A stretch of DNA of 64,000 bases, from NCBI GenBank assembly GCA_963920705.1, contig OY987227.1:7105102-7169101 (forward strand). Reading direction: 5' to 3'. Within the stretch, counting starts at the first letter, position 1. Each line of letters opens with the position of its first letter. Shown here piece by piece: positions 1-64,000 of the stretch. The notes under the pieces are model-generated. The model searched no databases. It saw nothing but the letters and a program-made list of their open reading frames with translations, and was not told where the DNA came from. Source of the stretch: Odiellus spinosus. Lineage: Eukaryota; Arthropoda; Arachnida; Opiliones; Phalangiidae. Both the position numbers and the translations under genes were made by a program.

Positions 1-384
1 GTTGCCATAGTTTTTTCAGATTCAAATTCCCTGAATTTTTCAGGTTTTTCCCTGACCTTTTCCAACGATTTTCCCTGACCGTTTCAGCTAATACTACCCA
101 ATTTTTAACCTTTTATTTTTTATATAATTACGTTCGCCAAACTTTTTCCACGCGTATTTTTGTTCTAATCTATACAACTGACACGGACAGCTTCAAATCT
201 TTTCCGCAGATAATGATTGGAATTCCCTGGCTTCTTGAAAAATCTTTAAATTCCCTGACTTTTAAAATATCTTAAAATTCCCTGACTTTTTGGTTCATTT
301 TCAAATTCCCTGACTTTTCCCTGACCTTTTTAGTTATTTTCAAATTCCCTAACTTTTCCGTTTTCCCTGACCTGTGGCAACCCT
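1..384. mobile_element. hAT-like short element, CAGGGTTGCCAC family, left end cut by window edge
   Basis: The sequence opens inside the terminal GTTGCCATAG and closes with the complementary CTGTGGCAACCCT, so both ends of a short inverted-repeat element are seen. The interior is made of short CCCTGACTTTT / CAAATTCCCTGA repeats. Three other copies in the window (7604, 20576, 22761) share the same ends and interior. No coding capacity. The hAT-like label is an inference from the CAGGG-type ends; no clear 8 bp duplication was found. Confidence 0.75.
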
Positions 385-617
385 AACAGTATGAATAGTA
401 ATACAGCGTCGAAAAAAACTCCCCGAGTGCAGGGTTACCAAACAATCTTTCGTTTAAGATGGCGACCTTCAATTTAAGGCGCCGCAAAAACTCTATAGTT
501 TATTTCTAGAATTTAATTAAAGATTTTAGTAAAAAAGTAGTTTACTTTCTGGATACGCGATAGAAAATAATTAGTTTTGGGCTTCATTCTCCCTTTAAAA
601 TCTTGTAAACACGAGGC
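385..617. other. Short spacer with a family A end motif
   Basis: No gene seen. The motif CATTCTCCCTTTAA at about 585-598 matches the right end of the TTAA family A; the rest of that copy is not recognisable. Confidence 0.4.
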
Positions 618-1918
618 CAGGGTTCCCACCAAAATCTTTAAAAAAAAATTTAAAAAAATAGGGATATTGGGGATTTTTCAGGCTAGAAATAGGGTGAAAT
701 AGGAACCAAAATTTTTAAATGAGATCTCTAATTTTCACAAAATGACTTCAAAATCTGACTTTAATTTTATTACATTTTTCCGTGATATTATATCATAGTG
801 ACTCAGTCAGTTTTTCTCGCTGTCAGTTTTTCTACTTAGGATAAAATTTGGGTTCAATATTATAGACCAACGGTACTTTTAGCCAAATTTACTAGAAATT
901 TGGTGATTTAGAGACCAAATCATGAATTTATGGTGGTTAAGGGACCTCAAAAAAAGTAGGGGTTTTAGGTATTTTAGGGACCTATGGGAGCCCTGCGAGT
1001 GGCAAAACACTTTTTTCGAGTGGCGAAACAACATTTTACGATCTTAAAATAATATAAGGAATGTCTAATTTCTAATGGTGCAATCGGTTTATGCCTAGGA
1101 GATAGTGGAGAAAAGTTACGGCCATTTTAAGATAGGGGTCACTTTTGGGTTTTTGCTTGATTTCTATCAGTGGCGGAATATTTTTTAACGAGTGGCTCAT
1201 GTTAATTTTATTATTTTAAATTAATGTAGGGAAGGTCTTCTTTCTAATGGTGTAATCGGTTTATGCCTAGAAGATCGTGGAGAAAAGTTACGGCCATTTT
1301 AAGATAGGGGTCACTTTTTTGTTTTTTGCTTGATTTCTATCAGTGGCGGAATATTCTTTAAAGAGTGGCTCATGTTCATTTTATTATTTTAAATTGATGT
1401 AGGGAAGGTCTTCTTTCTAATGGTGCAATCGGTTTATGCCTAGGAGATCGTGGAGAAAAGTTACGGCCATTTTAAGATAGGGGTCACTTTTGGGTTTTTG
1501 CTTGATTTCTATCAGTGGCGGAATATTCTTTAACGAGTGGCTCATGTTAATTTTATTATTTTAAATTAATGTAGGGAAGGTCTTCTTTCTAATGGTGCAA
1601 TCGGTTTATGCCTAGGAGATCGCGGAGAAAGGTTACGGCCATTTTAAGATAGGGGTCACTTTTGGGTTTTTGCTTGATTTCTATCGAGTGGCGAAACAAT
1701 ATTTTAGGATCTTAAAATAATATAAGGAATGTCTAATTTATAATGGCGCAATCGGTTTATGCCTAGGAGTCGTTCAATATTATAAGACAATGGTACTTTT
1801 AACCAAATTTACTAGAAATATGGTGATTTAGGGACCAAAATCATGAATTTATGGTGGTTTAGGGACCTCAAAAAAAGTAGGGGGTTTTAGGTATTTTAGG
1901 GACCTGGTGGGAGCCCTG
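618..1918. mobile_element. 1.3 kb non-autonomous element with CAGGGTTCCCACC ends and TSD
   Basis: The left end reads CAGGGTTCCCACCA and the right end CTGGTGGGAGCCCTG, which are inverted copies with one mismatch. The six bases CGAGGC flank both sides (612-617 and 1919-1924), a plausible target duplication. No transposase ORF is present. A segment near the right end (1770-1918) is also present at 852-1000, and a 172 bp tandem array sits between the two copies. Ends resemble hAT elements; a standard hAT duplication would be 8 bp, so the class is tentative. Confidence 0.75.
1013..1768. repeat. 172 bp tandem array
   Basis: The block CAATCGGTTTATGCCTAG recurs at 1081, 1253, 1426, 1598 and 1749, giving periods of 172, 173, 172 and 151. 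Each unit also holds GTTACGGCCATTTTAAGATA. The array lies inside the 618-1918 element, between the 852-1000 and 1770-1918 copies. Confidence 0.9.
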
Positions 1919-1924
1919 CGAGGC

Positions 1925-2441
1925 GCTAACGTGGAGCAATAACTACGAGAGATTTAGGTGGGCCAATGTTCTCGAAGATTACGATATCCCGTGGCTTTTA
2001 CTCCACTAAGTCGACTGGCGTGCCGAGTCTTATCATAGTGCGAAAAACAATCTGGATAATGGCTAAAGCGTCCGTGAATAAACAAAAACCGGCTCCACGT
2101 CCAGAAATAGAGGTGGGCAGATGCCCAACATCAAACTTTTAATACCGAGTATCGCGAGAGGCTTATCTACAGATTCTAATAATCCGAGAACCTATAATAA
2201 TCCGGTTTCCCTATACTTCGGTGAAAATCCGACTTAATGATAATGTTAAACCAGAAATAGGCGAGAAACGAGAAATCAGCCTAAAAGGGCGAGTACAAAA
2301 TTTTGGAAGTTAATTTCCTTGATTTTTCCAAACCAATTTTATTATTATTATTATTATTATTTTTTTTTTTTTCGAGAATTTAGTCTTATGAGCTCTGTTC
2401 ATGGCAATACCCATTTTTATTTGACATACTTTATCAATCAG
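1925..2441. other. No gene recognised; ATT microsatellite
   Basis: Unique-looking AT-rich DNA with a run of ATT trinucleotides and poly-T at about 2339-2372. Nothing coding is supported. Confidence 0.5.
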
Positions 2442-2912
2442 GTCAGGTTATAGTTTACTCAGAAAATGAGAAAAAAAAAATAATAATCTGTAGGCAAATA
2501 TTTTCAGTTTTATGATTTTTATTAATCATCAGTTGACCAATTAATTGGTCAACAAATCAGAAACAGTTCCGCTCCCCTACTGTACCAAAATATTTAATTT
2601 ATCTGTTCATTTGGCTCATTTTCAAATTGCCTAAATTTATCCCGACCTTTTGTCCCAATTTTAAATTTCTTCACTTTTCCCTGATCATTTGGTCCAATAT
2701 TCAAATTTCTTAGTTTTGCCCCGTGACCTTTTGGCCCAATTTTGAAATTTCTACACTTTTCCCTGATCATTTTGGTCCAATATTCAAATTTCTTAATTTT
2801 TCCCGTGACCTTATTGGTTCAATTTTGAAATTTCTTCACTTTTCCCTGATCATTTTGTCGTAAATTCAAATATGCCTGACATTTCCAAGATTTCCTTGAC
2901 CAGTGCCAACTA
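2442..2912. repeat. CCCTGA-type dispersed repeat (copy 1)
   Basis: It opens with ATAGTTTACTCAGAAAATGA and continues into spaced TTTTCCCTGATCATTT / CAATTTTGAAATTTCT units. The same order (GATAGTTTACTCAGAATATG, then ATTTTCAAATTCC, then CCCTGACC units) is seen at 12489-12800, so both are copies of one dispersed non-coding element. Confidence 0.65.
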
Positions 2913-3814
2913 CGTACTAATCATTTCTGATAAATCTGAACGTTAACTTTTAGCGGATATAAGAATCTGACAGGCGATTCTCATTTACACACGCGTGGAA
3001 ACGCAAAGACGGTATTCCCGTAATAGATGACCACGCTTAAAATCAATATATCCAATAGAAAGGGGTGAATTACCAAAGGCCTAGAACTTCTACCGTCTTT
3101 CTGTCGTTTCCTTAACATCCCTTCGCTGACTCTAATTTATCGAACAAAGCGTTCGCTAAACCAACGCGCTATCAAAATCAGTTTCAGCCGAGGCTTAGGC
3201 GAATATGTATATATGCTTAGATTGATGCTCAACCAGAAGATCGCTATAAAATCAGTGGCGATCTTGGAAGGAACCTTTTTTATTAACCATTTGAAAGAAT
3301 TTTTCACCAAAATGTATCTACGTTTTAAGGTTGAAGATCAGAGTAGTTCAGTCGATGGATTAAGAAGCAATAAAGTTGTAGGCGGGTGAGAGAAGCAATG
3401 CTCTTATTCAAAATTGGTTCAAAGTTAATGGACGGGCTAAAATATATAAAGCTTCGGAATCCCCCCGGGGTCTGGCTTTCCCTTAAAACATGGTTCGGCG
3501 ATTAATCAAAGAAGCAAAAAGCGTAAGAAACTTCCCTGGTTGCCACTTCTAGAGCTGTAGGATGACGTCAATGATGTTTAAAGGCCACCCCGTAATATAT
3601 GGATAGTGGAGCGATGCGGTAATACACCCCTTGGTATAAATAAGTTATAGGTTAGCCTTAAAAAGGAAAAAATAGGCGATATTACCCTTTGAATAACGCG
3701 TCCCTTGATAGTTTAAGGTATATAGCGATTGGTGAAAAATTTGGAAGGGGTATAATACTATTTATTAAGGAGAACCTCCACATATAACCGAGTTAAGCCT
3801 TTGCACTCTGATTT
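2913..3814. other. No gene or repeat recognised
   Basis: Unique-looking sequence. No ORF with coding character and no tandem structure was seen. Confidence 0.45.
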
Positions 3815-4320
3815 TTGGTTTTCAGGGTTTTGGTACTTTTGCACTCCCAAAATCGGACAGAAATCTTAAAACCTCCTCGCTTACAAAAATTGGAATAATA
3901 TTTAATATTATTTTACGAACACCAGATGAAAATTGAGTATCATATGTCAGAGAAAAATTATCGCGAAAGTAAAAATATTTTATAATCGAAATTTTTAAAA
4001 TAAAAATTCCCAGCAATATTACGTCATTGCATTATGGTCGCGTGTCTATTGTAGAGCCTACAGTTGATTCTCGAGAGTTCTGACACGTGATAAGGTGAAT
4101 TTCGCGCCGTCTTTTTGTAAAAGTACTTAATCCAGATCAAGCCCCAACTTCCGTATGAAAATTCTTAAATTACATCCCGGAAATAAACTATATACGTCAT
4201 ATCTTAGGAAAAAACAACGACCTATGCCTATATATTTTTATACTTTCATTTTGAAGTTTATTTCTAACGCGTCAACCGGCAGAGGTATAAAATTTTGAAT
4301 ATGCCTTTTTAAAACTGATT
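3815..4320 (-). repeat. Dispersed family E, copy 1
   Basis: This shares GTAAAAGTACTTAATCCAGA, a TTTTATAATCG block and a GCCTACAGTTGATTCT block with the copy at 44222-44640, and in inverted orientation with 24039-24360. The 64-residue ORF inside it is not conserved in frame among the copies and is not taken as a gene. The ends of the family are not defined here. Confidence 0.7.
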
Positions 4321-4851
4321 TAAATTAACCAGCAATCAACTTTTTCAAACTTCCTGAAGAATTACGATGAAAAAAAATCAAAACATTCATTGGAAACAAA
4401 AAAACCTTTGTCAGAGGATAGATTCTAATCCGATAGAAAAATAATATAATCGTAGTTCTTATATATCAACATTGAATTCGTGGAGAAAGAGTTGAGAACA
4501 AATACCTCTTTCTACCGGATAAAACGAGATAAAAGATAAAATGGAAAATGATAGGCTAACATATTACGGTAAGTATGGTATAAATAGAGTTTAGTTTAGC
4601 TCTGAAAAGAGACCACCCGTATTTGGGAATTTAAAGGGATACCATACTGTCATATCAAATTATTTTTAATCCAATTTGGAGCGTAAAGTACGCGTTAAAA
4701 CCGTATCAAGAATGACCAAAGATTTAGCGGTAATTTACGGTTAATTTGAAGTCGTGATATAAGCTATATCTAAGCCTAAATCAAACGAAAAAAAATTTTA
4801 AATTTGAAAATTCTCGAGAAAAGTTAATTGCTGATGTCAATAAAAATAACG
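4321..4851. other. No gene recognised
   Basis: AT-rich unique-looking sequence between family E copy 1 and the 14 bp array. Confidence 0.4.
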
Positions 4852-5066
4852 TGTAAAAATGGCGGGTAAAAATGGCGGGTAAAAAATGGCGGGTAAAAAA
4901 TGGCGGGTAAAAAATGGCGGGTAAAAAATGGCGGGTAAAAAATGGCGGGTAAAAAATGGCGGGTAAAAAATGGCGGGTAAAAAATGGCGGGTAAAAAATG
5001 GCGGGTAAAAAATGGCGGGTAAAAAATGGCGGGTAAAAAATGGCGGGTAAAAAATGGCGGGTAAAT
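4852..5066. repeat. 14 bp tandem array, ATGGCGGGTAAAAA
   Basis: Fifteen copies of GGCGGG are spaced at 14 bp (the first step is 13 bp), from 4861 to 5056. The units are nearly identical. The minus-strand ORF across it (PAIFYPPFFTRHFL repeats) is a product of the repeat; 14 is not a multiple of three, so the peptide cycles through frames and is not evidence of a protein. Confidence 0.95.
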
Positions 5067-5083
5067 TAATTTCTAAATTCGCG

Positions 5084-5230
5084 TTTTCAATCGAGATATT
5101 ATTGTTCAAGATCCGAGCTTTTACGTTTAACACACGTTAACAGGCTTCGATTGAGAGAAAGGGATATTTAAATTAATTTGATATAAGCTTATCATGGGAA
5201 AGCGAAACAAAAGCTTGGAAAACGTTGATT
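5084..5230. repeat. Dispersed repeat, GCGTTTTCAATC family (copy 1)
   Basis: The block begins CGCGTTTTCAATCGAGATAT and passes through GTTAACAGGCTTCGATTGAG. Related order is seen at 25780-25935 and 60416-60560. Function unknown. Confidence 0.45.
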
Positions 5231-5370
5231 GAAACCGGAGCTTAACAAACATTTCTATTTAAGCGCGACTTAAAGGTACTATCCGCACTTTTTAAAGCCC
5301 CTTCAAACTTTCCTCGCTGTGCGCGTAAGGGAAGATGATTTTAAAGGGGCAAATTTCAGAGCAGATATCG

Positions 5371-5521
5371 CCGAGGGGGCAGACACGCGAACTCAGGTGT
5401 ATAAATTTTTTCAACTCTTTGCACTATCAAAACTGAACACAGAGTTCATAAGAGTTAGAACACAATGCACTGTCAAAGCTGAACTCAGGGTGCAGAGCGA
5501 ATTCAAGAGTGTCGGACCCTT
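5371..5521. repeat. ~150 bp dispersed element, GACACTCTTGAATTCG family
   Basis: It starts GGGGGCAGACACGCGAACTC and ends GAATTCAAGAGTGTCGGAC, with internal ACTGTCAAAGCTGAACTCAG. Two further copies lie head to head at 38681-39147. The 72-residue ORF covering it reflects the repeat and is not supported as a gene. Confidence 0.8.
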
Positions 5522-6227
5522 CGGATATCGCCTTTAAGCTCGGAATAGCATCATCAAAACGGTCCTTTAGAAATAAACCTAATTTTGCAACTCATAATTA
5601 ATTTAGTATTACCCAGAAACCTTTGTCGCTAGATTTCATGTAATATTTTTAACACTCCTTTAATATAAAAATATTCGTATAAATTACGTGTAGTGACTAT
5701 TAAATCTTATTACTTTCATCTTTAAAATTTTGGAAGAGAAACTAACGAAAAAGATCTAACGATATATAGCCTAGTCAGAAAGAATAAGGGAAAGAAATCA
5801 AGCAGAATTAACGGACGGGTTCGAAATAGAACAATGCGGCCCGATTATCAGCGCGTATCAAATTTGGATCCCTTACATTACTCTTAGAAATAAAAATACA
5901 ATCCTCCCCCTCATTCTTTACAAGAATTAAAACATACAAGGCCTCCATGGATGAAGGGTTAACGTACCATGTTGGATATGAAATCCAGAGGGGGGAAAAA
6001 CATGATTCTCGAGAGTTCTAGTTTCACTTTCGAACACGGAGCCCTTTTGTCATTCTAGTTTTTAATAAGGGGGTCTCGTAGAAATCTTATTTTCGTCTGT
6101 AAATTTGGCATGATGGCTAAACTAACTACAGACCAATTCCTAACAATAAAGTCTCATTGAACACGAGACTCATGATTATAACAACAATTTGAAACGTGGA
6201 ATAAAGCTTAAATTAATTGAAATCTGC
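5522..6227. other. No gene recognised
   Basis: Unique-looking sequence without coding signature or tandem repeats. Confidence 0.45.
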
Positions 6228-6452
6228 CGAAACTTTTTACAAAAAGTTTTATCTTTATTTCGATTAAATTTGAGATTAATCTCCGTAACCAATCACGACG
6301 TTTTTATAAATCACGCGCTATAGAGAAGGATCTGGCGATGCTCGTTATTTATTTTATAAAAGCGCGTGAACTATCGAAACTCCGTGATTGGCTACAGAAT
6401 TTAATCTCAAATGAAGAATTAAAAAAGTTTGGTGTAAAATTTTTAAGGGATT
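6228..6452. mobile_element. Foldback element, ~225 bp
   Basis: The left arm has TTTTTACAAAAAGTTTT, TTTGAGATTAATCTCCG and TAACCAATCACG in order; the right arm has the same blocks in inverse order as GTGATTGGCTACAG, TTAATCTCAAAT and TTGGTGTAAAATTTTTAAGG. The arms enclose a short centre. It lies directly beside family A copy 1. Confidence 0.55.
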
Positions 6453-6462
6453 TGATGTTTTT

Positions 6463-6902
6463 TTAAAGGGAGAATGCAACCTAATTACAAGTGATTTTTT
6501 ATTGATTCCTTATCGTTTAAATAGGCCTAATCCATCGATAAAAAGTTTACAATACAAATTTTAAACTAGAAATAAATTTAAAACTTACCGTGAAAATAGG
6601 CTTAGCTGGATTCATGGAGATCCTGAATCGCGTCCGTGTAAGGTCTAGCGACCAATGAGCAAAGGCCCGTCGTTCACGCGAGATCTCCACGAGACTTGCA
6701 GTCGCGCGCGATTGGTCGCTAGAACTTACACGCGAGGAAATCAGGACCTCCATGAATCCCGCTACGCCTATTTTCAGGGAAAGTTTTAAATTTATTTCTA
6801 GTTTAATATTTGTTTGTAAATATTTTCAGTAGTGGATTAGGCCTATTTAAACAATAAGGAATCGATAAAAAAATCACTTGTTAGGTTGCATTCTCCCTTT
6901 AA
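6463..6902. mobile_element. TTAA foldback MITE, family A copy 1
   Basis: The element is flanked by TTAA on both sides. It opens AGGGAGAATGCAACCTAA and closes with the inverse (TTAGGTTGCATTCTCCCT). The two arms are about 150-200 bp inverted repeats sharing CTAGAAATAAATTTAAAACT and AATAGGCTTAGC. The core carries CGACCAATGAGC and an inverted GATTGGTCGCTAG. No ORF of interest; the 68-residue minus ORF is in the arms. Non-autonomous; the mobilising enzyme is not identified, although TTAA duplication is typical of piggyBac-class elements. Confidence 0.88.
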
Positions 6903-7502
6903 AGGCGCAACGCTTAAAATAAAAAATAATTGATAGGGCGTTTAAGTACCAGTTTAAAGAGATACATAATTAAGCCTTGGACAAAAAAGGGTTTAGTTAT
7001 GGAAAATATCAAACGCCCAACGTATTAAGACAGACTTTGCGATGTCAATAACTTTTGTACGCGTTTTCAACCAGGATCTCAATCGTTGAAAAACATTAAT
7101 TTAAAAATATTACAAATACTTTTAAAACTTAACATCACAAACGCCATCCAGATTGAAAACAAATGGAGATTTTTTGGATTGAACACGTTTTTGTACGAAA
7201 CATTCCAGAAACCTTTCATTTTCCCCCAACAACTCAATTGGTAAAAGAACATTCATTCATCCATTGAAAGAAAGAATTAGAAGTATAAAAAGGTGAATGA
7301 CTTCCCTATACAGAAAAATAAATTGAATTCCAAAGACCCAGAAAATTAGAATTTGCCCTCTGCAATACCCCAACCTCAATAAAGCGTTCGAAAAAGGAAT
7401 ATTTCTTAACAAAATGATATTTCGAGAATAGGTTAAGAGTGTCTGACGAAATCACGGGCACGCGTGAGACACGAAAGAAAATTAGACAAATTCCTCAGCA
7501 TC
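6903..7502. other. No gene recognised
   Basis: Unique-looking AT-rich spacer between two family A copies. Confidence 0.4.
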
Positions 7503-8247
7503 TAAAGGTGGAACCCAATAACAAGTGAATTTGAATCTATTCCTTATCGTTTAAATAGGCCTAATGCACCAGTAAAAAGTTACAAACAAATATTGAACTA
7601 AAACAGGGTTGCCAGTTTTTCCAGATTCAAATTCCCTGACTTTTCCAGGTTTTTCCCTCACCATTTCAGCTAAAACTACCCAATTTTTAATCTTTTATTT
7701 TTTATATAATCGCGTTCGCAAACTTTTTGCACGCGTACCTTTGTTCTAATCTATACAACTGACACGGTCAGCTTCAAATATTTTCTGCAGATAATGATTG
7801 GAATTTCCTGGTTTCTTTAAAGATCTTTAAATTCCCTGACTTTTCCCTGACTTTTTAAAATATCTTAAAATTCCCCGACTTTTACGGTTCCCTGACCTGT
7901 GGCAATCCTGAAAAAACAAATTTAAAACTTACCCGGAAAATAGGCTTAGCTGGATTCATGGAGATTTTGAATTTCTTTGCATTAATGGGTGTCAGCGACC
8001 AATAAGCAAATGCCTTTCGTTAAGGCGAGATCTTGATGAGACTTCTAATCACATTTGATTGGTCGCAGGACCCATAAACGCGAAGAAATTCAGAAACAAA
8101 ATGAATCCAGCTAAGCCTATTTTTAAGCCTAAGTTTTAATCTGATTTCTAGTTTAATTTTTTATTTGTAAAGGTGGATTAGGCCTATTTAAACGATAAGG
8201 AATCGATAAAAACATCAATCGTTGTTAGGTTGCATTCTCCCTTAAAC
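7503..8247. mobile_element. Family A copy 2, interrupted by a CAGGGTTGCCAC element
   Basis: The left arm runs AACAAGTGAATTTGAATC ... ATAGGCCTAATGCACC; the right arm closes with TTAGGTTGCATTCTCCCTTAA. The left arm breaks after ATTGAACTAAAA at 7603 and resumes at 7911, so the 7604-7910 element is younger. The left terminus has diverged (AAAGGTGGAACCC). Confidence 0.82.
7604..7910. mobile_element. CAGGGTTGCCAC element nested in family A copy 2
   Basis: It begins CAGGGTTGCCAG and ends CTGTGGCAATCCTG, with the same CCCTGACTTTTCC interior as 1-384. It splits the left arm of the surrounding MITE. Confidence 0.85.
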
Positions 8248-8723
8248 GAATTTGAATAAGTTTAAAAACAGTTTAGTTTTATATTGATCCATCTCTTTTT
8301 GAAGGATAAATATCGTCTAGTCGATAGTCTAGAAGGAGAAAACATTTTTATTCCGTTACTGGAAGAAGACGTGGGAGTAAATAAACTTAACGTTTTAAGA
8401 GTAATTTCGTTCAAAGTTCAAAAATTCATCTTAGCGTCGATTCTCGAAATAGAGGAAAATTAGAGACAGAGCTAGGTTACGTTACGGTTATACCAAAACA
8501 GGAAGGAAGAAACAAAACCTGTTTTTATGGCCGCTAGATCATCACCAACGGGTAAACCATAATCAAGAAGTCATATCAGCCTCTAGCTAAGCAATGTCGA
8601 GAAAACATTAGACATTTCAATCCTAACCAATAACAATTTTTCCAGCCTGAAGGATCAAACTAACTATATAGGCTCAATATAAATTAATTTAACCACATAA
8701 GAGCATTGGGACGAGGCGTATCT
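8248..8723. other. No gene recognised
   Basis: Unique-looking spacer. Confidence 0.4.
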
Positions 8724-9428
8724 TTAAAGGGAGAATGCAACCTAACAACAAGTGATTTTTTATCGATTCCTTTTGTTTAATTAGGCCTAAACCACTAGCG
8801 AAAAAATTACGAACAAATATTAAACTAGTAATAAATTTAAAACTTACACAGAAAATAGGCTTAGCGGGAATCGTGGAGATTCTGATTTCCTCACGTATAA
8901 GGTTTCGTGAAGATCTCGCGTGAACGACGGGTCTTTGCTCATTGGTCGCTAGACCTTACACGAATACAATTCAGGCTCTACATGACGCTAAGCCTATTTT
9001 GATGGTAAGTTTTAAATTTATTTCTAGTTTAATATTTGTTCGTCAATTTTTTCACTAGTGGATTAGGCCTATTTAAACAATAAGGAATCGATAAAAAAAT
9101 CTTTTGTTATTAGGTTGCATCAAGAAGGATCAGACAAGGAGAGGAAAAGTAGGACTGCGTTGAGTTAGAGAGAGAAGAGCCAACCTCCCACTCGGGTGGA
9201 AAGGGGATAGGAAATTCTCGGGGTAAACTGTTGTCACTTGGTCACTAGCGTCGTTGGCTACTACGAAGCTGATAAAGGATCCGTTTTACCCACGTGACAA
9301 CGTTTTACCACGAAACATCTCTACCCCCGTTCTCCCAGAGTGGGAGTTTAGGCCGACGCAGTAGGAACTGCGCCGTCCCCACTTTTCCTCTCCTTGTCTG
9401 ATCCTTCTTGGTTGCATTCTCCCTTTAA
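8724..9428. mobile_element. Family A copy 3, interrupted by a family B element
   Basis: TTAA flanks at 8724-8727 and 9425-9428 enclose complete A-family arms. The right terminal repeat is cut at GGTTGCAT (9120), and the same GTTGCAT resumes at 9411 after a 290 bp insert. The arms carry GGTAAGTTTTAAAT near 9003 and its complement in the left arm. Confidence 0.88.
9121..9410. mobile_element. Family B foldback MITE, copy 1
   Basis: It begins CAAGAAGGATCAGACAAGGA and ends with the inverse, giving about 30 bp of near-perfect terminal repeat; the interior also folds back (GTAAACTGTTGTCAC against GTGACAACGTTTTAC). The direct repeat GTTGCAT (7 bp, or 8 bp with a leading G) flanks it. No coding capacity. 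hAT-like by duplication length, an inference. Confidence 0.92.
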
Positions 9429-10620
9429 AGAACTGGCGTTTCATTTTCATCCCATGGCTATTTCGATTTTCATATTAAGATACGTCTTATTAACTTTTAT
9501 TTTTAATTTATAAAACGTGGTGAATTTGATGTTTTAACAGAACCTAAATTTTTAAACCGCGAACTAGATATGCATAGTGATATATCCAATGAATTTTAGG
9601 TGAAATTTTACGTCTAATTCCATTAAAAATTAGTTACGAGAATCGAATCAATCATTTTAATAACCGTTAAGCTAAACAATTGGAATTAATATGGAGATTA
9701 GCCATAATTTAAATTCATTATAGGAATTTATTTAGGATATATTTAGGATATCCTATTATATATGATTATATTTTAGATTTTATAGGATAATATAGGACAA
9801 AAGTTATCTGAGTTAAAAGATTTTAAAGGGCAAATTTCGGCTAAAATACCTTTTAAAAAATGTATATTAACCCAAAATTATAGGAGTTTGTAGTATATTT
9901 CAAGGAAATACGGGATAATATAGAATTTGATAGGAATTATAAGACCACTGGACTCTCTGGAATAATTAAGGAATTACTTTTTCCTTTAATCAAGGCGACT
10001 GTAGCAAAAACATGTCCTTGAGTATACTTGCAACGGTTAATTATAAACGGATAAGATAACGTTAAATGCTTTTTCTTTCTAATTTCCAACGTAAACGTAT
10101 AATAACACGAGTTTTTGACAAGTGTAATTTCAGTTATAAAGTTCCTTCTTAACAGGAAAAAACGGTAAAAAAAAGTTTAAAATAAAAACTCGAGCGTTTC
10201 CTATGGAAGTTGAGAAGTTTCGCTTCAGCGATTGTTGGCAAAAGAGACGGAGATGCGGGGGGGGGGGGTGGTCAAATAGAAAGAAAATAGGGGGTCAGGA
10301 AGAACTTAAGATTAAAGCTTTTAATTAACGAGCGAGCGAGCGAACAAAACGGAGGAACTGACAATCCGCGGCCAAAAATGAAAGTCTTGTCAAAAGAATT
10401 CTTGGTTTACGGTGGTAATAATAATAATAAAAGGTTTGGAAAAATTTAGCTCACGCTGATACGATCTTAGCTAACACTTCAAAAAGTACGGAACCGACCG
10501 ACGGACGGACGGCCGAGAGAAATGAAAAGTTGAGAAAAGACGAAAATTGCGGCGCGGGTGTAAACAAGAACTAATTTGAAAAACCCGAGAACGATACGAA
10601 GGGGGATATGTCAACGTATT
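9429..10620. other. No gene; simple repeats
   Basis: A TATAGGA-rich degenerate stretch is at 9720-9960. GAGC runs lie near 10328-10345, a poly-G run near 10256-10269, TAA repeats near 10416 and GACG repeats near 10496-10513. Nothing coding is supported. Confidence 0.5.
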
Positions 10621-11096
10621 ACTTTAGGTTTAACTATTTCAAGGTTTCATAGACCTTTACATTAATATTTAGTGACACGGGATAATTTTAGGCTTAGCTA
10701 TTTTAAGGTTACACTAGACCTTTACATATAGATTTAGTGACATGGGATAATTTTAGGCTTAGCTATTTCAAGATTTCACTGACCTTTACATTAATATATA
10801 GTGACTCGGGATAGTTTTAGGCTTAGCTATTTCAAGGTTTCACTAGACCTTTACATTAATATTTAGTGACACGGGATAATTTTAGGCTTAGCTATTTCAA
10901 GATTTCACTAGACCTTTACATTAATATTTGGCGACACGGGATAATTTTAGGCTTAGCTATTTTAAGGTTTCACTAGACCTTTACATTATTATTTGGCGAC
11001 ACGGGATAATTTTAGGCTTAGCTATTTTAAGGTTTCACTAGACCTTTACATTAATATTTAGTGACACGGAATAATTTTGGGCTTAGCTATTTCAAG
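10621..11096. repeat. 65 bp tandem array, about 7 copies
   Basis: GGCTTAGCTATTT recurs at 10691, 10756, 10820, 10885, 10950 and 11015, a 64-65 bp period. Each unit contains CACTAGACCTTTACATTA and GACACGGGATAA. Units differ by a few bases. Confidence 0.93.
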
Positions 11097-12024
11097 ACTT
11101 TTTAGATTAAGCATTTATTTTGGCCACTCCCGTTAGAATGGTCAATTTAAGAGAGTCAATAAGATATACAGTTTTGATCGGCGTTGAGGTGGAACTCTTC
11201 CTCGGGCTAGGAGTCAAAATTTAGGTTATAAAGTTCAATATTCCTTCTATTATTTATGAACAGACAGAAAATATTTCCAAGGAGATAACACTCCGCCGCC
11301 ATATTAGGTAAAAACCGAGAAGAAATCCATTCCTCCGCCGACCACTGCCTCCCTCTAAGATTATCCGTTTCCACTAAAATTCAGTATACAATGGGTGCAT
11401 CCCTGTGAAAAGGTTCTTTGCCTTAATGGATCTGTCAATTATGATACGATATAATTGGGTAGAAAGTTTTCAATATATACATTCTGGTATTTCGATACTT
11501 AGTTCTTGGTGTAAAATGCCCAGCCGAGAGTGTGAATGAGCGAGATATTTCTGGGTGACCTCGCGAGCGAAAAGTCCATCTACAGCCATCTCTCGTTACT
11601 CGAACCATTAAGCTGGGACAAAAGAGGACCCCTTAGTCACCCCATTTCGTATAAGGACCCCGACGCTAATAAAAGGAATCTAAGACGAGGCCTTATAAAT
11701 TAAGAAACCCCGCGCATCGAGAGGAGTCCTCCATCTACAGGGTGTAATAAACTATAATAAAAGGTGTCTTCTTAATTCTGACGAGTAATGAATACGGTTA
11801 TTACGGGAGGGTTGATCTAGCTCGTTCCAGCGAAAGAACAACGTTCTTATATTAGAGCGGGATGGCCTGTCAAGGTCCTTAATATCAAGGCTGACAAGAT
11901 ACGTATTACGTAGGGCTTAGATTTACGCGATATTTTGGTGAAAGTATATGGAAATTAAAGAAGTTGGGTTTCGGTCAATTTTGATGTTGATGTATGGTTT
12001 ATTTATTTAGAAATAACAACTCTA
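11097..12024. other. No gene recognised
   Basis: Unique-looking sequence up to the TA-flanked foldback element. Confidence 0.4.
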
Positions 12025-12026
12025 TA

Positions 12027-12421
12027 CAGGGTGTTTCGAAAATGGTGGTAGGACCGAGCTACAGTGGGTTCAATGGGTCATTTTAAGACGAAAATGTTCT
12101 ATGAAGTTTGTCGTACCGGGCGCCGTTTCAGAGTTACGAAATTAATCCTGTACGGAAGACCCCTAAACGTACATTAATAAACGTATAGTCAACGATAAAA
12201 TACGTTTAATTATTTAGCTGGTTTTTGAAAAGCACGGGTTTGATAATAGATTTTATCATCAATACGTTTATTAATGTAAGTTAAGGCGTCATCCGCACAT
12301 GATTCATTTCATAACTTTTAAACGGCGCCCCGTACGACAAAACGTCATAGAACATTTTCGTCTTAAAATGACCCATAGAGCCCACTATAGCTCGGTTCTA
12401 CCATATTTTCGAAACACTGAG
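12027..12421. mobile_element. TA-flanked foldback MITE with ~120 bp arms
   Basis: It begins CAGGGTGTTTCGAAAATGG and ends with an inverse copy (ATTTTCGAAACACTGAG), and TA lies on both sides (12025-12026 and 12422-12423). The arms run for about 120 bp with few mismatches, sharing GGGTCATTTTAAGACGAAAA and GGGCGCCGTTT. The ends and TA target fit a Tc1/mariner-class MITE. No transposase is present. Confidence 0.9.
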
Positions 12422-12488
12422 TATTATATACTCAAAAATTTAGCTTCAAATTTCTGGGGTAACAACGCATAGGTTATCAATCGGGGGC
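12422..12488. other. Short spacer
   Basis: Unclassified sequence between two repeats. Confidence 0.3.
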
Positions 12489-12800
12489 AGGATAGTTTAC
12501 TCAGAATATGAGAAACAATTTGAATCTTTAGACAAATATTTTAAGTATATAATAATTACGTTACAATTGATTGGTAAACCAATCATAAACAGTTCCTTGA
12601 CACATACGAAAATATTTATTTTCTCTGACCATTTGGGCTATTTTCAAATTCCTTGACTTTTCCCTGACCTATTGGAGCAATTTTCAAATTCCCTGACTTT
12701 TCCCTGACCTTTGGGGCCACTTTCCAAATTCCCTGACTTTTTGGGCCAATTTCCAAATTCCCTAACTTTTCCAGGTTTTCAGGTCGTGTACGAACCCTGG
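12489..12800. repeat. CCCTGA-type dispersed repeat (copy 2)
   Basis: It shares GATAGTTTACTCAGA and the later CAAATTCCCTGACTTTTCCC units with 2442-2912, and closes with GTGTACGAACCCTGG, an end like the CAGGGTTCGTAC start at 28299. The 80-residue minus ORF is a repeat product. Confidence 0.7.
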
Positions 12801-13769
12801 TAAGGAAATTTGCTCTTGGGCTATAATTTTTAAATTCGCTAAATAAATATATTTTCATATTAACCTCGTTTTCGATTAAATTGGTAATTATATTACGAAC
12901 GAATTCCCTTTTTAATTTGACCTAAATTACTAATAAGTAGCTAACGAAGCGATAAGGAGATAACCGGTATTTAATTATAGTTTTAATAACATTGTAAGAA
13001 AGAGTGGGTTGCGAATTTCTGAGAAGACTTCATTACATACACCTCCGCAAAGTGGAGTTGGAGAAAGAGATAAATAATACTAATTTTACGTTACACCCTG
13101 TATAAGTGGTTCCGAGCGAGCGATGTGATGTTTTTCACCACACACACAAAAACCTTTAAGGGTGTTATACGAAAGACGTACTGGAAAAACCCAGTAATAG
13201 ACAGCAAGAAAGCGCCCAACGAAATAAAACCTTTTTAAGCTTTTTTCTTCACTCTTATTTCTCTCGCGACGGAGATAGTCAAGAACCTCGGGTTCAAAAA
13301 GAACAAAGAACTGAGTGGATCTTAAAATTAAAGAGAGAAAGCAACCCTAAAACACGGGTTTTTCTATAGTAGAATCATTAATAGAATAGAAGAATAATTA
13401 ATTCTTAATCTAGTAGTCTAATTTTTCACTAATTTGAACTTAATTGATGAATTACTTGTTTGATACATTAATTACCAATTTTGTTAAAAATAATTTTACT
13501 TTTGTTATTTGTTTGTGATGTCTCATGACGACCACTTATAGGCTTTGCGTCAATAATCGCCTGCAATTTGATTTGCGAAATAATTATTATTAATTAATTA
13601 ATTTACGATGTCCCTAACCTTTCCCAGAACGTTCTAGAAGGTTACAGAAAAGTCTAGAGAGATCTAGATAATTCTGGAAAGTTTTAGAAAGGTCTGAAAA
13701 GTTGTCGAAAATTCCGAAAAAAAGAAATCTAGGAAATTTTAAATTCTTCAAAATTCACGATTTTTTGCT
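12801..13769. other. No gene; GTTCTAGAAG-like repeats near the end
   Basis: Mostly unique AT-rich DNA. From about 13620 to 13730 there are degenerate GTTCTAGAAGG / GTCTAGAGAG / TTCTGGAAAG units, which include a site fitting the heat-shock element pattern. Confidence 0.45.
13626..13640. promoter_or_regulatory. Heat-shock-element-like triple, AGAACGTTCTAGAAG
   Basis: Three alternating GAA/TTC/GAA pentamers have exact 2 bp spacing, with another TTCTGGAA pair about 40 bp on. No gene start is seen beside it, and it sits in a degenerate decamer repeat, so function is doubtful. Confidence 0.25.
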
Positions 13770-14074
13770 AGTATTTATTTACAAATGAATATGAAGCTGG
13801 AAATATAATTTTAAATAAACTCAGAGGGAGGATAGGCTTAACAAGGATCCACGGAGAGTTAAAAATGGTCCCTAACAGTGTCTACATCAAGTTCTCTACA
13901 TCAAATGAGAACGCGCGTTTTATTCCGACATTAAAGTTTTCAATATATTGGTTTAAGTTTTTAATTTATTTCCAGTTTAATATTTCTCCGCGATTTTGTT
14001 TTTAATGACCAGTGCATTTTAACGATAATGAATCGATAAAAAAGACTCGTTTTTAGGTTGCATTCTCCCTTTAA
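13770..14074. mobile_element. Family A copy 4, left side eroded
   Basis: The right arm is clear: TTAATTTATTTCCAGTTTAA, AATCGATAAAAAA, then TTAGGTTGCATTCTCCCT and TTAA at 14071-14074. The left side keeps only a rough GGATAGGCTTAACAAGGATC match. Confidence 0.6.
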
Positions 14075-14752
14075 AGAGTTTCTTTGAGAAGCTTGACGAT
14101 AAAAAGCAAAGTTTCTAAGCCTCGTTCGACTGGGTGCTTTCGAACCGAATGGGTTCAGCTGTCAAGTTGGTAGTGGCTTGTTCTCCCGATCTTTCGGACC
14201 ATTTCTCAAATTCGCTCTCTACGATACCACGGAGGACAATACGAACGCGTTTTAAGACTAGAAACGAGGTTAGAATCTCGAGTCGGTGAGAAAAAGTGGA
14301 AGAAAATAAATTTTTACGGCCATAAAGGAAAAGAAAAAGTCTTCCGTAATAAAAATAAAGATACGCCATCACAAATACCTGACAAAACAATAGCCAGAGG
14401 ACTTAAACTCGATTGCTTAAAAAAACCACTGACAAGAAAAATATAAAAAGAAAAGAAAAAAAAATACTTTCAAAGTCAGTAACGCGCTGAAATAACCAAA
14501 ATTTTCAAGTTATTTGGTCCCTCCTTCGATCACTCTGGCACGTAATAAGGGATTACCAAACTAGGCACGTATTTAGCATTGAGTAAGAGCTGCATAGGGA
14601 TTTTACGAAAGTGGTTAGACTCTAGCGGGTTTTACGCCGATGTTGGGCGATGGACGAAATAAACAAAATTAATTTGTTTCAAAAAATTAACCGAGTTTTT
14701 GACAATAATGTCGAGTAGTCTCTATTTTAGCGAAGGGATTTAATGTACACTT
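14075..14752. other. No supported gene
   Basis: A 91-codon minus-strand ORF (14115-14390) lies here; its sequence resembles no domain I recognise and it has no flanking splice evidence, so it is not called. Confidence 0.35.
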
Positions 14753-15041
14753 AAGCTAACGTCACACTAACATTTCTTAATCGATTTGAAATGGTAAAAT
14801 CAAACCGATATTCAAATCGACAGGAATCGTTTTAATCGTCACGCGTTATCTTTATAAATCGATTTATCGTAGCTTCATCTATCGGTTGTTGAAACCGAAT
14901 CGGTACGAAACTGGTTCCCGAAGCAGTTTCGAGAAATCGAATCAAATCGATTCGAGAAAAGACGCTTTCCGGTTCACATGACTCTAGCGAAACGTTTTGA
15001 AACGGTTTAAATCGATTCCAAGGTCCAATATGAACGCGGCT
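14753..15041 (+). mobile_element. Family C element, copy 1
   Basis: It opens AAGCTAACGTCACACTAACA and closes AATATGAACGCGGCT; TAA lies outside both ends. The interior holds TCATCTATCGGTTGTTGAAA and GGTTCCCGAAGCAGTTTCGA, conserved in all family C copies. About 290 bp, no ORF conserved among copies. TWA-type flanks suggest a PIF/Harbinger-like MITE, an inference. Confidence 0.8.
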
Positions 15042-15057
15042 AACACGGTTCGTACAA

Positions 15058-15335
15058 CTTTTGCACAACCGATTTCCATGAAATTTCCAGGTTTTTACAC
15101 AAATATTTCCCTGAAATTTGCATGTCCAAGACCAAACTACCCACTTCTGTTAATAAAAATGGAGTAATAACACTGCGATGAATCAACCGATTTAGAAGAA
15201 ATATGCCTAAACCTCAAATTTCCCAGAATTCCCTGAATTTCACTAATATTTTTCAGGTCAGTGTCATTGCATCACTGTCCGAATTCGTGTCTTAAACAAT
15301 ATTTCCAGGTTTTCCAGGTTTGTTGTTCAAACTTT
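15058..15335 (-). repeat. Dispersed GGAAATTTCAGGG family (copy 1, inverted)
   Basis: It has the complementary order of 63002-63430: ACCGATTTCC, GAAATTTCCAGG, CCAAGACCAAACTACCCAC, TGGAGTAATAACA, TAAACCTCAAATTTC. It has one or two units of the repeat that is greatly expanded at 61.3-62.1 kb. Confidence 0.7.
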
Positions 15336-16620
15336 GAATTATTCAGAATTAGGCCCAACTTTATATATATCTTTGAAACCCAAAAACCGTCATTTATACC
15401 TTCACGCATGCGCGGTGAATTTTAAAACAAATCTTATATTGTAACTTTAAGAAGTTCAAGCAGACACTGACCATAGAGAAGGAGAGAGGGGAGGAGCTAA
15501 CCCTTTTTGGAAGACCATATATAACTTGAGCTAGGAATAAATATCAATGAAAATATCATTTAGGAAAAGAAGAAATCTGTGCGCGATGCAACGAGGGGGG
15601 TCCTTTACGTACCATCTCCACTACCACACTCACCCACGAACTTACTCTAACAAATGGTATCATCGATAAGATAGAAAGAGGTCGTAAAGCCCTGAAATAT
15701 GGTTCCACCCACCATCAAAGAGGAAATGGACGAAATAAGATATTGATTGCCCCCCCCCCCCTAAAAGAAGGGTGGAACTAAAACCACACGGAATTCGCTG
15801 CACCTATAAGGCCGTGGTCCGTGGTACCTAAAACCTAGAACTGTTTTTGCCATCAATAACTACAAAAATCTTTATTCTCAACTTCCCAGCTAGACTTTAT
15901 ATTTTTTTAACCAATCATAAATTTCGGAATTTAAATTTTAAATCGTCCAATCATCTCTTTAAGATTAAGTCACGCGATTGTATTTTTGAATATCTAACAA
16001 CTTTCGTAGTAATCGGTTTAAGAAAACATACGTAATATTGTAATAAAGAGTTAACGTTCGTTTTAAATGGACTGGTATAAATATTAAGATAAGATATAGA
16101 TGGACACCCTCCTTTCACTCTTATTCGTTCTAAATGTATAAACATTTCTTAAACTCGATCGTCAAAGGGGACACATAGGTCACGATATGAAACGCCATTT
16201 ATAGCAGGATAGCAGTTAGACGGCTTTGACAGTCTTACGGGAACTATGGAATATATAAGGGCGCCATCAAGGTTTTTCCATATCGGAGGTCGTCATGGTA
16301 ACCATCTTTCGGAAAAGGCGTAATATTTTCACAGTAAAAGAAATACAGTAACTAAACCCTATATTATACGATCTATAGTTCAGCTTCAAATAGATCACGT
16401 CCCGCCTTTACCCTAAGTAAATTCTCAGGGTTAAATATATCAAAATTGCTAGGAAACGTTCGTTAAGTTAATACCATACACGATTTCGGATGGAATATGC
16501 GATAGAAATGATAACTAGCGCCTTATAGGTGTTTCGTTTACGCGTTATGAAAGCCACGAATTATCTGTACCGAAGAATCGATTGGGCAAAGATGATCGCC
16601 ACTCAACACAAGATCGACTT
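15336..16620. other. No gene recognised
   Basis: Unique-looking sequence with a poly-C run near 15750. Short ORFs at 15847-16145 lie on both strands of the same AT-rich stretch and show no coding character. Confidence 0.4.
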
Positions 16621-16621
16621 A

Positions 16622-17041
16622 AGCCTCGTTCCTACGTGAGGGCAAAATCGGTTCCAAACCAGCACCAAGCGTTTTCCATTTTCCCTGGTTCACACACTGA
16701 CAAGACGGTTCGCCCTGAGCCAAGGCTTAGCGTCGTTTTAAAAAATGCCCAGAATTTAAAATTTTGAAATAATTATCTCAAACTCATTAGTAAATCGTGT
16801 TTGTAACTCGTTGGTTGATAATTTTTGACAGAAACTATAATTTTAATCGCGTTATTTTAAGATTTATCAGCAAATTTGTCTTCCCGCCTCGTTATTTTCT
16901 TGGCAGTATGAACCGAAGCGACTTGGCCAAGCTGCTTTCCGAACCAACACGAACTGATTTCTCTTCTCACGTTGGTTTGATAACCAGTTATAGAAATCAA
17001 AGCGCAACCAAGCGCATTTAGGTCTATGTATGAACGAGGCT
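16622..17041. mobile_element. ~420 bp element with family C/D-type ends
   Basis: The left end AAGCCTCGTTCCTACGTGA and right end TATGTATGAACGAGGCT are inverted copies, and TTAA lies at both borders (TTAAGCC; GGCTTTAA). The interior differs from families C and D. Four short overlapping ORFs here are not taken as genes. Confidence 0.6.
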
Positions 17042-17114
17042 TTAATGTAGACTGTGACACGCAACCTGACTCAATTCGGGCCTCTTAAAATAGATAATAT
17101 AAATTCTGACTACG

Positions 17115-17195
17115 TTCCAACCTTGAAAAAAGGCATAATCTTCCGTAGAAACGGGTTCTATTTAACGGCTCTTTTTGTTAGTTTTAAGGTTGGAA
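17115..17195. repeat. ~80 bp hairpin repeat (copy 1)
   Basis: CCAACCTTGAAAAAAGGC at the left pairs roughly with TTTTAAGGTTGG at the right; the middle reads GAAACGGGTTCTATTTAACG. Two similar units lie at 38112-38198 and 38224-38300. Confidence 0.65.
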
Positions 17196-17317
17196 AAAGT
17201 ATAGAAAATCAATGCAAAAGGGTGATTTTTAAAGGGTATTTTACCCGTTTCCAAGATAATTTTATAGAAAGGCCTACTGATCTCGCTTGGCAACGAACTC
17301 ACGAATTTCATTTTCGA

Positions 17318-17359
<42 letters not shown>

Positions 17360-17674
17360 CCTGGGCTGTTTTAACATACGCGTGACGTCGGTATTACTTT
17401 GAATTTCAATATACTCCCATAGAATAACCAATGAAATCGGCTTACTCAATGTTGAAAAAATCGCCTGATTTTGTTAAAATTTCAAAATTCGATCAAATAG
17501 ACAAAATGAAATTCAATAAAGGTGGAACAAAGATATTTGAAAGGGTTGCTACAGATTTTTAATTACAAAATACTCGGACTTTTCCAGGTTTTCCCTGACC
17601 AATAGAAAGTGTAAAACCACTTTTATAAATGCGTGATCTTACTATTTTTTAATAAGCAGCTTTGACTCTCTGCT
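17196..17674. other. No gene; AAT microsatellite
   Basis: A run of AATAAT units and poly-A spans about 17318-17360. A CTTTTCCAGGTTTTCCCTGA fragment lies near 17578. Confidence 0.5.
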
Positions 17675-18105
17675 AATTATCCCGGAAAGTCCAGCGATGT
17701 ATCATGGAAGTTGGGTTTTCATGATGTATCGGTATTATTTACAGGAATATTTTAGAACACGTTAAAACGACGGGTAAGAAATCACTCCTATTAAATTAAC
17801 TAAGATGTTTAATGACTCATGAACTAATAGCCCTGGAAATTCTAGCGATATATCATAGAAGTTGGGTTTTCATGATGCGTCGGTATCATTTACAGGGATA
17901 TTTTAGAACACGTTAATCTAAGGGGTAACAAATCATAGTCCTGTTCAATTATCTAAGATGTTTAATGACTCATGACTGATAACCCTGGAAATTCCAGCGA
18001 TATATCATGGAAGTTGGGTTTTCATGATGTATCGGTATTATTTACAGGAATATTTAAAAAACGTTAATCTAAGGGGTAAAAAGTCATAGCACTGTCCAAT
18101 TAAAA
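17675..18105. repeat. 152 bp tandem array, 3 copies
   Basis: AAGTTGGGTTTTCATGATG recurs at about 17709, 17860 and 18012. Each unit includes TTTACAGG.ATATTT and AAGATGTTTAATGACTCATG. CCCTGACC-type fragments flank it at 17.58 and 18.11 kb, so it may be the inside of a CAGGG-type element. Confidence 0.9.
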
Positions 18106-18439
18106 TTCCCTGACCCTTGGATAATTTAAAAATATTTAGACCTATTTTGAAATTTCCTACTTTTGAGAATTTTTCAGGTCTGTTGCGTTTCCCTTTTGTT
18201 GAATTCAAGTTATTTCATTTGGTCTTTTTGGTCGTATTGTTGGAATTTTCCAATTTGTAACATTTTCGACAATTTTAGGCAATTTTTCCACAATAGGAAA
18301 GCCAATTTCTTTAGTTATTCTGTGGGATCACAATGAAATTAAAAGCAACTCTGACGTCACGCGTCATGAAAATTAAAGTCACATGTTTGGTGCGAGATTA
18401 ATTTGAAAAGGCCCAAATAGAGTTAGGTTACGTATCTAC
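18106..18439. other. No gene; CCCTGA fragments
   Basis: AATTCCCTGACCCTTGG and TTTTTCAGGTCTGTTGCG at the start look like eroded CAGGG-type element sequence. Confidence 0.4.
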
Positions 18440-18515
18440 TTTAAATTATTAATTTAATTATTTACAAGCGAATGAGACATATTTAAACAACAAGTCAATT
18501 GCATTCTCCCTTTAA
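18440..18515. mobile_element. Family A remnant, right end
   Basis: ATTTAAACAACAAGTCAATT then GCATTCTCCCTTTAA matches the right terminus; the rest is lost. The 74-residue plus ORF that starts inside this motif (18499) is therefore doubtful. Confidence 0.6.
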
Positions 18516-19216
18516 ACTAAAACGCTTTTTCCAAGTTAAATTTATACCCAGGTTTAATGCTAAACACGCCTGGAAACCTAAGGGTAGAGTTCAAATGTCA
18601 TACCTCATAAAATCTCCGGTACGAACTTATCGTGAAAATGAACAGCCGCGCCCTAATCAACCATATAGAACCCAGAATAAAACCAAAATGGGTCCCTTTT
18701 TTGCCCTAGGGGTGTGGTTTTAGTTGGGTTAAGAGAAACGTATAGGTTCAAAACTCGCGGCTAATTCGGAAGAGAGATCTGACAATGTTCAATTGAAATG
18801 AAGGCTAGTTCCCAAGTAGTAAATCTAAATCATATAATGGTATATCATAGAATAACTAAGAAACGCGTTGAACTCAAATATGGGATGAAATTAAAATCAG
18901 AGTCAATGTTAATGTTCAGCGAGTTAAATATTTATCTTTACGATAAGAGATAAGGGGGAAACGTAGCCTAGTTACTTTCAGTCCCCGTTGACAACTTAAA
19001 CTGACTTAATTTGGTATGGAAAGACGTGCTTTGGCGCGAATTTCAGTCCTGATAATACTCGACAAATCGTCATAGGCACGTTTCCCTGCGAGTCTTAGGG
19101 CTACGACGTAAAAAACGCGAAATCCAAATGGATGAAATGAAAGCGAGAGAGAGAAAGGGAACAATCCTAAAAAATTATGTTTCACCAAACTGAGAATGCC
19201 ACGCTAAAGGGCGTAC
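18516..19216. other. No gene recognised
   Basis: Unique-looking sequence; no supported ORF. Confidence 0.4.
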
Positions 19217-19974
19217 TTAAAGGGAGAATGCAACCTAATAACAAGCGATGTTTCATCGATTCCTTATTGTTTAAATAGGCCTAATCCACAGATAAAAAGT
19301 TTACAAAACAAATATTAAACTAGAAATAAATCTAAAACTTACACGGAAAATAGGCTTAGCGGGATTCGTGGAAAAGATGAATCGCCTTCATGTAAGGTCT
19401 AGCCATGGTAGTATAAAAGACCTAACGTTCATGGATATTGCACTCGTACCTTCTGAAAGGCATTTTCAGTAGATCGCAATTTCGGATAATTTCGTCCGCT
19501 AGCGACGGCGGAAGTGTGGAAATTTTGGCGAAACGAATTTCCTGTTTTACAAATTGTCGTCTGCACGTTCTGTAGTTTTTCAATATCAAATGTGACGTAA
19601 TGCCACACTTCCTGTCTAATGACAAACATCGTTACTAGAAGGCGCCATTGAACATCGCGAATTCTGTTTAAGCGTTTTTCTCGGAGTGAAATATCCATAA
19701 ACGTTAGTTCTTTATACATCCATGGCCTAGCGAGTAGCGACCAATGAGCAAAGGCCCGTCGTTCACGCGAGATCTCCACGAGACTTACAATCGCGTTCGA
19801 TTGGTCGCTAGACCTTATACGCGAGGAAATCAAAATCTCCATGAAATCCCGCTAAGCCTATTTTCAGGGTAAGTTTCAAATTTATTTCTAGTTTAATATT
19901 TGCTTTCTAAACTTTTCATGGGTGGATTAAACGATAAGGAATCGATAAAAAATTAGGTTGCATTCTCCCTTTAA
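19217..19974. mobile_element. Family A copy 5, interrupted by a TA-flanked MITE
   Basis: TTAA at 19217-19220 and 19971-19974 encloses full arms; the right arm contains TTTTCAGGGTAAGTTT followed by TTTATTTCTAG. The core motif GGTCTAGCGACCAATGAG is split by the insert at 19402-19727. The 137-residue minus ORF spans both elements and is an artefact. Confidence 0.88.
19402..19727. mobile_element. TA-flanked MITE nested in family A copy 5
   Basis: The ends GCCATGGTAGTATAAAAGAC and TTTATACATCCATGGCC are inverted with a few mismatches; the repeat extends inward through CTAACGTTCATGGATATT. TA (19400-19401 and 19728-19729), within a CTAG, flanks both sides. About 326 bp, no ORF. Only copy in the window. 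Confidence 0.8.
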
Positions 19975-20575
19975 GAAATAAGCAACGATTTCCAAATAGA
20001 AAGCTAAGGAATATCTTCAAGAGAACGGAGTCAATATTGCAAATTCCGATTGAAAAGCGTCGTAAAAACTTCTCGGATTCTTTTATTAATTTTAAGGACG
20101 GAAGGATTTTCTCTACGAGTAGGAATATTTGTATAAGAAATTTCGGCTAGCTTAGCGATAAAAACAGAAGGCGTTAGTTCGGGCCGTGAATTCTCTTCTT
20201 ACCAAGCTAGATATCGGATTGAATTATACGAGATAAAAAAGGGTTTACAGTTGAAAACTTTGCCAGAGTTTAAGAAACTTAAGTTATAAAATACGTCGTG
20301 TTTGGACAAATTATGTTTTCTTTGGAGATTCTTATCGAGTAAATGTAACTCTATATACTATATAACCCTTTCATTCGGATAAAAACAAAAGCGAATGTTA
20401 AACTGTTATCGTTTTATAAGAAAAACGACAATTGTATTTGTAATCCTAGACTTAATTACATTTTATCAAATGGGAAATAAATTAAGTATCCGTTAAACTA
20501 TTAATTTTTTAACTTTTCCTTAAGCCTTGGTCAAGATAAGTTTTCAAAATTTACGAATATATCATTTTGTTCGTT
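19975..20575. other. No gene recognised
   Basis: Unique-looking AT-rich spacer. Confidence 0.4.
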
Positions 20576-20919
20576 CAGGGTTGCCACGGTTTTTTCAGAT
20601 TCAAATTCCCCGACTTTTCCAGGTTTTTCCTGACCTTTTCCAACGATTTTCCCTGACCATTTCAGCTAATACTACCCAATTTTTAACCTTTTATTTTTTA
20701 TATAATCGCGTTCGCCAAACTTTTTGAACGCGTGTCTTTGTTCTAATCTATAGAACTGACACGGACAGCTTCAAATCTTTTCTGTAGATAATGATTGTAA
20801 TTTCCTGGCTTCTTGAAAAATCTTTAAATTCCCTAACGTTTTAAAATATCTTAAAATTCCCTGACATTTTTGGTTTATTTTCAAATTCCCTGACTTTTCC
20901 CTGACCTGTGGCAACCCTG
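20576..20919. mobile_element. CAGGGTTGCCAC element, copy 3
   Basis: It begins CAGGGTTGCCACGG and ends CTGTGGCAACCCTG; the interior is nearly the same as 1-384, including CTATAGAACTGACACGGACA. No transposase. Confidence 0.88.
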
Positions 20920-21690
20920 TAGGACTAAAATGGATTAATACATAACTCGATATTCGATTGGTATGTCCAGTAACTGAGAGTGAATCTCATTTTAATAGTC
21001 ATATAGAAATCATTAAATGTTAATCGACAATGACGTCATTAGGCCTAACACTTTCTAACCGCCATTAAATCTATAGAATGCTGTTAGATCATAAGGGAGG
21101 GGCTAGAAGTAGTGACGTCAATATAGTGGTCGTCCTTAACTGGCAGATTTAAATTCCTTAAACCCACTATCATTAAAATTAAATCGTTTAAAAAAAATCA
21201 ATGGGAACAGATTAAGCGTAGGATCAAAATTCGAGAAATGTATTACACAAATAACTTGAAATAGGAAAAAAGGTATTAAACAGTAATCCCATTATAATCT
21301 CATTATCTCCTAACGGATGGGATTGATTTGAACTACTCTCAGACCTGACAAATTATAATATAGAACTGTACCAAGTCGAGTTTTAATGGGATACTAAAAT
21401 GCTAAAACAAATAAATTATTTATTTTAACTGGTACACTTATAGAGTCCTACAAAAAGTTCTACCAAATTCATAGAAATTATCACACAAAACACTCTTTTT
21501 CTTTTCTAAGATACGAATTTTTAGTTTCATTTTGATTTGGATAAAATTTTTGATTTGTTTAATAATTAATTTGTTTAATTTAAAATATTAAATCAAATTT
21601 GCAGAGTAAAAAGTTTTCATGAAATGGATTTGGTAGAATTTCTTGGAATCTATGAAGATTAATAATTTATAGATATAATAATCTCCGCCA
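20920..21690. other. No gene recognised
   Basis: Unique-looking AT-rich DNA. Confidence 0.4.
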
Positions 21691-21905
21691 CAGAGCCCGA
21701 TTAAGCGATTTGTCGCCCGGGGGCAAAAATTAAACGCGCTCCTGAATTTGAAAATCCCAAATTCATCACCCCTTCACTCAGGGAAAAGACAAATTCATCG
21801 CGTCCAGAAATCAGTTCAAATTTAATAACTAACGTCAGGTTTTTCCAAATCACCGATTCCTTGGGCCCCCAATTATCCAGTGTGACCCCCTTAAATCCGG
21901 CCCTA
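21691..21905. mobile_element. ~215 bp candidate MITE, CAGAGCCCGATTAAG ends
   Basis: The left CAGAGCCCGATTAAGCG and right CTTAAATCCGGCCCT are imperfect inverted ends around a GC-richer interior. The target duplication is not clear. The 98-residue minus ORF across it is not supported. Confidence 0.45.
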
Positions 21906-22599
21906 ATCCTACGAAAAATTACTTCTAAAATCTTTCTTGAAACTCCGAAGTAAATAAATATTACGCAAAAATTAATATAAAATGAATTAGATACCATTTA
22001 AATCCTATAATTACAATTAAACTAATTTAAAAAATCCTCCAAAATGTAAGCTTAATCTTTGAGCGTGATAAAAATCGGAAAAAACCCCAAAAACATTTTC
22101 AGAAATATCATGCAAATAGCAAAAGCGAAAATCAAATAAATGCTTGAGAAAAAGAGTGGAAAAATAAAAACAAAGCGCATAAAACAACAAAATTGCAACG
22201 AGCGGAACAATTTCAAAAATAACAAATATAGAAATAGAATTCAAATAATAATTTGTATTTAGATTTGAGGTGATTTTTAGGATATTTTTTGTACTTACAA
22301 AGATCTTTTTATTTTTCCAATATCAAGGAAGGCAAAACAGAAACAAACGCATTGGTGTAAGAGCAAAGAAAAGAAGAAGGGAAAACTATAATCAAGCTTA
22401 GCGTCAAATTTAATCCTATTATAATCTACTAATTAATCCCATTGAAAAAAAGTTTGGAAAATCTAAATTTTGATCATTTATAATCGGATGACGTCACTAA
22501 TAAATTCTAGGGGCCCAGAGAGATACCCAGGTGTGCGATTCTATAAATTTCATCCCCTCTAAGATCTAGAGTATCAAAAAATGTTGGGCCCGAAGGATT
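21906..22599. other. No gene recognised
   Basis: AT-rich DNA; a 75-codon minus ORF here is low complexity and hydrophobic, with no support. Confidence 0.4.
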
Positions 22600-23281
22600 A
22601 TGCAATTTTTATTAAGTGATGGTTTTTATCGATTGCTTATCGTTTAAAAAATTTAAGAATAAATATTAAACTAGAAATAAATTTAAAACTTACCATCAAA
22701 ATAGGCTTAGCTGGATTCATGGAGATCACCTAAACTCTCGTATAAGGACTAAATCTTATACAGGGTTGCCACAGTTTTTTCAGATTGAAATTCCCGGACT
22801 TTTCCAGGTTTTTCCCTGACCTTTTCCAACGATTTTCCCTGACCGTTTCAGCTAATACTACCCAATTTTTAACCTTTTATTTTTTATAATACTTAAAAAT
22901 AAATATTTTCAATAACATGGTAATCCTGGCTTCTTGAAAGATCTTTAAATTCCCTGACTTTTTAAAATATCTTAAAATTCCATGACTTTTCCCTGACCTT
23001 TTTGGTTCATTTTCAAATTACCTGTTTTCCCTGACCTGTGGCAACCCTGTTATATGGGGAATGCGTGATCTCCATTATCAATGTCATTAGTCGATAGTCC
23101 TTATACGAGTAGTTCAGGATTTCTCCATGAATTCAGCTAAGCCTATTTTGATGGTAAGTTTTAAATTTATTTCTAGTTTAATATTTGTTTTGTAAACTTT
23201 TTATTGATGGATTAGGCCTATTTAAACGACAAAGAATCGATAAAAAAAATCACTTGTTGTTAGGTTGCATTCTCCCTTTAA
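22600..23281. mobile_element. Family A copy 6, interrupted by a CAGGGTTGCCAC element
   Basis: The right arm is complete (GGTAAGTTTTAAATTTATTT at 23153, end TTAGGTTGCATTCTCCCT plus TTAA). The left terminus is eroded. The core is split at CTTATA by the 22761-23049 element. Confidence 0.85.
22761..23049. mobile_element. CAGGGTTGCCAC element nested in family A copy 6
   Basis: The ends are CAGGGTTGCCACAG and CTGTGGCAACCCTG. TTATA lies on both sides (left TCTTATA, right TTATATG), a partial duplication. Shorter interior than the 20576 copy. Confidence 0.88.
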
Positions 23282-23556
23282 CAAAACTATCTACCAAAGA
23301 GAATTAAATTGCACCTCTAAGCGTAATACTCCATACCTATCGTATACGATATATTAGTGTAGAGGATTATACCGGGGTTTTAATGGTGACGTAATGAGAA
23401 TTTAAAAGACAGATGTTAAAAAGCACGCGACAATTTGTAGGGAGAGAATTTTCACTAAACTATTTTCGCTGCGAAAAAATTAATTTACGCGAGCGAAATT
23501 TATTTGCCACAAAGCGAGGCTTTTAATATTTGTTTTTTTTTAGTTTTTTCATTCTA
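23282..23556. other. No gene recognised
   Basis: Spacer between two TTAA elements. Confidence 0.4.
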
Positions 23557-24042
23557 TTAAAGGGAGAATGAAAGGGCGAAACAACCTATTTTTAATCGAT
23601 AATGAATGCGAAAATAATGAGAAAAACAATAATATAACTCACCAAAAATATTTCGTTATTTTATAATCAATTTCCAAAGTTCCGAAACTTGCAGATGCTA
23701 AGCCTTGGCTGCCTAGCTCGGCGAACTAGGCGAGCACGAGCCGTATTTTTTTTAATATTCCCCTCTGATCTAGTCGCCAATCACGAGCGAGTATGCGTAT
23801 TTTTAAAATACGCGTACTCGCTCGTGATTGGCTACAAGACCAGCCGCAAATATTAAAAAAAAATACCGGTCGTGCTAGCCTAGTTCACCGAGCTAGGCAG
23901 CCTAGACTTAGCATCGGAACTTTGGAAATTGATTATAAAATAACGAAATATTTTTGGTGAGTTATATTATTGTTTTTCTCATTATTTTAGCATTCTTAAT
24001 CGATTAAAAATAGGTTGTTTCGGCCTTTCAATCACCCTTTAA
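23557..24042. mobile_element. Near-perfect 480 bp palindromic TTAA element
   Basis: The whole element folds back on itself: arms of about 240 bp meet at GCGTATTTTTAAAATACGC near 23804. The ends are AGGGAGAATGAAAGGGCG and its inverse, with TTAA on each side. The arms share AATAATATAACTCACCAAAA, GGCTGCCTAGCTCGG and CCAATCACGAGCGAGTA with scattered substitutions. The ends resemble family A but the interior is different, so it is a separate subfamily. No ORF. Confidence 0.92.
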
Positions 24043-24360
24043 GTACTTTTACGAAAAAAACGGCGCGAAAACGACTTTGTTCACTCGTGTCAGAACGCGC
24101 GAGAATCACCTGTATGTTCTACACAATAGCGATATCAGGCGACCATATTGATAACATAATATTGCGGGGAATTTTTATTTTAAAAATTTCGAAAATAGCG
24201 ATTATAAAATATGTATTTTTACTATCTCTGTAATTTTGTTCTATGACATATGTATATATATTTTGAATCGTTTTTTAACGATCTTTCCGAAAATGCTACT
24301 CAATTTCAATTTGGAGTTCATTAAAAATCAATACCAGCCTCGCTTTAAGAAAATTGCAGA
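24039..24360 (+). repeat. Dispersed family E, copy 2 (uninterrupted)
   Basis: It starts TTAAGTACTTTTACG and contains GATTATAAAATATGTATTTT, TTCTATGACATATGTATATA and ACTCAATTTCAATTTGGAGT. It is the undisturbed counterpart of the copy split by the mariner element at 51782-54349. Confidence 0.82.
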
Positions 24361-25779
24361 GCCGATTGCGTGTCTACTTTAATAATCAGACTACAAACTC
24401 ATCCGGGTATAATCCTCCATGGTCTATCGTATTCGATACGAATATAATATAAAGGCATAGAGGAATATTCTAGGGTTTTACTAGGAGACAAAATATGATC
24501 TAACAATCTTCTGTGCCTAATGTATTTGTTTATTTACGAACTAAACTAATTTTCAAACGAAAAACACGATTCAGCTAGAAGCGCAAACATGTTTTGTATT
24601 CTAAAATAAAAAGAAACCATGCCAGCTAAAAAATAAACAAAAACTTGTAAACTTATTCCTGACAAGCTTGTCTTAAAAAAAACAGTTGATTTGACGTTTC
24701 TAAATTGGATTTCCTACTTGGCCAAACTTAAACCCACGCGTTTATCTAGTTAAGTATGCTGGAGTTAAAAACTGAGCTCTAGAAGTTACTGTTGATGTCA
24801 CTAAGCCTGAATTTATACAAAATGTAAGGGTTATTAACAACGACAGGAAGAAGCGTGTACAGAAAGCGAGAAAGAACATTTTTGGGGGCAAAACAAAGCC
24901 GTACGCAACAAATTTTAAGCCTTGGCAAAAATTTACGAAGAAACATAACTAGCTCCAAAAAATTTCAAGATATATGATAAATTTGAATTTTTCTTAAGCC
25001 CGGTTTTAAATGGATTTAAACTTTAATATCAAAAATTATTTAAAAGAACTATTTCAAATTACAGTTTAGAAAATTTCTATGTGAAAACGAAGAATTATGG
25101 AGATATTAATTTACAGCTTTAAAATAAGGATAAATACTTATATTAAAACCGGTTTTTTTAAGACGATTTAGATCCTTTTTAAGGTTGTAAAAATATAATT
25201 AGTTTCAACTTAAATCAACTTATCCCAAAACTGAACTAAAATCTGGTTTCAAACACAAAAAAAAAATATTTCTAGGAAGAATTTCAGAGACAAAAGAAAT
25301 AAGATAAACTTGCAAAGTGGTCTTATAAGAAAAACTGCTGGAAAACTTGTTGGAAAGACTAAAAGATATCAAAACATTTGCCAAAAAAAAAAATAAGAAA
25401 TGGGTAAAACTTAAAAAAGTGGTGGTGCTTTGTTCAGAGTCTTATCTTTCTAGCGAGAGAAACGAAGAGAGTGATATATAACCAGAAGATATCTCGCGAA
25501 AAAAATACCCTTTTAGCCATCACCCCCTTTCAAAAAAATTGCCCATTTCTTCGTAGGGTATCCCTTTCAAAAGTTAACCCCCTCTTCCCTCGGAGCAGCT
25601 ACAGTCAGAAACAAAAGAAAACTGCTAAGACAAAGCCGCGCCTAAAGGTTTCGGAAAGAAAAGTAAATTTGCTTTTTCAGTTTTACACAAAATTGAACCC
25701 TCTTCCCTCCAGAAAAAAAAAATATTCTTAAAGGAAGAAGGTCAGAAAATTATTATTGGTTCAAACAAGAATTGAAATG
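24361..25779. other. No gene recognised
   Basis: AT-rich DNA. An 86-codon plus ORF (25471-25731) is rich in lysine from A runs and is not supported. Confidence 0.4.
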
Positions 25780-25935
25780 CAGCGCGTTTTCAATCAAGAT
25801 TTTTCGGAGAAGCAATGAGATTTTGCGTCAAATCAAAGTCGAAGCTTAAAAATCAAGCTTTTAATCCAAGTTAAGTGGCTTCGAGTTACAGAAAAACGGA
25901 TATCTATGCCTAAATATTTCATATAAGTTTCTGTT
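25780..25935. repeat. Dispersed repeat, GCGTTTTCAATC family (copy 2)
   Basis: It holds GCGCGTTTTCAATCAAGATT, GAAGCTTAAAAATCAAGCTT, GGCTTCGAGTTACAGAAAAA and CGGATATCTATGCC in the order seen at 60416-60560. Confidence 0.6.
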
Positions 25936-27673
25936 TGAAAAACTAAAGCAGAATCAAATCTTGATTGAGATAAAAAAGTTACAAAATTTCATTGTAAAAT
26001 ATTTATCAATTTTATCACAATATCGTTTTCGAATGAAATTTGAATTTACAGAAAAGGGGAGTGGCTAATTACCTCAATGTGTGTAGCTTCCGCCGGAAAT
26101 ATAACTAGCTAACGAGTAAAGCTAGTGAATCAAGGCGCGCTAAGCCTATTTTAGTTTATATATTCCTAAAAATTATGATTTTAAACCGGAGAAAACTACG
26201 AGATTTTTGGAAACACCCTGGTGTTAGTTTCCTTTTAAAACAGTCTTCTTATAAATACGCCCTAAAAGGTAACTTTAAGACTTTGAACCCCGGTGATAAT
26301 TATAAATTTTGGAAATTAATTAGGTTTTACTCGTGACGCAAGTTTTCCCAGCGCAGCCATTTTGTTTTCAAACTATCTAAATAACAATACGAAGAGTTAA
26401 AAGCGTTGTAACCTTTGACCCGATTAGGTAAGTGTTGAAATAATTGGAACCAAAAACTGACAAATGTAAGGACAATATAGATTTTGAGTCTTATCTGTTT
26501 TTTCCCTTTATACAAGAGGACAAATGGTTTGTAGGAATATCAATCAAAAGTAGATCTAACGAGGCCGGCCTATCAATACGAAAGAAGCCGAGGCTTACCG
26601 AGTTTACTTTCTCGAGAGTTAGAAGAGTCGAGACTAGGGATTTAAAAGGATCAAACCGTCTTAGAAAAAAAGGATCAGAACTTTGGGGACCCGAACTTCC
26701 GATGCGAAAAAAAAAAGAAATCCACAATACAGGGGAGAAAAAAATAAGATCCCAACAGAGGTAGAAAAGGATTTTCAAAAAGAGATAGCGACAGGTCAAT
26801 AATCCTATTGAATCTTTCCAGTTACAAATGAGTCCCAAAATCAGCGCGATACGAAGATGGGTTCCCTTAGAAACATTCGCGGTTGGTTGCAGAAGTTCTA
26901 AAATGAACATTGACTAGCAATAACTCAAGGAACAAAAGAATTCATTTTTATACTCGGCTAATTTATAATTAAATAATTTGATTAACGAGTTAAACAAGGA
27001 TAATTCTAACCTTATCATTTCCTGGCGTATAAACTCTAGAAATCATATGGTTAAAGGGAAGTTGAAGATGAAAATGATGATTTTTTTAAAAGATTCTTCT
27101 TCTAAAAATAAGAAAACATGACCAAGTTTCTTTAGACTTGGCCACTTGTGTCAAAATGTTTTATTGAGATTGTCGATAATAATTAAATTGAAGTAACCCG
27201 AATTCAACAACTGTGGAGCAAATTTAAATTGACTTTTGACCATTTTTCAATTCTTGAAGATGAAATTCACGTAATTGGCGCGAAATTAATTTTATTAGGC
27301 CTCGAACTGAGTTCCAGCAGTTACGTATCTAATTTATGATTGTATCTAGGGCTTTGAACGCGGGGTTAATCATTTTAACACTGTCAAAGGCAGGGATTTT
27401 CAGGAGAGTCGGAAGTTATTTTTAAGTTGGTAAAGGCCGAATTATTCGGGGATGAGTTACGCCAGGCCTGAGATGGTGGAGGGAGCTTGAGCCCCTGGGG
27501 ATTTTAAAGATTAAGTACTCTTAATCGCTTAAGTACAGCCTCTACACCGAGTTACTTTGAATAGTGTGTAAAATTTACGAAATGGTGTATTCTACCCTAA
27601 ATTTCATGGAATGTGGTAAATTGTAATTAAAATCATAAATATTAAACATAGTGGCCACGGAATTATTTAACTA
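25936..27673. other. No supported gene
   Basis: Two overlapping ORFs on opposite strands (26444-26764 and 26491-26910) have no recognisable domain or splice context. The rest is unique-looking. Confidence 0.35.
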
Positions 27674-27754
27674 GTAATTTTTTTAGAGAGTGATTACGAT
27701 ACGGATACTTCCACGAAGTATCCGTATCGTAATCACTCTCTAAAAAATTTACTA
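27674..27754. repeat. Near-perfect hairpin, ~38 bp arms with 3 bp loop
   Basis: TAGAGAGTGATTACGATACG continuing to GATACTTC is followed by loop CAC and the exact inverse starting GAAGTATCCGTATCG; the outer ACTAGTAA / TTTACTAGT also pair. It does not match the other families here. Confidence 0.93.
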
Positions 27755-28298
27755 GTTGTAATTAAAAATAGCCCCGTTTCTTTAGTTCGTGACTGTACTG
27801 CTTTCAAAAAAAGCGTTTAATATTATTTATGGATGACCCACGACCGTCCCATCATCTTTTAATAGGATTCATTTTCCCACGGGGCGTATCACGACCTTTT
27901 CCACGTTTTTTTTTTTTTTTTCTTCCCTGATATTTTTTTTAGTCGGGAATGATCTTGAATATGGCGTCATTCCAGCTGCTAAACTCAAGAGTAGTCTCTA
28001 ACTCCCCTTTTCCAGCCTCATATACGCCAAGCAGTAAGTATATTGAGAAGATTCAGAGATTCCCAATTTCTTTATACCACAATCCATCCCACATCATCTC
28101 CCTAACCAATCTTCTTTCTACGGAATGGGGAGAAGGAGGGGGTTACACCCTCTCTGAAATATAAAATCCCTAGGGCAAAAATTCACGCCAAGGATGACTG
28201 AAATAAGTTTTCAAAATATATATCATTTTTTTTCTTCTAAATTCAGGTATTTTTAAAGGGATACTCAAAATTTTCAAACAAATAGTGGAAAACCATTG
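27755..28298. other. No supported gene; poly-T
   Basis: Poly-T at about 27907-27921. A 71-codon ORF (27949-28164) has no recognisable features. Confidence 0.4.
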
Positions 28299-29275
28299 CA
28301 GGGTTCGTACAAAATTATAATTTCCCTGAGTTTTCCAGGTTTTCCCTGATCATTTCTAAATAATTTCCCTGACTTTTCCAGGTTTTCCCTGACCATTTCT
28401 AAATAATCTGACTTTTCCAGGTTTTTCCTGACCATTTCTAAATACTCCCCTGACTTTTCCAGTTTTCCCTGACCATTTCTAAATAATTTCCTCGATTTTT
28501 ACAGGTTTTACCTGACCTTTTCTAAATAATTTTCCTGCCTTTTCCAGGTTTCCCCTGACCATTTCTAAATAATTTCCCTGACCTTTGCAGGTTTTCCCTG
28601 ACCATTTCTAAATAATTTCCCTGACCTTTGCAGGTTTTCCCTGACCATTTCTAAATAATTTCCCTGACCTTTGCAGGTTTCCCCTGACCATTTCTAAATA
28701 ATTTCCCTGACCTTTGCAGGTTTTCCCTGACCATTTCTAAATAATTTCCCTGACTTTTCTAGGTTTCCCTGATCATTTCTAAATTTACCTGACTTTTCCA
28801 GGTTTCCCTGATCATTTCTAAATAATTTCCCTGATCATTTCTAAATAATTTCCCTGATCATTTCTAAATAATTTCCCTGATCATTTCTAAATAATTTCCC
28901 TGACCATTTCTAAATAATTTCCCTGACCATTTCTAAATAATTTCCCTGACCATTTCTAAATAATTTCCCTGACCATTTCTAAATAATTTCCCTGACTTTT
29001 CTAGGTTCCCCTGATCATTTCTAAATTTACCTGACTTTTCCAGGTTTTTCCTGACCATTTCTAAATACTCCCCCTGACTTTTCCAGTTTTCCCTGACCAT
29101 TTCTAAATAATTTCCCCGATTTTTACAGGTTTTACCTGATCATTTCTAAATAATTTCCCTGACTTTTCCAGGTTTTCCCTGTCTATTCTAAATAATTTCC
29201 CCTGTCTATTCTAAATAATTTCCCTAAGTTTTCCAGGTTTCCCCTAACCATTTCTAAATATTTTCCCTGACCAAC
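28299..29275. repeat. CAGGGTTCGTAC element expanded as a 22/43 bp tandem array
   Basis: It opens CAGGGTTCGTACAAA and then repeats TTTCCCTGACCATTTCTAAA (22 bp core) alternating with CTTTTCCAGGTTTTCCCTGA units (43-44 bp together). Around 28800-28990 the 22 bp core alone is iterated about eight times. The closing terminal repeat is not clear. Confidence 0.92.
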
Positions 29276-31712
29276 TTTCATATTTTACATTTATTTATTG
29301 TTACGAGCGAGCTCTTGGCAATTCCCACATTTTATTTGTCATAATTAACTATCTCTTCATTAAATTCTACCCCACCCCTCCAACGATCAGTTTCCTTCTA
29401 GTATTATAAGCTTAATCAAAATTACAAACTACAATGGTTGCGTCCCTGTAAAAGATTCTATACCCATTTTATAAACGAAATCTGCCCATATTATCAAATT
29501 TTGAATCAAATAATAAATATATTTTCAACTTAAAGGAATGCATTTCCATCTCCACTTTAGATAGATTGTTCACGGTTTCAATTTGCAAAAGAGCCCCTTT
29601 AGAAAAGACCTAGTCATAGCGAAAACTTTAGATATTTGAAGAAACTAGAGATAAAGGAATTTCAGGAATTTCTCTTCTTCCACGGGAGTTTTTAGGGCTC
29701 GAAGAAAAACCAACAAAGGGCGTCAAAGTCGCTTTACATTCGTTGCCCGGCCCGAAAATTACAACGTTCTTTTAAAAAATAAATTTAAAAATAAAGTTTA
29801 TCTCCCATATTAAGGCCCCCTGAAGTAAATATGATTTAAAAGTAAGTTTCAAAGGTCCCTTTTAGTCGCCCCTGCTTTTCTCAAAAGCATACGTTGCGAA
29901 GTTTCCAGCAAAAGGGAGGGAATACTGAATTTAATTAACCAAATATAACGTTTAAAACTATAACACAACTAGGCCCAAATATCCTTGAAATTATTATTAT
30001 TATATGTAAAAACAGGTTTTCACTGCTGGGTCAAATGTGGAGAGTTATTTTTTTGTTTTAAGAACCCAGATACTACAGTTAACTCGCCAAGTGAATGCAA
30101 AAATAAGGTATCTGCAGTTTTAATTAAAACTTAATTTAAATACAGTGTGGATTTAAATTTAAATGTGTATATGATATATCAAATTAATAATATTTAATAC
30201 GTGTTTTAATTTCAAATTAATGTAAAAATGAGAATTTAAAATGAATTTAAAATTTGCAGATGAAAATTAATTTAGGAATTTTAAATTTAAGCTTCCTAAA
30301 AAATTAATCTAAAATTTAGACAGTAAATTTAAATTTAATTAAAAATTAAATCTAATATTTACAGAACTAAATTTAAATATTTCGTAAAATATTATAATCT
30401 AAAACGCAAGATTTTAAATTAATCTTGAAAATTAATCTAAAATTTCCATCTAAAAGATATTAAATTTAAATATTTGGAAAATTTAATCTAAAATTAAGAT
30501 GTTTCTAAATTCATTTTTATTAATTTTGAAACTAATTGAATAATTGGCAACCTCTTGACCTCAATTGACCTGACCACAAAGCTACCCTACACTTTGAGAC
30601 ATTAAGGTCTAATGGATTGCCATAATTATCATCATTTAAAACCAATTTATTTTATTACTTTAATTTGAAATTAAAACCATTACTCAATTATGTCTTTAAA
30701 AATAAATAAAACCATGTAAAAACTGAGATAAATTATTTTAGCTTTCAAGTGACGATTTTTTTTTAATTTTTTATGAACCCTGGAATTTCCACTTACGCGA
30801 CAAAAAGACATTTTATAAGGGAAATCTAGTAATCTAGGAAAATAAAAAAATACCAGCTAATTAACATTTCGACCTTGATGTAAAAAAAATAATAGTAGGG
30901 GAAAGAAAATGCGATAAAAATCGTGGCAAAAATGGGGTAAAACATGGGAGTAATATGAGGGTTGATTTTCCGTGTCATTTTAAAGGTTTTTTAATGAGGG
31001 CCGAATATGACGATCACGAAAAACAAAATTTTAACATCCCCACTTATAGATTACTCTGTTACTCAAATGTTAAATTTACGCCATCCTAAAAACACTTTTA
31101 AGAAATAAAATAACAATGTTCATGCAAAATCTGATAGCCATCATGCGATAACATCGTGACCACGTATCAACACCCATTTCAAAACTTAAAGAATCGCTCT
31201 CCTGGGCTTAATTATCGTTTTAATTTCAACTTTCCCCCCTAACTTAACTAACCCATTGACCCACACACAATGGGGCCGAAATTTCTACATTATCACGAAA
31301 TTTCGCAAACTATTTGAAGAGAAAATGTGACAAATTTGAATATTTTCGGTTAAATATGGGTCACGTGGGGTCGAGTTGATGTTAGGGGCTGGGGGAATGA
31401 GACCAGAGACCTCAAAATCGTACCAAAAACAACAAAGTTATGGGTTGTCAATTCGCCGCGTTCTCGTTTTTGGACCTATTTTTGGAAAAAATGGTCTAAT
31501 TCCGAAGGTTTTAATCTCTATCTAACCCTAAATTAGATTTTTTTCTAAATTAAAATCTAATCTACGAGAGGCGTTGTTTTTACGGAAGTACGGGAGGGGT
31601 TTAGTCACATTATACTCTTCGCGACTTCTAATCTATTTAGCCGAGGCTTAGATGGTGATATTTGTTTTAAAACTAGGCGTAAAAAGTGGTAGACGAGAAT
31701 GAATGGTAAGAC
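29276..31712. other. Possible intron DNA of the Src-type gene; no exon recognised
   Basis: This lies 3' of the SH3 exon on the minus strand and would be intron if the gene continues. About 30100-30530 is an ATTTAAATTTAA-rich stretch of very low complexity. No exon encoding the SH2 or kinase domain was recognised, though short exons could be missed by eye. Confidence 0.45.
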
Positions 31713-31714
31713 TT

Positions 31715-31716
31715 AC
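31715..31716 (-). promoter_or_regulatory. 5' splice donor of the SH3 exon
   Basis: On the minus strand the reading frame runs GAAGCCGAACC then GTAAGTCTTACC. The exon closes two bases into a proline codon, at the point where the Src42A protein family stays conserved (IEAEP), so this donor is well supported. Confidence 0.85.
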
Positions 31717-32150
31717 GGTTCGGCTTCGATAGATTTAAGCTTGGCAACGTAATTAGAAGGAATGTAGCCCTCGTGCTTGGTAGCTTTGGACTTGGCAAAC
31801 CACCAGTCTCCTTGAGTGTCGTTTATAATTTCCAAGTGTTCTCCTTTCTTGAACGAGAGGTCCTCGTCGGTCCGGGCGTCGTAATCGTACAACGCGACGA
31901 ATATTTTGGCCGATCCACTACCCGAATTTTCAGCGTCGATAGGAACGGGCGGTAAACTGGGTCCGTTTCGCGTTGATAAATCGGCGACGTTGTGCCTGAT
32001 GGAAGTTTCGTGACTTTGAAGCGCTAAGCCTAATCCGACGTGCGGTTGAGAGATGACCGCGGGTCCGATCGGATTCTCGATCCTTTCCACCGGTCCATTT
32101 CCTTCGTTTTTGGTCGTTCGAGTCGCCGAACGACTGAAACAATTACCCAT
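31717..32150 (-). CDS. Src42A: Src42A-type tyrosine kinase, first coding exon (N-terminus and SH3 domain)
   Basis: Src-family kinases are membrane-anchored cytoplasmic tyrosine kinases acting in epithelial, adhesion and receptor signalling. The exon encodes 144 residues plus two bases. It starts at ATG 32148-32150 (context CACGATGGG, purine at -3). An in-frame upstream ATG at 32358 would add 70 residues but would hide the MGNC start, so it was rejected. Residue G2 is the expected myristoylation site and C4 a likely palmitoylation site. Residues 9-80 are a variable linker. Residues about 82-140 are a full SH3 domain: [15 protein letters not shown] (86-100), the WW pair at 116-117, and PSNYV (131-135). 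The LKSIEAEP end is typical of the Src42A branch rather than Src64. SH2 and kinase exons are not seen, so the gene should extend to lower coordinates and perhaps out of the window. Orthology is from remembered family features. Confidence 0.93.
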
Positions 32151-32410
32151 CGTGAACCGAGGGTTAATACTACATCGGTATTTAAACGGAAAATGTGGAA
32201 AAACCCGCCCGAAATTTGATTTAACGTCGACGTAAAAACCGCCGCGATAACGCGAACCTCCGGCGTACGATACCGTAAACCCGACTGAAAGAGCCGTTGT
32301 CAGGCGACGAAGCCAAAAACCAAAGCTTCCTGGGATCTTCTTCCGCGCCCCTAAACCCAATCACTCGTAAAGTACCGAACTAAGCCTAATTTCGAAACAG
32401 CGTCACTCCG
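32151..32410 (-). promoter_or_regulatory. Probable 5' UTR/promoter side of the Src42A-type exon
   Basis: This CpG-bearing stretch immediately upstream of the MGNC start is more GC-rich than its surroundings. The frame stays open upstream to 32360, but the translation does not look like a protein. No TATA box or clear 3' splice site could be fixed. Confidence 0.4.
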
Positions 32411-32952
32411 CCGTGAAAATTAGTTCCATAATCTTTACCTAAATTTAACGACTTATCTTCGTTGCTTCTTTGATTTTAAAACACCTATCAATAAATAAGA
32501 TACAATTCATATAAAATTAAGTATAAATTCATTTAAAAACGACTGAAATCAAAAATAAACATACCTAATAAGACTTCGTACTTAATACATTTAAGAAGTA
32601 TGGTGTCGGCCTCTATCGACGAAAATTTGTACCATCGGAGTGGTGATATTTATTTATTTCACAGAGTCCTTAGCGCCATCTAGAATTAAAATTGAAAACT
32701 AAATAGGATTAATAAAGTATGGATTAGAATTTAACTCGTATAATTGATATTAAGCGTGGTTTATTTTAATTTTGCACAAAATAACCAATTAATTTTATCT
32801 TTTAAATCTAAAATCATAAATACCACGTTAGATGGTAGAGGAAAATTTCAATTTCACAAAAAAATGCCGCGAATTTTCAAAAAACAAATAAATTAAAAAA
32901 TATATTATTTTTAAGCCTTTAGTCATTTTATTTATTTTTTAGCCTTAATTAG
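32411..32952. other. No gene recognised
   Basis: AT-rich spacer upstream of the Src-type exon. Confidence 0.4.
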
Positions 32953-33660
32953 GGTTTATAAGGTATGTACCCATTTCGCCCAAAATATTACGCCCAAAAT
33001 GATCTATTCCCATTTCGCCCAAGGCATTTTTTGCCCAAAATTATCTATTCCCATTTCGCCCAATCCTACTTTGCCCAATCGCTTTATCATTTGGCCCTAA
33101 ATTATCTCTTCCCATTTTGCCCAAACTAAAAATTCCTTTTCTCAATTCGCCCAATCCCAATTTGCCCAATCGTTTTATCAGTTAGCCTAGAATTATCTAT
33201 TCCCATTTCGCCCAACCCAAAAATTTCTCTTCCCTTTTCGCCTAAAACGATTAAAGCTTAAATCTTTTAAAATTTAAAGTCTTAGTAGGCCAAAAAAGTG
33301 ACTTTTATTTAATTTAATTTAGGTTAGGTTAGGTTAGGTTGGGGGGAAAAAAGTGGAAAAATGTGACTTGGGCAAAATGAGATTGGTCCAAATCACAATT
33401 GGGCGAAACGAGATTGGGCGAGAAGACATTGGGCCAAATGGGAATTGGGCCAAATGGGAATTGGGCCAACGGGAATTGAGCGAAAAGAAATTGGGCGAAA
33501 AGAAATTGGGCCAAATGGGATTTGGGCGAAAAGAAATTGGGCGAAATGGGAATTGGGCGAAATGAAATTGTGCGAAAAGAAACTGGGCGAAATGGGAATT
33601 GGGCGAAATGAAATTGGGCGAAAATAAATTGGGCGAAATGGGGGTAGACCGTTTATAAAC
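32953..33660. mobile_element. ~700 bp inverted-repeat element built from TTTCGCCCAA units
   Basis: The left half repeats CCCATTTCGCCCAA; the right half repeats the complement TTGGGCGAAATGGG. The outer ends GTTTATAAGGTATGTACCC and GGGGTAGACCGTTTATAAAC are inverted copies. The overlapping ORFs at 33329-33672 (NWAKWELG / AQFLFAQF repeats) are produced by the repeats and are open in several frames on both strands. Confidence 0.82.
33319..33343. repeat. Short interstitial TTAGG run
   Basis: Four perfect TTAGG units are followed by TTGGG, at the centre of the 32953-33660 inverted repeat. TTAGG is the usual arthropod telomere unit; four copies could also be chance. Confidence 0.75.
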
Positions 33661-34971
33661 CTTAAAATTCAACTAAATTGAAAAGTAAAATGTATCATCC
33701 CACAGTACAATTTTATGAAAAACAAACATACTGTAATGCAAAGGTTCCTTCAGGAATATTTGTCTGGGAGTTAGGGTCATAGTTCAGGACCATATAAAAG
33801 GCTGGTCTTATTTTTCTTAGGCATAACTGGGTCATAAACAGGTTAATAAGATATTTAAAATGTATTGATACGCTTTTATGTATCCAAAGCTCCTATAAAT
33901 AATTAAATTAAATACCGATAGTGACATTATAATTAACAGGTGAAGCCAAACGAGGCGGATAACCTTTCATTGGCTATCAAACGAATAAGGCCACTCCCCA
34001 TCCGGTCTGTTTGCTCTATATTAGTATTTAGCAATCAGTATTCCTTTCCCTTAGTTCCCTATCTATTTTAGAAGGTTTTCTTTCAGGCACCTATCGCCCC
34101 TGCGAGCGACTAACCTACGCCCTCGCTTAATTAACTGAGTACATTCGAACGCAGCGCGCGTCGAAAAAAACCAAGGCGCTTCTCTGAAGAGAAGTCTTCC
34201 TTGATGATCTTCGGGATGGATTCATCCCTAGATTGCGCCGCGTACGAATATCAAAGTGATTTTGACCCTAGAGATACTTTGCACGCGCTGAAAACTCCAA
34301 CTGTCAATCAAGCTCGAAAATGTTTGCACGCGCGATGATTGAAAAGAAGAAAATCTCGAGCTAAAATCAATCCAAGTAAAAGCTGAATGAATTGAAAGGC
34401 TATAATTCAGACTAAATTTCTACTCGTTGTTTCTCTTTCCTCTAACATCGCTTTATTCGCTATCGTTTCGTGGATAGACTTATATAGTAACACAAATCAG
34501 TCATTGTTTTCAGCACGTGAGAAGGTACGCTCTAGTCTTTATCTCACTTGAATTCAAATTATAGAAATAAAGTGAACGTGGTTCGCTAGATATTTTTCCC
34601 ATGGTAATAAAAAGGCGGGAAAAGGGTGATTCCGCGTTATCAGGAGTTGATTTTTCCCGCCTTTCCCCTTATTAAAGGGTCTATACGAATAGTGTAGCGC
34701 GAATACCATCGATTATAGACTATAATCCCGTCTCTATTATTTTATTTAATATCCGCTATGACCTTAATATCGGCAAACCTTTTTTTCTTCAACGCTTTAT
34801 AATGGTCTGGCGCGAAGCTATAAAAGGGAACCATAACCTTTAACCCTAACACAATTTTCATTCATGGAGTTGAGAAACCAACCAAGTTATTAACAAGGAG
34901 AAATTATTACAAAAGGAGAGCCAGAAGTGATTAAATTGGATGGTGGCGAAATTAAAGATGGTCAACACCAT
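33661..34971. other. No gene; one short inverted repeat
   Basis: GGTAATAAAAAGGCGGGAAA at about 34601 pairs with TTTTCCCGCCTTTCCCCTTA near 34650, an imperfect foldback of about 80 bp. Nothing coding is supported. Confidence 0.45.
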
Positions 34972-35243
34972 AGCTACGGTCACACTAGCATTTCTTAATC
35001 GATATTCAAAACGTCAAGAATCGTTTTAAGCGTCACGCTTTCAGGCGTTATCTTTATAAATCGATTTATCGAAGCTTCATCTATCGGTTGTTGAAACCAA
35101 ATGGGTAGGAAACTGGTTCCCGAAGCAGTTTCGAGAAATCGAATCAAATCGATTAGAGAAAAGACGGTTTCCCGTTCACGCGACTCCAGGGAAACGTTTT
35201 GAAACGGTTTAAATTGATTCCAAAGCCTAGTATGAACGCGGCT
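34972..35243 (+). mobile_element. Family C element, copy 2
   Basis: It begins AGCTACGGTCACACTAGCAT and ends TAGTATGAACGCGGCT, with the conserved CTATCGGTTGTTGAAACC and CCCGAAGCAGTTTCGAGAAA interior. Confidence 0.88.
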
Positions 35244-36425
35244 TTAGGGTAAACTTGCGGTAATGATTCGAGTGATCAACAAGGATTTTTTTTTCTAATA
35301 GATCAACTTTCAAATGAAAGGCAATTAGTTATTAAACTCATTTCATTCACATCTATCATTACAAAGACGATCACTTGTACCCAAATGCAAGTTCACGAGG
35401 CCCGGGGCAAGTACCCCCTCACAGCCCCATTTAACTGGACCAGTAGACGTGACCGCCTATTTCTGAAGTGAAACAAAATGATTTGGGGGCTCTGAGACTA
35501 AAAAACATTAGTTATTTAGTCTTAAATAGGTCGCGATAAAAGTGATATTAATAAAATAAGAGCTGTATATCGGTAAAAACTAATACGCGGTTTGTTTCCG
35601 TGCATACCACCCAAGCTTGACGGGACACTTTGTTACTAAAATAGGCTTAATGAAACCAATGGTTCTTTACGGGAAAGTTAGCGGAAAAAAGCTTAAGGTT
35701 TAAGTATGGGTGTGGCAATATTCCTATATAATCAAGTTCATCCTTAGAATCGGTATATTTTAACCTAGAAAAACTCGTTTCTCTTACACGAAAAGTGACT
35801 CTTTCTTAAGTCGCATTCTCGTATACTTTCTACATATTCTTTCGAAAAAATTTTTGATCTTCGCGCGTAATTCACGTCAAACCATCCAACTACCACAATC
35901 CACCACTATTAATTTTTATATATCTTTAATATTAAAACGAGACTTTAGTTTTAAAGGGAAGGTGAAACGAAATCCAGAATGAACCGAAAATCATTTCAAG
36001 GTCGTCTTGTGGAGTATGCATATCTTGCAAACCGGGGAGTATCAAACCTAGGACCAAAAGTCAATCACTTTATTCCTTAAAAGTAAACAACGCCCCGTAG
36101 CTTAACGCTATCAGCAAAGGTCCAGTTTTACGTCATATCACATCACTTAAAATAGCCAAAAAAGTCATCATCCCTGTCTGACTCGAGTGATTTGGACTCT
36201 TCAGCTCGATATTTTGAGTCGGGAGAGATGGACGGAATTTAGGCGGGCCACGCTTGGCTATATTGTCTTTCCTCCCAATTCCGGAATTTCTCAGCAGAGT
36301 GGCGCTTCCTTCGTTAACTATTTACACACCGACTGAGGCCGCTAGAGTTTCTCGAATCAGAATTTGCATATGAACTTTAAAAGACATACTTTTTACTAAA
36401 GAGGCCTTCATTGCAAAACCTCTTG
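35244..36425. other. No gene recognised
   Basis: Unique-looking sequence; no tandem arrays. Confidence 0.4.
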
Positions 36426-36598
36426 AGCTTCGTTCACACTTGACACTCTGGAACCGTTTTCAAACCGTTTCGAAAGTTCAAATCGACTTTTTAATATATT
36501 AATTTTGTTCCTTGATCAAAGTTCTACACGGGTGACCCCAGAATGTTATAATTTGACCTTTCTAAAACGGTTTCAAAGTCTGTAGTGTGAACGCGGCT
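36426..36598. mobile_element. Family D element, copy 1
   Basis: It starts AGCTTCGTTCACACTTGACA and ends TGTAGTGTGAACGCGGCT. The interior has GGAACCGTTTTCAAACCGTT and TTCTACACGGGTGACCCC. The termini match those of family C while the interior differs. Confidence 0.8.
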
Positions 36599-37299
36599 TA
36601 CGAGTAAAGTTCTGTTCCAATCGGAAGCGCCTGCTTTCTTTCACAAACGTACTGGCAACACTGAGGTAACGACTACGTAAAATAAAAGGCTTAGCGTAGT
36701 TTGAAATTAAGATTATTTATATAGAAAAAACTAAATTAAGTAAACAAGTTTGAAATTAAGATTTTCGGATAGAAAAAAATAACTAAATAAAATAAAAAGG
36801 CTTAGCAGAGTTACAAATTAAGATCTTTTGTATAAAGAAACAACTATATAAACAAAAAAGGCTTAGAAGAGTTTGAAATTAAAAAATTAATTAATTAATT
36901 GAAGGGTAATATAGAGATAATAATTAATCCTAAAATTAAGAAATTTACTGTATTTTCCGCTTTAGTATTAAAATAAAAATGAAATGTCTGTCATCTTCCC
37001 TTAGAATGAAAAACCTACAATTTGAAAGTATAAATTTAGTTTCATCTTTCTTTTATTTTCGCCGTCGTGGGCTTCCAAATAAAAACCGAACTTGCGAATA
37101 TTTTTTCCATTTTTCTCTAGCTGCCGCGTCCATACACGGACATTTTGATCGTTTCAATTTAAGAATACAATTTAACGCGAAGCCTAACGATTCCTTTTAT
37201 CAAACCTACGTATTAGATTCGAGGATAGCAGCCTTTCTATCATTATATTTATTGAAAACCCTGGGTGAACGCTTTTAGCGGCAATCTGAGAATGCTTTA
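36599..37299. other. No supported gene; ~72 bp degenerate repeat
   Basis: AGGCTTAGCAGAGTT / AGTTTGAAATTAAGAT blocks recur three or four times in 36680-36890. A 99-codon ORF (36979-37278) has no recognisable domain and ends beside family A copy 7. Confidence 0.4.
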
Positions 37300-37873
37300 T
37301 TAAAGGGAGAATGAAATCTAACAAGCGATTTTTTATCGATTCCTTATCGTTTAAATAAAACAGTAAATAAAATTAAAAACAAGTATTAAACTAGAAATAA
37401 ATTTAAAACTTACAATAAAAATAGGCTTAGCTTGATTCGTGGAGATCATAGCTGCGTTCACACTACAGACTTTGAAACCGTTTTAAACCGTTTTGGAGAG
37501 TTCAATTTTTAAAATTTTGGAGTCACCCGTGTAGATCTTTCATCAAGAAACAAAATTAATATCTTTGAAAGTCGAGTTGAACATTCGAAACGGTTTGAAA
37601 ACGGTTCCAAAGTGTCAAGTTTGAACGTAGCTCATCTGAACTAGCGAACAATGACATTGATCATGGAGATCCCGCATTCCTGGTATAAGAGTCATCGATC
37701 AATGTCATTGGTCGCTAGTTCTTAAATGGGGGAATCCAGCTAAGCCTATTTTTTGGGTAAGTTTTAAATTTATTTCTAGTTTAATATTTGTTTTTAATTA
37801 TTTTACAGTTGTATTAGGCCTATTAAGGAATCGATAAAAAATCATTTGTTGTTAGGTTGCATTCTCCCTTTCA
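37300..37873. mobile_element. Family A copy 7, interrupted by a family D element
   Basis: The left end is TTAA then AGGGAGAATGAAATCTAA and the right end TTAGGTTGCATTCTCCCT. The core repeats TGGAGATCATAG ... AATGACATTGATCATGGAGATC and includes a split made by the 37450-37632 insert. The right TTAA has changed to TTCA. Confidence 0.87.
37450..37632. mobile_element. Family D element nested in family A copy 7
   Basis: It begins AGCTGCGTTCACACTACAGA, ends AAGTTTGAACGTAGCT, and contains ACCGTTTTAAACCGTTTTGG and GAAACGGTTTGAAAACGGTT. Confidence 0.85.
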
Positions 37874-38111
37874 AAAAAAGGTTTTAAAGAGCAATTTGAG
37901 TGATCATTTGAAGCCAGCTACAAACTACGTATATAATATCTTTTCGGTTAACGCGATGCTCGTTTATCATAGAAGTGTCGTTTACAGACGTTGTTTACAC
38001 CCCCTTTTTCAGTTTCTATAACGATTTGCCTGAAATAGGTTAACAATCTAAGATTGAACCAAAATTCTCAGAATGAAAAGAGTTTTTGAATAGTTGGTAT
38101 TATAAAACTTC
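37874..38111. other. No gene recognised
   Basis: Spacer. Confidence 0.35.
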
Positions 38112-38300
38112 ACTTGGTCCCAGCCTTGAAAAAGGGCAACATCTTTCATAGAAATAGATTCTATTTAACGACTCTTTTTGTTGGTTTCAAGGCTGTCAAA
38201 AAAATATATAATCCTACACTTCGACCCAACCTTGGAAAAAGGCAACATCTTCAATAGTAACGGGTGCTTTTTAACGGCTAGTTTTGTTGTTTCCAAGGTT
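38112..38300. repeat. Two ~80 bp hairpin units in tandem
   Basis: Units at 38112-38198 and 38224-38300 both read CCTTGGAAAAAGGCAACATC-like, then TTTAACG, then TTTCAAGG, and can pair end to end. A related single unit lies at 17115-17195. TAGTTGGTATTATA on the left and TATATTACCAACTA on the right bracket the pair as an outer inverted repeat. Confidence 0.72.
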
Positions 38301-38680
38301 AGTTTATATTACCAACTATAAGAATTTTGATTCCTACTTAGGTTGATTCCCTTGTATGTTTATATTTTGTGGTTCCGAATTGGCGCTAAATTTAGTTCCA
38401 GCTTTATACTACGCAATAGTTACTCCCACAGTCATATATAACCTTTAAACTCAAATAAATCACGGTACGGAATACAGCAAAGTTAAAATAAGAAATAAAA
38501 GAATTACCACTTGGTAATCAAAAGTAATTTTTTTACGAAATGGTATTAAAAGAGAGTATGAAATACATCAGGCAAAAACAGTGATATTTTTCTATTAATT
38601 CCTTAATTATCATTCAAACTAGTCTTATAAATAAATATTTGTATTTCTCTGAAAGTAGGTTTAACTATGGACCGAGGGAT
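38301..38680. other. No gene recognised
   Basis: Spacer of unique-looking AT-rich DNA. Confidence 0.35.
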
Positions 38681-39147
38681 CAGACACTCTTGAATTCGCT
38701 GTACACCTGAATTCACTGAGTTCAGCTTTGACCGTGAATTGAATTGGAACTCTTGTGAACTCAGAGTTCAGCTTTGATCCGACACTTTTGAATTCGCTGT
38801 ACACCCGAGTTCAGTTTTGACAGCGCATTGAGTTCAAATTCTGAGTTCAGCTTTGATCGTGCAAAGAGTTAAAAAAAATTGTACACCTGAGTTCGCGAGT
38901 GTCTGCCCACTCCGTTCAAACAAACAGCATTCGTTCATAGTTTGACGTCGTCATTTTAACCCCAATCGTCGTAGCTTTGTTTGTATAAAATTCGAGGGGG
39001 CAGACACTCGCGAACTCAGGTGTACAAAATTTTTTAACTCTTTGCACTATCAAAGCTGAACTCAGAGTTCATAGTTCGAACTCAATGCACTGTCAAAGCT
39101 GAACTCAGTGAACTCAGGTGTACAGCGAATTCAAGAGTGTCGGACAC
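38681..39147. repeat. Head-to-head pair of GACACTCTTGAATTCG elements
   Basis: The left copy (38681-38909) starts CAGACACTCTTGAATTCGCT and ends TCGCGAGTGTCTGCCC, with an internal duplication of the first half. The right copy (39001-39147) is its inverse. About 90 bp of other sequence separates them. The single copy at 5371-5521 shows the basic unit. Confidence 0.85.
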
Positions 39148-39272
39148 TTTGATAAAATTGGCCCTAAAAAACGCGTCATGAGGACGTCGTGATGACGTAT
39201 AAACCCGTTTATTTTATTAGACGCGAAAGAGACTATCCTGGATTTATCAATACTACGCTAATCGCTTAACTT
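39148..39272. other. Short spacer
   Basis: No feature seen. Confidence 0.3.
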
Positions 39273-39499
39273 AAGTTCACACTAGCAACTTTGAAATCGT
39301 TTTCAAATCGATTTGGGTGTTAAAATCGACTTTTCAAGATGATAATTGCATTTTTTGGCAAAGTATCTTTACAGTTGGGGTCAAAATTTTCCATTTTGAT
39401 CTTTCCAAAGCGGTTAAAAACTATTGCAACGTCTCTAGCGCGAATGTCGCTAACTTTTTTTGAAAACGCTTTCAAAGTCTTTCTGGTGTGAACGCGGCT
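39273..39499. mobile_element. Family D element, copy 3, TTAA borders
   Basis: It starts AAGTTCACACTAGCAACTTT and ends CTGGTGTGAACGCGGCTT; TTAA lies at both borders. The interior has TTTGAAATCGTTTTCAAATC and ATTTTGATCTTTCCAAAGCG. Confidence 0.75.
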
Positions 39500-40596
39500 T
39501 AAGATAAAGCAAGCCGGGAATAAATGAAGAAATTAAAAAAACGCCGTTAAAGACACAAAACAGCGAAGTTTCACTCTGAATTATATTTTCGCACGCTAAA
39601 TTTAAATTTTCATATCACGGAATTAATTAAAAACAAGGTTTTTATAATCGGGTCATTACCTCGCACGAGCCAAGAAATTAAAATAACACTTAGCCTACAA
39701 TTTAAAGGAATAATGAAGACAGTATAATATCCTCTTTAATCAGATTTAACCGAGGTTTATTGAACTGAGTTCTAAGCCAATGTAAACCTCTTTTAAATCT
39801 GAGTAAACCGGCTAATTACGCTTCGTCTGAAGAGGGTATTACGAGGTATATTAATTGAGATTAATTTCCTATACATATTCGCCTAAATCATTATTAATTA
39901 AAACTCACCGAACAAAATGGACATTTAATTTCAATCAAGTACAAATGTCAGAAAATCTTCAGCAAATCAGGTTCGGTTGTCTCGAGTGAAATATTTTCGA
40001 TTAGCCACAGACTCACAGTTTTCTGATATTTTTTATCAAGATTATTATCAGTATTAAATTAGTTAATTTAGTTAGGCTTAATTAAAGGGCTGGAGTAACC
40101 TTTTTTTAATTAACTGTAAATTATCTAGAAAACGTCGGGGAGGTTTTAATGAAGTTTTTGCACGTATTTTGACCCAACTCTTATACATCGATTAAAAATA
40201 TGACGTAAATCGACTTAATCATCCCTTTAATTCTTTTTCGTTCCCAGATAGTAAAGTTCCGCTCTGATTAACTCGATTAATATTAATTTCTTCTCCGAAG
40301 ATGACACCGCGTGCATCTCAAGTTGACAGCGAGTACAAATCTACGCTGTCAGCTAAATCTAGCATTTATTTATTTAGCCACGAATGAATCCAAAAAACAA
40401 ACAAATATTAGTAACCGAAACGAGTCTAGGTGGCGTTGTAGCTTTTTTTCGTCTGCTAATGTGTTTATCCCTATATGTTTAAACTCAGCACCTCATGATT
40501 CCAATGTAGACCAACAGGGCGAATATTCTCTAGTGAGGAGATAATTAAAGAGAATAAAAATGTGGATCTTTCATTACCTTCCACCTTCGACCAGAG
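39500..40596. other. No gene; a nested inverted repeat at 39725-39843
   Basis: TAATATCCTCTTTAA pairs with GAAGAGGGTATTA, and CAGATTTAACCGAGGTTTA pairs with TAAACCTCTTTTAAATCTG inside it, making an imperfect stem of about 120 bp. A 77-codon ORF at 40311 is unsupported. Confidence 0.45.
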
Positions 40597-40875
40597 CAAG
40601 AAGGATCAGACAAGGAGAGGAAAAGTGGGGCTGCGTTGAGTTAGAGAGTTGGAAAGGGGGATAGGAAATTCTCGAGGTAAACTGTTGTCACGTGGTCGCT
40701 AGCGTCGTCGGCTACTACGCGTCTCATAAAGGAACCGTTTTACCCACGTGACAAATATTTACCATGAAGGGTCTCTACCCCCGACTGTCCCCCGTTCTCC
40801 CAGAGTGGGAGTTTAGGCCGACGCAGTAGGAACTGCGCCGTTCCCACTTTTCCTCTCCTTGTCTTATCCTTCTTG
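40597..40875. mobile_element. Family B foldback MITE, copy 2
   Basis: It begins CAAGAAGGATCAGACAAGGA and ends CTTGTCTTATCCTTCTTG. ACCAGAG (GACCAGAG if 8 bp) flanks both sides. The interior has GTTGTCACGTGG, which includes a CACGTG E-box. Confidence 0.93.
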
Positions 40876-41910
40876 ACCAGAGCTTTATACTCCCTTTAAG
40901 TATCGTAATATCTTATGATCTTTCACCTTAAAGGAACTAACCAATGCTCGCTTTATATTCGTTCAAATTTGGGAGTAAATCGAAAATAAGATGTTTCTTC
41001 AGATCCAATATTACCCTGTCATTTTTTTTTTAGTAAAACGCCCATTTTTTCCGCACGCACGAAGACTAAAAGGCTTAGCGACTACCGTTCTAGAAACCTT
41101 TCAATAGAATTGAAATAAGACAATCTTTAACACGATAGAATCAATTGAAATTTCATCATGTACGAAACTACAGGCTTTAAGTTATCCCTTTTTTTTGATG
41201 TTCAAAGAGATAAGACGGATCATAGAATATGTATAAGTGCTGAAAACTAAAATTGATTTTGATTGTAGACAAGGCTGGTTTGCATCCACTATGAGGAGAA
41301 GGCGACCCTGAACTAGCAACGTCATAGACTTTAATCTCTTTCCTCGATTGCAAACCCCCTTAGTGGGGGAATTAAGATAATTAACCTGACAAAAACTCCA
41401 CCAGAAGGGCCGGGGCTACTAGTGACGTCATGTTTTCTCCCAATTCACAATTCGCTATCTACCCGTTATATATGTTTTTAATTTTCATTTAAAAAATTAA
41501 TATTTGTTTAATTATCAAAGTTTAATAATATAGTTTAAAGTGATGCGATTAAAAACCTATATTTCCTAAATTTTAAACCTCTTCAAAACTAAAAATTTGT
41601 CATATTTTTATAAATTAAATTTTACGATTGATGACGTAAAATGTTTTTGGAACGTGACTGAACGATAGGTTTCAGAGATTTCTCGTACCTGATTGACCAA
41701 GAATGAACTTTAATAGCCACGCGACCATCAGTCGCGACGCCAGGATATTTTTCTTCGTATGCCGACAGGCTATTTTATCAATTTAGGAGCCCCCGTAGAT
41801 TAGAATTTGAGGCTATACCTCCTGCTGCCGTCAACAGTATTTTTAATCGCTGTTGAGGTAATTTGGTTTATGGCATATCTATTTGAAATTGTTCTTTTAA
41901 CGATCTTGCC
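40876..41910. other. No gene recognised
   Basis: Unique-looking sequence. Confidence 0.4.
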
Positions 41911-42187
41911 TCGAATGCGACTCAAACTTTGCAAACGCTTTTAACCGTTTTGGAAAGGTGAGGTAGTAAAATTTTGGGGTCAGCTGTAAATATCATCTTG
42001 TTAAAATTATAATAATTAGCTTTAAAAGTTAATTAAGCTAGATTCAGACTTGACATTTTCAAAGCGTTTTCAAACAGTTTTTCAATATTTTGCATTTCTT
42101 GATAAAAGATTTAAATTTGTGACCCCGAAATTTTACAATTTGATCTTTCCATAACGGTTCAAAACGTTCTACAGTGTGAACACACCT
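41911..42187. mobile_element. Family D sequence, two partial units
   Basis: A unit from about 42048 (GCTAGATTCAGACTTGACAT ... CTACAGTGTGAACACACC) follows a second partial unit (AACCGTTTTGGAAAGGTGAG) from 41911. The ends are eroded. Confidence 0.6.
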
Positions 42188-42935
42188 TTTGGAAGGTTTC
42201 AAATGACTCAAAAATCTTTGGCAGCGTCAATTTAGATTTAAATACACGTTATACATTATATATTTTGTTTATTCGGTGCTGGAAAACCGGGTGAAACTTT
42301 CCAAAAACTGATGATTGGATAGAAGCCAAGCTCGAACTTCCTTGAAGCGTCACGCGAGACGCGACCTCTATGGGTTAGGCAACATTTAGGCGTCAGTCTT
42401 TTTGAGTACGTAATATTCTGATTTTGTAACTCCCTTTGAAGATTATAAGGTGCTGGCCATCAGTTAGGTACTCTTCTCCGCCCTAAAATTATACGCTAGA
42501 AGCTAGACGGTACGTGGGGCCTAAACTTCGCTATATGGTCTTTCTTTCTTCAGCCAAAATATAATCGATATTAGGGGGCCTTTCAAAATTTGAACTGCTA
42601 GACTGGCATCTAAACGTGTGGGAGGAGATCCCTTAAAATATGAGGTCCCGATTCGATCACCCGGCACCCAACTCACCCCTCTTTCGCGTTTTAATCTTAT
42701 AATATTGACTTACAATATAAGAAGGGACTTATATAACACCGTTTCCTAATACGAATTAGGTCCGTTACAAAGTCGCAATCGGTTGTTTCGTTTATACGAA
42801 AGAAACCCTATGAATTTTGACTATTTATTAACATTATATCGATATGACATCGCAGCGTCCCTGAAATTAAATCAAATTAAATAATTTTTGTGTTTTTCAG
42901 TTCGCGCGAAATTATAGGCTCTCTTTTATGTCTTA
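42188..42935. other. No gene recognised
   Basis: Unique-looking sequence. Confidence 0.4.
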
Positions 42936-43232
42936 AGCTGCGTTCATACTAGGCCTTGAAATCGATTTAAACCCGTTTCAAAACGTTTCGCTGGAGTCGT
43001 GTGAACCGGAAACCATATATCCGCGAATCGATTTGATTCGATTTCTCGAAACTGGTTCGGGAACCAGTTTCGTACCGATTCGGTTTCAACAACCGATAGA
43101 TGAAGCTACGATAAATCGATTTATAAAGGTAATGTGTGAACACGTAACCCTTAAAACGATTCCTGGCAACTTCAATGTCGGTTTGATTTTACCGTTTCAT
43201 ATCGATTAAGAAATGCTTGTGTGACCGTAGCT
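42936..43232 (-). mobile_element. Family C element, copy 3
   Basis: The inverse orientation starts AAGCTGCGTTCATACTAGGC and ends TGTGTGACCGTAGCT. TTA-type bases flank both sides. Confidence 0.88.
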
Positions 43233-43274
43233 TTAGTATAAGTAAATAATAGAGATTACCTCCGGGCCTACTTT

Positions 43275-43547
43275 AGCTACGGTCACACTACCATTCTTTA
43301 ATGGTTTGAAACGGTAAAATCAAACCGATATTCGAATGGCCAAAAATCGTTATAAGCGTCATGTGTTCACGCATTATCTTTATAAATCGATTTATCGTAG
43401 CTTCATCTATCGGTTGTTGAAACAGAATCGGTAAGAAACTGGTTCCCGAAGCAGTTTCGAGAAAAGACATAGTTTCCGGTTCACACGACTTCAGCGAATC
43501 GTATTGAAACGGTTTAAATCGATTCAAAGCCTAGTATGAACGAAGCT
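43275..43547 (+). mobile_element. Family C element, copy 4
   Basis: It starts AGCTACGGTCACACTACCAT and ends TAGTATGAACGAAGCT, only about 40 bp from copy 3 and in the opposite orientation, so the pair forms a long inverted repeat. The 79-residue minus ORF is family C sequence. Confidence 0.88.
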
Positions 43548-43557
43548 TTATACAGGA

Positions 43558-43712
43558 TGTTGAAAGCGAATCGGTAGGAAACTGGTTCCCGAAGCAGTTT
43601 CAAGAAATCGAATGGAAACGATTCGAGAAAAGACGGTTTCCCGTTCACGCGACTCAAGCGAAACGTTTTGAAACGGTTTAAATCGATTCCAAGGCCTAGT
43701 ATGAACGCGGCT
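43558..43712 (+). mobile_element. Family C partial copy 5
   Basis: This is the right half only: GCGAATCGGTAGGAAACTGG to CTAGTATGAACGCGGCT, in tandem with copy 4. Confidence 0.82.
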
Positions 43713-44221
43713 TTTCACTTCGCGAGAGCTACCGAATCAATGCGGAATAGATTACGGATAAAAATAGTTAAAAAACTTTTTCAAATAATTTTAAAATATA
43801 TTTTTTTTTTAACTTCACCATCAATTTACTAAATTACAAAATTATACAGAAATGGTTTTCCCTATTGGATATCGTCGGGCTGACTTTTCGAGATCGAAAT
43901 GGGGTTCGTGGCTTTCCGTCTGATTGGAATTTTTGATAGAATATTAATTTCAATGAATAGTTCTTACATGACTACTTGATATTCATCACGAATTCATTGA
44001 AGAGGCAGTTAGAGAGAGAAGCCCCTTCCTATTATTATACGTCACGCGGGTGCCCGTGTCCTTCCACGCGTGTCTGTCCGTCCCCGTCTCCCGCCCCTCT
44101 TTTTCTACGTATAACTTTCCCCTAATAAGCCCACGATGGTTCATCCAGCCAAGGAGAATTAAAAGGAAGGAGAGTCAGACCTAGGTGATATGAAATCCGA
44201 AGAATTTATCGACCCCTTTAA
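43713..44221. other. No gene recognised
   Basis: Unique-looking sequence with CGTGTCCGTCC-type CT-rich DNA near 44050. Confidence 0.4.
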
Positions 44222-44640
44222 GTTTTACTTAAAATGGAAATTGAGTAGCATTTTCAGAAAGATCGTTAAAAATCGATTCAAAATATATATACATATGTCA
44301 TAGAAAAAAATTAAAGCTACAGTAAAAGTACATATTTTATAATCGACATTTTCGAATTTTTTAAAATAAAAATTCACTCGATACTACGTACGTCATCACT
44401 TAAGGTCGCGTGATTTCGCAATTGTATATAGCCTACAGTTGATTCTTGCGCGTTTTGGCACGAGTGATAAGATCAATTTCGCGCGGTTATTCTCGTAAAA
44501 GTACTTAATCCAGATCAAATTATCGTAAATTACGTTCCAAAATTAAACTACGTCATATGAAAAAATGACCTACATATTTTTTATTATACTGCCAACGAAA
44601 AAGACAATTTTGAATTGGAATTTTGACAGTTTAGGTAGGC
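44222..44640 (-). repeat. Dispersed family E, copy 3
   Basis: AAATTGAGTAGCATTTTCAG, ATATACATATGTCATAGAAA, CATATTTTATAATCG, GCCTACAGTTGATTCTTGCG and GTAAAAGTACTTAATCCAGA follow in the same order as copy 1 and inverse to copy 2. Confidence 0.8.
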
Positions 44641-45971
44641 CATAATATTGGTCATACTTTTGAAGCTTTGGAGGGGAAAGTATTGCTGAAAGCAAACCTG
44701 CAGTTGATTTTATTTATTGAGGGAAAAATTAATACTTTTTGAATTCAGAAAAATATTTCGCTTCGTCTAGTTCTCCCTTTATAATCATTTCTCCTTGTTC
44801 CAGCTAATATTATATCTATTATATTACGTATATTAATAACACTCAAAATACAAAAGGGATAGGGGAGGGTAGGGTGGACGTGGATGAGCATGGGTAGCCC
44901 TTTATAACATATTTTTCGAGTGTGGAACCACCGCGGATTGAATCAAAATGAGCGTGGCCACCACGCACTCTACCAAAATCGATAGGAACCAAAATTTAGG
45001 GGACGCTCGACTGATACACCCTCCACGCGTGCAACCTTTAAATCTATTCCCCACAAGCGATCATGCTAAATTTATAATGAACTTGAATCAAGAATATTTT
45101 TAACAGAGATATTAAATTATACAATTACAAATTTAAACAATTTCCTTTAGGCGATAAAGAAATGGTTACAACGAAAATAGTATTGATACCCTGATGATGG
45201 CCATAGATACTCTAGATAAGCCGAAACTATAGTCGGTGTAAATTTTTATTACGCAAAAAAATTGGTTTAATTTTAACTTATGAGCAATTTCATTGAATAT
45301 GTTTTAAAAAAGTGTATAAATTGCTATTTTGAATTAGAATAAGTATTTGTATTGCTATTTTGAATTAAAATAAGTATTTGTATTTGTATCGTTATTTTGA
45401 ATTAAAATAATTTATTTAAAAAAATAGTGATAGTTCAGAAAGCATCTGTCGAAGGTAGCTTCCTTGTCGAAAATAAAATGCTGATTAATAATATATCCTA
45501 GGTTGTTTCTGTCTATATTATATTTTCGATCATAGCCACACGCTCGCCCCGTAAGCGTGTAGTTTTGAAACGGGGGGGGGGGGGGGAGGAAATGGAATGG
45601 TATCTATGGTTCTATATATGATAATTGTTCCAGCTGGGATGACGCCGCAAATAGACGCCGCCAGCACTCGTCGATTATGTGTGTGTGTGTATTAAAGCCA
45701 TAGCGTAGTTTATATCAAAAAGTTATACTGTCCAGCCATAATTCGACGAGGGGCGATCTTACGACTTTGTATCGTAATGGTTGGACGCGAGCTATATCGT
45801 CCCCCCCTTTCCCCATTACTTATCCATTCGCTTCTCGCTTATGGACGGTTCCAGTTTCCACGCTCAGTCCGTTTTTGATCGTCCACTTTTATTTACAATA
45901 CCGTAAGTAATAAATAAGCTAAACAATAAGTGTGCCAATCGCTGAGTTCTCGAAAAAAAATTAATAAATAT
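44641..45971. other. No gene; minor tandem and simple repeats
   Basis: A ~31 bp unit TTGCTATTTTGAATTAGAAT is repeated three times at 45317-45412. There is poly-G at about 45573-45587 and a GT run near 45681. Confidence 0.5.
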
Positions 45972-46246
45972 AGGCCCGTTCGTACTTGGAATCGATTTAA
46001 ACCGTTTCAAAACGTTTAGCAGGTGTAGTGTAAATGAAAATCGATTTGATTCGATTTCTGGAAACTGCTTCGGGAACCAGTTTCGTACCGATTCGTTTTC
46101 AACAGCCGAGAGATGAAGCGACGATAAATAAATTTAAAAAAGATAACGCGTCAACACGTGGCTCTTAAAACGATTCCTGGCGATTTGAATATCGGTTTGA
46201 TTTTACCGTTCCAAATCGATTAAGAAATGCTAGTGCGACCGTAGCT
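45972..46246 (-). mobile_element. Family C element, copy 6
   Basis: The left end is eroded (GGCCCGTTCGTACTTGGAAT) and the right end GTGCGACCGTAGCT is intact. The interior is standard for family C. Confidence 0.82.
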
Positions 46247-46684
46247 TATGACTATAGATAAATTAATTTCTAGCTTTAATAGAGCCAGGAATTAATATTT
46301 AACTAGCAAAAACAGTGAAAATTATTATAGATTGATGATATCGTCAATAAAATAAATTCATTAAACGCCTGTAAAAGTGTTCCGCGCACCGGTGCTCAGG
46401 GTGAAGACCAACCTATTGCACCTTTCTGGAAGGCCTAAGATTACTTCTGCCTGTCGCCCTGGAAACAAACTCATCCCCCAGGCTTTCTCTTGCCTTGCTA
46501 CCCAAAGGGGAAGCTCAAATGGTGAGCCCACTTCCAGTGAAACAGGCAGGTGACAGGCGGAAGAAATCCTAGGCCTTTAAGGACATTGTAAATTATTATA
46601 TGCTGATGATATATGTATAGAAGTAATATTTTTTAGTAAGTACGCTGGTCAACGTCAGTTAAAGAGAACCAATAATAGGTAATA
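46247..46684. other. Unclassified region with a ~150 bp inverted repeat
   Basis: AAGGCCTAAGATTACTTCTG CCTGTCGCC at 46430 pairs with the inverse at about 46545-46577 (GGTGACAGGCGGAAGAAATC). It is GC-richer than its surroundings and may be a lone MITE. Confidence 0.5.
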
Positions 46685-46940
46685 AAGTTTCAAACCGATA
46701 TTCAAATCGCTAGGAATCGTTTTAAGCGTCACGCATTCAAGCGTTATCTTTTTAAATCGATTTATCGTACCTTCATCTATCGGTTGTTGAAATCGAATCG
46801 GTACGAAAATGGTTCCCGAAGCAGTTTCGAGAAATCGAATCAAATCGATTAGAGAAAAGACGGTTTCCTGTTCACACGACTCTGGCGAAACGTTTTGAAA
46901 CAGTTTAAATCGATTCCAAGGCCTATGTATGAACGCGGCT
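46685..46940 (+). mobile_element. Family C element, copy 7, left end missing
   Basis: The copy runs from TTTCAAACCGATATTCAAAT to TATGTATGAACGCGGCT. The 62-residue minus ORF is element sequence shared with other copies. Confidence 0.82.
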
Positions 46941-47099
46941 TAAGTCATTGAAGCAACATCTAACGCTTATCTGATTAAAAACGTTAAACGTAAAGTCAAG
47001 TTAGGCTGCGCGCGTAAAGGAAGAGCATTTTAAAGGGTCAAATTTCAGAGCGGATAGATTCTTTAACGGGGAATCAGTTTTCTGGCATACTTACGGGTT
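46941..47099. other. Short spacer sharing a block with 5.3 kb
   Basis: GCGCGTAAAGGAAGAGCATT and TCAAATTTCAGAGCGGATAG resemble 5320-5370. Confidence 0.4.
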
Positions 47100-47693
47100 C
47101 GAATCACTTTTGAAACCGCGAAACAGAAAAGGAGAGAAGCGAACGCGTCGCCAAGAGGAAACAGAAAGAGAGAGAGAGAAAGGAGAAGAGGGGATAGAGA
47201 TGGGGGTTGAACTAGGAATAATGTTTGGAGCAGAATCGGTTTGCAGAGGCTCGTCGAGTAGCTCTAGGCCAGGTCCAGCTCGCGCATCGAGCTCGAGTCC
47301 TAAAACAGCGGGTTGAAGCGAGCAACCCGAAGATCTTTACGCGTATCCGAAAATTTTCGGCGTCCGTTCGTTTTGCCCGTTTTCCGCCCCGGCTGGAAAG
47401 AGCCAAGGAAGGAGCTAGCGACAGTGAACCTTGCAAAGCCGTTCTTTATAGATACAGCTGGAATAATTTGTTTCTTTCGTTCGAATTCGAATTTTATTTC
47501 TGTCGCAATCGTATACGGTTCAATTAAGAGTTTTATTCGGTGGAAAAGAACGTGTATTTAAAATAAACCGAGAATTGGGTTTTGATTCTTCATCGGAGGG
47601 GGCTAAAATGGCGGTCGGGTTCCACACCCCCCACAGCCACTGACTGACTTCGCGTATCTCTTCCGAACAACGGAACGCCCAAAAAAGTTCTAC
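47100..47693 (+). promoter_or_regulatory. Candidate CpG-rich promoter / non-coding first exon ending at a GTAAGT donor
   Basis: This stretch is visibly more GC- and CpG-rich than its surroundings and contains no family repeat. It ends TTCTAC then GTAAGTAATC at 47694, a good donor match. ORFs up to 100 codons overlap in several frames, as expected of GC-rich DNA, and none shows a domain. A short ATG-to-stop peptide of 11 codons starts at 47608. No downstream exon was recognised, so this is tentative; a minus-strand gene start is equally possible. Confidence 0.3.
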
Positions 47694-47976
47694 GTAAGTA
47701 ATCTTACTCAGTTTCTTTACTTAAATATTAATATTTTACGAAATTTTAATAATTAATGAGTGATATAAAGTATGGCCCCTTCCTTCAACTTAAAAATTTA
47801 AGATTACGCTTAAACACGCGAAGTTGAAGTTCGTGGGAAAAAAACAAAAAAAAAAAAAAAAAAACAGCGAAGGATGGTGAGATGGGTGGTCGATTTAAAG
47901 AACAATTCCGCATCTCCTTATACTCGTTGCTTCGATTAAGTCAAAGGCCCTCTAGTAATTATAAACACAATTAAAT
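47694..47976. other. No gene; poly-A
   Basis: Poly-A at about 47846-47863. Confidence 0.4.
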
Positions 47977-48114
47977 TTAAAGGGATTATGAAGTAACGAA
48001 ACATATATTTCTTTAAAATTTAGATTTAAGCCTAAAATTTTAATACCAGAAAAATTCATTAAAAAATAATGAACCGATATTTTTGTAAGTTTCATTACTT
48101 CATCTTCCCTTTAA
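47977..48114. mobile_element. Miniature TTAA foldback, 138 bp
   Basis: TTAA then AGGGATTATGAAGTAACG at the left and TTACTTCATCTTCCCT then TTAA at the right are inverted ends. The arms are short with a small AT-rich centre. End sequence is close to families A and the 23.56 kb palindrome. Confidence 0.72.
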
Positions 48115-48521
48115 TATGAAGTCAAAATTTTAGTATACTTTTATTTTAAAAAGTCAATTTTAATATTTCGGTCTATTTAATTAATTTGAATACTAATTTT
48201 CTAGATTTTCCGAACGGAGTTTTAGTTAGATGAATGAACTTAAATTGTGGGAATAGGTTGTATACTGCTTAGCTAAGGCTTGTTCCTTTAACTGTATGTT
48301 TTTATAAAGAATGGTCCCCAAATTGGAAATGTCTAAATTAGAGAATAAATTAGTTCCTTCGTGACCTTTCAACTCTTCTTTGTTAACGCCTATTTATTAT
48401 ACTAAACTTTTTGTTTGTCAAAGCGGAGGTCTTAATTACTGGGTGCTAGGAAAGAAGGTTTCGTCTTTTAAATGTGGGCCGCAGTCGAATCTCTTTAGTA
48501 GAAGTTACAAGTTCAACTAAA
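48115..48521. other. No gene recognised
   Basis: AT-rich spacer. Confidence 0.35.
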
Positions 48522-48650
48522 AGCTACATTCACACTATAGAGACTTTAAAAAAAAAACATTTTGAATGCCGTTTTGGAAAGTTGGAAATATAAAATTTGG
48601 CCCGGTTTCAAATATAAGATAATCATTTTATGAAGAAAAATTGGAATTAC
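48522..48650. mobile_element. Family D fragment
   Basis: AAGCTACATTCACACTATAG then GCCGTTTTGGAAAGTTGG match the left half of family D. The right half is missing. Confidence 0.55.
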
Positions 48651-48664
48651 TAAGTTAGAGCCTA

Positions 48665-49048
48665 TTAAAGGGAGAATGAAACCTAAAAACAAGTGATTTC
48701 TCATCGATTCCTTATCGTTTAAATATTCATAATTGAATAATAAAATAATTTAAAAACAAATATTAAACTAGAAATAAATTTAAAACTTATCATCAAAATA
48801 GGCTTAGTTGGATTCATGGAGATCACGTAGCAACCAATGATACTGATCGATACGGAGAATGCGGGATCTCCATGATATCAATGTCATTGGTCTCTAGTCC
48901 TTATATGGGGAATACTGGATATCTCCGTGAATTCATGCAGCTAAGCCTATTTTGATGGTAAGTTTTAAATTCATTTCTAGTTTAATTTTTGCTTGTAATG
49001 TTTTTTTACTGTTGGGTTAGACCTATTTAAATCGTGAGTAATCGATAG
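48665..49048. mobile_element. Family A copy 8, right end replaced
   Basis: The left end is intact (TTAA, AGGGAGAATGAAACCTAA). The right arm has GATGGTAAGTTTTAAATTCA and ATTTCTAGTTTAA but stops at GAGTAATCGATAGATATCAC, where the 32 bp array begins. Confidence 0.82.
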
Positions 49049-49069
49049 ATATCACTCCACTCCCCTTAA

Positions 49070-49450
49070 TCTACTTAATTCCTATAATTTCCTATAAATT
49101 AATGGCAAATTTCCTATAATTTCCTATAAATCGATGGCAAATTTCCTATAATTTCCTATAAATCGATAGAAGATTTCCTATAAATCGATGGCAAATTTCC
49201 TATAATTTCCTATAAATCGATGGCAAATTTCCTATAATTTCCTATAAATCGATGGCAAATTTCCTATAATTTCCTATAAATCTATGGCAAATTTCCTATA
49301 ATTTCCTATAAATCGATGGAAAATTTCCTATAAATCGATGGCAAATTTCCTATAATTTCCTATAAATCGATGGAAAATTTCTTATAATTTTCTATAAATC
49401 AATGGCAAATTTTCTATAATTTCCTATAAATCAATGGAAAGTTTCCTATT
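49070..49450. repeat. ~32 bp tandem array, AATTTCCTATAATTTCC
   Basis: TTTCCTATAAATCGATGGCA recurs about every 32 bp, with some 20 bp short units (TTTCCTATAAATCGATGG). Roughly a dozen units. It abuts the broken end of family A copy 8, and the unit contains ATCGATGG like that arm's ATCGATA. Confidence 0.93.
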
Positions 49451-50989
49451 TTCTTATTTTTTATGGAATTTTTTGTTGTCATTACCCTGTAATAACTAAA
49501 AATATTACTCATAGATCTTCGAAAAAATGGTGACATCATGACTTTAATTACACCGTATTATTTTGTTTTAAATTTATTACATTAGGAAAATATATTTTTA
49601 TAGTTTTAGCATAAAATCCCTGACACGCTTTTAGCCATTATTATTATGTAAGGAATAATTCTGATCGTTGGTTCATTGGCTCATTCCTTCCCCCCTTCCC
49701 GCGTTTATTATTATGGCAGTTTTATTGTTATTATAAAATAAATCATCGCTCGTAAAAAGGAAGCGACGTCCCTCAAATAATACATTAGTCGAACCAGCAA
49801 CTCAAAACCATTGTTAACTAAAACAACCGCAAAATGTTACATCGAAAAATATTAAAAAAAAATTAAAATACTTAACGCTTGTCGGATACTTTAATAATTT
49901 ACTTAATTAACTTAAATACTTTGAAAGGGACTGAATATATCCTCGTATTGAAGCTAAGCCTAAACTCGTGACGTCATATAGTTAATTTAAAAAATTGAAA
50001 TTGGTCCAAAAATAAGAATTACCTGTACGTAGGTTTTTTTTTTATTTGTTTTTTATTTATTTTTTTATTTTTTTAAATAACGTACCTGTACTTATAGGTT
50101 AAGGTTATAATTGTTTTTCACTTTATTTTGGCAGCGGGTTAAATGAATCTAGTCCCTTTATCACAAAGTAAACGTCTCATAGAGAAAAAGGGTTAACACG
50201 AGCTTTTTACACGCTCTAAATTCGAGGTTGAATCGAATGACTTAAAGGAAGACGTTCGTAAAAATGTAGATTATTATATAATATACAAAATTTCATTGGA
50301 GAGAGAGAAAGAGAGAGAAGAGAGAGAGAAAAAATATTTAAATTTCTGTCGGGTAGTTTCTAGCCCAATTAATACCTATATCTATGATTTTTACTCGATA
50401 ACGCGACCTTGGATAAATTATCTAATTATGTTATCCAAGACGCAATCAATCTCGAGATAATTATATTTTTATTTGATCGAGAATGACGTATACTTCAAAA
50501 GAGTTTTAGTTTCATTAATTTAACGAAATTTCGAAGTAGCGAAACAATCCATTTTCTCTCTAATCCTAAGCTCAAAATCCCATATTTTTGGAATATTCGG
50601 TTGCCCGTCTGCCTTTAATAAAATTAACTTCAATTTAGTGAAAAAATAAAACAAAAGCGTTATTCGTTGTTTGTATAGAAAAATAGAGAATCACTCAGTC
50701 TTTATAGCCTTTCAAAAAGAACTTGACTTTCATCTAGCGGCAAAATACTCGAATTAAAAACATTTTGGGGTGCCTCGTGATAACATCTCCGTCTCTAATT
50801 ACTAAAATAAAGTTCCCTTAGTCGAATAGTCACCGTTTTTTAGCTACCTATCCCCTTGGGTGGGGTAGAGGTGTTACATTCGCAGCGGCGTTGCTGTTGT
50901 CCTGTGAAAAGACGAAAAACAACTAGTACGATTACTTGAAAAGCGCGAAAAAGTACTTAACTTTGCAAATTTGAAAAAGTGAATGTGAA
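49451..50989. other. No gene; simple repeats
   Basis: Poly-T rich tract at 50030-50080 and GA-rich tract at 50300-50335. No coding signature. Confidence 0.45.
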
Positions 50990-51165
50990 GAAGGGAATGC
51001 GACAAAGGGAATGCGACCAAAGGGAATGTGACAAAGCAAATGCGGCCAAAGGGAATGCGCCCAAAATAAATGCGACAAAGGGAATTCAGCCAAAGGGAAT
51101 GCGAAAAAGGAATGAGACAAAGGGAATGCAACGAAGGGGTTGTGCCAAATAGAATGTGACAAAGA
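50990..51165. repeat. ~15-18 bp degenerate tandem array, AAAGGGAATGCG
   Basis: AAAGGGAATGCGACC / CAAAGGGAATGTGACA units recur about ten times. The HSL-rich minus ORFs over it (AFPLSHSLF) are repeat products. Confidence 0.88.
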
Positions 51166-51704
51166 GAATGATCCTTATCTTGGTGTTTTTCAGCCTGCAG
51201 AGGTGTAACTATTTATTGGCTTGATCATCTTGTTTTTACTTAATATTTTGGCTAAACCCTCGTAGTAGCTTCCTGGGATGCGATCTTAGAGGCCCGACCC
51301 TGAATGAAGTACGGTTTAGGAGTCATATAGTGTAAATAGCTTTGTGCTTTTGCCAATTATAAAGACCTCCATTTTTTTTTCCTCCCGAAGCAGTCGACTT
51401 TTGATATCTTTCTTTCGTATATATATTTTTTTTCAAATCTATAGAATAACAAAGTTGTTTGTCGGAACAATTCTACGTTCTATGATGGTTTAACGTCTCG
51501 TATTAGCGCGCGTTAACTTTCGTTTTATTTCAACATCGTTCCGAATAATATTCCGGGCAAAGTACCGTAACCGTATCTAGCCATTAATCTTTTGAAAAAT
51601 TTGATCCATACATAATAGAACAAAAAACGTTTTACTAAGTTCATCCCAGTATAAAGAAGTGTTCAAAAGTTACCCGGGCTACCGATGGATCACTTTCAAA
51701 TTTG
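51166..51704. other. No gene recognised
   Basis: Unique-looking sequence. Confidence 0.4.
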
Positions 51705-51779
51705 AATTTAAGATTAAATGGGGATTATAAAATATGTATTTTTAGTGTCGCGGTAATTTTGTTCTATGACATATGTATA
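51705..51779 (+). repeat. Dispersed family E, copy 4, left piece
   Basis: GGGATTATAAAATATGTATT and TTCTATGACATATGTATA match copy 2 at 24190-24245. The copy stops at the mariner insertion and resumes at 54352. Confidence 0.85.
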
Positions 51780-52091
51780 TACAGGGTGGAAACCTTCGCC
51801 GGCGTCCAGTCGAGATACTTCCCCTTGCGCATTGTTGTTATTCAGTGAAATGTTAAGGGATTTACAGGCGCTATTGGGATCAGTTCACTTCAGTTCCACT
51901 TAATAATCAAAGGTTTCAGTTTTAATGTAGAGAAATGAAATGCATAAGTGAAATCAATGACGGATTTAATTTAATTTAATTAGGAAAGAAAAGATGTCAC
52001 TTGCGGAAACCAAATAGCCCAAATTGAAGTTAATCAAACATTTCCAAATTTAAACATTGAACTCTTCAAATTCATTTTTAATAACAAAGCA

Positions 52092-53036
52092 TTACATTAA
52101 ATGTTCAAAATGTCTTCCGTCGACATTGACACACTGCCGACAACGGAATTGCCAGTTTTCTCTTTCGCGAGTTAACATCACGGGAGAAACGAGAGCAGCC
52201 GCTTGCTGAATTCGGTCTCGAAGGCTATCAAGTGTTGGTGGCTCAGTGGCGTACACAAGGCGCTGGTACCAGACCCGTCTTCGTTCTGCTAAGGGAAGAT
52301 CGTCTAGGGCATCGGACACTACGGTGTTTAAGAGATCAACGTAACGATCTCCGTTTAGATGTTCTTCGAGAAAAACAGGTCCAATTACCCGATCACCTAA
52401 CAATCCACATCAAACGTTTTTCCTCCAGTTTTCTTGGTGATGATTCGCCCTTAGCCAATGGGGATTTTCCCTCGACCAGTAGTGCATGTTGTGGCGGTTA
52501 ACTGTACCGTCCCGGTAAAACGTACACTCATCACTCGTAAGTACGTGGTTTAGGAAATTTCCATCGACTTCAATTTGGTCCAATACCCATCGGCAAAACT
52601 CTACGCGTGGTCCAAAGTCTTGTGGTTTAAGATGTTGGTGAAGATGAATTTTGTAGGGGTGAAATCCTTCACCACGAAGAATTTTTAAGACCGTTGTATG
52701 AGAACAATTTAAATCCGCTCCGATTGCCCGTGAACTGGTGTGGGGGTTTTCTACGATACGCCTTACTACTTCGTTTCGTCTGCCCGCCCCGTGTCCACCT
52801 CCTTGTACAACTGGCGGATGATGTTGATGTCGCACTGGTGCATTACGTCGAATCACCGTGCCTCTTTCAAGAAATCGGGTTATTGCGTTTAAAATTACTT
52901 GATGCCCCAGATGTGGCCGGTTCGGAAACCTTTCTGCAAACGTCCTAGCAGCAAACCTTGCGTTTCTCTGACACACTCCGTAAATGAAAAACATTTCAAG
53001 GTAATCCTCAAAACTGTACAAATCAATTTCAGCCAT
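52092..53036 (-). pseudogene. Tc1/mariner-class transposase, left copy: nonsense mutation and catalytic deletion
   Basis: Transposases of this class cut and paste DNA at TA sites using a DDE/D triad. The copy starts at ATG 53034-53036 and reads 208 residues. Residues 1-50 resemble the N-terminal helix-turn-helix region of arthropod transposases (YSFEDYLEMFFIYG). Residues about 88-126 form a second helix-turn-helix (NPHTSSRAIG ... HTTVLKILRGEG). D169 in LTSDECTFYRDG is the first catalytic aspartate, followed by the family motif NRHNMHYWSRENPHW. A TGA at 52410-52412 replaces the TGG of the right copy. The frame then continues (LLGDRVIGPVFLEEHLNG) to the stop at 52092. Between VWYQ and RLVYATEP, near 52262, the QDGAPPH and PDLTPLDFFLWG blocks expected from the family are missing, roughly 50 residues. 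It cannot encode an active enzyme. Confidence 0.93.
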
Positions 53037-53151
53037 GTTTTACCAGATGTAAGCTAGAAAACGGACTGCTTTCTTCAATCAGAAACATGTAGCCTTTGTT
53101 TCGCATTTACTGTCTTGGATTTTTATTGTTTTAAAAAATAAGAATTTTGTT

Positions 53152-54039
53152 GTGCATGACGTAGACTGCGAAACAAAGGTTAAATGTTTCTCATTGAAGA
53201 AAGCAGTCCGTTTTTTGTTGTTTGATTATGACCTAGACTGTTTTGTAAAAACCCGATTTCTTGAAAGAGGCACGGTGATTCGACGCAATGCACCAGTGCG
53301 ACATCAACATCATCCGCCAGTTGTACAAGGAGGTGGACACGGGGCGGGCAGACGAAACGAAGTTGTAAGGCGTAACGTAGAAAACCCCCACACCAGTTCA
53401 CGGGCAATCGGAGCGGAATTAAATTGTTCTCATACAACGGTCTTAAAAATTCTTCGTGGTGAAGGATTTCACCCCTACAAAATTCATCTTCACCAACATC
53501 TTAAACCACAAGACTTTGGACCACGCGTAGAGTTTTGCCGATGGGTATTGGACCAAATTGAAGTCGATGGAAATTTCCTAAACCACGTACTTACGAGTGA
53601 TGAGTGTACGTTTTACCGGGACGGTACAGTTAACCGCCACAACATGCACTACTGGTCGAGGGAAAATCCCCATTGGCTAAGGGCGAATCATCACCAAGAA
53701 AACTGGAGGATAAACGTTTGGTGTGGATTGTTAGGTGATCGGGTAATTGGACCTGTTTTTCTCGAAGAACATCTAAACGGAGATCGTTACGTTGATCTCT
53801 TAAACACCGTAGTGTCCGATGCCCTAGACGATCTTCCCTTAGCAGAACGAAGACGGGTCTGGTACCAGCGCCTTGTGTACGCCACTGAGCCACCAACACT
53901 TGATAGCCTTCGAGACCGAATTCAGCAAGCGGCTGCTCTCGTTTCTCCCGTGATGTTAACTCGCGAAAGAGAAAACTGGCAATTCCGTTGTCGGCAGTGT
54001 GTCAATGTCGACGGAAGACATTTTGAACATTTAATGTAA
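53152..54039 (+). pseudogene. Tc1/mariner-class transposase, right copy: N-terminus replaced, same catalytic deletion
   Basis: The open frame gives 295 residues, but the first 34 (from ATG 53152) are read through the central hairpin spacer and are not transposase. True homology begins at RFLERGT (residue 35). From there it matches the left copy except for a few substitutions (I/N, D/E, K/I) and has the intact tryptophan (residue 190) where the left copy has a stop. The first catalytic aspartate is D150. The VWYQ-RLVYATEP junction at about 53868 is the same as in the left copy, so the second and third catalytic residues are absent here too. The first N-terminal ~53 residues are lost. It ends VDGRHFEHLM, the normal C-terminus of the family. 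Confidence 0.93.
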
Positions 54040-54351
54040 TGCTTTGTTATTAAAAATGAATTTGAAGAGTTCAATGTTTAAATTTGGAAATGTTTGATTA
54101 ACTTCAATTTGGGCTATTTGGTTTCCGCAAGTGACATCTTTTCTTTCCTAATTAAATTAAATTAAATCCGTCATTGATTTCACTTATGCATTTCATTTCT
54201 CTACATTAAAACTGAAACCTTTGATTATTAAGTGGAACTGAAGTGAACTGATCCCAATAGCGCCTGTAAATCCCTTAACATTTCACTGAATAACAACAAT
54301 GCGCAAGGGGAAGTATCTCGACTGGACGCCGGCGAAGGTTTCCACCCTGTA

Positions 54352-54440
54352 TATTTTGAATCGCTTTTTAACGATCTTGCCGAAAATACAACTCAATTTC
54401 AATTTGGAGTTTATTAAAAATCCCAGACAGCCTCGCTTTA
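54352..54440 (+). repeat. Dispersed family E, copy 4, right piece
   Basis: TATTTTGAATCGCTTTTTAA, CAACTCAATTTCAATTTGGA and CAGCCTCGCTTTAA continue the copy interrupted at 51780. Confidence 0.85.
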
Positions 54441-54579
54441 AACTAGAAATCAATCTGATAGGCTTAACGCGGATCCAGGGGATTTTAATATATCTCTTCC
54501 TTAAAGAGTATCCGGTTTATTTAAACGATAATAAATCGATGGAAGAAATAAATATTGTCGAGTTGCATTCTCCCTTTAA
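54437..54579. mobile_element. Family A remnant (right arm) beside family E
   Basis: After TTAA the sequence reads ACTAGAAATCAATCTGATAG, then TTTAAACGATAATAAATCGA and GAGTTGCATTCTCCCT before TTAA. The left arm is missing. The 116-codon plus ORF (54299-54649) crosses three repeats and is an artefact. Confidence 0.65.
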
Positions 54580-56300
54580 ACGCTTTATGATGGAGTACCG
54601 CTTAATATTTGAGGATTTCTCCGACTGGGATGAAACCCCGAAAAATTAATCTTCAAAAACGATGAGATCATAAAGGAAGTTTATACAAGTTCATCCCATT
54701 CTCTAACTTCAACAGCTCGTAGAAATCATCATGGCGCGGTTCTAAGAAGCGGAATTGATAGAGATTTACCGTCTATACGTTAAGAACGAACTCGTAGATT
54801 CAATGGTTCGTGGAATGTAGCTTTAAAAGCGCTGAATTTTACGATCGGAAAAATTCGAGACAGTTCGTGTCAACGGTAAAATACGACGTTGATTATCTTA
54901 TAGCTTAGCTAAATAATCTTAATCCGCGTATCTCTTATGGTAAGCTCAGAGTGACGAGAGTGGCTTTTGTTATCGACGCTATAAAGGAAATCAGAGAGCA
55001 GTTCAAAACCGCAGTTCCGACATAACAATCTTCTAACGCGTAAAGAAAACTGAATCTATTATGGGGAATTTTTCTATAAGCTTACAGCGTAACGGCCCCT
55101 TCAGGGTGTTGAATAAAGAATCTTGAGCTCTCTCTCTCTCTCCCAATAGCCCAAGAATTCGGCGGAGAATCCAGACCTCTTTCGCCTTTTTTACATAATA
55201 GATACAATATTTTCACCAACTTTATTTTATTTTTGATTCTCCGTTTGTACTAAAAACGTTGCAAAATTGAATAACAAGAGAATTTCCGCCAAGGCTTATC
55301 GACAAGAAAGTATAGCGTGTTCAAAATAACATTTCTCAATTTTACTTTTGAATTGGAGTTTTTTGGAATACAATAAATGCCCGTCTGAGCTTCAAAAAAA
55401 TTCGATTATTCGCGAGACTGTACCTTTAGATTCAAATTTCTTTTGGAAATTGCGATTAGCTAAGCTTAAAATAGCGGGGAAAGGTGTAATTCTTCACAAT
55501 TCCTGGCATCCTATTCTTTTACGATGAAGTTTGGAGAACGCTTTTGTTTTCTCGACGATCCATTTCCCACGCAACTCCCTCGATTCACTCTCCCCAAACT
55601 GGGCTTCTCTTTTATACACATTAGGCAAAAATCGATTTTTCAGGAACCAAGAGCTCTCTTTTGCGTTTGCGTTTTGTTTTGAGCTCTCTCTCTCTCTGTC
55701 TCTCTCTCTCACTAAGCCTCGTTTCCCTTTTCCTCGCCACTTAATTTCTAACGCAAAACAAAAGAGAGTCGCCATCATTTTCGCGGCATTTTCGAGCGCG
55801 AGTGTAACGAATGATGGCACGCGAACTCTAGCGCGCGAGCTTCCATGAGCAGCAACCTATAACATGACCCCGCCTTTTATCTTTACAAACATCACGTGAT
55901 TAGGAAATCTAATTTGGCGCGATATACTTTAACGAGCGCGCGCGCTCCCTAAACATTCCTTTCGTTTCGAACCTTAAATTAGGCCTAACTCGTAATATAA
56001 ACGTCGCTTTTGAGCTCTAACAAAGGCGTGGAAAACGAGGGGGAACCCTTTCCGAGTCCGATATTTATCTCGTTCGTAATATTAGCGTCAAAATATAATA
56101 TCTAGAGTGCTTTTTTTCCCGCCAATAATCGTATTTCTCTGATCCGAAGGAGTCGTACAATAAACACCAAAACAATTCATTAATAATAATAATAACAACT
56201 CGTTTATAAGAGGGAAGGGTTAGGCTTAAATATAAGCCTCGTTTCGTTCCAGAGTTCGTCAATAATACGTCTAGGGAGAGAGTAATTCTTTAGACTCAAA
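54580..56300. other. No supported gene; GC-richer tract at 55.5-56.0 kb
   Basis: Two ORFs of about 105 codons lie on opposite strands at 55494-55848 around a CT/GA microsatellite (55681-55713). About 55790-55950 is CpG-rich, with CACGTG at 55894. It may be regulatory, but no exon or domain is recognised. Confidence 0.4.
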
Positions 56301-56581
56301 CAAGGAGGATTAGACAAGGAGAGGAAATGTGGGGCTGCGTTGAGTTAGAGAGAGAAGAGCCAACCTCCCACTCGGGTGGAAAGGGGGGATAGGAAATTCT
56401 CGAGGTAAACTGTTGTCACGTGGTCGCTAGCTAGCGCGTCTCATAAAGGATTCGTTTTACCCACGCGACAACATTTTACCACGAAACGTCTCTACCCCCG
56501 TTCTCCCAGAGTGGGAGTTTAGGCCGACGCAGTAGGAACCGCGCCGTCCCCACATTTCTTCTCCTTGTCTAATCCTCCTTG
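56301..56581. mobile_element. Family B foldback MITE, copy 3
   Basis: The ends CAAGGAGGATTAGACAAGGA and TTGTCTAATCCTCCTTG are inverted. ACTCAAA (GACTCAAA if 8 bp) flanks both sides. The interior matches copies 1 and 2. Confidence 0.92.
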
Positions 56582-58635
56582 ACTCAAACAAATGGCCCCG
56601 AGCGTCTGTTACTAAAGGTTTCCCAAAGTGTTCGCGAAGAAAGGGTTAATTATACGAGGTAATAAACGAAAGAGATATGAGTTACGAATCAAGCCTAGAC
56701 TCGGGCTTCCATCGTATTAAACCTTTAAACGCGAAAAAATATGTCAAAATGGGATAGAAAACCTTTTTCCTTTTTTTTTTTTTTTTTTTTTTCGGCGTCA
56801 GGGACGCTTGTCACCTTTTATAAGCGTAAAATCGTTTGGCGGTGATACAAATATTGTCAAGTTTATATTAGAGCGGGGTTCGATCCCGTATTCCGGCTTA
56901 AAAAGAGTTACTATAGGAAAAAGCATTGCCCCCGCGTTTGACTACGGTTCAAACTTAAATTGAAAAAGTTTTCGTAGCGAAAAGGTATGTAAGGAAGCCA
57001 ATCCATAATTTCTATAGTCTAAGTCGGTTCTAAGTTGTCAGTAGATACTATAGTAGAAATACTGGTTATAATACGATATAATTTCTAATAGAAATAGGAG
57101 GAGATTGTAGGTTTGGTCGCGCTGACATTTGGGAATGATTCGGTACTCGGATTCTCGCTCCCGCTCAGCTTCCGTGAAACTAAACGACCGCGGTGGAGTC
57201 GCCTTTTCAGGGGGCTATAACCCCTCATTCCCACTTATTTACCCTTCAGGCTTCGTTCGCGACAATAGAAGTAATACGGTTATATTAGGGGAACGAGATA
57301 AACCGGGTAAAAATATATTACAATCTAAGCCTACTTTTCACCTTTAAGATATATTCAATCCCGCTGAAAAGATTCAAATATCGTCCGTCCACGGACTTAG
57401 AAGAGATAAGAATGGAAAAGCGGGGAGAAATAGAAACGGCAGTAATGACGTCACTATAGTCTCATTCCCTTCATCGCTCCGCCTTTAGAGCTTATTGGCT
57501 TTTAAACGTTGGATGAACCTGGTAAAGAGAGACTTTGGCGACCTCTCACGCGGCCTCAAATCAATTTTCGATCTAAAACGTTTTCAATTCTCGGCCGAAT
57601 AAGCCAACGGAATGAAAGGCTAGCGTTATAGAGATAATGGAAGCGCTTTTATCTACCACGCCCGCCTTCGCCTTCGTTAGTTTTTAGAAGAATTCATTGA
57701 ACGAAAAGGGAGAAGAAAGATCATAAAATGGGTACGGAATTGATTCCGGGTTATATTTCGGAGATATCGTATTTTAAAGAGATAGTGAAGTTAAGAAATA
57801 CTATTTAAACTAATTCCTTATCAATAAAATTGATTTAAGTTCGATGGAGAAAATTAAGGCTAAACTTAAACTTTACAAACTCGGTTAAAAATGAATTGAA
57901 ATATTAAATTTTTGCCTGTACTGTTTTAACTTTCCTTAATTGCGCAATAACCCTGTAACCTTTGGAGTGATCGTCATAATGAGGCAGTATACAGCGCTTA
58001 AATCCAAAACGATTAATTATCCGGGTGGAAAAACATGAAACTCATTAAGCCTCCACAAATTGGGGAAGTTATACGCGTTTTAAATAATAATAGGCTTTAA
58101 TTTAGCCTAGTGGGATAGAAGAGTAATGTTATTCAACCTAAAACACCACTGAAAAACTCCAGCAGTAGGATGAAAACGATGTAAAATTTAAGGATCGTTG
58201 TAGTATTTCATTCTCCCTTTAAACTTTCAAATTGAAAAGACGGTGAATATTTTAACTTGTGGTATTCTTAGCTCTGGATGAACTTTAGGATTCTTCTTCT
58301 TCTTCTTGTTCTTATACTCTTTCGTGTTTTAATCAATAATCAAATCTCTAAGAAGTGATTTAAAATTCATACTAGGGCTATAGAGATCCCTTACTAAAGA
58401 TAGCGGGGGTTATTTGGTAAACCGGAGATAAAATCGAAGTTAAGCCTAATCCGTTGGAGCGTCTCATTGTTGTTCTCTCGATTGAAAATCTTGCAAATAA
58501 ATACGATCGGTGAATCCCTTTCTCGAGAATAATTAATTTATAATAAGTTAAACAACTTGTCAAAAACAAGGCGAAAAAAATTATGAATTTTTCTTAAATG
58601 AGAAGTCGATATTGGGTTAAAGGGAGGGTTTTATT
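56582..58635. other. No supported gene; poly-T
   Basis: Poly-T at about 56768-56792. A 72-codon ORF (57129-57347) in a slightly GC-richer stretch has no recognisable domain. A family A end motif (CATTCTCCCTTTAA) lies at 58210-58223. Confidence 0.4.
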
Positions 58636-59063
58636 TTAAAGGGAGAATGCAACATAAAAACAAGGGATTTTTTATCGATCCCTTATCGTTTTAATAGGCC
58701 TAATCTGACAGTAAAAAAATTACAAACAAATATTTAACTAGAAATAAATTTAAAACTTACAATCAAAATAGGCTTAGCCGGATTCATGGAGACTCCCCAT
58801 ATAAGGTCTGGCAACCAATGACATTGATCGACGGCTCTTATACTGGAAATGTAGGATCTCCTTGATAAATGTCATTGGTCGCTAGTTCTTATACGGGGAA
58901 TTCAGGTGATCTCATAAATCCAGCTAAGCCTATTTTCATGGTTTTAAATTTATTTCTAGTTTAATATAAGTTTATAATTTTGTTTACTGTTGTATTAGGA
59001 CTATTTAAACGATAAGAAATCAATAAAAAAATCACTTGTTGTTAGGTTAAATTCTCAATTTAA
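58636..59063. mobile_element. Family A copy 9
   Basis: TTAA then AGGGAGAATGCAACATAA opens the copy. The right end is decayed (TTAGGTTAAATTCTCAATTTAA). The core has AACCAATGACATTG and ATGTCATTGGTCGC as inverted CCAAT pairs. Confidence 0.85.
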
Positions 59064-59737
59064 TCCAGTTTTTAATTTTTCTAATTTTGTTGTAAGCCCT
59101 GAATATTTTGAAACGTTTTTTCAACAATGTTTTCCTATAATGCTACTCAATTTTCATTTGAAGTTCCGCCTCTCTTTAACTAGTCAATTTGAATATTCTA
59201 AACGGTTTCCAAAACGTTTTTTCAAAGTGTTTAAAATTAACGGATATAGTTGTAAAGACGTCTCGCTTGAATTCTCTTATCTATTGTTTATACGGAAGCT
59301 TCAACAAGCAGTTTGTTTACTCCATTGTGTATATTTTCAATTTAATTACTAATTATTTTGTCATTCCTAATATATAGTCGATTTTGGAGACATATTTTCT
59401 TCATTTAAAATGATACAAAACAACCGGCACGTTGGTTTTTCCTTAAAATATTTAAAAAAAACTCTAAATTCGTTCCGGTAGAGCGCCGAATTGGTTGAAA
59501 TCATTTGAGTATAATTCGAAACCCCGTTTCTCGTCTATAGAGAAGAAGATTCGGTTCCCACACCAAGTTTCTTTTCCTCAAAACCCCCCCCCCCCATCTC
59601 CATTTAAATATTAATTTGAAATCAGAGATTTTTATCGGACCATATAACCATAATTTAGCGTGACAATCGCGTAGTCTCGCCTAGACGCGTCTTGGAGGAA
59701 TACGATAATGGGGAGTCTCGGACTGACAGTTTTCAAA
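59064..59737. other. Family E fragment and poly-C; no gene
   Basis: TATTTTGAAACGTTTTTTCA and ATGCTACTCAATTTTCATTT (59100-59165) match the right part of family E. Poly-C lies near 59584-59594. Confidence 0.5.
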
Positions 59738-60108
59738 AGCCGCATTCATAATAGGCCTTGGAATCGATTTAAAGCGTTTCAAAACGTTTCGATGGACTCG
59801 TGTGAACTGTAAAGCCTCGTTCATACTAAGCCTTGGAATCTATTTAAACCGTTTTAAAATTTGTCGCTGGACTCGTGTGAACTGTAAACCGTCTTTTCTC
59901 GATTCTATTTGAATCGGTTTCTCGAAACTGCTTCGGGAACCAGTTTCATACCGTTTCGGTTTCAACAAACGATAGATGAAGCTACGATAAATCGATTTAT
60001 AAAGATAACGCATCAACACGTGGCTCTTAAAACGATTCCTGGCGATTTGAATATCGGTTTCATTTCACCGTTTCAAATCGATTAAGAAATGATAGTGTGA
60101 CCGTAGCT
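59738..60108 (-). mobile_element. Family C element, copy 8, with duplicated end
   Basis: AAAGCCTCGTTCATACTAAG at 59811 starts the full element, and a partial copy of the same end (AGCCGCATTCATAATAGGCC) precedes it. The other end is TGTGACCGTAGCT. Confidence 0.85.
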
Positions 60109-60984
60109 ATAAGACGTCGAAAATATGCCCTAGTTAAAAACAACGATACTTTAACGTATCTTAAGGTCGAATACAAATTAATGAAAAAAAAAAAAAAAAA
60201 AAAGTTTTTTTCCAATTTGGGCAAGTTTTTCTCCAATTTGGGCAAGTTTTTCGATGGAAACAATACGAAACAGCCCACGCTACCAACGTTAAAACTCGTT
60301 AACAACAAAATTAAGCCGATATCTAATCCTGTGGTAGACTTCCTAACACGCTAACTCCAATATCAAGTCGGTATTTCGGTTTTAACTTTGAAATGGAAAT
60401 TAAACAGATCTAAAGGCTCGTTTTCAATCAAGATTTTTTCCTTGTGTCCAAACCAAGGTGAAGCTTAAATCAAGCTTTTCGTTAACACGCTTCGAATGAC
60501 AGAGAAGCCGATATCTAAATCGATTTGATATGTTTCTTTTGGAAAAGTCTCTATAGTAAACGCGGATTAAATGGCGTTGCTTATAACAAATATTGAAGCA
60601 AATCTTCGATTCCTATATTTTATACCTCCAAGATTGCGTCTCAAAGTTATGGCCCTCTTAAAACGTTCGAACATAGTGAGTGGAAAAGACGATTGTTTAT
60701 TTCACCTAGAGTTTACAGCACGCTCAAAGTTAGGCCCTCTAGTTATCACTACGATTTTGTTGATTTAGAATTAGAGCCAGTAGCTTTGAACTCGAAGGAA
60801 ACTTGAAACTTAATTTTAGACGGTTGTGGCTCAACGAAGCAGCGCGAGTAACTTGCATGGGAGCATCGTGCCATTACGATTCCCGCTCTTTTATTTTATT
60901 TTTTTCACAACTACTGTTAGAAAGCGGAGCCTCGAGACGGGAGAGATCGTACAATGTAGTTTTAAAGTGAATATGTCACGACTT
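60109..60984. other. Poly-A tract and GCGTTTTCAATC-family copy 3; no supported gene
   Basis: Poly-A at about 60183-60202, followed by a duplicated TTTTTCCAATTTGGGCAAG. From 60416 to 60560 the order GCTCGTTTTCAATCAAGATT, ATCAAGCTTTT, ACACGCTTCGAATGACAGAG matches 25780-25935. ORFs at 60571-60768 and 60826-61062 have no recognisable domain. Confidence 0.5.
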
Positions 60985-61150
60985 TTTCGAAGAAGGGTCG
61001 TAAAAAAATATTCTAAATATTTAAGTAAATATGCCATAGGGAAAAATACCCTAAAAAAGTAAAAATATATATTTTATAATATATTTTAGAAATATTTTAA
61101 AACAAATTCCCCGCGATACTACGTCATAACTTATATGGTCCCGTATCTAT
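60985..61150 (-). repeat. Dispersed family E, partial copy
   Basis: AATATATATTTTATAATATA, TCCCCGCGATACTACGTCAT and TATGGTCCCGTATCTATT parallel 3960-4050. Confidence 0.6.
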
Positions 61151-61152
61151 TA

Positions 61153-62131
61153 CAGGGTCCATATAAATCTGGAAATCTGAGGGAAAGATATTAAAGGCTG
61201 AAAAATCAGGAAAATGTCGGGTAAATTTAAAAATATTCAGGGAAATTTGAGGTTTGGGCATTATGTCCAAACGGGTTATTTCATCAACCACTCCAGTGTA
61301 TCCCAATATTATTACTCCATTTTATGGAGAGAAATGGATAGTTTGGTCTTGGATCTGGAAATTTCAGAGAAATATTTGTGGAAAAACAGGGAAATTTCAG
61401 GTCAATATTTGTGGAAAAACCTGAAAATTTCAGGGCAGTATTTGTGGAAAAACCGGGAAATTTCAGGGCAATATTTGTGGTAAAATCTGGAAATTTCAGG
61501 GCTATATTTGTGGAAAAACCTAAAATTTCATGGCAATATTTGTGGTAAAATCTGGAAATTTCATGGAAATATTTGTGGAAAAAACTGGAAAATTCATGGA
61601 AATATTTGTGGAGAAACATGGAAATTCCAGGGAAATATTTGTGGGAAAATCTGGAAACTTCAGGGAAATATTTTTGGGAAAACCTGGAAACTTCAGGGAA
61701 ATATTTGTGGAAAAAACTGGAAATTTCAGGTCAATATTTGTGGAAAAACCTGAAAATTTCAGGGCAATATTTGTGGTAAAATCTGGAAATTTCAGGGCTA
61801 TATTTGTGGAAAAATCTGGAAATTCAGGGCTATATTTGTGGAAAAAACTGGAAAATTCATGGAAATATTTGTGGAGAAACATGGAAATTCCAGGGAAATA
61901 TTTGTGGGAAATTCTGGAAACTTCAGGGAAATATTTTTGGGAAAACCTGGAAACTTCAGGGAAATATTTGTGGAAAAAACTGGAAATTTCATGGATATAT
62001 TTGTGGAGAGACATGGAAATTCCAGGTTAATATTTGTGGGAAAACCTGGAAACTTCAGGGACATATTTGTGGAAAAAACTGGAAATTTCAGGGAAATAGT
62101 TGTGAAAAAACCTAGAAATTTCAGGGAAATC
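61153..62131 (+). repeat. GGAAATTTCAGGG element, greatly expanded array with 263 bp higher-order unit
   Basis: The entry segment (CAGGGTCCATATAAATCTGG to TGGTCTTGGATCTGG) matches 63002-63210. Then some 25 units of about 29-30 bp follow (AAATATTTGTGGAAAAACC, TGGAAATTTCAGGG). A block starting GGAAAAAACTGGAAAATTCA at 61577 is repeated at 61840, 263 bp on, so several units were copied together. The ORFs of up to 166 residues on both strands (GKTWKLQGNIC, STNISLKFPGF) come from the repeat being open in several frames. Confidence 0.93.
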
Positions 62132-62604
62132 AGATTCGCGAAAGTTAAATTAATTATTTTAATATACGGTTATTTTCACGCGATCTCTTTCGTGAAAGTA
62201 CATTTATAATCCAGAATAATTCTATATGTAATCAAGCGAAAACAATTACCAATATATTTTAGTCAGTTTAATTTTCTTTTCAAAGCTTCAAACCCAGAAG
62301 TATAAACTTTTGAATATGTCGTTTTAATAGTATGATAAAACTAATAATATAATTCAACAAGCATTCGAAAAAAAAAACGGTGACAACTTCACTTTAAGGA
62401 AGTATGTTGCCCTATACGAATTGGGGGAATTAATTAGATTGGGAATCGAGGGAGAATCGGGCGGGGCTTGGGGGAAATCAGCGACCTAATAAACACGTGA
62501 TAGTCTAGCTGATCTATGTTGTATATTACAGAGTTTACGGAAAGCGTGTATTTTTACGGAGATCTTAAAAGAAGCCAGAATGCCAGATCCCAGAGGAATA
62601 ATAA
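62132..62604. other. No gene recognised
   Basis: AT-rich spacer; a possible family E-like block lies at 62200-62330. Confidence 0.35.
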
Positions 62605-62882
62605 AGCCGCGTTCATACTAGGCCTTAGAATCGATTTAAACCGTTTCAAAACGATTCGCTATACGGGAAACCGTCTTTTCTCGAATTGATTTGATTATAT
62701 TTCTCGAAACTGCTTCGGAAACCAGTTTCGTACCGATTCGGTTTCAACAACCGATAGATGAAGCTACGATAAATCGATTTATAAAGATAACACGTGACGC
62801 TTAAAACGATTCCTGGCGATTTGAATACAGGTTTAATTTTACCGTTTCAAATCGATTAGGAAATGCTAGTGTAACCGTAGCT
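62605..62882 (-). mobile_element. Family C element, copy 9
   Basis: The ends are AGCCGCGTTCATACTAGGCC and TAGTGTAACCGTAGCT, and the interior is standard for the family. Confidence 0.88.
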
Positions 62883-63001
62883 TTAGCGAAAAGCGTCTTG
62901 GGTCTAAAACTCAAAATAAACACGGGGATATACGAAAATGTTGCGCTCTTCGGTGGAATTTATTTTTACATTTGATAACAGATTTTTCCACCGTCTTTAT
63001 A

Positions 63002-63430
63002 CAGGTTCTTACGAACCTGGAAAACTTTGAAATCTCAGGGAAATAAAATAAAGGCTAAAAATTAAGGGAAATTGAAAAATATTAGTGATATTCAGAGAAA
63101 TTTGGGCATATTTAGGTTGTTTCATCAAATATACTCAAAAAATAATCCAGGGTGTCCCAATGTTATTACTCCATTTTATTGACAAAAGTGGGTAGTATGG
63201 TCTTGGACATTTTAGGGATATAATTGTGGAAAAACCTAGAAATTTCAGGGATATAATTGTGGAAAAACCTGGAAATTTCAGGGTAATATTGTGGAAAAAC
63301 ATAGAAATTTCAGGGATATATTTGTGGAAAGACCTGGAAAATATTAGGGAAATATTTGTGGAAAAACCTGGAAATTTCAGGGAAATATTTGTGGAAAAAC
63401 CTAGAAATTTCAGGGAAATCGGTTTCGCAA
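63002..63430 (+). repeat. GGAAATTTCAGGG element, short array
   Basis: It has the same entry segment as 61153 (GGGTGTCCCAATGTTATTAC, TATGGTCTTGGAC), but only about seven units before the exit AAATCGGTTTCGCAAA. This is the unexpanded form of the element at 61.2-62.1 kb. Confidence 0.88.
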
Positions 63431-64000
63431 AAATTCTATGAACGCCCGTCTATTAGTGGGCGACATTTTCGTCAGATCAACTAATAAATATTTAATGAAA
63501 TAAAATAAATATCATTTATACTCTGGCATGGTCATCTTTATATTAATTTAAATATACCCAATAAAATATTTTATTGACCACATCACGGCTATCCAATAAA
63601 GTATAATAAAACCGCGTATTTTGATTGTTTGACACATTGAATAATTATAATAGGGCCCCTATTACTTTATCCAGATTTGACGTCACAATATAAGTAATAA
63701 TCACGATGATTCCCTTTACCATCCCATCATATATAAGTTCTTAAACAGTATGTCTATAAAAGATCTAATTAATTAATCTTAGCCTATTTTAATTTATATT
63801 TGCAGTCTTAAATCATTCCTTCGAAGAATAAAGGCCTGGGAAATCAAGGAAAAATAAAAAAATGACATATAATTTGTGGAAAAAGTTTGCGGAAAACAGA
63901 GGAGGAGAAATTCTGGTATCATCGTCAAAATCGAAAACATCGAGTTGAAATCGCGCGAATATTATAGGGATCGCCCCTCGAGAATGATCACTGGCCAATT
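63431..64000. other. No gene recognised
   Basis: AT-rich DNA to the window edge; a 61-codon minus ORF at 63813-63998 is not supported. Confidence 0.4.

Follow-up and report, generated by a model that had tools for sequence, protein, structure and literature searches.

A head-to-head foldback transposon with two outward-facing 3' ends, and its Tc1/mariner family in the genome of Odiellus spinosus

The 64-kb stretch of Odiellus spinosus DNA analysed here (the window) contains a real head-to-head foldback transposon, and comparison with its relatives in the host genome shows that the head-to-head build is the ordinary form of the family. It is probable that the mobile unit of this family is the palindrome itself, ending in two 3' ends, and that the copy in the window is a non-autonomous DD41D element with long terminal inverted repeats (TIRs). 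The case is evenly balanced for a further proposal, in which the family would have given up its own 5' terminus: a single fusion would have founded a line of palindromes with two 3' ends, whose arms then served each other as repair templates and passed on their defects.

The unit in the window is 2568 bp long and is flanked by one TA pair (Table 1), as expected from the original prediction of a single TA-flanked unit of 2.57 kb with intact outer ends. Its termini are CAGGGTGG...CCACCCTG, with TA on either side. When the whole 64-kb window was searched, CAGGGTGG and its complement were found at the two outer ends only, with no other such octamers in the window, so that the outer ends are indeed the sole termini. 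The inverted arms are slightly longer than the predicted 1.07 kb, at 1103 bp each, and differ by 7 substitutions and 0 indels (99.4% identity). The seven differences are confined to the inner 475 bp (52410-52884), leaving the outer 628 bp identical. Like its relatives, the window copy has the build of a foldback element, with long inverted arms making up most of its length around a short centre. Within that centre is a smaller inverted repeat of 48 bp with 3 mismatches.

Table 1. Features of the foldback transposon and of its empty target site in the window (M, reference position)
Feature	Position	Strand	Basis or remark
Paralogous empty target site, same host repeat without the transposon	24170..24348	+	Joined-flank match and alignment
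TA target-site duplication, left	51780..51781	.	TA single in empty-site paralogue
Whole foldback transposon, two outward-facing 3' ends	51782..54349	.	Ends, arms and joined-flank empty-site test
Left inverted arm, transposase sense on - strand	51782..52884	-	Arm alignment
Putative tract copied from right to left arm, largest extent	51782..52409	-	Switch point would lie between M756 and M891, about 52275-52409
Left transposase pseudogene	52092..53036	-	ATG at 53036; DUF4817; Tc3-type HTH under Pfam cut-off; 156-bp catalytic deletion
156-bp deletion junction, left arm, M904 joined to M1061	52261..52262	-	Alignment to reference
5' leader M61-108, left half of inner 48-bp repeat	53058..53105	-	
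M1-60 segment, loop of inner repeat	53106..53166	-	
5' leader M61-108, right half of inner 48-bp repeat	53167..53214	+	
X segment, 32 bp, adjoins the family's 38-bp filler	53215..53246	+	Centre 52885-53246 recurs in genome
Right inverted arm, starts at M282	53247..54349	+	Arm alignment
Right transposase pseudogene	53248..54039	+	Without N-terminus; 156-bp catalytic deletion as in left
156-bp deletion junction, right arm, identical to left	53869..53870	+	Alignment to reference
TA target-site duplication, right	54350..54351	.	TA single in empty-site paralogue

The two facing, nearly identical transposase copies that had been predicted are present in so far as the arms match and the 5' ends of both transposases point inward, but neither transposase is intact. 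The left one keeps its N-terminus and carries a TGG-to-TGA nonsense codon at about 52410-52412. Both arms are missing M905-1060, a stretch of 52 codons that includes the second and third catalytic aspartates (D2 and D3). Judged from its sequence, the window copy is a non-autonomous, inactive derivative.

To place this copy in its family, the 286 contigs (443 Mb) of the host assembly were searched with the arm, the centre and the end, and 40 candidates were scored in each DNA search from first-look totals of 219 (arm), 78 (centre) and 279 (end). The arm query gave 78 matches among the 40 candidates scored of 219. Together with the window, 31 regions from the arm query, three from the centre query and four from the end query made up 39 regions, which are not a random sample; L063-L065, with partial sequence, are excluded from the counts of builds, and blocks below 85% identity were dropped, also for the junctions described below. 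The outer arms were head-to-head and pointing outward in 38 of the 39 regions. The pairing of two copies, considered unusual in the original prediction, is therefore common in this family, and the pairing event belongs to the history of the family and not to the window locus. Both 3' ends were intact with TA on either side in 28 of the 39 regions, and at least one intact end was lacking in the other 11. Three pairs (L031/L032, L033/L035 and L040/L051) have flanks about 99% identical on both sides and were thus probably copied within larger segments, not by transposition, which reduces the 39 regions to 36 loci.

Copies with both ends ranged from 1459 to 4564 bp. L049 (2451 bp) and L026 (2724 bp) have second arms of more than 460 bp, and L033 (2278 bp) and several others are just below 2.3 kb. 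All four copies selected by their ends (L059-L062) are short foldbacks of 1459-1601 bp, built of M688-1540 and M915-1540 and sharing one junction with a 4-nt overlap; this subfamily is perhaps an abundant MITE-like derivative. The sole non-palindromic copy among the 39, L055 (2425-3843), has a single transposase arm, and on its other side 12 bp of end sequence, CAGGGTGGAAAC, stand directly before about M116. N makes up 2313 of the 5501 bases of that region, and L055 may have arisen by deletion or be the relic of a monomer.

The transposase of the family was characterized from L049, in which a 366-aa frame carries a DUF4817 domain (8.8e-12). The HTH_Tnp_Tc3_2 model matched this frame at 1e-5 with 26.1 bits, under the cut-off of 31.5, and none of the DDE Pfam models matched it at E 0.1 or better. 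With the residues assigned by motif and not by structure, the spacing is 90 residues from the first to the second D and 41 from the second to the third, that is, DD41D. Intact 366-aa frames with the three D motifs were found in eight arms (L026, L028, L033, L034, L038, L040, L049 and L051), of which those of L040 and L051 have common flanks. The Tc1/mariner class proposed for the window unit agrees with its TA target-site duplication and terminal inverted repeats and with the Tc-type HTH and D triad of the family transposase. L049 and L026, for example, show the size of long-TIR (LTIR) elements, with more than 2.3 kb in total and TIRs of more than 460 bp, and the family lacks the 28-32-bp TIRs of rosa proper. 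By these features the family is classed as a Tc1/mariner lineage with long TIRs, DD41D spacing and a DUF4817 domain. No relatives of the family were found in viral contigs or other genome contigs by tblastn-confirmed scans or in phages by blastn. A motif scan of the viral contigs gave 16 stretches, none of them a relative (best E 0.31), and among solved structures nothing matched credibly (best E 0.14).

The central junction is also found in other head-to-head copies, as the centre of the window copy recurs at many genome sites. The segment 52885-53246 was matched at 32 places over at least 359 of its 362 positions, with 93-100% identity, among the 40 candidates scored of 78; these places include the window's own centre and two in L025. 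The window centre is half of a full family centre, which was found in nine of the 39 copies (L039, L042, L043, L044, L046, L049, L052, L056 and L058) and consists of M61-108, X (about 32 bp), a 38-bp piece matching M282-319, X', and inverted M61-108. The 38-bp filler occurs in either orientation among these nine. In the three copies compared letter by letter, X' proved to be X in reverse complement; the match runs over 30 nt in L043 and L052 and is interrupted by small gaps in L049.

Outside the centre, the second arm is the variable part. A full second arm is absent from most copies, and many copies join the second arm directly from the filler or the leader. In five copies the second arm begins at M1 and is then interrupted: it runs to 75 in L043 and resumes at 1331, runs to 173 in L046 and L056 and resumes at 815, runs to 199 in L049 and resumes at 861, and runs to 247 in L058 and resumes at 915. 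L053 has two near-full arms. From BLAST block ends, with one value per distinct junction, 25 of 36 distinct junctions were direct joins; the 11 other junctions were left out of the overlap test. Among the direct joins, 18 of 25 overlapped by 2-6 nt, compared with 16% of random joins in the same sequence that overlap by at least 2 nt. We infer that second arms starting at M1 and followed by outward jumps are deletions of a full arm, and that two full arms came first; the founding fusion and the repair mechanism would likewise be read from these scars.

A simpler alternative is a plain long-TIR mariner, like those of aphids, with one transposase gene, in which the TIR of the window copy grew inward and no founding dimer ever existed. 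Copies in which one arm is full and the other measures about 0.5-0.65 kb (L027, L033, L037, L044, L050 and L057, among others) fit such an element, as does a total length of about 2.3 kb, which is that of Apismar5.1 (2307 bp with a 466-bp TIR; PMC5490172). However, five copies keep M1-75 to M1-247 beside the shared centre and then jump outward, L053 has both arms nearly full, and X and X' are mirrored round the filler. With these structures to explain, inward growth of a TIR appears unlikely, and the founding dimer is the reading followed below.

We propose a single founding event in which the 5' ends of two copies were joined and 38 bp of the transposase gene were copied in between as filler; polymerase-theta-type end joining or snap-back synthesis could have this outcome. 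Since both termini would then be the same 3' end, the pair could be cut and moved as one. During repair of the gap left by excision, the polymerase might switch between the inverted arms at microhomologies of 2-6 nt, and such switching would delete, extend or overwrite the second arm. The internal deletions would have arisen independently of one another through microhomology, as in abortive gap repair, which has been proposed for other elements (PMC5490172, PMC4168063).

The lineage of the window copy illustrates how a defect may pass from one arm to the other. The right arm of the window copy opens in the filler's form (A at M284), as it does in L026, L028 and L030, which is consistent with recombination between filler and arm having removed the right N-terminus. 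In L026, L028 and L030 the 156-bp deletion is on the right arm only, and the left arm keeps the 156 bp. The left and right arms of L026, the nearest relative of the window copy, differ at 18 sites, of which 7 are private to L026 and 11 are informative. At each of the five inner sites (M284-453) the left arm of the window copy agrees with the left arm of L026; at each of the six outer sites (M891-1495) it agrees with the right arm of L026, whose 156-bp deletion it also carries. Since M891-G and M1142-T occur in no other arm of the comparison, a right-to-left direction is favoured, its polarity resting on these two of the six outer sites; the other four right-type outer alleles recur elsewhere. 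The left arm appears to have been overwritten by the outer 0.45-0.63 kb of the right arm together with the deletion. Over the outer 480 bp there are 0 differences between the window arms, compared with 1-10 (mean 6.35) in 20 other copies.

A sibling, L025, has arms identical to those of the window copy, unrelated flanks, its own TA pair and 752 bp extra inside. In L025 a left-type piece (5/5 sites) is joined via a 3-nt overlap to an inverted right-type piece (3/3 sites), a join that looks like a preserved strand switch from one arm to the other. The presence of identical arms at another TA site indicates that the deleted version still moved, presumably mobilised in trans. The window lineage could thus have passed through recombination between filler and arm, with loss of the right N-terminus, then through the 156-bp deletion that took two catalytic residues from the right arm, and last through gene conversion or gap repair that copied the right-arm defect onto the left arm, the dead unit being moved in trans by relatives with intact reading frames. 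The extant forms can be ordered, though not dated, as L053, L028/L030, L026, and then the window copy with L025. Palindromic MITEs are widespread among insects, and how they arose is mostly a matter of conjecture. In this family the steps of fusion, deletion and conversion may be read from the scars, and the series would illustrate how a DNA transposon turns into a palindrome and how the defect of one arm overwrites the other.

Pervasive concerted evolution of the arms was also considered and set aside, the signal being weak only. For the arm comparison, 24 of 42 loci (41 and the window) were used, after truncated, short-arm, nested, single-arm, partial and shared-flank copies were left out. 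In a narrower set of 20 copies, among which related copies may remain, the two arms of one copy differed only slightly less than arms taken from different copies (6.35 vs 7.27 differences), and 2 of 20000 permutations reached this likeness; a permutation on the 24-copy set, with related copies and the window pair included, gave 0 of 20000, and the 20-copy result is the one relied on here. The own partner arm was nearest or tied nearest in 4 of the 24 copies. The weak likeness of partners and this low count indicate that arm conversion is not pervasive.

The head-to-head geometry permits a stem of about 1.1 kb, and from this geometry hairpin-RNA silencing is possible. It is very unlikely, in our view, that the unit has been kept because a hairpin transcript feeds small RNAs against its own family: the same build is found in 38 of 39 regions, including relatives with intact frames, so that the geometry does not mark the window copy as a silencer.

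The original prediction had excluded two independent insertions, and the empty-site test bears this out. The window flanks were joined with a single TA and searched against the host genome. The flanks belong to a repeat that is abundant in the host (2031 first-look candidates), and 38 of the 40 scored matches crossed the junction unbroken, the remaining two being the window's own flanks. One of the 38, in the window itself (Table 1), was aligned letter by letter and is gapless at the junction, with small gaps further out. An empty site with a single TA was also found for a different family member, L059, by comparison with sequence beside L045. Since the joined flanks match the host repeat unbroken at 38 places, the window unit was inserted whole, and the TA pair at its outer ends stems from a single insertion. 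Two separate ordinary mariners inserted head to head, with their inner ends deleted later, would likewise leave two 3' ends facing outward and no termini inside. This model is contradicted at the window locus by the single-TA sites, and it has to face a common centre at many sites and a sibling with identical arms; it could apply to the ancient founder only, and we regard it as highly improbable. A false inverted duplication can hardly be the explanation, even though long inverted repeats misassemble easily, as the window arms differ in substitutions and in their N-termini and the same structure stands on many contigs with differing centres and TA flanks.

How the family relates to described transposons was judged from the available portions of the papers cited here. 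By length, TIR size and catalytic spacing, and not by a tree, the nearest described group would be the LTIR DD40-41D clade of aphids, with Apismar5.1 and Apismar5.2 (PMC5490172); the same source credits Zhang et al. 2016 with the description of LTIR DD41D elements, under the name Lsra. The aphid elements likewise use a TA target, have 41 residues between the second and third D in Apismar5.1, measure about 2.3 kb with TIRs of about 460 bp, and include short derivatives with microhomology at the deletion points; their transposase of about 370 aa (370) compares with 366 aa here (PMC5490172). They end in TCACCAATT... or AATGTGTC..., whereas the present family ends in CAGGGTGG (PMC5490172). Unlike in the aphid clade, the second arm here is often coding, reaches 1.1-1.5 kb in some copies, and goes with the shared X, filler and X'; no head-to-head dimer is described in the available part of PMC5490172. 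Rosa / DD41D (Crmar2-like) elements share the DD41D spacing and the TA target, but their TIRs are 28-32 bp and the elements about 1.3 kb (PMC5490172). DD41D/Visitor, named in PMC8472432, also shares the spacing and the TA target.

For TIRs that take in internal sequence, the nearest precedent is Galileo, a foldback-like element of the P superfamily in Drosophila, which has long, fast-changing TIRs that recruit internal sequence and defective copies attributed to gap repair with template switching (PMC4168063). Galileo differs in its superfamily, in its 7-8-bp target duplications and in having a separate transposase segment between the TIRs (PMC4168063). The Bari LIR elements (Tc1) are Tc1/mariner elements with long TIRs of about 250 bp; these are far shorter than the arms here, and paired transposase arms are not described in the part of the source available (PMC4877112). 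KolobokP composite-like elements were set aside, their long repeats being direct and not inverted (PMC9587614). Two identical 3' ends are found in the engineered Mos1 3T3, for which an in vitro maximum rate of 5e-4 is given, against 2e-5 for the natural 5T3 (PMC3419177). Mos1 3T3 is an engineered construct of another mariner group and serves as an analogy only; the higher rate in vitro offers a possible reason for the two-3'-end form taking over, and raises the question of whether two identical 3' ends favour spread in nature as they do for Mos1 in vitro (PMC3419177). In the titles and abstract starts searched, most subscription papers being outside that scope, we found no report of a head-to-head mariner family, and literature searches for CAGGGTGG with transposon and for DUF4817 with transposase returned nothing on this element.

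Other repeats are found in the window. Near-palindromic repeats of about 365-490 bp lie at 6462-6903, 8735-9120, 48692-49056, 58636-59063 and 23557-24042. The first four match one another, and those at 6462, 58636 and 23557 begin (T)TTAAAGGGAGAATG; these repeats would represent another foldback or MITE-like family. A palindromic 387-bp repeat (12031-12417), preceded by TACAGG, begins GTGTTTCGAAAATGG, and its end resembles the CAGGGTG terminus of the Tc1/mariner type. There is an imperfect 626-bp palindrome at 42929-43554, with related copies at 14738-15041, 34970-35247, 59810-60111 and 62602-62886. Tandem repeats of the TTCCCTGAC type and of 33 bp form long arrays at 28317-29273, 61355-62130 and in other parts of the window. 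Seven open reading frames of at least 130 aa are present in the window; the one at 31713-32360 contains what we take to be an SH3-type, Src-kinase-like start.
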